Below, one piece after another: positions 1 to 42,781 of a DNA stretch of 42,781 nt. Under the pieces are notes generated by a model. It saw only the letters and a program-made list of their open reading frames with translations, had not been told where the DNA came from and searched no databases. The number at the start of each line of letters is the position of its first letter. The stretch's first letter is position 1. This DNA is from a virus, in the IMG/VR virus record IMGVR_UViG_3300030107_007093, positions 1-42,781 of that record; one strand, given 5' to 3'. A program made the position numbers and the translations under genes.

Positions 1-1
1 A

Positions 2-31
2 TCTTACTTTGCGAAACTCGCAGCAGATTAA
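2..31 (+). CDS. C-terminal end of an upstream gene (partial)
   Basis: The second frame reads nine sense codons (ending in F-A-K-L-A-A-D) and then TAA at 29-31, directly before a strong hairpin terminator. This is what the tail of a plus-strand gene entering from the left would look like. Too little is present to name a product. The placement before a terminator is the main support; a nine-codon open stretch alone could occur by chance. Confidence 0.45.
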   Translation, partial: SYFAKLAAD

Positions 32-37
32 CACAAG

Positions 38-63
38 AAAGGGGTCTCACGACCCCTTTTTTT
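38..63 (+). terminator. Rho-independent terminator
   Basis: AAAGGGGTC (38-46) pairs with GACCCCTTT (51-59) around a TCAC loop, and a run of seven or more T follows. It closes the plus-strand gene entering from the left. The T-run overlaps the stop codon of the convergent gene 53. On the minus strand the stem is followed by a poorer T-tract, so it may be only partly bidirectional. Confidence 0.85.
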
Positions 64-727
64 ATGGCATTGTAACTCTTGTATTTTCTGTTTTTGCTAA
101 TCTATCGGTGATTCTCTGAGAGGATCTTTGATATATCATAATATCTCTCATATCATTTAAGAATTGTTGTAAATATCTTCTCCTTAAAAGATAGATAGAT
201 CTTTTTTTATCATTTTCTATTGTTTCATATTCCCAATTACTAATACCCTGAATGATTGAGTCGGAATTAGGGGTAATATAAGTATTTCCTTCATAATATG
301 ATATTGAAAAATCTTTATCTACACGTTTACCTTTAGGTAAAATTAATTTACCATCAGAATCTCTAATTTCTTTAGTTTCATAATGGTGTATATCTCCTAA
401 AGCAGCTTCATTCTTGTAAATATTAAGTACGTAATAATATAAATCTCTATTTGATAAAGGCCATTCATTTCTTACATTAATAATACCAGCAGTTATAAGG
501 ACAACCCAATCTAATTCAGAATTTCCATAAAAATCCTCTGCCACAGTATCAGGTCGGGCACCTTCCATTATTTCATACTTATCAAATACTGTAAAAACAT
601 TTTGTAAGTCATCACGGAGTTTGTTTCTTCTGAATAAGTTCTTAACTGTCAGATAACTCTGAGAAGAGAGACTATCCGATAAAAAGTTTTGATATTCTAG
701 GTTTGGTAATTCTCTAAAGTATCCCAT
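62..727 (-). CDS. 53: Baseplate wedge protein gp53
   Basis: The 221-aa product resembles T4-family gp53, which in T4 sits at the wedge-hub boundary and helps wedges join into the hexagonal baseplate. Residues 51-68 (YEIMEGARPDTVAEDFYG) look like the LysM-like segment of the family and are followed by the conserved ELDWVVLITAGI stretch (71-82); the length is close to the T4 protein. The start codon lies 1 bp from the stop of the preceding gene 48, so the two are probably co-transcribed and translationally coupled. It ends against the terminator at 38-63. I am confident of the family; fine function is by analogy with T4. Confidence 0.85.
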   Translation of the reverse strand: MGYFRELPNLEYQNFLSDSLSSQSYLTVKNLFRRNKLRDDLQNVFTVFDKYEIMEGARPDTVAEDFYGNSELDWVVLITAGIINVRNEWPLSNRDLYYYVLNIYKNEAALGDIHHYETKEIRDSDGKLILPKGKRVDKDFSISYYEGNTYITPNSDSIIQGISNWEYETIENDKKRSIYLLRRRYLQQFLNDMRDIMIYQRSSQRITDRLAKTENTRVTMP

Positions 728-728
728 C

Positions 729-2003
729 TTAAAATCCTACTCCGTCTTCGTTGTTATCATAACCTGCATAATCCTCATTATAGATTGGTGTGAGTTCTGT
801 AAATGAAAGTGTAAGCATTGATGAAATTGGTGCACCATCTTTATATGTTGCAAATGTACCATCACCTGTATAATTGACAGCTACATTTTTAAGAGCACAT
901 ATTTTCATTCTATTTAAATAATCCTTTGCTCTGCCCATGTATTCAATTTGGAATACATTAGGTGTTCTTAATACAGTTCCACCAGAACCTTTGGGTGCCA
1001 TATTTCTCTTAAATGATTTTATTATTGTTCTTATAATTTGTGCTTCTTTTTCATAACGAGGGGTTAACTTGAAATTAAATGTAAAATTTCTAAGAGTCGG
1101 ACCAGAAAATAATATTTCTAAATTTGGATTTAGGATTTCTCCTTGGTTTCTAGCCATGAGTTGATCTAAAGTGATATTTCCACCAATAAGTGAATTAACT
1201 GCTTGTTTGGCAAAATAACTTTGTACCATATTCTGATTAGCAGAAAGTGCTCCCAAAATCCCCTGAAAACTCTTTCTTACCTCCTCTCCCTCTCCTTGTA
1301 CTGCTCCAACAGAACCCTCATAAAGTTGTGATTCTAACATATTCATTCTAGATTCACCCCAAGCAGTAGAGTTAGTATCTGCAAGTTGTGCTGGAATTGG
1401 GAGAATGACACTTCCTAATAAATCTCTAGTATCTCTTAGATTACCTTGTTCTTGAGATAAAGATTCTCTTCCTGATGAAATAAAAGAAGTTTGATTTCTT
1501 TTTGATAATTGTAGTGCAGTTCTATGAGATCTTTTATACTCAAAAACAGAAAACTTTAGAAAATCTTGAGTTCCATCTATTGTACTATAAGGGTATCGTA
1601 GATCAGATGGCATTCTCTGACTAGTCCCTGTTCTTCCATCTCTTATTTTATTTTTATCCCAAGGATTCTTCCATGCTTCACCACCACCACCCTTTTTACC
1701 ATCATCTTTCTTTTTCATCCAGTCTGGTAGACTATCAGCACTAGGAATCATATCCCCAGGTGTTTTAGGAACACCACCTGGAATCTTTTGATCAGGACTA
1801 GGCAGACCTGAGTAGTCTAATATAGATTTCTGAGAATCAATGGTTATTTCTTTTACTTCATTCTCAAGGTTGTTGTTGTTATATATTCGTTCAGCATCTC
1901 TATATGAGATACCATTCTCATCAGCGATAAGTTTTATTTGTTCTTGTATTTGTTGTCTTTCTTCTCGTGCAGCTCTTCTTTGTGATCCTGTCTTTCTTCC
2001 CAT
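729..2003 (-). CDS. 48: Baseplate tail-tube cap protein (gp48-like)
   Basis: This 424-aa protein carries in its C-terminal half the tube-like fold pattern of the T4 gp48/gp54 proteins that cap the baseplate hub and start tail-tube polymerisation: a TLRNFTFNFKLTPR stretch, then VFQIEYMGR, then NYTGDGTFATYKDGAP and LTLSFTELTPIYNEDY. The N-terminal ~110 residues are basic, Q/E/R-rich and then Gly/Lys/Pro-rich, and are probably flexible. It sits directly before gene 53. A CTAAATA late box lies about 27 nt upstream of its start. gp54 is the main alternative, since both have this fold; the pairing with 53 and the length favour gp48. Confidence 0.75.
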   Translation of the reverse strand: MGRKTGSQRRAAREERQQIQEQIKLIADENGISYRDAERIYNNNNLENEVKEITIDSQKSILDYSGLPSPDQKIPGGVPKTPGDMIPSADSLPDWMKKKDDGKKGGGGEAWKNPWDKNKIRDGRTGTSQRMPSDLRYPYSTIDGTQDFLKFSVFEYKRSHRTALQLSKRNQTSFISSGRESLSQEQGNLRDTRDLLGSVILPIPAQLADTNSTAWGESRMNMLESQLYEGSVGAVQGEGEEVRKSFQGILGALSANQNMVQSYFAKQAVNSLIGGNITLDQLMARNQGEILNPNLEILFSGPTLRNFTFNFKLTPRYEKEAQIIRTIIKSFKRNMAPKGSGGTVLRTPNVFQIEYMGRAKDYLNRMKICALKNVAVNYTGDGTFATYKDGAPISSMLTLSFTELTPIYNEDYAGYDNNEDGVGF

Positions 2004-2025
2004 TTATCGACCTTAATCTATAATT

Positions 2026-2406
2026 TTAACTATTTAGTTGTCTTTTTCCAAAAGGTATCTCTCTTGCATCCGCAAGTTCTTCTGGATAGACTTCATACAA
2101 CTGACCTACGACCTCATTCCATGTATATTGTCTATAAGAACCCCAATGAAAATTAATTCCACGAAATCCCCAACGGAATAAATCAGTCACTGCAACTAAA
2201 GGATGTGCATCATATTCTATATTATTAGTTTTAGGATTATAAACAAATGTATAATATTTTCCCACATCAGGAACAGGAGTGACAGTATTATTAAGAGCTT
2301 CCATCATTTCCATCATCAAATCATCAGGGTCTTCTGTTCCCATTAGATTATCGACAACACCACGAATTCGATTATGTTTATCATCGGTAGGGTAACTAGA
2401 AGTCAT
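2026..2406 (-). CDS. Conserved hypothetical protein in the gene 4-48 cluster
   Basis: This is a 126-aa protein I do not assign. It is acidic at the N-terminus (a D/E/M-rich stretch at about residues 23-38), and its second half is rich in aromatic residues, with YYTFVYNPKT, DLFRWGFRGINFHWG and YTWNEVVGQLYEVYPEE. No membrane segment or nucleotide motif is visible. Its start overlaps the stop of gene 4 (ATGA), so it is translationally coupled to that head-completion gene. A late promoter for gene 48 lies inside its last codons. The context suggests a virion-assembly role, but this is inference only. Confidence 0.75.
   Translation of the reverse strand: MTSSYPTDDKHNRIRGVVDNLMGTEDPDDLMMEMMEALNNTVTPVPDVGKYYTFVYNPKTNNIEYDAHPLVAVTDLFRWGFRGINFHWGSYRQYTWNEVVGQLYEVYPEELADAREIPFGKRQLNS
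2031..2037 (-). promoter_or_regulatory. Late promoter box upstream of gene 48
   Basis: The minus strand reads CTAAATA, 27 nt upstream of the gene 48 start and inside the 3' end of the preceding gene. It matches the T4-type late -10 box (consensus TATAAATA; CTAAATA recurs elsewhere in this window before structural genes). Confidence 0.55.
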
Positions 2407-2843
2407 TTAGCTATACCTAATTCTTTTTCTGTTAATATTTTAAATTCCAATCCTCTATCTAAACAGTATTCTTCTGCTGCCTTCCATTTTGCTTGATTCT
2501 TTGCATATTCACGCACTTCATAGATATATCCTCTTGTCTTCTTTTTTTGACGTTTTGGTTCCATACATTGTCTTAGAGGCTTTACTTCAATAATCATTTT
2601 TTTAATTTTACCAGTGTTTTCTCTTACCTTAATGTAAAAGTCTGGGAAGTATCTATGAACTCTATTATCTAAGGGAGATCTATAAGGAAGAAAGAATTCT
2701 TCACTTCCCCACTCTAAAATATTCTGATTACTATCACAATATTTCATGAACTTAAGTTCCCATAAAGAACGATAAATTATGTTTTTATAGTCACCTTTAT
2801 ACTTTAATGGGTTATTAGGTCTATATCTTCCTTTATAAGACAT
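2403..2843 (-). CDS. 4: Head completion protein gp4 (PD-(D/E)xK-like)
   Basis: The 146-aa product matches T4 gp4 (gp50/gp4), a head-completion protein needed before tail joining, in length and layout: an N-terminal SYKGRYRPNNPLKYKGD, then YRSLWELKF, RYFPDFYI and IIEVKP. The residues fit a PD-(D/E)xK nuclease core: E29 in WEL, D68 in FPDF, and E86-V-K88. In T4 the protein is thought to trim or finish the packaged DNA end. It is the first gene of the minus-strand group, and its promoter box (CATAAATA on the minus strand) lies 33 nt upstream, within the start region of the divergent tube-protein gene. Confidence 0.85.
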   Translation of the reverse strand: MSYKGRYRPNNPLKYKGDYKNIIYRSLWELKFMKYCDSNQNILEWGSEEFFLPYRSPLDNRVHRYFPDFYIKVRENTGKIKKMIIEVKPLRQCMEPKRQKKKTRGYIYEVREYAKNQAKWKAAEEYCLDRGLEFKILTEKELGIAK

Positions 2844-2850
2844 CTAAATA
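2844..2850 (+). promoter_or_regulatory. Late promoter box upstream of the tube-protein gene
   Basis: CTAAATA lies 31 nt before the ATG at 2882, immediately next to the start codon of the divergent gene 4. It fits the T4-type late -10 box. Confidence 0.6.
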
Positions 2851-2876
2851 CTTTATAATATAAAAATAATATAAGG

Positions 2877-2884
2877 TATTTATG
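2877..2884 (-). promoter_or_regulatory. Late promoter box upstream of gene 4
   Basis: The minus strand reads CATAAATA (7 of 8 with TATAAATA), 33 nt upstream of the gene 4 start. The box overlaps the ATG of the divergent tube-protein gene, so the two late promoters face away from each other across a 38-bp gap. Confidence 0.6.
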
Positions 2885-3520
2885 GCAACAGTAATCCAAA
2901 AGTTCAAAATGGATGTTTTGAACAGAACTGACATTACTAAACTGTCTTTAACAAATCAATATCAGGTAAACATTTCTGGAATTACAGGAACTCTTAAAAG
3001 TTATCTTGAAAATGTTTATAGTGTGGATGCTAATTATTTAAATGGTGCCATTGGTATTATGTGTTCTGAGGCCACCTTACCTTCTAGTTCATTTGCGACT
3101 GCAGAAGTTAAAGATAATTTTCAGGGTATAAATCAACAATTTGCCCACACTCGAATGTATCTTGATAGTGATTTTACATTTTATGTTGATAGAAAATATA
3201 ATGTACTTAAATTTTTTGAAGGGTGGATGGATTATATTTCGGGAGATAATAGAGTAGATGGTATTAATGGCTTAGCATCTCAAAATTATTATCGTAGATT
3301 TAATTATCCTATGCAATCATCTGATACTGTAGGATATAAATGTGGAACACTAGCAATTGCAAAATTTGATAGAAATTTTGAACATCAAGTAGCATATGAG
3401 TTTATAAATGCATTTCCTAAAGCTATGACATCAATTCCTGTGTCTTATGGAGATGCTGATATATTAAAAGTAACTATACAATTTGCCTATGATCGTTATG
3501 TAATGGGAGGTTGGAATTAG
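2882..3520 (+). CDS. T4 gp19-family tail-tube-fold protein (tube or tube-initiator)
   Basis: The 212-aa product has the layout of the gp19/gp54 tube-fold family: an N-terminal strand region (NQYQVNISGITG), the loop CSEATLPSSSFATAEVKDNFQGINQQFAHTR shortened here to its key part ATLPSSSFATAEV, then DFTFYVDRKYNVLKFFEGWMDYI and a C-terminal VTIQFAYDRYVMG. These features are typical of tube subunits that stack as hexamers. At 212 aa it is longer than T4 gp19 (163 aa). Because T4-like phages usually place gene 19 beside sheath gene 18, which is not in this window, this copy may be the gp54-like initiator instead of the main tube subunit. A late box lies 31 nt upstream. Confidence 0.7.
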   Translation: MATVIQKFKMDVLNRTDITKLSLTNQYQVNISGITGTLKSYLENVYSVDANYLNGAIGIMCSEATLPSSSFATAEVKDNFQGINQQFAHTRMYLDSDFTFYVDRKYNVLKFFEGWMDYISGDNRVDGINGLASQNYYRRFNYPMQSSDTVGYKCGTLAIAKFDRNFEHQVAYEFINAFPKAMTSIPVSYGDADILKVTIQFAYDRYVMGGWN

Positions 3521-3522
3521 TT

Positions 3523-3530
3523 GCTAAATA
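3523..3530 (+). promoter_or_regulatory. Late promoter box upstream of gene 26
   Basis: GCTAAATA sits between the two genes, 25 nt before the ATG at 3556, and matches the CTAAATA late box used elsewhere in the window. Confidence 0.6.
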
Positions 3531-3555
3531 ACCTTACTGAAGTGTATTAAAAATT

Positions 3556-4278
3556 ATGCCTTTACCACAAATATCTGCTCCGACTTATGAGTTGGTATTA
3601 CCATCGAGTAATAAAAAGATTAAATATAGACCTTTTTTAGTTAAGGAAGAAAAGATTCTAATCATGGCATTAGAATCGGAAGATACTAGACAAATCACTA
3701 CTTCTATAAAGACGGTGCTTTCAAATTGCATTTTGAGTAGAGGCATCAAAATTGATAAATTGGCTACTTTTGATATTGAGTATTTGTTTTTGAATGTTCG
3801 TGCCAAGTCTGTTGGTGAGACAGTAGAAGTGAATGTAACATGCCCAGATGATGGGGAAACACAGGTTGCTGTTGAAATTGATATTGATTCAATTAAAGTT
3901 AAGAAAGATCCTAAACATTCTAATATTATTAAATTAGATGAGAATTTGTCAGTGCAAATGCAATATCCATCATTAACACAGTTTATTGAATCTAATTTTG
4001 AGATTAATAGTCAAAAAAGTCAGGTGGATGAATCATTAAATGTAATTATGTCATGCATTAAGCAAGTATATAATGAGGATGAAGCATGGGATGCTACAGA
4101 ATGTACTAAGAAAGAATTGAAGGATTTTGTCGAACAGATGAACTCTAAACAATTTAAGGATGTTGAGGCATTTTTTGATACAATGCCTAAGCTTACTCAT
4201 ACTCTTAAGGTAACTAATCCTCAGACTAAAGTTGAGAATGAAGTTGTAATTGAGGGTCTTGCATCTTTTTTCAATTAG
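3556..4278 (+). CDS. 26: Baseplate hub assembly protein gp26
   Basis: This 240-aa protein resembles the T4 baseplate gp26 family: N-terminal PQISAPTYELVLPSSNKKIKYRPF followed by LVKEEKILIMALES (the family signature), a central FDIEYLFLNVRAKSVGE, and a V-x-V-x-C-P-D-D-G segment. In T4 gp26 takes part in hub assembly. It stands between a tube-fold protein and two tape-measure-like proteins, the place where other long-tailed phages keep the tail assembly chaperone. Its last codons contain T TTT TTC just before the AAT TAG end, which allows a -1 shift into a 62-codon extension (see 4266-4460). The family call is firm; a chaperone role is inferred. Confidence 0.8.
   Translation: MPLPQISAPTYELVLPSSNKKIKYRPFLVKEEKILIMALESEDTRQITTSIKTVLSNCILSRGIKIDKLATFDIEYLFLNVRAKSVGETVEVNVTCPDDGETQVAVEIDIDSIKVKKDPKHSNIIKLDENLSVQMQYPSLTQFIESNFEINSQKSQVDESLNVIMSCIKQVYNEDEAWDATECTKKELKDFVEQMNSKQFKDVEAFFDTMPKLTHTLKVTNPQTKVENEVVIEGLASFFN
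4266..4272 (+). promoter_or_regulatory. Predicted -1 ribosomal frameshift (slippery) site
   Basis: T TTT TTC, in the gp26 frame TCT TTT TTC AAT TAG, is a canonical X XXY YYZ slippery heptamer placed two codons before the gp26 stop. Slipping back one base opens a frame that runs to TAA at 4458-4460. A short AGC/GCT hairpin (4277-4286) lies just downstream; it is too small to call a stimulator with confidence. Confidence 0.7.
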
Positions 4279-4460
4279 CCCTGGCTCATGAAAGTTTGGA
4301 AAATTATTATAGAACAAACTTCGCCTTGATCCAGCACCATAAATATAGCTTAACAGAGTTAGAGAATATGATTCCTTGGGAAAGAGAAATTTATATTTCA
4401 CTTCTCCAACAATATATTGAAGAAGAAAATCTAAAACAAAAACAACAAAGTGGCATTTAA
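4266..4460 (+). CDS. C-terminal extension of gp26 made by -1 frameshift (GT-like)
   Basis: After the slip at 4266-4272 the ribosome would add 62 residues, from Q-L-A-L-A-H-E-S to K-Q-Q-S-G-I, giving a 301-aa fusion from 3556. The extension has no ATG near its beginning (only a TTG at about 4293-4297 and an internal ATG in NMIPWE), yet it reads like real protein: charged, helical, with YSLTELENMIPWEREIYI and a Glu/Lys/Gln-rich end. The L-x-x-L-E-x-M-x-P-W-E-R-E-x-Y pattern recalls C-terminal parts of tail assembly chaperones. Its end overlaps the GTG start of the next gene by 11 bp. Expression as a separate TTG-started small protein is the alternative. Confidence 0.65.
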   Translation, partial: FFQLALAHESLENYYRTNFALIQHHKYSLTELENMIPWEREIYISLLQQYIEEENLKQKQQSGI

Positions 4461-5808
4461 ATCGATTTTCAAAACTAAATCTTTATTACCGAAGATAACC
4501 AAAGTTTCTTCTTCAATTTTTGGTCGTCGTTCACCTGATAGTCCTATATTAACACCTTCTGGTACACCAGTTTCTGAAACATTAGTTGAAACTAATAATA
4601 TTCTTCAAGAGATACAAAAACAATTAGCTTTAGATTTTGCTTATAGAATTGCTAAAGAAGAAGAGGAAATAAAGGATATTAGAAAGACCACCGCCACTAT
4701 GAAAGGTGGTAAATTAGGTGGTGGGGAAAAAGATACTAAATTAGGTGGAGGTATTGGTAAAGTATTTCAGACTGTTACTGCTCCTGTAAGAGGTATTTTT
4801 AGTAGAATATTAGGATTTTTTGGATGGTTAGCAGCAGGGTTTGTTGTTAATAAAGGATTGAAATGGTTAGCTGCTAATCCGGGAAGAGTAGAGAAAGTTG
4901 TTGATTTTATATCTAAACATTGGGGAACAATTACAGGTTTAGTTATTGGGGGAGTAATACTCGATACTGTTCTTCGTCTTGCGGGTACCATTGCTCTCTT
5001 AAAAAGTGCTCTTGGATTACTTGGTATTGGTGTAGGTGGAAAAGCTTTAGGTGTAGCAGGTGCAGTTGCTGGTGGAAAGAAAGTTGGATTATTTACTAAA
5101 CTTTCTAGGTGGGGTGTAAAAACTACTAAGGCCGGCACTAGGTTTGGTGGAATGCCTGGTATTAACCCAATTCAACAATTCACTAGAACAAAAACTCCTT
5201 TATCCAGATTCTTACAAAGACAAAGGGTTACATCTAAGTTACTGGCACGTAATTTGAGATTACCCAAAACAAGAATAGGAGGAGGATTATTTTCTCTTTT
5301 AATGGGTGGTTTGGAGTATAAAGGTAGATTGGATGAAGGTCAAAGTCATTTACAAGCAGGGATGGGAACTGCTGGAACTATTGGTGGTGGAATGGCTGGT
5401 GCCAAAGGTGGAGCAATGGCAGGTGCTGCTATTGGTGCAATGTTTGGTGGTGTCGGTGCAGTTCCAGGAGCAGTAATTGGGGGTTTGATTGGTGGTATTG
5501 GTGGATCTTGGTTAGGTGCAAGAGCAATGGATTCAATGTCTGGGGTTAATGCAGGGAATCAATTATCTCAAAGAGAACTAAACAAACATGAAGATCTTTT
5601 CCACGATAGAGGTAATATGGGTGGTAATGTTAAGGTGATTAACGTGAATAAGATGGGAGAGGCTCCTCCTTCATTTGGTAATCCTAGTGAGGATTCTAAT
5701 GAAATGAACTTTCCTGATCCTTCACCAGAGGATAATTCTAATCCTAATATTGCATCTACTCAAAGTAATTTGGGTATATACACTAATGGCAGTTGGTCAT
5801 TTGGTTAA
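4450..5808 (+). CDS. Tape-measure-like virion protein with hydrophobic segments
   Basis: This 452-aa protein begins at GTG 4450, overlapping the frameshift extension of gp26. It has a basic N-terminus, a charged helical stretch (about 43-80, with IAKEEEEIKDIRK), Gly/Lys linkers, a hydrophobic motif RILGFFGWLAAGFVV at about 119-133, a second hydrophobic region at 158-200, and a very Gly/Ala/Met-rich part at about 325-368 (alternating G-G and A-G) before an acidic, Asn/Pro-rich tail. No catalytic motif is seen. Hydrophobic segments plus the place after tube and chaperone-like genes suggest a tape measure or hub-filling protein such as T4 gp29, but no T4 homologue is recognised by eye. Confidence 0.7.
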   Translation: MAFKSIFKTKSLLPKITKVSSSIFGRRSPDSPILTPSGTPVSETLVETNNILQEIQKQLALDFAYRIAKEEEEIKDIRKTTATMKGGKLGGGEKDTKLGGGIGKVFQTVTAPVRGIFSRILGFFGWLAAGFVVNKGLKWLAANPGRVEKVVDFISKHWGTITGLVIGGVILDTVLRLAGTIALLKSALGLLGIGVGGKALGVAGAVAGGKKVGLFTKLSRWGVKTTKAGTRFGGMPGINPIQQFTRTKTPLSRFLQRQRVTSKLLARNLRLPKTRIGGGLFSLLMGGLEYKGRLDEGQSHLQAGMGTAGTIGGGMAGAKGGAMAGAAIGAMFGGVGAVPGAVIGGLIGGIGGSWLGARAMDSMSGVNAGNQLSQRELNKHEDLFHDRGNMGGNVKVINVNKMGEAPPSFGNPSEDSNEMNFPDPSPEDNSNPNIASTQSNLGIYTNGSWSFG

Positions 5809-5813
5809 TGTAA

Positions 5814-6797
5814 ATGGAAATTGCAGAAGTAAAAAAAGTAAAACTTAATGTTACTAATATTAAAAGTGTTCTTATTAGATCTAATAAGAAACTTAGGAAT
5901 GTGGAAAAGAAAAAAAGTTATTTAACTCGTCGTCAAGAAGAACAAGAGAAGAGGATATTATTAGAAAAGAAAATAGAGACTCCAAGAAAGAAACTTAAGA
6001 TTCCTCTTTTAGGTAAAGCACTAGGAGTTGTTAGATCTGTATGGGATAGGATAGTTAATTTCTTTGGATGGTTGTTAGCAGGATTTATTATAACCCGATT
6101 ACCACAGATTGTAGAAAACTTAAAGAGACGTTTGGCATTCATTAAACCAATTTGGGAAGGTGCCATGAAGACATTTGCTATTATTGGTAATGGTATGGGT
6201 GCGTTATTTAGTGGTATAAGCAGTCTTTTTAATTTAAATAAATCTACAAAGGATTTGCAAAAAGCAGAATCAGAGTTAAAGAATTTGAATTCAGAATTAA
6301 AAGGAATTGATCGTGCATTGGGAGGAAAGAGCTCAGAAACAGGAGAAGAATTTCCTACTCAACAGAATCAGGGAACTGATAATAATAATCAATCTTCTCA
6401 ATCTTCACCAGTGAAATGGAATAATCCTTGGGAAGGTGATACTCTTCAAAGTAATAGTGAAATAATGAGACAAGAATTATTGAAGCAGGATACTAAAATA
6501 CAACAAAAGAGTAAGAAGTTTAAAGAAAAGAAAACCAGAGAAACGATAAATCCTCGTTTAGATTCTCCATCTAAGTCGAATAGAAATTGGAGAGTTAGAA
6601 GAAAAACTGCTAAAACTGTATTGGATCAAAAAGGACCTTTAGATAAAGATATAGATAAGCCTCCAGCTGATATGGTGCTAGTAAAAGAAACTACATGGTT
6701 GGAGAGGTGGTGGCCATTTGGTAGATCTAGAAATAAAACATCTTCTAATTCTACACAAGGTAGAGGAAATAATGGTAGTGGTCCCCCTCAACAATAA
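5814..6797 (+). CDS. Second FFGWL-motif virion protein (paralogue of the preceding gene)
   Basis: This 327-aa protein has a very basic, helical N-terminus (residues 1-62, Lys/Arg/Glu-rich, probable coiled coil), then RIVNFFGWLLAGFII at about 79-93, which matches the RILGFFGWLAAGFVV motif of the preceding protein. A second helical/hydrophobic stretch (110-145), a leucine-rich coiled coil (KAESELKNLNSELKGIDRAL, about 150-170) and a long hydrophilic Ser/Asn/Lys-rich C-terminus follow. It starts 5 bp after the previous stop. The shared core suggests the pair acts together in the tail lumen or hub; this is inference, since neither shows a known domain. Confidence 0.7.
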   Translation: MEIAEVKKVKLNVTNIKSVLIRSNKKLRNVEKKKSYLTRRQEEQEKRILLEKKIETPRKKLKIPLLGKALGVVRSVWDRIVNFFGWLLAGFIITRLPQIVENLKRRLAFIKPIWEGAMKTFAIIGNGMGALFSGISSLFNLNKSTKDLQKAESELKNLNSELKGIDRALGGKSSETGEEFPTQQNQGTDNNNQSSQSSPVKWNNPWEGDTLQSNSEIMRQELLKQDTKIQQKSKKFKEKKTRETINPRLDSPSKSNRNWRVRRKTAKTVLDQKGPLDKDIDKPPADMVLVKETTWLERWWPFGRSRNKTSSNSTQGRGNNGSGPPQQ

Positions 6798-6818
6798 AGT
6801 AGGAATTAATGTAAAATA

Positions 6819-8153
6819 ATGACTGTACAAAGTTCACTCTATAAAAAGTTTATAATAATATCTGCTGATGGTGAAAGATCGGTAACTATAGATTATGGGG
6901 ATTTCAGAGTTCTTAATATCTATTATTATGAAAATATATTATCTCCAAATATAACTGGAGTAGTTACTATTACAAGTACAATTGTAACGAAATCTGCAAC
7001 GGATATTCAAGAAAGAATGGGATCTTTACATAGTTCACTTCCTTTAGAAGTAGGGTGTGAATTATTGATTCATATTCAAGATCCTATTGGAGAAGGTTTA
7101 AATTTTTCATCTGAGGAGAATCCTCATGAGAGATTTTATGTGAATGAGGTGCAAGTTTTAAAGAGAACTTCTACTTCCGAAACTATCCAATTAAGATTTA
7201 TTTCTAATATAGGATGGAAGAATACTACTAGGAGAGTAACCAGACATTATGCAGGGAGAATTACTGAATCTGTAAGAAATATTCTAAAAAATGAATTAAG
7301 ATTACCTGATGATAAAATTGAGATTGACCCTTCTAGTAATTCCTATTCATTTGCTGGAATGACGAAGAGACCTTTTGATTTAATTGTAATGTTGGCGAAA
7401 CAATCCATACCTCAAAATACTGTAAATCCTGGTTATTTGACTTTTGAAACTAAAAGTGGATTTAAATATCTGTCTGTTGATACTTTAGTTAATTCTACTC
7501 CTTATCCTCAAGATTATTCTTATTATGGTTTTAATGAATCATCTTATGAACCTGGAGATGATAAGAATAATAATTTTAAAATAGCTTCTTTAACTGTTTC
7601 TCAGGATCAAAATCTTGTACTTCAAATTGAATCTGGAGTATATGCAAATAAGACTATATTTTTCGATCCTGCAACTTATAAATTTACTGAAATTGATATT
7701 TCTGTAAATACTGATGAGTTATTTAAAAACCCTAAGTTTTCTACATTAGGTAAACAACCATCAATTCCTAAACTATTACAAGATGATTTTGATTCGGGAA
7801 CTAAATTCCATCGAGTCGAAACTGCTATATTAAATGTTGGTGCTAATAAAGAGAGTGTAGCGGTTAATAACAGCCCTCAATTTTATTATGCTGCTTCGGC
7901 AACAAGATATAACTTATTATTTTCTCAACAAACTTCTATTACAATTCCTTGTAATACTGATCTGGAAGCAGGAGATGTATTAAACCTTCAAATTGAAGAT
8001 ATATCCAATAAACCAGATCTTGGTCCAGATCAGCGAAGAGGTGGTAGATATATAATTAAATCTTTATGCCATTATTTTGAACCTGAAAAATCAGTGACAT
8101 CTTTAACATTGATTCGTGATTCCTATGGTTTACATACCAATCAAACTTCTTAA
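6819..8153 (+). CDS. 27: Baseplate hub protein (gp27-like)
   Basis: The 444-aa product has the layout of phage tail hub proteins of the gp27/gpD type: an N-terminal beta region (FRVLNIYYYENILSPNITGVVTI), a segment ERFYVNEVQVLKRTSTSETIQLRF, a helical GRITESVRNILKNELRLP region, then KRPFDLIVMLAKQSIP, and a C-terminal barrel with SITIPCNTDLEAGDVLNLQIED and GGRYIIKSLCHYFEPEKSVTSLTLIRDSYG. In T4 gp27 forms the trimeric hub onto which the gp5 spike docks, and the next gene here is 5-like, matching that partnership. Sequence identity to T4 is low, so the symbol is by fold pattern and position. Confidence 0.75.
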   Translation: MTVQSSLYKKFIIISADGERSVTIDYGDFRVLNIYYYENILSPNITGVVTITSTIVTKSATDIQERMGSLHSSLPLEVGCELLIHIQDPIGEGLNFSSEENPHERFYVNEVQVLKRTSTSETIQLRFISNIGWKNTTRRVTRHYAGRITESVRNILKNELRLPDDKIEIDPSSNSYSFAGMTKRPFDLIVMLAKQSIPQNTVNPGYLTFETKSGFKYLSVDTLVNSTPYPQDYSYYGFNESSYEPGDDKNNNFKIASLTVSQDQNLVLQIESGVYANKTIFFDPATYKFTEIDISVNTDELFKNPKFSTLGKQPSIPKLLQDDFDSGTKFHRVETAILNVGANKESVAVNNSPQFYYAASATRYNLLFSQQTSITIPCNTDLEAGDVLNLQIEDISNKPDLGPDQRRGGRYIIKSLCHYFEPEKSVTSLTLIRDSYGLHTNQTS

Positions 8154-8158
8154 TACCC

Positions 8159-8884
8159 ATGCCAAATTCTTCTGCTGACTCTAGTTTCTATGGATTAGGA
8201 ACCCACGAATGGATTGGGAGAGTGTTACCATATAAAAGTCAAGATTTGCAACAAAAAGGTTGGGCAGGTTTTGGTCTTCGAAGAAGAGTTGCCATCATGG
8301 GATATCATCCTATGAGTAAAGCGGAAATAAGAGATGATCAAATTGTGTTTGCTTTAGTTGCTCTTCCTACTGTTGCAGGATCAGGAGCAGCAGGTAGAAA
8401 AATGAGTATTAGAATATCTCAAGGGGATGTGGTTCTTGGTAAATTTTTAGATGGGGATGCTAGACAAAATCCTATTATTTTACATGTTTTAGGTAGAAGT
8501 CAAGATATAGAATATGGATCGGGGAGATTTGATTCAAAGACTGGATTTGTTGGTTCTATTAAACCAAATAATTTAAATCCTCCTTACAAAGGGAATCGTA
8601 CACAAGAATTTAATACTGATGTTCAAGAAGGAACTCCAAGTGCTCGTAATCCAACAACTAAACAGAATAGAAGTAATAAAAAAGCAGTAGAAAGATTACA
8701 AGAATCTGGGTTACCTACTACTCCTACAGTTGGAGCAATTCCTCCACCTCCTATAAAACTTGTTGAGGTAATAGAACCAACCATAGAGGAAACTCCAGTT
8801 GATACAGAATTGGAAGAAGCAAGAAAAAATTATACTATTAGTGGTATTTCTACTGATCCAGCCTTTTTACCATTCCTGAAGTAA
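8159..8884 (+). CDS. 5: gp5-like OB-domain spike protein without lysozyme
   Basis: This 241-aa protein matches the N-terminal OB-fold of T4-like gp5: HEWIGRVLPYKSQ, RRRVAIMGYHPMSKAEI, VFALVALPTVAGSGAAGR, then the SIRISQGDVVLGKFLDGD and NPIILHVLGR strands. After about residue 130 it becomes Asn/Gly/Pro-rich and probably extended. T4 gp5 (575 aa) continues with a lysozyme and a beta-helix; neither is present here. No lysozyme glutamate motif is visible, as is usual in marine T4-like phages. A beta-helical partner may be encoded separately at 11528. It starts 5 bp after the hub gene. Confidence 0.8.
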   Translation: MPNSSADSSFYGLGTHEWIGRVLPYKSQDLQQKGWAGFGLRRRVAIMGYHPMSKAEIRDDQIVFALVALPTVAGSGAAGRKMSIRISQGDVVLGKFLDGDARQNPIILHVLGRSQDIEYGSGRFDSKTGFVGSIKPNNLNPPYKGNRTQEFNTDVQEGTPSARNPTTKQNRSNKKAVERLQESGLPTTPTVGAIPPPPIKLVEVIEPTIEETPVDTELEEARKNYTISGISTDPAFLPFLK

Positions 8885-8897
8885 TTTTATAATTGTT

Positions 8898-8905
8898 GAT
8901 AAATA
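8898..8905 (+). promoter_or_regulatory. Late promoter box upstream of the 865-aa gene
   Basis: GATAAATA matches TATAAATA at 7 of 8 positions and lies 22 nt before the ATG at 8928, in the 43-bp gap after the 5-like gene. Confidence 0.55.
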
Positions 8906-8927
8906 ATTAATAGGAAATAATAACGTT

Positions 8928-11525
8928 ATGGCAAACGAGCAGAGTTTAAATTGGAGAGAGGAACTTCTAAAAAAAGCTAAAGAGATTGATGCCCAGAATG
9001 AAATTTTGGTAAATTATCTGAATGATCAAGAGGAAGTTCTTATTGCTGATGCAGGGGTTTTTTCAGTTCCTACAATATATTGGGGTTTAGTATCATTAGC
9101 TACATTAATTGGAGCTGTAGGCACATTGGAACAAGGTCTAGATCTATTCAATAATCATCGTGCATTTAAAGATCTTAATGGGACTTTTCAGGGAAATCTA
9201 AATGAAAGTCTTATCCATAGCCAAACTTCCAAAGGTTTAGATAAAAGTGATCAAAGTAAAATTGGAGACGAAAGGTTTTTCGTTCAGCAACCTCTCAATT
9301 TAACTGGAGAAAAGAATGAGGTTCTTCCTACATCACAAATTGAGGCTATACAAGAGATTGTTACTGCTGAGAACTCTGGTATAAATATTAACTTATCCAA
9401 AGATCAACAAAAAATAGTAAGGGAAGTAATAGCACAAAATAGTGATAAACTAAATCTGAGTGCTACTATTGATCCTCAATCTTTATCACCAACCCCAACC
9501 TCACTTCCAACTCCAGAGAATATTGCAGTAACAAATACAGCTCAATTTGGTGGTGGAACTAGAACTAGAACTATAGAATTGACTGGTGCTCAACGGGCTC
9601 AGGCGATGGCAAGGCAGAGAGTATTGGAGGGTAGAGATACAGTTACTGGAGAATTAAAAGGAGAAGTAGAAATAGGAGAAATAACAAACACAGGTCAATT
9701 TGGAAGAGTGGTTGAGGAAGAAGTACTTGATGTTGATGGAGCAGCAGCAATTGCTGCAGCAATTGTTGCAGGTGCAAATACTAATACTGTAACTGAGGCA
9801 GCTGCAGTTGCAGGGGTTCTTCCCTTAGCACAAACTCCTAATGTACATAATGAGATTAGTGATAGCACAGTAACGGGGAAAAAAATTATACAAGCGGATC
9901 CGTGTAAAGATAGTACTTTTAGTGATTCAAAAGCAGCTATTGAGAATTTATTTTCTAAAATAATGGGGCCAGGTTCTGCAGTGTTAAATTTACCAATGGC
10001 AATTAAAGATACTGCAGGTATTGTTGGTAGATCTATGAACAAATTTGCTAATAAAATAACAGGTGCTTTAAATGAACAATTGCAGAAATTAATTAGGCGA
10101 GGGATGGAAGTAAAAGCATTATCTATATTATCAACCGTAGGTTCGGCCGGTGTGACGATGCCAATTGCACTTGCTAAAATTAAAGTTGTTCAAACAGCCT
10201 TATTGCCAGCTATTAAAAAGTTGTTCGATGGTATTTTTTGTGCTGGAAAAAGAATTGGTGATGCAATACCTGGTGCTGTAGAAGATTTACTTACAGCAGC
10301 AGTACCAAATATTCTTGATGGTCCACTTTGTGCTGTGGAGGAATTGGTAGGAGCTCTTTCCACTAAAATTATTAGTATGGCAGATTCTTTAGTAGCTCCT
10401 CTTTTAGGTGGTGTTACTAAGGTATTAGGTTTTGGTCTTAATATTAAAAATTTTCTATTTGAAGGAATTAATTTCTTAGATAAAGCTAGTGGATTTTTTA
10501 ATTGTGGAGAAACTCCAGATTGCCCTGCAAACACTGTTTATAGAAATTCTATAGGAGATCAAAAAGACACTTCAGAAGCAGAGTCTAAAAAAAGTTGGCA
10601 GACATCTCTTCTGAAGGCAGCTGAAAGAACAGCAAATCTGTTAAAGAGAGGAAAAGAAGTTGGAAGGGTTGCTCCAAGTAATGTTGCTGGTGTAATAGGT
10701 AATGTAGCAGATTCTATTAGTGAAGGTTTAGGCCCCTTAAATAGTCCTGATTTTCTAAATGTAGTATCTGGTGCAGGTATTGTAGGTGCAGCAACAAGTG
10801 CAACTGAGGCATTTGAGAAAACATATGGTGAATGGGAGATTTTTGGAAGTAAAGCTGTTGGCATATCATCGGTGAAGTTGGGGGATGTAGAAGAAAGAGA
10901 ACCTGATTGTAATGCTGGAAATGTATTTGAATGTGGATTACCTAAAGTAGAATTCTTTGGTGGAGGTGGTATTGGAGGTGCTGGAAAAGTTCTTATTGGA
11001 AAAATCAGGAAGAAGTTCAATTATGATAAAATATATGAGGATGTAAGAAGAACTGCTAGTATTGTTGGAATAGAGATGTCAGATGGAGGTAGTGGATACA
11101 CTTCTCCTCCTATTGTAACTATTACGGATAGTTGTGATAAAGGTTATGGTGCGTATGCATCCGCCAATATAGATCAAAATCCACAATCACCTACGTATGG
11201 TCAGATTTTAAGTGTATCTATGATTACTGTTGGTGAAAATTATCCTGCCGAAGAGGAAGAAGTTCCATTATATGTGGATGGAGTGGTTATTGATAATCCA
11301 GGAGAGGGATATCAAGAGGGAGATACTTTAGATAATTTCAAATTGACTATTGTGGATGGAGAAATAAAGAATGTTAGCATCGTTAATAGACTTCCCTACA
11401 ATGATTTACCTGAACTAAATATTAATACTGAACTTGGTTTTGGTGCAGTGCTTCGACCTTTAATGTCTAAAACTAGACCTCCAGGTGAAGTGCTTCGAGT
11501 TATTGATTGTGTTGGTAAGGTTTAA
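8928..11525 (+). CDS. Large virion structural protein of the spike region
   Basis: The 865-aa product is not recognised as a named T4 protein. Visible features: a hydrophobic segment near residues 45-66 (FSVPTIYWGLVSLATLIGAVG), a Thr/Pro/Gln-rich linker, an Ala-rich region at about 264-300, several helical hydrophobic stretches between about 345 and 530, and about nine Cys spread over the C-terminal two thirds (FCAGKR, FNCGETPDCP, DCNAGNVFECG and the near-terminal VIDCVG). Residues about 714-740 contain MSDGGSGYTSPPIVTI, a module also seen in fibre proteins here. Lying between the OB protein and the beta-helical spike protein, it is probably part of the central spike or hub complex. Confidence 0.7.
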   Translation: MANEQSLNWREELLKKAKEIDAQNEILVNYLNDQEEVLIADAGVFSVPTIYWGLVSLATLIGAVGTLEQGLDLFNNHRAFKDLNGTFQGNLNESLIHSQTSKGLDKSDQSKIGDERFFVQQPLNLTGEKNEVLPTSQIEAIQEIVTAENSGININLSKDQQKIVREVIAQNSDKLNLSATIDPQSLSPTPTSLPTPENIAVTNTAQFGGGTRTRTIELTGAQRAQAMARQRVLEGRDTVTGELKGEVEIGEITNTGQFGRVVEEEVLDVDGAAAIAAAIVAGANTNTVTEAAAVAGVLPLAQTPNVHNEISDSTVTGKKIIQADPCKDSTFSDSKAAIENLFSKIMGPGSAVLNLPMAIKDTAGIVGRSMNKFANKITGALNEQLQKLIRRGMEVKALSILSTVGSAGVTMPIALAKIKVVQTALLPAIKKLFDGIFCAGKRIGDAIPGAVEDLLTAAVPNILDGPLCAVEELVGALSTKIISMADSLVAPLLGGVTKVLGFGLNIKNFLFEGINFLDKASGFFNCGETPDCPANTVYRNSIGDQKDTSEAESKKSWQTSLLKAAERTANLLKRGKEVGRVAPSNVAGVIGNVADSISEGLGPLNSPDFLNVVSGAGIVGAATSATEAFEKTYGEWEIFGSKAVGISSVKLGDVEEREPDCNAGNVFECGLPKVEFFGGGGIGGAGKVLIGKIRKKFNYDKIYEDVRRTASIVGIEMSDGGSGYTSPPIVTITDSCDKGYGAYASANIDQNPQSPTYGQILSVSMITVGENYPAEEEEVPLYVDGVVIDNPGEGYQEGDTLDNFKLTIVDGEIKNVSIVNRLPYNDLPELNINTELGFGAVLRPLMSKTRPPGEVLRVIDCVGKV

Positions 11526-11527
11526 TT

Positions 11528-12205
11528 ATGTCAAACGGTTACGATGATGGAAGACAACAGAATAATTATGGAAATCTTATTATAGAGTCTGGTAAGGATG
11601 ATAGTGTTGGTGATGTTGGTGGAGGTGAAGCATTTTCCCTTAAAGGAACCAATAAGCAAGGTAATAGATTTATCTTAGCTCATCATGATGGTGGTATTAC
11701 TAGAACTGAAACTGAACAAACTCTTCAAGTAGATTGTGGTGCTAAGAAAAATACTGATGGAACTGCTTTACAAGTAACTGCTCATACAGGAAAAGTTGCT
11801 ATAAATTCAGAAAAAAGTCATATTCTTCTTAAAGCAAGTAAAACTATCACTTTAGAGGCGAATGATATCATTCTTAAAGGTACTAATCTTATTCAAATAG
11901 GAGGCCCTTCTTCTTCTGATACGAGAGAAATTAAGATAATGGCTCAAGCAGTACCTGTGACTGGACCAGGCGGAACGACAGATCTTCTTAAGCATTTAAA
12001 AATAAATTCTTTTTTAGTTGCATCCACTGGACCATTGAGTTTGGTGAGTAGTCTTGCAGAAGGAATTGGAGGGAGTTTTTCAGATGATCTCGGAGCTCTT
12101 GCTGGTAGTAAAATAGGTGCAGGAATAGGTGGGGCAATTGGAGGCCCTGTTGGTACTGCGATTGGTAGTAAAATTGGATCACAAGTTGGATCAGAAATAG
12201 TATAA
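11528..12205 (+). CDS. Beta-helical spike-like protein (gp5 C-terminal-like)
   Basis: This 225-aa protein has, at about residues 40-125, regularly spaced short strands ending in ...VAINSEKSHILLKASKTI, TLEANDIILKG and NLIQIGG. That resembles the triple-stranded beta-helix of the gp5 C-terminus and VgrG-type needles. The C-terminal ~70 residues are Gly/Ala/Ile-rich (GAGIGGAIGGPVGTAIG) and hydrophobic. It follows the 865-aa gene by 2 bp and its stop overlaps the next start (TAATG). I infer that it supplies the needle that the short 5-like protein lacks; a general fibre or plug role is possible. Confidence 0.6.
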   Translation: MSNGYDDGRQQNNYGNLIIESGKDDSVGDVGGGEAFSLKGTNKQGNRFILAHHDGGITRTETEQTLQVDCGAKKNTDGTALQVTAHTGKVAINSEKSHILLKASKTITLEANDIILKGTNLIQIGGPSSSDTREIKIMAQAVPVTGPGGTTDLLKHLKINSFLVASTGPLSLVSSLAEGIGGSFSDDLGALAGSKIGAGIGGAIGGPVGTAIGSKIGSQVGSEIV

Positions 12206-15200
12206 TGTCAGGAATTAACATAGATTTTTCACAAACAGGTAACTCAGCATTTGAGAATGTTTATATTTATGGCCTTCTTGACTATGATTTTAGTAGTGAT
12301 ATAAGAACGTTTAAAGGTTTAACTGTAAGAGATAATTTTAATCTTGAACAAGATTTACTGGTTCAAGGTCAATCTTGGGTTACTGGTATTGCAACTTTTG
12401 CTGATGATGTAGATATTTTTGGTGAATTAGATATTGATTATCTAACAGTAAAACAGAGATTTCAAATTGGTGCTGGTGGTACTATATTTGTTGGTTTTAA
12501 TACTGGTCCATATAGTAATAATATAGGTATAGGAAGCACTACTCCTGAGTGGAAATTACAAATTAATAGTCAAGACTCATCTGTAGTGGTTAGTTCTGGG
12601 GGTACGGTTGGTTTAGGAACAACTACCCCCTATGGTTCGTGGGTTGCAGGTAATACTGAATATAGTGATATAGCACAAGGGCCGTTAAAACTTGATATTC
12701 ATGGTAGTGTTCACGTTGATAGGAATATTTACGATTCTGTTGGATCTCCGGGTTTAAATGGATATTGGTTAAAACGAGATGAGCGTGGTATTAGATGGCA
12801 ACCGACACCTCCTAGTGTAGATCAAGAAGGAATAAAACTTCAAGATGAAGGTGAATATGTTCCAGTAGCAGTTGGTCTTGCTCAAACTTTTTCGGAAATT
12901 AATTTTGTTCAAAGTAATAGTCTTGGTCTTGGAACAGATACTCTTATTCCTACTGCACAAGATCCTCTTAATCCAACTGGTTTAGCAACAGTATTTACTT
13001 TTGATTTATGGGGATTTGAGGGTGTAGGGGATGATGCCTCCATTTATAGAATGACCAATGTGGGTATTCTTACCGATCTTCCTGTATTACCATTCCAAGT
13101 TGGAGCAGGTGGAACTAATAGTTTTGTGGTTACGGGGGTTGGATCTGTTGGTATAGCTACAACTAATCCTACTCAAATGCTTCAAGTTGGTATTGGTGGA
13201 ACTAATACTACTGTTGTTACTGAAAAAGCATGGGTTGGTATTGGAACTATTAATCCTCAATATGGTTTAGATGTTCATAGAGATGCTTATTTTAGAGAAA
13301 CAGTTACAGTTGATAAGCATACAGAATTGAATGATACTTTAAATGTTGATGGTGCTGCTACATTCCAAGATGATGTAACTATCAATGCTGATAATAAAGA
13401 ATTTAAGATACAAAATAATTTTAGTGACACTAAATTTAGTGTTGATACTGATAATGGTAATACAGTAATTGAAGGAACGGTAGATATTAATAATGCTACA
13501 GAGGCATCAAATGTTGATGATGGAGGAGCATTAACAGTTAAAGGTGGAACTTCAATAAAGAAACAGGTATATATTGGTGGTATTACTAGAATACAATCTG
13601 CTCAAGGAGCATCTTCTGCTGCCAGTGGTGCTTTACAAGTTACTGGTGGGGTTGGAATTGGTCAAAATTTATATGTTAATGAGAATTTAGATGTTTCTGG
13701 TAATAGTCAGTTAGGAGATGCTATTACTGATAGTACAGTAGTTGCTGGTACTTTAAAGGTAGAATCCCCTACTGATTCTACATCTAAAGATACTGGAGCC
13801 ACTATTTTAGAAGGTGGAATGGGTGTTGAGAAAAGTGTTAATATTGGTTTAAATTTAGGTGTTGTTGGGATTACAACAACTAAGAATTTAAAGGTTGCTG
13901 GTGTTTCTACTTTTAATGGTAATATAGAATTAGAATCTCATATAGTAGATATTAATGATGAGATTGGAGTTGGTGCAGCTCAAACTGATTGGCGTTTAGC
14001 ATCTGTAGGAAGTGGTGTCTCATGGAGACCATCGGGTGTTCAGACTAAAAATGCTATCTGGGTTTCTGTGAATGGTATGGATAGTAATAGTGGATTGTTA
14101 GAAGGAGATGCAAAAAGAACTATTGGTGCTGCGGCTGCAATAGCACAATCAGGCGATACTATTATTGTTCGTTCAGGTGTTTATAAAGAAAATAATCCAA
14201 TTGGTCTTAGAACTGAGGTTACAGTTTCTGGTGAAGATTTAAGATTGGTGACAGTCGTTCCTCTTAATACTAATAAAGATGTATTTCAGGTAAGAGCAGG
14301 GTGTTTAATACAAAATATGAACTTTGCGGGTCAAACTAGCACTACTAATCATCCAAATTGTGGTGCTGTAGCATTTCCTCCAACTGCAGTAGGTATTACT
14401 GGTGGTGTAGATTTTCAAGCCATAACTGGATATACTAATCTTGGACCTGCTAACCAAGGCCCAGATAGAATAGATCCATCAAAAGGTGCAAGATATAGAA
14501 GTCCATATGTAAGGAATTGCACTAATTTTATGACTGGTAGTGTTGGAATGAAAATCAATGGTGATTATGTCAATGCAGCATTTACTGGTGTTAATGATTT
14601 AGGTCAAGATTTGAAATCCATGGTGTGTGATTCATTCACACAATATAATCAGGCAGGTGTAGGAGTATCACTTACTAATAATGCATATGCTCAGTTAGTT
14701 TCTATCTTTACGATTGGATGTGATATTGCAATATTTGCGGGTAGTGGAGGTCAGTGTGATTTAACAAACTCTAACTCATCATTCGGTAACGTTGGATTGA
14801 AAGCAGATGGTATTGGGGATGTTGAGTTTACTGGTCTTACTAATGTAAGTTCAATTGCGGGTCAAGATACTATCCCAGTTAAAAATGTTAGAGATGAGGA
14901 GGGTAATTTTAGAAAACCATTTGATGGTCAGGGAGCATATTTCCAAATTAATTTAGATAATTATCCTGATACTCCTGCTGCAGGTATATTAACAGCACCT
15001 CTTCAATTTGTTAGAAGTATTGATATTCTTGATGGTGGCACGGGTTATTCTCCTGGTTCTCCACCTAATGTTACTATTCCAAATCCTCAAGGCCCAGAAG
15101 CAATTTTACCAGAATTTTCTGCGAATGTAAGTGCTGCAGGAACTATTTCTTCGATTGATGTAATTGCAAGTGGTAGAAACTTCTTACCTAATCAAGAACT

Positions 15201-15651
15201 TACGGTTACTTTCTCTAGTGGAAATGCTGTTGCTAAAGTAAATACAGATCCTGTATTATATACTATCAGTGAAGCAACAGAACCTGATGAGTTGATTGGA
15301 TTATCAAATGTGACATTTAATGAATTTATTCCATATGCTATTGGAGCTGGAGTAAGTGTTGCTTTTTCAAGGTTAAGTCGTATTATTACCAGTTCACATT
15401 CCTTTGAATATGTTGGTGCTGGTACCGACCTAAATAGAGCAAACCCCTTCCAGGGTGGTGAACCTATTCCTGAAAATGAAGTTATTTCCATTAATGGTGG
15501 GCAAGTTCCATATACCAGTACGGATCAAAAAGGTAACTTCAGAATTGGTGATGGTCTAACCATTGATCAGACTACTTCTACTATTTCTGGAAGAGATTTT
15601 AACAGAGCGATTCAAGCACAATTAACACCATTAATACTTTCGTTGAGATAA
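12205..15651 (+). CDS. Long beta-helix fibre or baseplate-peripheral structural protein
   Basis: The 1148-aa product starts in a TAATG overlap. Residues 1 to about 600 contain many short repeats of fibre type (VGIGTTTP, GIGSTTP, ALQVTGGVGIGQNLYV). About 616-880 looks like a right-handed beta-helix, opening with NAIWVSVNGMDSNSG and ending near DLTNSNSSFGNVGLKADG. Around 943 there is DGGTGYSPGSPPNVTI, and the C-terminal neck (1063-1120) has SHSFEYVGAGTDLN and VPYTSTDQKGNFRIGDGL. The beta-helix and neck recur in the 1831-aa protein at 28001. It is probably a tail-fibre or baseplate-attached fibre component; no T4 symbol is justified. Confidence 0.75.
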   Translation: MSGINIDFSQTGNSAFENVYIYGLLDYDFSSDIRTFKGLTVRDNFNLEQDLLVQGQSWVTGIATFADDVDIFGELDIDYLTVKQRFQIGAGGTIFVGFNTGPYSNNIGIGSTTPEWKLQINSQDSSVVVSSGGTVGLGTTTPYGSWVAGNTEYSDIAQGPLKLDIHGSVHVDRNIYDSVGSPGLNGYWLKRDERGIRWQPTPPSVDQEGIKLQDEGEYVPVAVGLAQTFSEINFVQSNSLGLGTDTLIPTAQDPLNPTGLATVFTFDLWGFEGVGDDASIYRMTNVGILTDLPVLPFQVGAGGTNSFVVTGVGSVGIATTNPTQMLQVGIGGTNTTVVTEKAWVGIGTINPQYGLDVHRDAYFRETVTVDKHTELNDTLNVDGAATFQDDVTINADNKEFKIQNNFSDTKFSVDTDNGNTVIEGTVDINNATEASNVDDGGALTVKGGTSIKKQVYIGGITRIQSAQGASSAASGALQVTGGVGIGQNLYVNENLDVSGNSQLGDAITDSTVVAGTLKVESPTDSTSKDTGATILEGGMGVEKSVNIGLNLGVVGITTTKNLKVAGVSTFNGNIELESHIVDINDEIGVGAAQTDWRLASVGSGVSWRPSGVQTKNAIWVSVNGMDSNSGLLEGDAKRTIGAAAAIAQSGDTIIVRSGVYKENNPIGLRTEVTVSGEDLRLVTVVPLNTNKDVFQVRAGCLIQNMNFAGQTSTTNHPNCGAVAFPPTAVGITGGVDFQAITGYTNLGPANQGPDRIDPSKGARYRSPYVRNCTNFMTGSVGMKINGDYVNAAFTGVNDLGQDLKSMVCDSFTQYNQAGVGVSLTNNAYAQLVSIFTIGCDIAIFAGSGGQCDLTNSNSSFGNVGLKADGIGDVEFTGLTNVSSIAGQDTIPVKNVRDEEGNFRKPFDGQGAYFQINLDNYPDTPAAGILTAPLQFVRSIDILDGGTGYSPGSPPNVTIPNPQGPEAILPEFSANVSAAGTISSIDVIASGRNFLPNQELTVTFSSGNAVAKVNTDPVLYTISEATEPDELIGLSNVTFNEFIPYAIGAGVSVAFSRLSRIITSSHSFEYVGAGTDLNRANPFQGGEPIPENEVISINGGQVPYTSTDQKGNFRIGDGLTIDQTTSTISGRDFNRAIQAQLTPLILSLR

Positions 15652-15652
15652 T

Positions 15653-17611
15653 ATGGCAATTGCACCAGTCAATAAGTTTATATCAGTTGCTGTTCCTGTA
15701 GCACCAGGAGAACAGAAATTATATGAAGTTCCTACAGGAACTTCTGCACTTGTGTTGTATGCACAGGTTTCTAATGTGGGTATAGGGCAAACGTATCCCC
15801 AGGTTACTTTCATTCAACGAAGAGAGACAAGAAGCACAGGAAATACAAGAGATATAAGAGTTATACAAGATGTTGAAATTCCACCAAATGATGCAGTAAT
15901 TTTAATAGATGGTAGATTAGTATTAGAAAAAACCCCATTAATAATAGATAGTTTATATATTAGTGGTATACAAACTGGAATAACAACAATTACGAATGTA
16001 GATTATAATGAACCTTCAGGAGTGGCAACAGTAACTACCATGACTCCTCATGGATTTAATTCTGGTAGTGAAGTCACCATGGCAGGTATTGCATTTACTT
16101 GCCCTAGTGGAACTGGTATTACTACCACTATATTTCCAGATCCTCAAAAATCTTATGTTGTTGATACGATAGTTGATGAACCTAGTGCTGGTTTGTCTAA
16201 AACCTTTACATCCGTAGTTGGAAGTGCAGTAGGATATAAACACACATATAATCCTGCTATACATGCATTTGTGAGAGCTAGAAAAGATGCAGTTACTTTA
16301 ACAGGAGGATCGAGTTATACTCCTACAGCTGCAGGTTATAATCCTTCTACAGGAATTGTAAGTTTTACTATTCCATGTCATGAAATGTTAGATTCGACTG
16401 CTACTAATCTTAAAGATGTTGGAGCTGGCACTACATATAATGCTAATGTTGGTATATTAACTGTTCATACCACTACGACTCATGGTTATGATAATGGTGA
16501 TTTAATTAGATTTGATGATGATGCACTAACTTTTACATGTGCGATGGATGGTAATACTGCAGAAAAGAAATATCCAAGGGCATCGGATCCAACTAGAGGT
16601 GTGTGGTTACCTATTTCTAATAAAACTGCAAGTACTTTTGAATTGGAGGTAGGAAAAAGTCCTTTTAATTATTTTGATATTCAAGCAGCTAATTATAGCC
16701 CTGCTTCAGGTATTATGACTGCTACCATAGGAACTCACCAGTTAAGAGCAGGAACAAGTATTAAATTGGCAAATAAATCTATTCGATTTAGATGTGCTCA
16801 AGATAATTTTGTAGGTATTCATACATATCCTCGACCTGCAGGTTATGGTGGAGCAAGTTCCAATGATCCTGCATATGATACAGCAGTTAATATTGAATCC
16901 GTTACTGATACAACTATTACATTAGATGTGGGAACATCCAGTTATACAGGTATTCATACCTTTGTTGCTGAAACTCCCATGTCAATTACAAATGCTGAAT
17001 ATAATCCTGTTTCAGGAATTATGACATGCACTGTTGCTGATCATGGTATGGATAATGGAAATGCTGTTAAGATCGCAAATGAATCTCTAACATTTAGTTG
17101 TGGATATTGTGGTAATATAGGAGTGTCTTCACAAAAATCTTATCCTAGAGCTAAGGATTATGCTAGTGAGAGATGGTTACCAATTTTTGATGTAACTTCA
17201 AATACATTTAAAGTTCAAGTTTTAGAAACAATTCCTTCTACTAATACAGATTATCATTATTTTGAATCTGCAACTGCTGAAAATCTTACGAGAGGTGTTG
17301 TGGTCTCTGGAGGTTCTTATGAACATACATGGGTCAGTGCAGTTTCAGGAGGTATGAAACATTCTAATAAGACTATAGATATTGCTCAAGATTCATTAAT
17401 ATTTACATGTAGTTTAGATAATTTTATGACGGAACATAGTTATCCAAGAGCAACTGATCCTGTGATTGCTGTAAGTAGTGGAACTACTGCTATTACGAGA
17501 GCAGATTACAATACTGTAGCTGCATATGTGGGAACAACAAACGCTGGTGGATTGGTCGGACCATTACAGATGGAATTTCTTGCTAGTATTCTAGAGAATA
17601 GTAATGCCTAA
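15653..17611 (+). CDS. Repeat-bearing virion protein (HG...FTC...YPRA repeats)
   Basis: This 652-aa protein has a unique N-terminal ~110 residues (a beta-rich fold with VAVPVAPGEQKLYEVPTGTS and LIDGRLVLEKTPL) that may anchor it to the particle. Five imperfect copies follow of a unit with H-G/Q-x-x-x-x-G, then a strand ending F-T/S-C, then Y-P-R-A/P. They centre at about residues 132-150, 277-308, 362-394, 464-500 and 569-600, joined by linkers such as YNPVSGIMTCTV. The cysteine of each FTC is conserved. It begins 1 bp after the previous stop and overlaps the next gene by 8 bp. A structural, fibre-associated role is likely; no homologue is named. Confidence 0.75.
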   Translation: MAIAPVNKFISVAVPVAPGEQKLYEVPTGTSALVLYAQVSNVGIGQTYPQVTFIQRRETRSTGNTRDIRVIQDVEIPPNDAVILIDGRLVLEKTPLIIDSLYISGIQTGITTITNVDYNEPSGVATVTTMTPHGFNSGSEVTMAGIAFTCPSGTGITTTIFPDPQKSYVVDTIVDEPSAGLSKTFTSVVGSAVGYKHTYNPAIHAFVRARKDAVTLTGGSSYTPTAAGYNPSTGIVSFTIPCHEMLDSTATNLKDVGAGTTYNANVGILTVHTTTTHGYDNGDLIRFDDDALTFTCAMDGNTAEKKYPRASDPTRGVWLPISNKTASTFELEVGKSPFNYFDIQAANYSPASGIMTATIGTHQLRAGTSIKLANKSIRFRCAQDNFVGIHTYPRPAGYGGASSNDPAYDTAVNIESVTDTTITLDVGTSSYTGIHTFVAETPMSITNAEYNPVSGIMTCTVADHGMDNGNAVKIANESLTFSCGYCGNIGVSSQKSYPRAKDYASERWLPIFDVTSNTFKVQVLETIPSTNTDYHYFESATAENLTRGVVVSGGSYEHTWVSAVSGGMKHSNKTIDIAQDSLIFTCSLDNFMTEHSYPRATDPVIAVSSGTTAITRADYNTVAAYVGTTNAGGLVGPLQMEFLASILENSNA

Positions 17612-20600
17612 GTATCTCAGTGGAAGAGCTAAACTAGTTCCTCAAGACGCATTATCTCCTGATAGGTATCGTTATTTAGCTTTAGATCAAGCAGAACCAA
17701 ATCCAAGTAACCCTAGTACTTTAGGGATTGTCGATGGAGATAATAGTCCTGCTATACCTAGTGGAACACGATATCAACTAGTTACTGTTCATGGAGATAC
17801 TACGGGAAATAGGTATTGGATACCTGTTGGTGGTGGAATTATACCTGGTGCTATTAGTGTATATGACGATGGAGTTCTGGTAGGTACTGCTAATAGTATT
17901 ACACAATTAGATTTTGAAGGGAATGTAGTAACAGCAAGTGCACTTGCTCTTAATCCTAGAGCAACTCTTAATTTTAAACCACCTGGCAATGATTCTAATG
18001 TATTATTTAAAGAGTCTGATGATTTTGCCACATCTTCTAAATTGTTATTTAACAGTGGTGCGGGTATTCTTACCTCTACCAGTTTAAATATAGGTCTGGG
18101 TGGAACTAATTTTAGTGCGGTAGGTGTTGGTTCATCTGGAATGATTGGTATTGGAAGGGAAATACCATCACAAAATGTAGATATTAATGGTAATTTAAGA
18201 ATAACAGGAACTATATTTGATGGTGATAATAATGGAGGAAGCCTTGGTGATTTGTTAGTAAATGCTGGTGGATCTTCATTAGAATGGAAATCACCAGCAA
18301 ATGTGCAAGCAGGTGCAGGAGGAAAGATATCAGAAATCCAATATCATGATGATACTGGATTGGTAGATGGTGCTCCTAATTTTGTATGGGTAGAATCTAC
18401 ACAAAGAGTAGGTATTGGAAGCACACAACCTAACTCTTTATTAGATGTAGTAGGAATAGCTTCTTTTACTAATTTACAAGTAAGTGGGGTCACCACAACT
18501 TATGGAAGGTTAAGTGCTATTGGTTTAGTTACTGCTTATTCTGGGATTAGACTTCCATCTTTAACTGAGAATAGAATTCCTTACGTTGGCACAGGTAAAA
18601 CTTTAGCAGATAGTAGTAATTTACAGTATGATGGAGAATCTGTTTTAACTCTTCTTAATGCTAACATAACAGGTGTTACTACCTTGGGATCTGTTAGAAT
18701 AGAATCCAATACAATTGATACTGATAGTGGTAATTTAATATTAGATTCTGCTTCAGGAACGGTGCAGTCACAGGATATAGTCTTTATTAATAATGATACT
18801 GGTAGTATTAGCACAGATAGTGGTGCTTTACAGGTAAATGGTGGAGTAGGAATAAATGAGAATTTGAATGTCGGGGGTGCAGTTTCATTTGCAGGCCCTG
18901 CAGTAGGAGTAGCAGTTACCTTAGCATCTTCTGGTGGAATCACTACTACTGGTGGTGATTTATATGTTGGTGGAGATTTATTTGTTAAGGATGATCTTTT
19001 CTTAGAGGAAGGGAATTTTCAGAGACTTTTTGTAAATCCTGGTATTGCTACTTTTAAGGGAGATATTCAACTTCATGGAGTTTCGGGTGTAACCTCTGCT
19101 TATTGGGATCAATCTACTAATGCATTTCAGTTTATTGACGATACAAAAGCAATATTTGGTACTGGTGGAGATCTTGAGATATATTATACAGAAGGTGATG
19201 GATCTAATGGAGGTAGTGTATTTAAGCACTCTGGGGATCATGACATGCGATTCCAAGTGCCTTCTGGAAATCATGATATAGTATTTGAAACGACTGATGG
19301 TGATAATTTAGCAGTATATAATGCTAATGCTGGTATAGAACTTCACTGGAGAGGAAATAGTAATCCTGGAAAGAAATTTGAAACTACTGCAAGTGGCGTT
19401 ACGGTTGATGGTGGATTATATGTAAATGCTGGAGTTGGAACATTTGGAGATGATGTAAAGTTTAAAGGTGCAGCGTATGATTTATTATGGGATAAGAGTA
19501 ACAATGCATTAGAATTTGCTGATGAGACCAAAGTTACCTTTGGTAGTAAAACAAACGGCGATTTACAAATATATCATACTAATGATCTTGCGGGTCAAAC
19601 TGATTCTAATGGAACTTCGATTGTTGATGATTATACTACATATATCCACGAGCGTGGAGAGGGAGGTATAGTATTTAAGACTAATGGTAGTGATGGAGAA
19701 GGAGCATATCAATTCTTTGATGATGATTGGAGACCACTATTAAAAATGTATAGTGGTAATAAGGCAAGAACTGCATTATACCATACTGGTATAGAAAGAT
19801 TAATTACTACTGAGCAGGGTATTGAGGTAACGGCTTTAAATGTAACTGGAGTTTCTACATTTCTGGGAGAATTTCATGATAAAGATGGAGATGTAGGAGG
19901 CGATGGTGATTTCTTAACGGCAAATTCATCAGGACTTGCCGTCTGGAGAAGTACAAGTGAATTAACAATAGAAAATGCTAGAAATGTTGGGATTGGATCT
20001 ACTACTGAAACTAAAGTTTATTATCCTACCTTTGTAGAGGAAATTCATCTTCCTACTAATAGAGAAACTGAACCTCTTTTTGTTGATGTAGGATTAACAT
20101 ATTCATATAATGCTACTACAAAGGTTGGTACGGTCGGTATTGGAACTTCTGCACCTAGAGAAGTATTAGATGTTGTAGGAACTACCACTACTGGGCAATT
20201 AATTGTAGCAGGTGTTTCTACTTTTGCAGGTATAACCACAGTAATCGGGAATACTTTATTTACTAAACAATTAAGTGTATCAGGAATCTCTACATTTAAC
20301 AATGATACTTTTGTAGAAGGAACAACTGATACTAATCAGTTAAATGTATCTGGTGTATCAACATTTACTGGAATAGGTACTTTTGTTAGTGATCTTTATG
20401 TTGGTGGTGATTTATATGTGAAGGATGATTTATCTATTGATGAATTGACTACCAAAAATTTATATGTAAGTGGTATTTCTACTTTTGTAGGAGTTAGTAG
20501 TTTTATTGGAATCTCTAGTTTTACAGATGATGTATCTCTTAATAAAGGTCTTAAAGATTACTTAGGTAATTTTGGTGGTGATGGAGATCTTTTAGAATCG

Positions 20601-22133
20601 AGAGGTAATAAAATAAAATGGGTAGAGGCTTCTGATATAACAATTGAAAATGCTAACAAAGTTGGTGTTGGTAGTACTTCTCTGGGAATTAACTTTATAA
20701 CTTCTGTTAATGATGATAATGCACATAATGATAGACAAAACGAATATATTCATTCAAGTACTAATTTTGTTTATGATCCTCGCTATGGTGGTAAAGTCGG
20801 TATTGGAACTACTGCTCCCTCTGATACATTAAGTGTAAGTGGTATATCTTCATTTAATGGTGATGTATATTTAAATGGTATGGATGGTGATGGGGTAGGA
20901 ATTACTTCACTTAGTTGGATACAATCTACAAGTCAATTGAAGTTTGAGGATGATGCAGAAGCAATATTTGGTACTGGAAATGATTTAAGAATTTTTCATC
21001 AAGGTAGTAATAATGATAATTATATACAAGCAGTAAGTGGACATTTATTTCTTCAAGATGATGGTGATATCTATATTAGTAAGAGAGATGGTACTACTAT
21101 AAGTGCTAAATTTGATACTACTGCAGCTGTAGAATTATCATATAATGGAACCACACGTTTGACGACTACTAATGATGGTGTAAAAATTATTGGTGGATTA
21201 CAAGATTATACTAATGATGTAGGAGATAATTACCAAATACTACAATCAACAGGATCACAAATACTTTGGGTTGATCCTGATGCAGTAACAATAGGAGAAG
21301 CAACTCAAATTCGCACTGATCCAGAGACTGCGGATGGTGAGTATTATATAACTTTTGTTGGTTTTGATACTGCTGGAACTTATAAAAGTGTTTACACTGG
21401 TGCTGGAATAACCTTTAATCCAAGTAGTAGTGATCTATATGTTGCTGGTGATTTAAATATTGCTGGAGTCTTAACATATGAAGATGTAACCAATGTTGAT
21501 TCTATTGGAATTGTAACTGCGGGTAAGGGATTAAGAGTAACTACTGGTGGTATTGTCGTAACTGCTGGTGTCTCAACATTCGCTGGTGCTCTTGATATCA
21601 ATAATAATGTAGATGTTAGTGGTCTTTCTACATTTGCTGGAATTACAACTGTAAGTGGAACTACTTTATTTGCAAAGGATGTTAGTATATCTGGAGTTAC
21701 TACTCATAGTGGTAATGTTTTACCTAGTGTAGCTGATCAATATGATTTAGGTTCAACGGCTCAAAGATGGAATAATGTATATGCAAGAAATTTAGGAACA
21801 GGAGGTAACGGGGATCCTACCGAGACTATTGTTACTCGATCTGGAAACTTTAATGGTACTGATCAGGTCATTGATAGTGGTGTAGATTCATCTGTAGAAA
21901 TAATTGAATATACAATCTTCTTCTCATTGAATTCAGATGCGACTACAATTCAATCTGAAAAGGTGTTAATTATGTCGAATGGAACTACACCATATATTCA
22001 AGAGTATGCTCTTATGTACAATAATACAAGAATTGCTAATTTATCTACTGATATTAATGGTGGTAACACTAGATTATTAGGAACAAGTACGGAACAGGTA
22101 AATTATAAATTAGTAAGAAGATCAATGACTTAA
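17604..22133 (+). CDS. Long tail fibre protein with VSGVSTF and FGTGxDLxIYH repeats
   Basis: The 1509-aa product overlaps the preceding gene by 8 bp. After an N-terminal ~120-residue segment (YLSGRAKLVPQDALSPDRYRY) it is built of fibre repeats: many V-S/T-G-V/I-S-T-F units and at least three larger units of the type FIDDTKAIFGTGGDLEIYY ... IELHWRGN ... FETTASGVTV. Near 1380 it has YDLGSTAQRWNNVYARNL, then a distinct C-terminal ~115-residue domain ending in NYKLVRRS. This layout (anchor, shaft repeats, distinct tip) is typical of marine T4-like long fibres. The tip likely bears specificity or trimerisation, but no receptor can be predicted. Confidence 0.8.
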   Translation: MPKYLSGRAKLVPQDALSPDRYRYLALDQAEPNPSNPSTLGIVDGDNSPAIPSGTRYQLVTVHGDTTGNRYWIPVGGGIIPGAISVYDDGVLVGTANSITQLDFEGNVVTASALALNPRATLNFKPPGNDSNVLFKESDDFATSSKLLFNSGAGILTSTSLNIGLGGTNFSAVGVGSSGMIGIGREIPSQNVDINGNLRITGTIFDGDNNGGSLGDLLVNAGGSSLEWKSPANVQAGAGGKISEIQYHDDTGLVDGAPNFVWVESTQRVGIGSTQPNSLLDVVGIASFTNLQVSGVTTTYGRLSAIGLVTAYSGIRLPSLTENRIPYVGTGKTLADSSNLQYDGESVLTLLNANITGVTTLGSVRIESNTIDTDSGNLILDSASGTVQSQDIVFINNDTGSISTDSGALQVNGGVGINENLNVGGAVSFAGPAVGVAVTLASSGGITTTGGDLYVGGDLFVKDDLFLEEGNFQRLFVNPGIATFKGDIQLHGVSGVTSAYWDQSTNAFQFIDDTKAIFGTGGDLEIYYTEGDGSNGGSVFKHSGDHDMRFQVPSGNHDIVFETTDGDNLAVYNANAGIELHWRGNSNPGKKFETTASGVTVDGGLYVNAGVGTFGDDVKFKGAAYDLLWDKSNNALEFADETKVTFGSKTNGDLQIYHTNDLAGQTDSNGTSIVDDYTTYIHERGEGGIVFKTNGSDGEGAYQFFDDDWRPLLKMYSGNKARTALYHTGIERLITTEQGIEVTALNVTGVSTFLGEFHDKDGDVGGDGDFLTANSSGLAVWRSTSELTIENARNVGIGSTTETKVYYPTFVEEIHLPTNRETEPLFVDVGLTYSYNATTKVGTVGIGTSAPREVLDVVGTTTTGQLIVAGVSTFAGITTVIGNTLFTKQLSVSGISTFNNDTFVEGTTDTNQLNVSGVSTFTGIGTFVSDLYVGGDLYVKDDLSIDELTTKNLYVSGISTFVGVSSFIGISSFTDDVSLNKGLKDYLGNFGGDGDLLESRGNKIKWVEASDITIENANKVGVGSTSLGINFITSVNDDNAHNDRQNEYIHSSTNFVYDPRYGGKVGIGTTAPSDTLSVSGISSFNGDVYLNGMDGDGVGITSLSWIQSTSQLKFEDDAEAIFGTGNDLRIFHQGSNNDNYIQAVSGHLFLQDDGDIYISKRDGTTISAKFDTTAAVELSYNGTTRLTTTNDGVKIIGGLQDYTNDVGDNYQILQSTGSQILWVDPDAVTIGEATQIRTDPETADGEYYITFVGFDTAGTYKSVYTGAGITFNPSSSDLYVAGDLNIAGVLTYEDVTNVDSIGIVTAGKGLRVTTGGIVVTAGVSTFAGALDINNNVDVSGLSTFAGITTVSGTTLFAKDVSISGVTTHSGNVLPSVADQYDLGSTAQRWNNVYARNLGTGGNGDPTETIVTRSGNFNGTDQVIDSGVDSSVEIIEYTIFFSLNSDATTIQSEKVLIMSNGTTPYIQEYALMYNNTRIANLSTDINGGNTRLLGTSTEQVNYKLVRRSMT

Positions 22134-22161
22134 TGTTATGATTAAAAAACTTATATAACTC

Positions 22162-22169
22162 AATAAATA
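22162..22169 (+). promoter_or_regulatory. Late promoter box upstream of the collar-domain fibre
   Basis: AATAAATA, 6-7 of 8 with the late consensus, lies 14 nt before the ATG at 22184 in a very A-rich 50-bp gap. Confidence 0.4.
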
Positions 22170-22183
22170 ATAAAAAAAAGTAA

Positions 22184-23647
22184 ATGACCAATAAACCTTT
22201 CGGTGTAGAAGAATTACGTATAGTTGGATCTGCTGGAACTGGTCTTATAGAGAGTGTAGCTGATTTACATATCCGAGTAGGTGGTGGATGTACTGTAGGT
22301 ATTGGAACAAGTAATTTAAATATTCAAGATGGAACAGCAGACGTTAATAATGATTCTGTTTTAAATGCTGGTATCGTAACTGCAAACTCATATTATGGTA
22401 ATTTTAAAGGAACTATTGATCCTGTAACTTCTACAGTTAGTATTGGTACTAATATTGGTGATGTTTTCAGTGTTTCTAGTAATACAATTTCTGGTGATGA
22501 TCCTGGTGCAGATAGAATTATATTTTGGGATCATGGGGAGGCTGAATTAACTCATTTAAGTCTAGGAACAGGATTAGAAATAGATGGGACTCAACTTTCT
22601 GCCAATAGTGATGCTGGTAAGACTTATACTTTAGCGGCTTTAGATTCACATCCAAATACTACGTTGAGGTTGAGTGACACAGTTACGGATGATGATGTTC
22701 TCATAACAGCAGGAACTAATGTTAGTTTTGCTGATACAACTGCATCTGGATTCACTATTAATGTTGCTACTGGTGCTGGTAAAACTTATACTTTAGAAGC
22801 TGTAGATGCAGCTCCTAATGCTACATTGAGATTGAGTGACACAATTGTGGATGATGACGTAACAATAACAGCAGGAACTAATGTTAGTTTTGCCGCTACT
22901 AGTGCTTCTGGATTTACTATTAATGTTGCTACTGGTGCTGGTATTACATTTAGTGCAATAGATGTAAAACAATATACTGATGTTCCATCTCCAAGAACTG
23001 AAAGATCATGCACCAATCCAATTGTAGTTAATGTTGATAGTGATACTGCCACTATTGGAATTGGCTCTACTAGTAATGCTTATGGTAATAAATTTATTCA
23101 GGAAGATGATCCTACAACTACTGATGGTGGTAGTTGGGATGTATGTGATGGTGATGTCTGGTATGATACTAGTGATTCTTCTGCTGGTACTGGTGGAACC
23201 ATACCAGTTGGTGGTATTATAATGTTTTCTGGAACTGAGACTGAACTTAATGCATTAACAAATTGGAATCTATGTGATGGTACTAATGGAACACCTAATT
23301 TAGCAGATAAGTTTGTTATTTGTGGTAATAACTGGGAGAATCATGATGGTACTGATAAGTGGGTAACAAGAGTTGAAACGGGTAGTGCACCAGGAACTGA
23401 AACGGGTGGTAGTAAAAATGCTGTACTGGCCTCTCACACTCATACTTATAGTCGTCGTCCTCAAGTTACTAAGAAAACATATGGTGATTCGGATCATGCC
23501 AGACCTTCAGATAGTGAACAAGATGCTACTACCACTAATACAGGTATTGATAATACTGGATCTGTAGTAACAGATGGCAGTGTTTCAGTAACAAATGCGA
23601 ACCTACCACCATACTTTGCCTTGGCATATATTATGAGAATCTCATGA
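22184..23647 (+). CDS. Short tail fibre with C-terminal tail-collar domain
   Basis: The 487-aa protein begins with NKPFGVEELRIVGSAGTG, an N-terminus common in marine T4-like fibres. Residues about 145-252 hold two tandem 54-aa repeats (GKTYTL...LRLSDT...DDDV...ITAGTNVSF). From about 337 a phage tail-collar-like domain follows: IPVGGIIMFSGTET, WNLCDGTNGTPNLADKFVICG, SHTHTYS (H418, H420) and the final NLPPYFALAYIMRI. In T4 gp12 and gp37 H-x-H residues bind iron along the tip, so this tip may do the same. Its stop overlaps that of the convergent oxygenase gene by 6 bp. Confidence 0.85.
   Translation: MTNKPFGVEELRIVGSAGTGLIESVADLHIRVGGGCTVGIGTSNLNIQDGTADVNNDSVLNAGIVTANSYYGNFKGTIDPVTSTVSIGTNIGDVFSVSSNTISGDDPGADRIIFWDHGEAELTHLSLGTGLEIDGTQLSANSDAGKTYTLAALDSHPNTTLRLSDTVTDDDVLITAGTNVSFADTTASGFTINVATGAGKTYTLEAVDAAPNATLRLSDTIVDDDVTITAGTNVSFAATSASGFTINVATGAGITFSAIDVKQYTDVPSPRTERSCTNPIVVNVDSDTATIGIGSTSNAYGNKFIQEDDPTTTDGGSWDVCDGDVWYDTSDSSAGTGGTIPVGGIIMFSGTETELNALTNWNLCDGTNGTPNLADKFVICGNNWENHDGTDKWVTRVETGSAPGTETGGSKNAVLASHTHTYSRRPQVTKKTYGDSDHARPSDSEQDATTTNTGIDNTGSVVTDGSVSVTNANLPPYFALAYIMRIS
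22616..22939 (+). repeat. Two tandem 162-bp repeats inside the collar fibre gene
   Basis: Copy 1 (22616-22777) and copy 2 (22778-22939) encode 54 residues each with the same frame and length; differences are mostly single codons (for example AALDSHPNT versus EAVDAAPNA). They extend the fibre shaft. Confidence 0.85.
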
Positions 23648-23652
23648 TTTTT
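23633..23652 (+). terminator. Weak hairpin plus T-run between convergent genes
   Basis: ATGAG (23633-23637) pairs with CTCAT (23641-23645) around AAT and is followed by GATTTTT. It lies across the overlapping stops of the fibre and the oxygenase. The stem is short, so function is doubtful. Confidence 0.3.
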
Positions 23653-24226
23653 GTTCGTAGGTAGAAATAAATGATGTTATGATATATTTGTTACTATTCT
23701 TTGGAGAAATTCCTCTATGTGGGTAGGTCCATGAAGCAGGAAACAATATTAATTTACCAGCTTCTGGTTTTATTTTTTTACCACTAAATTTAAATTCAGT
23801 CTCTCCATCTTCGGTAACATCATTAAGATACCATATGAAGGCAATTTGTCTTACCCATCCGTTATCTACATGACTATCAACATGCCACTTAAAGTAATCT
23901 CCTGGTTCGTATTTTTTTACGGTATATCCATTATCCTTTAATTCATCACTCCAAAGAGATATAGTACTTTCTTTTTCTATCTTAGTAGCATATACTTCTA
24001 ATGCATCATTTGCAGATTTGAATAAAATTTCATCAAGGTCTTTCCATTCCTTTAGTGCAGTAATTGTAAGATCTAAAGATTTCTTTAATTCAGTTTGTAC
24101 TTTTCCTGAAGTTGTTATTCCTTCCCCCTTTCTATCATCCTTCTCAAATCTATTGATAATCTCTTCACATACATCTTTAGTAAGAGAATTTGGATCTATA
24201 TAGATTAAATCATTAAAAGTATTCAT
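23642..24226 (-). CDS. 2-oxoglutarate/Fe(II)-dependent oxygenase (prolyl-hydroxylase type)
   Basis: This 194-aa protein has the double-stranded beta-helix signature: H115-x-D117 in FKWHVDSH, GETEF at about 141-145, FPASWTYPHRG with distal H170, and K180 in NKYIITSF as the likely 2OG anchor. Family members hydroxylate protein residues or small molecules using O2 and 2-oxoglutarate. It is alone on the minus strand between two fibre genes, overlapping the collar fibre stop by 6 bp. Its promoter looks host-like (extended -10), unlike the late promoters of the fibres. The substrate is unknown: candidates are a fibre protein, a host protein or a surface sugar component. Confidence 0.85.
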   Translation of the reverse strand: MNTFNDLIYIDPNSLTKDVCEEIINRFEKDDRKGEGITTSGKVQTELKKSLDLTITALKEWKDLDEILFKSANDALEVYATKIEKESTISLWSDELKDNGYTVKKYEPGDYFKWHVDSHVDNGWVRQIAFIWYLNDVTEDGETEFKFSGKKIKPEAGKLILFPASWTYPHRGISPKNSNKYIITSFISTYEQKS

Positions 24227-24250
24227 TGAAAACTATACATTATATTATGT

Positions 24251-24259
24251 ATTATAGCA
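24251..24259 (-). promoter_or_regulatory. Extended -10 promoter for the minus-strand oxygenase
   Basis: The minus strand reads TGCTATAAT, a perfect extended -10, 24 nt upstream of the oxygenase start. The surrounding 13 bases TTATGCTATAATA are identical to those before the helicase gene at 37864-37876. It overlaps the plus-strand late box by two bases. Confidence 0.6.
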
Positions 24260-24265
24260 TAAATA
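24258..24265 (+). promoter_or_regulatory. Late promoter box upstream of the 979-aa fibre
   Basis: CATAAATA (7 of 8 with TATAAATA) lies 19 nt before the ATG at 24285. Confidence 0.55.
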
Positions 24266-24284
24266 TCTAAAAGATCTTCTAATT

Positions 24285-27224
24285 ATGGCGGTTAAGATAA
24301 GAAAAGGTGGTGAATGGGTTGAGGTATCCTCAGTAGGAGGTGGTGGAGCAACAGTAACCACTTCTGATAGTGCACCTGGTTCTCCTAGTGATGGTGATCT
24401 ATGGTGGAATTCCACAACAGGTTTATTAAATGTTTATTATGAAGATGCCAATAGTTCCCAATGGGTTAATGCCACAGGTCGAGGTGGTGGTTCTTCTTCT
24501 TCTACAGGAGGAACAACAAAGGTTGCTGTATTAGAAGATCAAAAAACATCTGGTACTGCTGGTGGAAATTTTGATACTGGTGCTTGGAGAGATAGAACTT
24601 TAAATACTGAAACCGATCCTGAGAGTTTTGTTACTTTAGATTCTGGGAATGTTTATTTTTCATTACCAGCAGGTACTTATGAGATAGGATGGAGTGCACC
24701 GGCTACTGCAGTTGATGCTCATCAAACAAGATTGATTTATGCTACTGATACTGGATTTAGTTCTGGGGTAGGTTATGCGTATGGTTCTTCAGAGCAATCT
24801 GATCAGAATGAGGGAGATGGTGGTGCTAGTACTATTATCAATGATAATAGATCCTTTGGTAATACAATAATAACTACTAGTGCAATTACTTATTTTAAAA
24901 TCCAACATCGATGTTCTATAAGTAGTAGTGGTTCAAATGGCAATACACAAGATTGGGGGATGGGAAGACCATCTAGTTTTTCTGGGGATAGTCAGGTTGA
25001 AGTTTATACTCAAGTATCCATAGAAGACTTAGCAACTGGTATTTTAAAATCAACATCAACAGGAACAACCAAGGTTGCAACAGTTAAAGATGTGAAGGCA
25101 TATAATGTTGATGGAGGAGCAGCTAGTACTAATACTTGGATTACAAGAGATTTAAACACAATCTCAGATCCCTATACTATTGGTCTTAGTGTTAGTGCAA
25201 ATGTAATTACTGTTCCTGCAGGAACTTATAGTATTAGATGGAGTGCTCCTGCGTGGCGTGTACAAATGTTTACTTCTAAAGTGGAATATTCCACTAATTC
25301 TACATTTGCAACTGGTGTAACTTCAGTACAGGGTTCTAATTCATTTGCTAGTAATTCCAGTTCAGATGGTACTCAATCTCAGACAGTTACAATAGGAACA
25401 CTTGCTTCTGTAACCTTTTCTACTACCACTTATGTTAGAATAAGGCAATGGAATGCACAAGCAAAGGATCCAGCAGAAGGAGATACTGATAATGCACTTG
25501 GTGTAGCAACTAATGTTTCTGGAGCTGGGGATTCAGTTTATACCACCGTTGTAATAGAAGATTTAGCAACTGCTGTTAAAGAAAGTAATATTGTAAATAC
25601 AGGAAAAACTAAGGTTGCTTTATTAAAAGATGAAAAGGATGAAGGTGTTCAGGGTGGATCATTTACTCAGGGTGGATGGAAAGATAGAAATTTAACCGTA
25701 GAAGAAGACCCACAAGGTTTTGTTAGTTTTACCGCAGGTGGACCCACAAGCAGTATAGGTACTCAAAATGAACCAGGTTATTGGTCATTAGCAGCAGGTA
25801 CTTATCTTATAGAATGGAGTGCTCCAGCTCATAATGTTACGAAACATCAAAGTTTGTTGGTTTATAGTACTACTTCATCTCATATTTCAACTGCTGGTCT
25901 TGATGCATCAGCATCATATGTCGAAGGTAGTTCTGAAGATATTACTGCTGGTGGTAGTGGTGGTGATCAATCAATTAGTGTTGGAAGTAAAGTTATAACC
26001 ACTACTGGGACCACGTGGTTTAAAATCATGCATAGGTGTGAAGTGGATGCTTTTGGTGAAGGTATGGGACAAGATACTCCTGGTTGGGGTACTAAGGAAA
26101 TTTATACCCAAGTAAGAATACAAGATTTAGCAACTGCTGTTAAAGAAACTGGAGATGATTATGTCTCAGGAATCAATAAGGTTGCTGTATTAGAAGATCA
26201 AAAAACATCTGGTACTGCTGGTGGAAATTTTGATACTGGTGCTTGGCGAGATAGAACTTTAAATGCGAAAGATGATTCTGAAAGTCTTATTAATTTAGAT
26301 TCAGGTAATGTTTATTTTTCATTAGTAGCAGGTACCTATAGAATAGGATGGAGTGCACCTGCTACTGCAGTTGATCAACATCAAACAAGATTGATTTATG
26401 CTACTGATACTGGATTTAGTTCTAATGTAGGTTATGTGTATGGTTCTTCAGAGCAATCTGATCAGAATGAGGGAGATGGTGGTGCTAGTACTATTGTTAA
26501 TGAAAGTAGATCCTTTGGTACTACAGTACTAACTATTGGTGCAACTACTTATTTTAAAATCCAACATCGATCTTCTATAAGTAGTAGTGGTTCAAATGGC
26601 AATACACAAAATTGGGGGATGGGAGTACCATCTGGTTTTTCTGGGGATAGTCAGCATGAAGTTTATACTCAAGTCATAGTAGAGGATTTAGCAACTGCTG
26701 TTTTGTCAGGTGATGTTGTCGGAGATAAAATTCAAGAAGGTAATACGAGTGTAGAAACAGTTGATACTGGTTCTGACGGACATGTTAAAATAACAACAGA
26801 AGGAACAGAAAGATTTCGTGTCACATCAGATGGTGACACGACAACTATGGGAAGACAGTATCTTTCTCGTAGGAATAGCACTGCTGCTGATAAAAGTAGT
26901 CTTAGACAAACTTTTTATTCTGAAGTAGCAAATGGAGCTTCTCAAGCTTTCCAACTAGAAGGAACCCCTTATGGGGGTGGTTTAGTTACTGTTACTAGTA
27001 TGAGAGATGCTAATGCAACATTTATGACAACACAAGTATATCTTATTGGGTTGAGAGGAACAAATAATTCTAGTATAGATACTGCATTCACTGCCCAAGA
27101 TGGAGAAAGTGGTCAACAGAGTCATACAGTTGCAGGAACTTCAAAAGGTGTTACAGTTACAAATAATAGTGGACACACAAGTGATATTTTTGTAACCTTT
27201 GATGTTCAAGGTTTCATACCATAA
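24285..27224 (+). CDS. Modular receptor-binding-type fibre with four repeated domains
   Basis: The 979-aa protein starts with MAVKIRKGGEWVEVSS and a short G/S/D linker containing GDLWWNSTTGLLNVYY, a common fibre anchor motif. Four homologous modules of roughly 165-190 residues follow, starting at about residues 79, 263, 443 and 632, each with K-V-A...L-K/E-D-x-K, W-x-x-R-x-L-N, AGTYxIxWSAPA, a strand T-x-YFKIQHR and an end xYTQVxIEDLAT. The pattern suggests beta-sandwich (jelly-roll-like) domains, possibly binding sugars. Modules 1 and 4 are nearly identical at DNA level. The C-terminal ~180 residues form a different tip. No enzyme motif is seen. Confidence 0.8.
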   Translation: MAVKIRKGGEWVEVSSVGGGGATVTTSDSAPGSPSDGDLWWNSTTGLLNVYYEDANSSQWVNATGRGGGSSSSTGGTTKVAVLEDQKTSGTAGGNFDTGAWRDRTLNTETDPESFVTLDSGNVYFSLPAGTYEIGWSAPATAVDAHQTRLIYATDTGFSSGVGYAYGSSEQSDQNEGDGGASTIINDNRSFGNTIITTSAITYFKIQHRCSISSSGSNGNTQDWGMGRPSSFSGDSQVEVYTQVSIEDLATGILKSTSTGTTKVATVKDVKAYNVDGGAASTNTWITRDLNTISDPYTIGLSVSANVITVPAGTYSIRWSAPAWRVQMFTSKVEYSTNSTFATGVTSVQGSNSFASNSSSDGTQSQTVTIGTLASVTFSTTTYVRIRQWNAQAKDPAEGDTDNALGVATNVSGAGDSVYTTVVIEDLATAVKESNIVNTGKTKVALLKDEKDEGVQGGSFTQGGWKDRNLTVEEDPQGFVSFTAGGPTSSIGTQNEPGYWSLAAGTYLIEWSAPAHNVTKHQSLLVYSTTSSHISTAGLDASASYVEGSSEDITAGGSGGDQSISVGSKVITTTGTTWFKIMHRCEVDAFGEGMGQDTPGWGTKEIYTQVRIQDLATAVKETGDDYVSGINKVAVLEDQKTSGTAGGNFDTGAWRDRTLNAKDDSESLINLDSGNVYFSLVAGTYRIGWSAPATAVDQHQTRLIYATDTGFSSNVGYVYGSSEQSDQNEGDGGASTIVNESRSFGTTVLTIGATTYFKIQHRSSISSSGSNGNTQNWGMGVPSGFSGDSQHEVYTQVIVEDLATAVLSGDVVGDKIQEGNTSVETVDTGSDGHVKITTEGTERFRVTSDGDTTTMGRQYLSRRNSTAADKSSLRQTFYSEVANGASQAFQLEGTPYGGGLVTVTSMRDANATFMTTQVYLIGLRGTNNSSIDTAFTAQDGESGQQSHTVAGTSKGVTVTNNSGHTSDIFVTFDVQGFIP
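24519..25015 (+). repeat. Intragenic repeat, copy 1 (partner at 26178-26674)
   Basis: This 497-bp segment encodes fibre module 1 and aligns without gaps to 26178-26674, at high identity judged by eye, including long identical runs at both the beginning and around GSSEQSDQNEGDGGAST. Confidence 0.85.
26178..26674 (+). repeat. Intragenic repeat, copy 2 (partner at 24519-25015)
   Basis: Encodes fibre module 4, collinear with module 1 over 497 bp with no indels. Modules 2 and 3 between them are far more diverged, so this pair is a later duplication or has been homogenised by recombination. Confidence 0.85.
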
Positions 27225-27255
27225 GTAATTAAAAAATAATAATTATATAATCCTC

Positions 27256-27284
27256 TTGACAAATACTTCTATATGTGATACTAT
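27256..27284 (+). promoter_or_regulatory. Sigma70-like promoter for the small-gene cassette
   Basis: TTGACA (27256-27261, perfect -35), 17-bp spacer, TACTAT (27279-27284, 4 of 6). The predicted start of transcription (about 27291) falls at or just after the annotated ATG 27288, which implies a leaderless message or a later start codon such as ATG 27309. Confidence 0.6.
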
Positions 27285-27287
27285 ACA

Positions 27288-27488
27288 ATGAGTCATATTA
27301 GTGCATGGATGGACGAAGAATATTTAGCCAAGTGCGTGGTTGACCCCACCAAGAAAACTTTTTATCTCTATTCTAACGAAGGAGATACGAGAGAAGTTGT
27401 ATGCGATAATACGGAACAATTCATGAATGTGTTGGGTGTTGTTCGTGCAACTTGTCCTGAAGATAGGTTAGTATATACTGACGTATAA
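27288..27488 (+). CDS. Small hypothetical protein (66 aa)
   Basis: The product reads like a compact soluble protein: WMDEEYLAKCVVDPTKKTFYLYSNEGDTREVVCDNTEQF, with beta-strand and helix character and three Cys. I do not recognise a function. No ribosome binding site precedes ATG 27288, and the promoter placed just upstream would start transcription at about 27291, so ATG 27309 (giving MDEEYLAK) is a possible true start. It is the first of three small genes sitting between two late fibre genes. Confidence 0.7.
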   Translation: MSHISAWMDEEYLAKCVVDPTKKTFYLYSNEGDTREVVCDNTEQFMNVLGVVRATCPEDRLVYTDV

Positions 27489-27514
27489 ATATCGGAGGTA
27501 ATGAAAGGTGACTA

Positions 27515-27643
27515 ATGGAAAAACGAATCAAGGCATTAGAAAGATTACATGATGAATATAGGAAGGATAATAAAAAGAAGAAGGAAATAACAGAAGAAGA
27601 GTGGCTACGTCTTCAAAGAACTGGGGGAGGTGCTGAAAATTAA
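27515..27643 (+). CDS. Very small charged protein (42 aa)
   Basis: ATG 27515 to TAA 27641-27643 encodes a highly charged, probably helical peptide (KRIKALERLHDEYRKD, then a run of Lys and EITEEEWLRLQ). AAAGGTG about 6 nt upstream is a fair ribosome binding site. Its stop overlaps the next start (TAATG), showing coupling. A four-codon frame with its own GGAGGT lies just before it. No function can be assigned; a small binding or inhibitor protein would be in keeping with size and charge. Confidence 0.65.
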   Translation: MEKRIKALERLHDEYRKDNKKKKEITEEEWLRLQRTGGGAEN

Positions 27644-27939
27644 TGTACACTATAGATTCCACTTACTGTTGGTATAGTGATTGGGTTAATAAGCATGAAA
27701 GAATTGTTCTAATGTATTCTATCAATGGTATTGTATTTACCTTTGATGAATTAGAAGATCTTGATGAAACAGAGGAGGATCTTCCAACTATTAAAATGAT
27801 TGCAGATTATGAGAAAAAGTATAATACTGAGGATTTATATAACAATTTTGCCTATTTGATACAAGAGGAATTGCATCCTTTAATGTTTGAATTGGAATTG
27901 ACAAATCCTGAAGATTTGCCCGATGATATTGCTATCTAG
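27643..27939 (+). CDS. Small acidic hypothetical protein (98 aa)
   Basis: The start overlaps the preceding stop as TAATG. The sequence is strongly acidic: DELEDLDETEEDLPTIK, then IADYEKKYNTEDLYNNFAYLIQEELHP and NPEDLPDDIAI. Tyr/Trp-rich N-terminus (YCWYSDWVNKHERIV). No membrane segment or known motif. Acidic small phage proteins often mimic DNA or bind host proteins, but nothing in the sequence proves that. It is followed by the late promoter of the 1831-aa fibre. Confidence 0.7.
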   Translation: MYTIDSTYCWYSDWVNKHERIVLMYSINGIVFTFDELEDLDETEEDLPTIKMIADYEKKYNTEDLYNNFAYLIQEELHPLMFELELTNPEDLPDDIAI

Positions 27940-27959
27940 AATTAAGGAACATTTGACTA

Positions 27960-27967
27960 ACTAAATA
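27960..27967 (+). promoter_or_regulatory. Late promoter box upstream of the 1831-aa fibre
   Basis: ACTAAATA lies 33 nt before the ATG at 28001, matching the CTAAATA boxes before gene 26 and the tube-protein gene. Confidence 0.6.
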
Positions 27968-28000
27968 GAATATAGTAATAATTTTAGAAGTCATAATCCC

Positions 28001-31000
28001 ATGCCTCTGAATAAATTAGATAATTTTATAAAGAACACCGAAGGTCGTATTCTTTATGTGAGTCCAAGCGATTTAGACTCAACCGATAGTATTAGTAATG
28101 AAGGTAATTCTCTTGCTAGACCATTTAAGACTCTTCAAAGAGCTTTAATTGAGTCTGCGAGATTTTCTTATGTTAAAGGAAGAAGTAACGATATTGTAGA
28201 AAAGACAACAATTCTTTTGATGCCAGGTGAGCACTATGTAGATAATAGACCTGGATATAGAATTTATAATAATGCTGGTACAGCTACTGTTCAACCTGGA
28301 GGTGGTGGTAGTACAAGTACTGCAACCACAACATTAAATCTAGATTTAAATTCAAACTTTGATTTAACACAAGAAGATAATATCCTTTATAAGTTTAATA
28401 GTGTTCATGGTGGAGCAATAGTTCCTAGAGGAGTATCTATTGTTGGATTAGACTTAAGAAAGACTAAGATACGTCCAAAATATGTACCTAATCCTTTAGA
28501 TAGTACTGTAGATCCATCTTCTATCTTTAAGATAACTGGTTCATGTTATTTCTGGCAGTTCTCTATTTTTGATGGAAATGATTTAGAGTTAGTATATATT
28601 GATGGTAGTGATTTTAGTACTGGAAAACAAGCAGCACCAACATTCTCTCACCATAAACTAACAGTATTTGAATATGCTGATGGTGTTAATAATGTAACTC
28701 TTGGTTCAGATAATTATGATATTACTGATTTGGATATGTATTATGCCAAATTAAGTAATGCTTATAATGAAGGTTCTGGAAGACCAATAGAAACATCTGA
28801 GAAATATCCAGCAAATCCTCTTGCATTTGAACCACAAAGACCTGAGTACGAGATTGTAGGTGCTTTTGCTCCTGATCCTATTACACTTCAATCAGGATCA
28901 ACATTTCCTACATCTGGAATACAAGCTGGAAGTGATTCTGGTGTAACGAGTGTTGTTACAGTAAGAACTTCTAAACCTCATAAGTTTCAAGTTGGAACAC
29001 CTATTAAAATAAGAGGTGTTACTCCCACAAATTATAATATATCTGCAATAGTAACCGATGTAAGTGAGGATGAGGATACTATATTTACATATACATTACC
29101 CAATGCTCCACTTAATCTAACTGCGGGAAATGCTTCTGCTGCGACAGTAACAGTTGAAACTGATACTGTATCTGGTGCATCACCTTATATCTTTAACTGT
29201 TCTATGCGTTCAGTTTATGGTATGAATGGATTGAAGGCTGATGGAGATAATGCAACAGGATTCAAATCTATGGTTGTTGCCCAGTTTACTGGTGTATCTC
29301 TACAGAAAGATGATCGTGCTTTTGTAAAGTATGATTCTTCTTCAAGAACTTATAATGGAATAACAATATCTTCTACGGTAACTCCTGCAGAACTATCAAG
29401 TGGTTCTTCATCTGTTGCAACTGGACAGGGATATCATTTAGATTCTGGTGCTGTTTATAGACAGGGATGGGAGACAACACATATTAAAATACAAAATGAT
29501 GCAATACTTCAGATAGTTTCTGTATTTGCTATTGGATATGCGAAGCACTTTACTGCTGATAGTGGTTCTGATGCATCAATTACAAACTCTAACTCTAACT
29601 TTGGACAATTATCCTTAATATCTGATGGATTTAAGAGAGAAGCATTTGATAAAGATAATAAAGCATTTATAACTTCTATTATTCCTCCTCGAAATGTAGA
29701 AACAACAGAAGAGAATATTGATTGGATTGCTATTGACAAGACTAAAACACTTGCAGTTGCTACCAATACTAAATTATATCTTGCTAATTATAAACTACTA
29801 GATGTTGTTCCTCCTGTTCTTACTCAAGGTTATAGGGTGGGTGCTAAGGTAAATGATAAAATATATTTGAATGTTAGTGGTTCTACCAAGGAAGCAGGGG
29901 TATTGACTCCTAATGGTAATAGTTCTTTTAGTGAATATTTGGTGGTTACTCCTCCATCTGCATCATCTAATAGTATATCGTTTACTACAGATAGCCTTCT
30001 TGCAAATGATCTTGTTACAGGAGAAAAGGTTATTGTAATTAGTGATGATGGAGATTTACCAGAGAATATTGAAACTGATACAGTTTATTATGTTATTAAT
30101 AATGGTGATAATACATCAATTAAATTAGCATCTTCTGAAGCAAATGCTCTTTCAGGAACTGAGATAACAATATCTGGTGGTACTAATCTTAAAGTTCTTA
30201 GTAGAGTTTCTGATAAGATTGCAGGAGATATTGGTCATCCAATACAATATGATAGTGGAAATAGTCAATGGTATATTAATACTGAGTATGTGAGTGGTGG
30301 AATTTATGATTCACTTTCTAGTATTACTGATACTAATACAGAACCTACTTACATAAAGAGAATAGAAGATACTAGAAGTTTAGATGAAAAAATCTATAAA
30401 CTTAGAGTTGTAATACCTCAAGAACTAGGAACATCAAAGAATCCAGAAAATGGATTTATTATTGAACCATCAAGTTCTACAGGTGCTAGAAGTAATGCTG
30501 ACTTCACTCTTAATAGTACATTAACTAAAAATGATTATGATTTTGAGAAGAGTCCAGGATTTATTGCTACTTGTACTTCTCCATCTAGTACAGGTATTGC
30601 ATCTGTAACTACAGAACTTCCACATGGATTAAGTGTAGGTGATACTGTTAAAGTATTAAATGTAACTGATAGTGTTAATACTACTGGTGTAGCTAATACT
30701 GGTTATAATGGAAGTTTCTCTGTAACCACAGTTCATAATGATATGCAATTTGCATATCAACCTTCTAAGAGTCATGGAACATCTTCTACAAATAATACTG
30801 CAAGTAGAACAACTGATTTACCTAGATTTGAAAGAAATGATGTACAATCTAATTTGTATGTTTATAGGAATGAGGTTTTATCAGATTATATTAAAGATGA
30901 GCAAGATGGTGTATATCACATTTATGCATTAGCATCTGATAATAAAATTACAGAGCAATTTGATAGTTATAATTACAGTCAAAATGTTGTTGACTTATAT

Positions 31001-33496
31001 CCTCAGTTGGATAGAGATAATGTAAATTCTAATCCAGAAGCTTCTAAATCTTTTGCAAAGAGAAATCCAATAGGTGAAGTTGTTACTAGTGATCTTAAAA
31101 AGAGTTTAACTAAGGAATCAACTGATAAATTTAATACGAGTTTTGGTATTGGTGTCACTATAAGTTCAGTAAGTAATTCTTCTACAAGTGCAACTCTTAC
31201 ATTTAGTAAGAGTCATGGATATAGTGGTATTATAAGTGGACAGATAGGTGCTGGTGGAGATGAATATAGAGATGGTACTTGGTATAATATAAAACTACTT
31301 AATGATTCTACAAGTGGTTCTTGGCGTGGTGCAACTGCAAAGGTTGGTGTTGCTGGTAGTGCAATTAGTAGTGTAGAGATTATGTCATCTGGTGCTGGTT
31401 ATGGTGCTGGAGATTTATATTTCGATCCTTCTGTTATTTCTGGTAATGGTGCTGCGAGATTTACTATTGGAGCTGCTGGTATTTCATCTTCTGTTGGAAA
31501 TGTAGTTCAATTAACTGGTGTTGGAACAACTGATGATGGTTATTATAGAGTAACAAGTGTTGCTAATAATACTACACTAGCAATAGCAAAAACTGCTGGT
31601 GATCCTGTTGCTGTTGTTAATCAATATACTTATTCTACTGGTCCATCTGTTTCTATTGCATCTACTACATATGATTCTACTAGTGGAATCACTACATTTA
31701 CTACAGTCAATTCACACGGATTGGTTGCTGGTAATAGTTTCAGAATAATTGATAGTAGTAATAATAATTTGGGTGATTATGTAGTTAATTCTAAAACTAG
31801 TGTTACTGAATTTACTTCTGTTACTGGTACTTCTGGTGCTGTTGGTATAGCAACATATATTTTAAAGCATGGACTTGCATCAAACTCTAAAGCTTCTGAT
31901 AGATCTGATGAGAATTTAGCAGCAAGAGGTTCTCTAATTTATGGTAATGAATATAGTACGTTAAGTTCTGAGTTGGGTAGTTCTGCTGGAGATGCCACAA
32001 TACAAGTTAGTGCATCTGCTGGAATTGGTACATTCATGTTTAAGTATGGATCTTATATCCAAGTTGATGAAGAAATAATGAGAATTTCTTCACCTTCTCT
32101 TACAGGAACAAATCAAATTAATGTTCTTAGAGGAGTATTTGCTACTGGTATTAATACACATTATTCTGGTTCATTAGTTAAAGCAATTAAACCAGTTCCT
32201 ATTGAGTTCCGTAGACCTTCAATTCTACGTGCATCAGGTCATACATTTGAGTATCTTGGTTATGGACCAGGAAACTATTCAACTGCACTTCCACAGGTTC
32301 AGGACAGAACACTTACTGAAAGGGAAGAGTTCTTAGTTCAGTCACAGGAAAAAGCAGGTGGTATAGTTGTTTATACTGGTATGAATAACAAGGGTGACTT
32401 CTACATTGGAAACCAGAAGAAATCATCTACAACAGGTGAAGAAACTACTTATGACACACCTATTCCAACTGTAACTGGTGAAGATCCTGCAAGATTGAGT
32501 GCAGTATTTGATGAAGTTACTATCAAAGAAAGAATAGTAGTAGAGGGTGGTGATTCTGGTGAGATATTATCTCAGTTTGATGGCCCTGTCACATTTAGTA
32601 AGAGTATTAAATCCAATAGTGATGTTACTGTAGCAGGTAAGTTAAAGATTACTGAGGATACTAATGCAACAAGTACTACCAGTGGATCTCTTCAGGTTGC
32701 AGGTGGAGTTGGTGTTGGTAAGAGTATGTGGGTTGCTGGTATTATTACTGCAAGTTCATATTATGGAGATGGTTCCAACTTAGAGAATATTACAACTACA
32801 ACAATTAATAATAATGCAGATAATAGAGTCATCACTGGTTCTGGAACTGCTAATGAATTAAATGGTGAAACTAACTTAACTTTTGATGGAACTAATTTGG
32901 ATATGCTTAATGATAAAAAGATAAGGTTGGGCGATAGTCAGCATTTATCCATATATCATAGTACTGATAATGATAGTTACATAAAAGATACTGGAACTGG
33001 AAATCTTAAAATTCAAATTGATGATGGGGCTGATGTAAGAATTCAAGATGTAGATGGTAACGATAGTGCTATCTTTGATACTGATGCTGGTGTAGAACTT
33101 CATTGGAGAGGAAGTAGTGCAGGTAAGAGATTTGAAACCACTGAAACAGGAGCAACAGTTACTGGAGCTCTTCTAGTAACTGGTGATATTACTGCCTTCT
33201 ATTCTTCTGATAAGAGGTTGAAGGATAATATCTCACCAATTAAACAAGCACTAGATAAAGTCAAATCAATTAGTGGTAATACATTTGATTGGAATGAAGC
33301 ATCTGGTAAAGAAGGTAGTGAAGTTGGTGTAATTGCACAAGAAGTAGATGCACTCGGACTTCCTGGTATTACAACTATCAGAGATGATGGAACGTATGCT
33401 GTTGGATATGAGAAACTGGTTCCAGTTCTCATTGAGGCAATTAAAGAATTGTCTACTAAGGTTGATAGCCTTGAACAAAAACTATCAGATAAATAA
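28001..33496 (+). CDS. Giant beta-helix fibre with S74 auto-cleaving chaperone
   Basis: The 1831-aa protein opens with a pectate-lyase-like right-handed beta-helix region (EGRILYVSPSDLDSTDSISN, PFKTLQRALIESARF, then SVHGGAIVPRGVSIVGLDLRKT), ending near SITNSNSNFGQLSLISDG (about 528-545). A beta-rich middle follows, then a neck at about 1411-1460 (SGHTFEYLGYGPGNYS, YTGMNNKGDFYIGNQ), fibre repeats (LGDSQHLSIYH ... VELHWRGSS) and a C-terminal ~98-residue Peptidase S74 / intramolecular chaperone domain: S1736-D-K-R-L-K1741 gives the Ser/Lys dyad, then VIAQEVD and YEKLVPVLIEAIKEL. The chaperone is expected to trimerise the fibre and then cut itself off before S1736. Confidence 0.85.
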   Translation: MPLNKLDNFIKNTEGRILYVSPSDLDSTDSISNEGNSLARPFKTLQRALIESARFSYVKGRSNDIVEKTTILLMPGEHYVDNRPGYRIYNNAGTATVQPGGGGSTSTATTTLNLDLNSNFDLTQEDNILYKFNSVHGGAIVPRGVSIVGLDLRKTKIRPKYVPNPLDSTVDPSSIFKITGSCYFWQFSIFDGNDLELVYIDGSDFSTGKQAAPTFSHHKLTVFEYADGVNNVTLGSDNYDITDLDMYYAKLSNAYNEGSGRPIETSEKYPANPLAFEPQRPEYEIVGAFAPDPITLQSGSTFPTSGIQAGSDSGVTSVVTVRTSKPHKFQVGTPIKIRGVTPTNYNISAIVTDVSEDEDTIFTYTLPNAPLNLTAGNASAATVTVETDTVSGASPYIFNCSMRSVYGMNGLKADGDNATGFKSMVVAQFTGVSLQKDDRAFVKYDSSSRTYNGITISSTVTPAELSSGSSSVATGQGYHLDSGAVYRQGWETTHIKIQNDAILQIVSVFAIGYAKHFTADSGSDASITNSNSNFGQLSLISDGFKREAFDKDNKAFITSIIPPRNVETTEENIDWIAIDKTKTLAVATNTKLYLANYKLLDVVPPVLTQGYRVGAKVNDKIYLNVSGSTKEAGVLTPNGNSSFSEYLVVTPPSASSNSISFTTDSLLANDLVTGEKVIVISDDGDLPENIETDTVYYVINNGDNTSIKLASSEANALSGTEITISGGTNLKVLSRVSDKIAGDIGHPIQYDSGNSQWYINTEYVSGGIYDSLSSITDTNTEPTYIKRIEDTRSLDEKIYKLRVVIPQELGTSKNPENGFIIEPSSSTGARSNADFTLNSTLTKNDYDFEKSPGFIATCTSPSSTGIASVTTELPHGLSVGDTVKVLNVTDSVNTTGVANTGYNGSFSVTTVHNDMQFAYQPSKSHGTSSTNNTASRTTDLPRFERNDVQSNLYVYRNEVLSDYIKDEQDGVYHIYALASDNKITEQFDSYNYSQNVVDLYPQLDRDNVNSNPEASKSFAKRNPIGEVVTSDLKKSLTKESTDKFNTSFGIGVTISSVSNSSTSATLTFSKSHGYSGIISGQIGAGGDEYRDGTWYNIKLLNDSTSGSWRGATAKVGVAGSAISSVEIMSSGAGYGAGDLYFDPSVISGNGAARFTIGAAGISSSVGNVVQLTGVGTTDDGYYRVTSVANNTTLAIAKTAGDPVAVVNQYTYSTGPSVSIASTTYDSTSGITTFTTVNSHGLVAGNSFRIIDSSNNNLGDYVVNSKTSVTEFTSVTGTSGAVGIATYILKHGLASNSKASDRSDENLAARGSLIYGNEYSTLSSELGSSAGDATIQVSASAGIGTFMFKYGSYIQVDEEIMRISSPSLTGTNQINVLRGVFATGINTHYSGSLVKAIKPVPIEFRRPSILRASGHTFEYLGYGPGNYSTALPQVQDRTLTEREEFLVQSQEKAGGIVVYTGMNNKGDFYIGNQKKSSTTGEETTYDTPIPTVTGEDPARLSAVFDEVTIKERIVVEGGDSGEILSQFDGPVTFSKSIKSNSDVTVAGKLKITEDTNATSTTSGSLQVAGGVGVGKSMWVAGIITASSYYGDGSNLENITTTTINNNADNRVITGSGTANELNGETNLTFDGTNLDMLNDKKIRLGDSQHLSIYHSTDNDSYIKDTGTGNLKIQIDDGADVRIQDVDGNDSAIFDTDAGVELHWRGSSAGKRFETTETGATVTGALLVTGDITAFYSSDKRLKDNISPIKQALDKVKSISGNTFDWNEASGKEGSEVGVIAQEVDALGLPGITTIRDDGTYAVGYEKLVPVLIEAIKELSTKVDSLEQKLSDK
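33488..33495 (+). promoter_or_regulatory. Late promoter box upstream of the 622-aa fibre
   Basis: GATAAATA overlaps the stop codon of the 1831-aa gene and lies 19 nt before the ATG at 33515. It matches the box at 8898-8905. Confidence 0.5.
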
Positions 33497-33514
33497 CTAA
33501 AAATGTAGCTATCA

Positions 33515-35383
33515 ATGACGAATTATAATAAATCCTTTAACTTTCAGAATGGGGTACAAGTTGATACTGATAATTTTGTTGTTAATTCATCTGGGTTAGT
33601 AGGAATAGGAACATCTATTCCAGAAGCCTTTTTGGATGTTAGAGGTGCTTCATCTTTAACTGGAGATGTTACAGTATCGGGATTGGTCACAACAACCCAA
33701 TTAACAGTAACAGGTGTTTCTACATTTATAGGTGGTGTTGGAATAGGAACAACTAATATAACTGGGCCTGCTTTTGCTAATAATAGTACGGTTCTTAATG
33801 CTGGTATCGTTACAGCGAAGTCTTTTTATGGTGATGGATCTAAATTAACTGGTATTGTCGGATTTGCTACAGCAGGTTGGAATATTATTACTCCTGAGGG
33901 TGGTTCTGCAAATCAGGGAATATCCACAACATCTAAAGTTGGAATTGGAACTACATTAGGAATTAATAAATATGATCTTATCATAGGACAAGACCCTGCA
34001 TCATCTCAAGGAGTATCATTTGATGGAAGTGGTGGTAATGTTAGAGCATCTGGTATTATAACTGCCACTGCAGGATTTGTTGGAGTTGGTTCATTAATTA
34101 CTACACTTAATGCTTCTAATATTTCATCAGGAACTATTAATAATGATTATCTTCCTGTTCTTGATAATGATAGGTTGCCTACTGCTATTGATATTGGAGC
34201 AACAGGAACATTTAATTCTGAAACTATTACAGGAGCTGGAATAAGTATAACTGGAATTGCTACTGCGGCTAGTGGTTTCGTTGGTAATTTAACAGGTAAT
34301 GTTGTTGGTATTGCTACAACGGCACGAGATTTAACATCCGATGCTACCGTAAAGATAACGAGTATTGATTCTGCTACTATTGTAGGTTCATCATCTACTA
34401 TTGCTGATAGTATAGGTGTTGGAACTGATAGTGCATCAGCAGATATTCAAATTAGAAAAAATGGAGCAGCAGATTTACTTGTAACGAGTGATACTAATGC
34501 TGCTATTATTGGTGTAGGAAGAAGTAATACTCTTACTGGTAATACAGGTCAATTAAGGTATGGAAATGCAACTGGTTCATTTACATATAGTCATGCGTCT
34601 GCTTTAGATATTTTAAATTACCCTGATGGTACTGCCACATCTAATATGAATTTCCACTTAGATGCTGGAAATGTGGGTGTTAATACAGGATCATTCTATT
34701 GGCATAAGACAACAACCCCTATAATGGCTCTTACCTATGATGGTAAGTTGGGTATAGGTATTACTATTCCAGAACAAACATTACATGTATCTGGTGCATC
34801 AACTATTACTGGTAATGCATGGGTTGGAAATAATCTGAATGTTGGTAACAATCTAACTGTTGATGGATCTTTAAATTCTAATGTAACTGGTGATTTGACT
34901 GGTGATGTAACTGGTTTTCTAATTGGTAATGTTAATGCAGCATCAGGTATATCAACATTCACTAAGATAAAAACAAGTGGTTCATTAGGTGTTGGATTTG
35001 CTGCTACCACACATAGTTTCGAAGTAAATCCAAGTGAAGAAAATAGATTTGTTATAAGTGGGAGTGGAAATGTGGGTATAGGAACCACTATTGTATATGA
35101 TCTTGTTGGTCTTGCTGTTAAGACTCAAGGTGCTTTCTCTCAACTTTCTGTCGGATCAACTGATATTTCTGGTTCTGTTGATTTCTCCAAGGCTGGAGGT
35201 GAATTAGAGAATGAAGCTGCGAACATAACCAAACGATTCATGGTACCACCTAAGGTGACTACTACTGAAAGAGGTAATTTAACTGGATTGGTTTCGGGTG
35301 CTATGGTATATGATACAACATTAAATAAATTAGTATTATATCAAGGTGCTTCATGGGTAGGAATAGGTACAACGACTCTGTAA
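33515..35383 (+). CDS. Tail fibre protein with VSGVSTF-type repeats
   Basis: The 622-aa product starts with NYNKSFNFQNGVQVDTDNFV, followed by GLVGIGTSIPEAFLDVRG, a frequent N-terminal signature of marine T4-like fibres. The body is made of short repeats (TVTGVSTFIGG, LTGNVVGIATTARDL, VGIGTT) and a unit with KNGAADLLVTSDTNAAIIGVGRSNTLTGN. The C-terminus (KAGGELENEAANITKRFMVPPKVTTTERGNLTGLVSGAMVYDTTLNKLVLYQGASWVGI, quoted here only in outline: FMVPPKVTTTER and AMVYDTTLNKLVLYQG) is the common fibre end that displays parameters such as a C-terminal beta-strand tip. It is followed after 4 bp by the Gly-rich adhesin. Confidence 0.8.
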   Translation: MTNYNKSFNFQNGVQVDTDNFVVNSSGLVGIGTSIPEAFLDVRGASSLTGDVTVSGLVTTTQLTVTGVSTFIGGVGIGTTNITGPAFANNSTVLNAGIVTAKSFYGDGSKLTGIVGFATAGWNIITPEGGSANQGISTTSKVGIGTTLGINKYDLIIGQDPASSQGVSFDGSGGNVRASGIITATAGFVGVGSLITTLNASNISSGTINNDYLPVLDNDRLPTAIDIGATGTFNSETITGAGISITGIATAASGFVGNLTGNVVGIATTARDLTSDATVKITSIDSATIVGSSSTIADSIGVGTDSASADIQIRKNGAADLLVTSDTNAAIIGVGRSNTLTGNTGQLRYGNATGSFTYSHASALDILNYPDGTATSNMNFHLDAGNVGVNTGSFYWHKTTTPIMALTYDGKLGIGITIPEQTLHVSGASTITGNAWVGNNLNVGNNLTVDGSLNSNVTGDLTGDVTGFLIGNVNAASGISTFTKIKTSGSLGVGFAATTHSFEVNPSEENRFVISGSGNVGIGTTIVYDLVGLAVKTQGAFSQLSVGSTDISGSVDFSKAGGELENEAANITKRFMVPPKVTTTERGNLTGLVSGAMVYDTTLNKLVLYQGASWVGIGTTTL

Positions 35384-35387
35384 ATTT

Positions 35388-36464
35388 ATGGCATTACAAG
35401 CATCAGGAACAATAAAATTTTCCGAAATAGCAACAGAATTTGGATATCCCACACAAAATAAATTAGGAAACTATAGAGTTAGTCAAACTTTAGGTGGTTT
35501 ATCCAATATACCATTGGATAGTGGTATTCCTCAGTCGGGGGTGATAAAGTTTAGTGATTTCTATAGTAAAAGATTAAACGTTGTTGTTGATTGTTATGAT
35601 GGTAGTGCGGAGAGTAGAAAATCAGCTAAAGATGATAAATGGGATAATAATAATCTTACAGTTATTGGTGGATATACTACTAAACCTTCAAATACGAGTG
35701 GTAAAAAGATTATAGTCCATGTGAATAAAACAATGAGTTCTGCAAATAGCAGTAACCAAAATATATGTGCATTAAGAACTGGATCTTGGGATTCTGGTAC
35801 TACATTGCAAGTAGATGTTGGTGCAGAAGGGGTTATTTTAGGTGCAGGTGGTAATGGTGGTGATGGTGCAGATGGACTATCTGATCATGGGCCAACCAGT
35901 GGAGGTGGAGATGGTCAGAATGGAAATAGTGCCTTAGGTATTGAATATGATGGAACAGTTGTAAATGTTTTATCAGGTGGTCAAATTAGATGTGGATATG
36001 GTGGTGGTGCTGGTGGAAGAGGTGCTAGACAGATTGATAGTGGTGCTGACCGAACTGCCTGTGGTGGCGGAGGCGGAGGTGGTGGTGGTACTCCCGCAGG
36101 TGCAGCAGGTGAAGGTGGACAAAGATTGAGTGGTACTAATGATGAAGTTGCTCCTGGTCAGGATGGTGGTGTAGGTGGAACTGCTGGTGCTACTTTCTCA
36201 CCTTCTGGTGGTGCTGGTGGTAGTGGTGGAAATAACCTTAATGAAGCAATAGGACAAACTGGTGGAGTTGGTGGAGATGGGGAACAATCACCAGGAACTG
36301 CAACTGGTGGAAAAAATGTTGGGAATCAATCATCTGAGGATCCTGGAGTTAATGCTAATGCTGGTGGTAATGGTGCTGCTGTTCGTAGAACAAGTGGATA
36401 TACAATTACAATAAACAATTCTGGAACGATTGAAGGTTCTACAACTGCAACAGGAGTTGCATAA
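35388..36464 (+). CDS. Glycine-rich tip adhesin (gp38-like)
   Basis: The 358-aa product has an N-terminal SGTIKFSEIATEFGYP and a repeat of it, SGVIKFSDFYSK (about 50-61), used in many phages to attach to a fibre. A beta-rich region to about 145 follows. Residues about 150-330 are extremely Gly-rich with GGNGGDGADG, a run of nine Gly at 226-234, GGVGGTAGA and GGAGGSGG blocks separated by non-Gly loops. This matches the polyglycine-helix sandwich with variable loops of T2/S16-type gp38 adhesins, which bind outer-membrane proteins at the fibre tip. It sits right after a fibre gene, as gp38 does after gp37. It lacks close T-even gp38 sequence identity, so the name is by architecture. Confidence 0.7.
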   Translation: MALQASGTIKFSEIATEFGYPTQNKLGNYRVSQTLGGLSNIPLDSGIPQSGVIKFSDFYSKRLNVVVDCYDGSAESRKSAKDDKWDNNNLTVIGGYTTKPSNTSGKKIIVHVNKTMSSANSSNQNICALRTGSWDSGTTLQVDVGAEGVILGAGGNGGDGADGLSDHGPTSGGGDGQNGNSALGIEYDGTVVNVLSGGQIRCGYGGGAGGRGARQIDSGADRTACGGGGGGGGGTPAGAAGEGGQRLSGTNDEVAPGQDGGVGGTAGATFSPSGGAGGSGGNNLNEAIGQTGGVGGDGEQSPGTATGGKNVGNQSSEDPGVNANAGGNGAAVRRTSGYTITINNSGTIEGSTTATGVA

Positions 36465-36476
36465 ACAAATCTAGTA

Positions 36477-36485
36477 TGTTATAGT
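36477..36485 (+). promoter_or_regulatory. Extended -10 promoter before the oxygenase pair
   Basis: TGTTATAGT fits an extended -10 (TGnTATAAT, one mismatch) with TTGCAT 17 bp upstream. It is followed by the direct repeat GTACGAGA at 36484-36491 and 36495-36502. Confidence 0.5.
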
Positions 36486-36502
36486 ACGAGAAAGGTACGA
36501 GA
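36484..36502 (+). repeat. Direct repeat GTACGAGA x2, 11 bp apart
   Basis: Two perfect 8-bp copies begin 11 bp apart, about one helical turn, between the -10 box and the start codon at 36512. This is a possible operator or a 5' leader element. Confidence 0.4.
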
Positions 36503-36511
36503 ATTTATATT

Positions 36512-37093
36512 ATGAATGATAATTTTATTATAAGATATAAGGGTGCTTTCTCACGAGAAGATTGTGATACGATAATTAAACATATCGAGAATTACGAAGA
36601 TAATAATTTATTATATTATCAAGAAGAAGGTCGTCATCTACAAGACCATAAGACAATTAGTATTAATAATAGTTATGAAGTAGATTTACCAGCATCAGCA
36701 ATAATTTCACGTCTAATACTTCCAAACTTTAAACCTTGTGTTGATGAGTATATTAAAAGGTTTAGTTTATTAGAACAAAGTAAATTTACAATCTATGATT
36801 TAAAATTAAAAAAGATTCCTCAGGGTGGAGGATTTCATGCTTGGCATTATGAGAATGGTTCGATGATTTCTTCATCGAGAATGTTTGTTATTCAGGTATA
36901 TTTAAACCATGATTTTAAAGGAGGAGAAACTGAATTTTTATATCAAAATATAAGAGAAGAAGCTGTTGCTGGTGATGTAATTATATTCCCTGCTGGTTAT
37001 ACTCATGTTCATAGAGGTAATCCACCAATAGGAGGAACAAAATATATTGCTAATTCTTGGGCTATTATACAAGATAATGGAGGGTATGAATAA
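36512..37093 (+). CDS. 2-oxoglutarate/Fe(II)-dependent oxygenase (HxE variant)
   Basis: The 193-aa protein has the oxygenase pattern GGGFHAWHYENG, giving H112-x-E114 (Glu instead of the usual Asp as the third iron ligand), then QVYLNHDFKGGETEF, GDVIIFPAGYTHVHRGN with distal H167, and K177 in GGTKYIANSW. HxE is a known variant in this superfamily, so activity is plausible. It is followed by a second oxygenase gene in a TAATG overlap. The two and the minus-strand copy at 23642 are clearly different from each other in sequence. Substrate unknown. Confidence 0.85.
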   Translation: MNDNFIIRYKGAFSREDCDTIIKHIENYEDNNLLYYQEEGRHLQDHKTISINNSYEVDLPASAIISRLILPNFKPCVDEYIKRFSLLEQSKFTIYDLKLKKIPQGGGFHAWHYENGSMISSSRMFVIQVYLNHDFKGGETEFLYQNIREEAVAGDVIIFPAGYTHVHRGNPPIGGTKYIANSWAIIQDNGGYE

Positions 37094-37764
37094 TGGAAAA
37101 GGAAGAATTAGTTTGTAATACTTTTGAGACACCTTTTCCTCATATGATTATTAAAAACTTTTTTAATGAGAAAGAATTAGAACTTATATGGGAAGAACTT
37201 AAGTTCTATACACATCCTGGTAAATTACTCAAGGCAGAAGACTTTGGTGGTATTGTAGGATATACAAATTCTCATGCTATTATTTTAGATCAAGTGTATC
37301 GTAACTATTCAAAAGGTACAAATGAAGTTCAAGGTTCACCTAATTTTAGACCTCTATCAAATATTCTTACTCTGAATAGAAAACTATTTGAGTCTGGTGT
37401 ATTAGATGCTTTTGCTGATGTGCATGATTGTGTAAGTATAGTGAATCAATCAAATTGGGATAGTGTAAAGGTAAGATACTATCATGATGGTGAATATTAT
37501 GATGCACATACTGATAAGTCTATGCAATTCCTAGCATTTTATTATATTAATAAAGAACCTAAGAAATATACAGGTGGAGAGGTATATTTTCCTAAGTATG
37601 ATTATGAATATGGATGTGATAATAACTCAATCATAGTATTTCCTGGCTGGGTAGAGCATGGTGTAAGGAGGGTTAGAATAAAGGATTCTGATTACTCTGA
37701 AGGGTATGGAAGATATGCTATTACAACATTCTTTGGTAGTAAACCTGCTGACATGAATTTATAA
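37093..37764 (+). CDS. 2-oxoglutarate/Fe(II)-dependent oxygenase
   Basis: The 223-aa product has VKVRYYHDGEYYDAHTDKS with H139-x-D141, KYTGGEVYFP, then SIIVFPGWVEHGV with distal H189 and R207 in YGRYAITTFFG as the 2OG-binding residue. These are the complete catalytic set. The start overlaps the preceding oxygenase stop (TAATG), so both are made together. The longer N-terminal half (residues 1-120), with ETPFPHMIIKNFFNEKELELIWEEL, resembles that of hydroxylases acting on proteins or peptides. It is the last gene before the terminator at 37840. Confidence 0.85.
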   Translation: MEKEELVCNTFETPFPHMIIKNFFNEKELELIWEELKFYTHPGKLLKAEDFGGIVGYTNSHAIILDQVYRNYSKGTNEVQGSPNFRPLSNILTLNRKLFESGVLDAFADVHDCVSIVNQSNWDSVKVRYYHDGEYYDAHTDKSMQFLAFYYINKEPKKYTGGEVYFPKYDYEYGCDNNSIIVFPGWVEHGVRRVRIKDSDYSEGYGRYAITTFFGSKPADMNL

Positions 37765-37839
37765 AATTTATACATACCTTTGTATGGTTTGTAAGCGAAG
37801 CTTTATAATTTTTTAAAGGGACAGTAGAAGAACCGTCAC

Positions 37840-37864
37840 AAGACCCTTCACAGGGTCTTTTTTT
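37840..37864 (+). terminator. Rho-independent terminator closing the oxygenase unit
   Basis: AAGACCC (37840-37846) pairs with GGGTCTT (37853-37859) around TTCACA, with a T-run to 37864. Two smaller hairpins lie upstream: CATAC/GTATG at 37773-37786 and AAGC/GCTT at 37793-37803, the latter followed by TATAATTTTTT. The helicase promoter begins 2 bp after the T-run. Confidence 0.85.
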
Positions 37865-37865
37865 A

Positions 37866-37874
37866 TGCTATAAT
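37866..37874 (+). promoter_or_regulatory. Extended -10 promoter for the helicase operon
   Basis: TGCTATAAT is a perfect extended -10, 22 nt before the ATG at 37896, with no clear -35 because the terminator occupies that place. The 13-mer TATAATATGTACA (37869-37881) is repeated exactly at 41884-41896. Confidence 0.7.
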
Positions 37875-37895
37875 ATGTACAGTTGAAATTCATTA

Positions 37896-39080
37896 ATGCC
37901 ATTACGTCCACACCAAGTTGATGCTCTGGATGCTATGGCAAACAATCCAAAGGGTCAAGTAATCGTGCCCACTGGTGGTGGGAAGACCATGTGTATGATA
38001 GAGGATGCCCAGAAAGTATTCCGTACACAAGAGATTGCAACCATTGTCGTGGTTGCTCCACGTATCCTATTAGCAGAGCAACTATGTTCTGAGTTCTTGG
38101 AAACAGGAGAGTTTAACGATGTTAGAGTCATGCACGTTCACAGTGGTGAGACTGAGCATTTCTCTTCAACCAAAGTTTCTGATATTAGATACCATAACTT
38201 CCTATGCTATGAGTCTAATGCACATCAAATGATATTCACAACATATCATTCATTACACAGATTACAAGAGAGTAATATTGTTGTAGATACAATATACTTT
38301 GATGAAGCACATAATTCAGTTCAGAGAAACTTCATTGGCCCTGTTGAGCATTTCTCATGGGATTCTGATAGGTCTTACTTCTTTACTGCCACACCTAAGC
38401 ACAGTCTTACACCATTTAAAGCAGGTATGAATGATTCTGATATATTCGGTAATGTAATCTGTCAGGTTCCAGCTCCTCAGTTGGTTAAGCAGGGTTACAT
38501 TCTACCACCAAAGGTAGAAGTATATGAGTCACGTTTGTTAGATAAGCATGAGTTAGTTGCTGATAAGGATTGTGAGCAGATGATTGATTCTATTGATAAC
38601 TTACAGAAGAGTAAGGTATTAATATGTGCTAAGTCAACTAAGCAGATTACAAACTTAGTATCTCAGACTGACTTCTGTGTTCAGTTGAGAGAGCGTGGTT
38701 ATAACTGGATGTATATTACTGCTAAGACTGGTGCATTTATCAATGGTCAGAAAGTAGGTAGAGATAAGTTCTTTGAGGTATTGAATCAGTGGGGTAGAGA
38801 TGACTATACCAAGTTTGTAGTTCTACACCATAGTATATTATCTGAAGGTATCAATGTAAATGGACTTGAGGCCGTCTTGTTTTTACGTTCTATGGATTAT
38901 ATCGGTATCAGTCAAACGATAGGCAGAGTGATCCGTAAGGGGGCAACTGATAAGGCATACGGTTTAGTTTGTGTACCAGTTTACTCTAAGGTGGGTGTAT
39001 CTACTGCACGTAAAGTAGAAGCAGTTGTTGATACTATTTTCAACAAGGGTGAAGCAGCAACATCGGTGGTTACAAAATGA
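37896..39080 (+). CDS. Superfamily 2 DEAH-box helicase
   Basis: The 394-aa product has the full SF2 set: a Q-like RPHQVDAL near the N-terminus, Walker A PTGGGKT (25-31), motif Ia VVAPRILLAEQL, DEAH (136-139), TATP (164-167), and motif VI SQTIGRVIRK (339-348). It resembles the Type III restriction (Res)/UvsW-like helicase group. T4 UvsW is longer (587 aa) with an N-terminal domain that is absent here, so I do not use that symbol. It is the first gene of an operon and its end overlaps the next start (ATGA). Codons end in C or G more often than in the fibre genes. Likely role: remodelling DNA or RNA-DNA hybrids. Confidence 0.9.
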   Translation: MPLRPHQVDALDAMANNPKGQVIVPTGGGKTMCMIEDAQKVFRTQEIATIVVVAPRILLAEQLCSEFLETGEFNDVRVMHVHSGETEHFSSTKVSDIRYHNFLCYESNAHQMIFTTYHSLHRLQESNIVVDTIYFDEAHNSVQRNFIGPVEHFSWDSDRSYFFTATPKHSLTPFKAGMNDSDIFGNVICQVPAPQLVKQGYILPPKVEVYESRLLDKHELVADKDCEQMIDSIDNLQKSKVLICAKSTKQITNLVSQTDFCVQLRERGYNWMYITAKTGAFINGQKVGRDKFFEVLNQWGRDDYTKFVVLHHSILSEGINVNGLEAVLFLRSMDYIGISQTIGRVIRKGATDKAYGLVCVPVYSKVGVSTARKVEAVVDTIFNKGEAATSVVTK

Positions 39081-39520
39081 GTAAATTTTCTGCCTGTGCT
39101 ATAAGTGCAAAGTTAATCCAACCATTATATTTTCAATGTATTGAAAATAATGATAAGGATGGTATCACTCAATTAGAGTATGAAATAGGATGTGGTATCT
39201 TTCAATTACCCAAAAAGAAGAAGTTATTATATAATGGATATGTTTCTAAAGCAGCATTAGAAAATGGTGAAAGATGTGCAGATCATATGTACCCAAGAAA
39301 GATAAGTGCTTATGAATTACTTAACACTAATTGGGATGAAGTTAATGATCCTGAAGAATACTTAAAAGATCTATATTGGAACAAGTTTGGTAAATATAAT
39401 TATGTAACAAAGGATGAAAATAATAGACTTGTACCATATCAAAAGAGAGCAGTTTTTACAACTTGGCGTGAAGCATACTCTAAGGCAAACATACAATTAG
39501 TGGAGTGTGATAACCCATGA
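39077..39520 (+). CDS. DH-motif protein, possibly HNH-like nuclease
   Basis: The 147-aa product is coupled to the helicase by an ATGA overlap. It has GERCADHMYPRK at about 81-92 and, ~45 residues on, VTKDENNRLVPYQK, then FTTWREAYSKANIQLVE. A D-H-x-x-x-P followed by an E-N-x-x-L element is reminiscent of a family of small phage proteins and of HNH nuclease cores. However, the third histidine of a standard HNH and a zinc CxxC are not visible. I therefore state nuclease only as a possibility. Position between a helicase and a nucleotidyltransferase suggests a nucleic-acid role. Confidence 0.75.
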   Translation: MSKFSACAISAKLIQPLYFQCIENNDKDGITQLEYEIGCGIFQLPKKKKLLYNGYVSKAALENGERCADHMYPRKISAYELLNTNWDEVNDPEEYLKDLYWNKFGKYNYVTKDENNRLVPYQKRAVFTTWREAYSKANIQLVECDNP

Positions 39521-39972
39521 CAATAGTTACATTAGTTACAGGTGGATTTGATCCATTACATAGCGGTCACATTGCTTACTTTAAAGCAGCAAGAGAGTTT
39601 GGTAATACTTTATGTGTAGGTGTGAACTCTGATGATTGGTTGACCAGAAAGAAGGGTAAACCCTTTATGAATCTGAGTGAGAGATTGAGTATCATTAAGG
39701 AACTTAAATGTGTAGATGTTGCTATTGAGTTTAGAGATAATGATGATAGTGCCTGTGATGCAATCTCTATGGTATTAGAAGTATATGATAATGTATTATT
39801 CTGTAATGGTGGTGATAGAGGTAGTGTGAATACTCCTGAATATGATAGATACAGGCATGATAAGAGAGTAGAATTTAAGTTTGGAGTGGGTGGTGATGAT
39901 AAGAAGAATAGTAGTTCATGGTTATTAGATAACTGGAAAGACAGTAAGTATCAACCCTCATATTATCAATGA
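39517..39972 (+). CDS. HxGH-type nucleotidyltransferase (cytidylyltransferase-like)
   Basis: The 151-aa protein starts with VTLVTGGFDPLHSGHIAYF, the HxGH nucleotide-binding motif of the TagD/RfaE family (residues 8-18), followed by VGVNSDDWLTRKKG, where the KKG loop and NLSERLSIIKEL fit glycerol-3-phosphate cytidylyltransferase or heptose-1-phosphate adenylyltransferase. These transfer CMP or AMP from CTP/ATP to a phosphorylated small molecule. A nucleotide-sugar or glycerol-type product for surface or DNA modification is possible. A typical ISTTxxxxR motif of TagD is not clear, so the substrate is open. ATGA overlaps exist with the preceding and following genes. Confidence 0.85.
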   Translation: MTIVTLVTGGFDPLHSGHIAYFKAAREFGNTLCVGVNSDDWLTRKKGKPFMNLSERLSIIKELKCVDVAIEFRDNDDSACDAISMVLEVYDNVLFCNGGDRGSVNTPEYDRYRHDKRVEFKFGVGGDDKKNSSSWLLDNWKDSKYQPSYYQ

Positions 39973-40217
39973 CTATGAAAGAAATTCCTACAAAAGAATA
40001 CATGCAAGATGGATGGGATAGTGGCCCTACTGGTTGCCATCCATACAAGAGAGGTTCCCGACATAATAAGATTGGGATGTGGATTATGTGGATATTCTAT
40101 GGTATCATTCTTATACAGGTAATACATGCTATGTTAGTATTACCATTCTTTCCTATTCCTTTTGCAATACTATTAGGATTAGGTTTTATATGCTATGTGG
40201 CATGGAGAGCAACATGA
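39969..40217 (+). CDS. Small membrane protein (two predicted TM helices)
   Basis: The 82-aa product has a polar N-terminal ~33 residues (with GPTGCHPYKRGSRHNK) and then two hydrophobic stretches: IGMWIMWIFYGIILIQVIHA (about 35-54) and a second from about 56 to 79 (PFFPIPFAILLGLGFICYVA). ATG 39969 overlaps the preceding stop; ATG 39975 is an alternative. Its own stop overlaps the next start at 40214. A short membrane protein in an early operon could act in host takeover or superinfection exclusion, but that is a guess. Confidence 0.75.
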   Translation: MTMKEIPTKEYMQDGWDSGPTGCHPYKRGSRHNKIGMWIMWIFYGIILIQVIHAMLVLPFFPIPFAILLGLGFICYVAWRAT

Positions 40218-40459
40218 TCGGACAGTTTCAATGGATCAAAGGGCATGAGTCTAAGCACTCAAATCCTGTATATAAACATGCTAAGAATCCTGACAAATGG
40301 GATATAAGTGCTGATAGATTCTATATTACATATTATGGTGAAGGTGGTGCAATAGACATTAAGATTTTAGATTCTAAAACTGATTTTGCACATCACGTTA
40401 ACATTACTGTTGATGATGATGGTAAACTCAAGGCAATGGTAGCTGAACAAACTAAATGA
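40214..40459 (+). CDS. Small hypothetical protein (81 aa)
   Basis: I place the start at ATG 40214, which overlaps the preceding stop as ATGA, in place of the longer frame from 40079 that would run through the membrane gene. The product (IGQFQWIKGHESKHSNPVYKH, FYITYYGEGGAIDIKILDSK, HHVNITVDDDGKLKAMV) looks like a small beta-rich soluble protein. No function is recognised. It ends in another ATGA overlap with the methyltransferase gene, so it is coupled to both neighbours. Confidence 0.75.
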   Translation: MIGQFQWIKGHESKHSNPVYKHAKNPDKWDISADRFYITYYGEGGAIDIKILDSKTDFAHHVNITVDDDGKLKAMVAEQTK

Positions 40460-41400
40460 AAGATACTATTCTCTATGGTGACTGTAGAAAGACTCTATGT
40501 GCATTTCTACCACAGAGTGCTAGGATGTGTGTTACATCTCCACCATATTACGGTTTAAGAAACTATGGTGGAGAAGATTCACAGATAGGGCAAGAACAAA
40601 GTCCTGAGGAGTTTATTGATGAGTTAGTCAAAGTATTCAGAGAGGTGAAAAATGTGCTTACAGATGATGGAACTTGTTGGGTTAATCTTGGGGATAGTTA
40701 CTATAATTACAGGCCAGGTAGAGGACAAGGATTGGTTAAACAAACAGTCTCAAATACTAAACAAGACTTACCAGATGTGTGTCCTCGTAGAGGAAATAGA
40801 CTTGAAGGACTCAAAGAAAAAGACCTCATTGGAATCCCATGGCTCTTCGCATTTGCAATGAGAGCCGATGGATGGTATTTGAGACAGGATATAATATGGC
40901 ATAAACCTAATCCCATGCCTGAGAGTGTGAGAGATAGATGCACTAAGGCACATGAGTATATCTTCTTGTTCAGTAAGAATAGGAAGTACTTCTATGATAA
41001 TGAAGCAATCAAGGAACCAGCAAAGGACTGGGGAACCAGAGATAGAACTAATGGTAAGTATCATAATGAGGGATCAGGACTACAACCACACTCAGGGTTG
41101 ACTAAGAGTTATGAGAAGAAGAATAAGAGAAGTGTATGGTCAGTAACAAAGAAACCATACAAGGGAGCTCACTTTGCTGTATTCCCACCCGACTTGATAG
41201 AACCATGTATATTGGCTGGTAGTGAGAAGGGTGACACAATATTAGATCCATTCATGGGATCAGGGACAACTGCTATGGTGGCAAAGAAGTTAGATAGGCA
41301 TTACATAGGTTGCGAACTGCATGAGAACTATGGTGATTTAATAGAAGAAAGGATCTTACCTTATGAGAATAGATTGGAGAAATTCTATGAAGACAGTTGA
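40456..41400 (+). CDS. DNA methyltransferase (N4-cytosine/N6-adenine type, beta class order)
   Basis: The 314-aa product has catalytic motif IV TSPPYYGLRNYG at 27-38 (SPPY, most often seen in N4-cytosine enzymes, also in some N6-adenine ones), a target region between about 85 and 235, and the AdoMet-binding motif I as DPFMGSGTT (264-272) followed by IGCEL (284-288). The order IV then I is that of beta-class enzymes. No restriction endonuclease is obvious next to it. It could protect phage DNA from host restriction or mark DNA for packaging or replication. Start overlaps the previous stop (ATGA) and its end overlaps the next gene by 14 bp. Confidence 0.9.
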   Translation: MKDTILYGDCRKTLCAFLPQSARMCVTSPPYYGLRNYGGEDSQIGQEQSPEEFIDELVKVFREVKNVLTDDGTCWVNLGDSYYNYRPGRGQGLVKQTVSNTKQDLPDVCPRRGNRLEGLKEKDLIGIPWLFAFAMRADGWYLRQDIIWHKPNPMPESVRDRCTKAHEYIFLFSKNRKYFYDNEAIKEPAKDWGTRDRTNGKYHNEGSGLQPHSGLTKSYEKKNKRSVWSVTKKPYKGAHFAVFPPDLIEPCILAGSEKGDTILDPFMGSGTTAMVAKKLDRHYIGCELHENYGDLIEERILPYENRLEKFYEDS

Positions 41401-41857
41401 GAGGCATAGTTATGATGGTAACAAGATAATAAAAACAAGGAAACTGGTCTTTAAACCTTATGAGTTTAGTTCAGTAAATATGTGTCTGGTAACAGGACTT
41501 ATACAAAAGAATCTAACACCTGACTTACTGAAGCGTAAGAAGTTAAAGTTCAGGGATGAGACTAACAAGTATTATGGTCATTGTTATCATGCTACACAGG
41601 CATTATATTATTTGATGGACACTAACAAGTTAGTACCTATGAGTGGTGAGGATTACAGAGAAGAGAAACACTGGTGGTTACAAAATAAAGATAACATATA
41701 TGATTGTACTGCCGAGCAATACTGGACGGTTGGTAAATTGCCACCATATCATGTGGGTAAGAAGTCTAAGTGGTATGGATGGAAACAAAGACCACAACAA
41801 ATATCATTAGATTTAATGGTCAAGGTGTTGGGTGACAGATTACACACTGTCACATAA
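41387..41857 (+). CDS. Papain/transglutaminase-like fold protein (putative)
   Basis: I use ATG 41387 (MKTVERHSYDG), which gives 156 aa, because the earlier ATG at 41363 overlaps the methyltransferase more deeply. Residues YYGHCYHATQALYYLM, KHWWLQN and NIYDCTAEQYW suggest a catalytic triad C66, H95, D106, in the Cys-His-Asp order and spacing pattern of transglutaminase-like or papain-like enzymes (H-x-W-L ... D-x-T). The function may be a peptidase, an amidase or a deaminase-like transferase. It overlaps the methyltransferase gene by 14 bp and is its operon partner. No signal peptide is seen, so it would act in the cytoplasm. Confidence 0.75.
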   Translation: MKTVERHSYDGNKIIKTRKLVFKPYEFSSVNMCLVTGLIQKNLTPDLLKRKKLKFRDETNKYYGHCYHATQALYYLMDTNKLVPMSGEDYREEKHWWLQNKDNIYDCTAEQYWTVGKLPPYHVGKKSKWYGWKQRPQQISLDLMVKVLGDRLHTVT

Positions 41858-41860
41858 GTA

Positions 41861-41889
41861 TTGTAATTTTAGATAAAATCTATTATAAT
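41861..41889 (+). promoter_or_regulatory. Sigma70-like promoter of the last operon
   Basis: TTGTAA (41861-41866), 17-bp spacer, perfect TATAAT (41884-41889). The 13-mer TATAATATGTACA starting at the -10 is identical to that of the helicase promoter. GAGGA at 41905-41909 is a good ribosome binding site for ATG 41917. Confidence 0.75.
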
Positions 41890-41916
41890 ATGTACATACC
41901 ACACGAGGAAACTCCT

Positions 41917-42057
41917 ATGAGATGCGAAGTTAAGTTGTATGTTGCTGGAAGAGTCTTCTATGAAGAGGTAGAAGCACGTGATTATTCTGATGCAAGAGAT
42001 ACTGCATTAGCACGTAATCCAAAAGCAACGGTAGTCAGTGTCAATGCCAAGTTCTGA
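41917..42057 (+). CDS. Very small protein (46 aa)
   Basis: ATG 41917 to TGA 42055-42057 encodes 46 residues starting MRCEVKLYVAGRVFYEEVEA and ending NPKATVVSVNAKF. It follows a perfect -10 promoter and a GAGGA ribosome binding site, which makes it a convincing gene despite its size. Short beta-alpha-beta character (KLYVAGRVFYEEVEARDYSDARDTALA, here only outlined) resembles small phage proteins with a compact fold. No function known. The next gene starts within its end. Confidence 0.8.
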   Translation: MRCEVKLYVAGRVFYEEVEARDYSDARDTALARNPKATVVSVNAKF

Positions 42058-42292
42058 TTACAGAAAGTTCTATACCTGTCCCAATAAGAGTATTCTGGAT
42101 ACAAAACCAGGATACCCTGAGGGATATATTACTAAGGATGGTATGTGGGCTGCAGTTCCTATTCTGGGAAGTAACACCAAGTTACAAATTGTTCATAATG
42201 GAACATTTCCTCACGTTGCAAGGAATTATCCTGAAGCAGTTGCATACATAAAAAGAGAAATAGCTAAAGAAAAAAAGAAAGGGAAATGCTAA
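42044..42292 (+). CDS. Small hypothetical protein (82 aa)
   Basis: Taken from ATG 42044, which is 14 bp inside the preceding gene; GTG 42038 in the same frame is possible. It has PSSDYRKFYTCPNKS, then a strand-rich middle (GMWAAVPILGSNTKLQIVHNG) and a C-terminal basic tail (AYIKREIAKEKKKGKC). The Lys-rich end may bind nucleic acid. No known family recognised. Its stop overlaps the next start region. Confidence 0.7.
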   Translation: MPSSDYRKFYTCPNKSILDTKPGYPEGYITKDGMWAAVPILGSNTKLQIVHNGTFPHVARNYPEAVAYIKREIAKEKKKGKC

Positions 42293-42597
42293 ACGATTTA
42301 GGTGTTGATCCTAATGAATGGTTTGATAATCCTTTAGATCGTATGCCTATTGCAACGAATAAACCATTACATTCAGACAACAAAGAAAAAGTTAATCTAC
42401 CAGCTGAACTCATGGAGGTTCCAACATCAGTGACTAATCCAAAACCAGAACCTAAACCTAAAAAGAAAGAGGTTAAAGAGGATGATAACATACATCAAAA
42501 GATGTATGAGATTGCAACTGCAAAGTATAATCCTTTTGCCGTTGGTGGTACTGAAAATTTAAACTCATTTGGAGGAGGTTCCGAACAAATACAATGA
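42286..42597 (+). CDS. Hydrophilic hypothetical protein (103 aa)
   Basis: The product starts LNDLGVDPNEWFDNPLDRMP, has a Pro/Lys/Glu-rich middle (NPKPEPKPKKKEVKEDD) that is probably disordered, and ends NPFAVGGTENLNSFGGG. The short helix-like stretch HQKMYEIATAKYN may be the only ordered part. It overlaps the previous gene by 7 bp and the next by an ATGA. Function unknown; a linker or scaffold role is possible. Confidence 0.7.
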   Translation: MLNDLGVDPNEWFDNPLDRMPIATNKPLHSDNKEKVNLPAELMEVPTSVTNPKPEPKPKKKEVKEDDNIHQKMYEIATAKYNPFAVGGTENLNSFGGGSEQIQ

Positions 42598-42781
42598 AAG
42601 AAACCGATTTAGAGAGATGGGATCGTGGTAGAACTCTATTGTTAGAGTCACTGTATAAACCAGACAGTAAACTTCGTGGTTGTGCCTACAATCAAGAATG
42701 TTATGATGAAATGATGGCATTGAGAGATCATGTAATTGATTTGGTCAAATCAATGGAGAATCCACATTCTGAGCCAATACC
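42594..42781 (+). CDS. Hypothetical protein, C-terminus beyond the window
   Basis: ATG 42594 overlaps the preceding stop as ATGA and the frame stays open to the window end for 62 full codons. The N-terminal part is hydrophilic and helical (KETDLERWDRGRTLLLESLY, CAYNQECYDEMMALRDHVIDL). Two Cys at about 30 and 36. No family recognised from this fragment. Confidence 0.7.
   Translation, partial: MKETDLERWDRGRTLLLESLYKPDSKLRGCAYNQECYDEMMALRDHVIDLVKSMENPHSEPI

Follow-up and report, generated by a model that had tools for sequence, protein, structure and literature searches.

The window, that is, the whole stretch of DNA analysed here, is an IMG/VR virus record of 42,781 bases, and all features described below lie on its plus strand. 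A gene for a tail tube protein (positions 2882-3520; PF23849, 3.6e-17; phrog_45, 3.4e-32) is followed by a gene for a 240-residue protein of the gp26 family ('baseplate hub subunit', TAC-N-like; positions 3556-4278; PF12322, 1.4e-70; phrog_150, 8.3e-77), whose PF12322 core scores 237.8 bits against a curated cut-off of 24.5. The first-pass annotation had pointed to a slippery heptamer, T TTT TTC, near the end of gp26, and this motif is indeed present (4266-4272). Its phase relative to gp26 is X XXY YYZ, and a single codon, AAT, separates it from the gp26 TAG (4276-4278). The window has 25 plus-strand ORFs of 100 aa or more, and none but gp26 carries an XXXYYYZ motif within its final 11 codons. 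The -1 frame is shut directly before the slip site by a TGA (4251-4253), and no start codon was found in that frame between this TGA and the slip. From 4272 onwards it stays open for 62 codons up to a stop at 4458-4460, and, as had been noted before, there is no ATG nearby: past the slip the earliest TTG is codon 9 and the earliest ATG codon 33. The predicted slip product is a gp26-gp51 protein of 301 aa in which the extension reads QLALAHES...QQSGI. The end of the extension is overlapped by the GTG start of the next gene (4450-5808), which encodes a Gly-rich, hydrophobic, tape-measure-like candidate. The placing of gp26 between tube and tape-measure genes, also proposed earlier, thus stands on the tube side, while on the other side the first downstream protein matches the tail length tape measure profiles weakly (phrog_167, 3.2e-7; phrog_794, 2.7e-6) and the second only marginally.

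The extension (4272-4460, TAC-C-like) matches phrog_634 (1e-29), the 'baseplate hub assembly catalyst' gp51, as well as the C-terminal part of phrog_150 at 1e-6. By sequence homology it is the C-terminal domain of T4 gp51, a relationship that the first-pass annotation had missed. Among relatives the extension is under purifying selection in the -1 frame, with a median dN/dS of 0.08, as the dN/dS check proposed for it was meant to reveal. Its treatment in deposited records varies: those of VH7D, S-CAM4 and S-MbCM100 (L086, L094 and L136) carry no annotation of the gp51 extension, and in other records it is annotated as a separate gene from an internal ATG.

Comparison of homologous loci, also suggested beforehand as a check, showed that in 116 related loci with the split arrangement (85 of them non-redundant) a T6 run precedes the gp26 stop by 7 or 10 nt. 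In 80 IMG/VR loci the extension lies in the -1 frame and T TTT TTC stands ten bases before the gp26 stop, the exceptions being L008 and L050. The site is kept in distant loci and in named phages of Vibrio, Aeromonas, Cronobacter, Stenotrophomonas, Sinorhizobium, Agrobacterium, Pelagibacter and Methylophilales hosts, with TTTTTTT or TTTTTTG replacing TTTTTTC in a few of these distant loci and named phages; a scan with the fusion of the Stenotrophomonas phage DLP6 found two loci and no more. Of all loci examined, those without T6 in place are L008, L050 and L108 (both with the upstream frame broken), Salmonella phage CRW-SP2 and one T4-type locus. In L050 (about 2700-3650) and L108 the gp26 frame is broken before the junction, probably by a sequencing or assembly indel, and the heptamer is still present in L050. 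The codons of the site are also constrained beyond the protein sequence. That is, among the 85 non-redundant split loci the first Phe codon of the heptamer is TTT in all 85 (74% elsewhere in the same genes) and the second is TTC in 80 (26% elsewhere), and these two codons rank first and second for least synonymous change among 230 codon columns, a ranking made within one common set of relatives so that kinship acts equally on every column. Judged from these alignments, conservation of the heptamer is far beyond chance.

Further signals that fit recoding are found on both sides of the heptamer. On the upstream side, the window carries GAGGG (4252-4256), an internal Shine-Dalgarno-like element and putative stimulator, 9 nt before the heptamer. 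In relatives, GAGG or AAGG about 9 nt upstream of the heptamer is synonymously favoured: the mean anti-Shine-Dalgarno energy 7-10 bases upstream is -7.5 kcal/mol versus -5.5 kcal/mol in synonymous shuffles, and Glu at this site is encoded as GAG in a ratio of 64:10, compared with 641:1463 elsewhere in the same genes. On the downstream side, the 42 bases following the heptamer fold better in relatives than their synonymous shuffles (mean z -2.88; control stretches -0.2 to -0.9), and 44 relatives have an 11-bp stem starting 5 nt past the heptamer, in which 92.5% of the cells are paired. In the window the corresponding place (4280-4299) has only a weak hairpin (z -0.28 against synonymous shuffles). 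One stem pair shows a T-A/G-C/A-T exchange among the 44 relatives. However, two-sided changes occur at only two stem pairs, a number also reached by 99 of 500 shuffles, and the sequences are related, so that the covariation is supportive but not conclusive. The consensus structure computed with RNAalifold contained zero pairs for two alignments, though the 11-bp stem, when specified, evaluates to -12.8 kcal/mol, and the case for the hairpin was built instead on folds of individual sequences against synonymous shuffles and on pair counts.

T4 itself offers a different arrangement of the same protein parts. In its genome (NC_000866) genes 26 and 51 are divergent neighbours with no heptamer, both products belong to PF12322 (8.8e-64 and 3.9e-52, respectively), and gp51 runs in frame into the extension, matching positions 13-280 of the 282 of phrog_150. 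T4 thus encodes its short and long products in two paralogous genes. One PF12322 gene was found per genome in the slip-site genomes examined, compared with two divergent ones in T4-type genomes (26 short, 51 in-frame long). No T6 was found in the T4-type gene 26 of the 11 loci read to the stop, where Phe-Phe is mostly encoded as TTC TTT; PspYZU05 does have TTT TTT, but an A precedes it, so that the X XXY YYZ pattern is not formed. Among the cyanophage-type loci there is a single in-frame gp26-gp51 fusion, located at 3001-3891 of L008 (IMGVR_UViG_3300049043_000112, 236 kb), a record with a single PF12322 gene. Here TTTTTTCGG is replaced by TTTTTGG, and since the site is shorter by 2 nt a one-base homopolymer error is ruled out. 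Two other arrangements were observed outside these groups. Campylobacter phage F379 (L092, 1356-2096) has core and extension in one in-frame ORF of 246 aa, and CRW-SP2 (Ackermannviridae; L091, 1438-2399) has a gp26-like gene and, behind it in the -1 frame, a short ORF whose ATG overlaps the stop (TAATG), with no T6 heptamer, an arrangement that could reflect either reinitiation or another slip site.

The L008 protein was also folded with AlphaFold in place of the window fusion, which is not present letter for letter in the DNA. The model is confident (pLDDT 91.4, pTM 0.87) and continuous through the junction. Its Foldseek matches are viral proteins of the gp26/gp51 family, including the Campylobacter F379 protein and gp26 of PspYZU05, which consists of the core alone. 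The fold search gave no PDB match at E <= 0.001, and a search by sequence found no solved relative either. Chaperones such as HK97 gp13 differ widely, so a missing PDB match does not exclude a similar fold.

Taken together, these observations indicate that a single gene of this marine T4-like virus almost certainly yields two forms of a helper protein for tail building, the second by way of a one-base ribosomal slip. Comparative sequence analysis shows the slip signal, the selection acting on it and the homology to T4 gp26/gp51, whereas frameshifting itself, how often it occurs and the chaperone role are inferred. Most ribosomes translating gp26 would end at the TAG at 4276-4278 and release the 240-residue short form, while a minority would shift back by one base at T TTT TTC and produce the 301-residue fusion, aided by the upstream GAGGG and, in most relatives, by the downstream hairpin as well. 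That frameshifting is programmed, as had been proposed from the window, is supported by the conservation of the heptamer, the constant -1 relation and the purifying signature on the extension, and also by the in-frame fusions (T4 gp51, the Campylobacter phage protein and L008) and by the phages that have two genes and no heptamer. We consider it very probable that the two products form a tail assembly chaperone pair, a role suggested by homology to T4 gp26/gp51, gene position and architecture. On the model of lambda gpG/gpGT, the short form would supply the bulk of the chaperone and coat the tape measure protein, while the long form would recruit tail tube subunits through its C-terminal domain.

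The extension could instead be expressed as a separate short gene 51, as most records annotate it, through termination at the gp26 stop and reinitiation at the ATG that follows it, or at TTG or CTG if there is no ATG. Internal starts are used in deposited annotations, and in 50 of the 82 relatives with a full extension the first ATG is extension codon 4, a few nt past the gp26 stop. This ATG, however, is preceded by no Shine-Dalgarno sequence (mean -0.8 kcal/mol, with none of 53 reaching -4) and sits inside the hairpin stem where the stem is present, and 24 of the 82, the window included, have no ATG, GTG or TTG within the first 8 extension codons. A conserved start codon belonging to the extension itself, which according to the first-pass annotation would speak against frameshifting, was thus looked for and did not emerge. 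Such a gene would also leave the heptamer unexplained, and T4 gp51 is fused to the core. On these grounds we rejected an independent gp51 start as a general explanation and regard it as very unlikely.

Slightly less probable still is that the frames are joined by transcriptional rather than ribosomal slippage on the T6 run. Runs of T6 to T8 do occur at the site in split loci, but the constraint falls on an exact X XXY YYZ in phase, with C as its last base in 80 of 85 loci, and a Shine-Dalgarno element and a hairpin lie at recoding distances from it. These features point to the ribosome, and T6 is a short run for transcriptional slippage. As for a chance origin, in which the heptamer would simply follow from the conservation of Phe-Phe and the extension would be a decayed piece, Phe-Phe is indeed almost always conserved in the protein, but the codons are held more tightly than the amino acids require, and the pair is written the other way round in most T4-type gene 26 copies. 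The heptamer codon choice and the low dN/dS of the extension already contradict such an origin, to which we attach a negligible probability.

Under ribosomal frameshifting, it is conceivable, although we would put it at somewhat less than an even chance, that marine T4-like phages carry a selected element of three parts, namely the internal Shine-Dalgarno, T TTT TTC and, 5 nt further on, a hairpin in which the gp51 ATG is hidden as well. In this view the element would have been lost in two different ways: in T4-type phages through duplication of the gene, and in L008 through a deletion of 2 nt that gave the in-frame fusion. A +1 slip at TTT-T in L008 could still produce a short form, ending at the TAG. 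The locus also offers a clean natural comparison between two products made via recoding, as predicted here, and two made via gene duplication. Marine gp51 has been described as lacking about 200 N-terminal residues and as being about 20% of T4 gp51 (Sullivan et al. 2010, PMC3037559). The predicted slip gives a simple account of this, the missing N-terminal part being gp26, to which the slip joins the extension; what Kyanoviridae, vibriophage and rhizobiophage records annotate as gp26 and gp51 should be one frameshifted gene.

The slippery heptamer of lambda is G GGA AAG, and T TTT TTC of the window differs from it. What is shared with lambda gpG/gpGT and other frameshift chaperones of long-tailed phages (Xu, Hendrix and Duda 2004, cited in PMC12859696) is a -1 slip shortly before the short form ends and a place behind the tube gene and, as far as the weak profile matches tell, ahead of tape-measure-like genes, whereas no sequence or fold relation of gp26/gp51 to solved structures was detected. 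The link to lambda-type chaperones is therefore made by gene position and recoding architecture and not by fold. Within T4-like phages the likeness is closer, the TAC-N/TAC-NC proteins being of the same gp26/gp51 family as in the window. The abstract of a 2022 study by Vladimirov, Gautam and Davidson reportedly names T4 genes 26 and 51 as chaperone genes. That study (Virology 566:9-15) identified the tail assembly chaperones of T4-like phages, and it is cited in PMC10885494 and PMC12846349. The proposal that T4 gp26 belongs to the chaperone class is thus upheld, together with gp51, but had already been published; frameshifting of this kind has been described for several T4-like phage groups, and the locus was rightly recognised without being new in kind. 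Polythymidine slippery sites are known in the TAC-N genes of T4-like phages (PMC12846349), and some of these phages have separate short and long genes (PMC10885494). T4 gp26 and gp51 are listed as hub assembly chaperones, gp51 being needed yet absent from the particle and reports on gp26 being in conflict (PMC3004832); they share PF12322 and the extension, in frame in gp51, with the window, but are encoded by two divergent genes without a heptamer. The TACs of Vandenendeviridae and Andersonviridae, although from other phage families and with the motif GTTTTT, likewise end TAC-N with a conserved polyT site for -1 slippage (PMC12846349).
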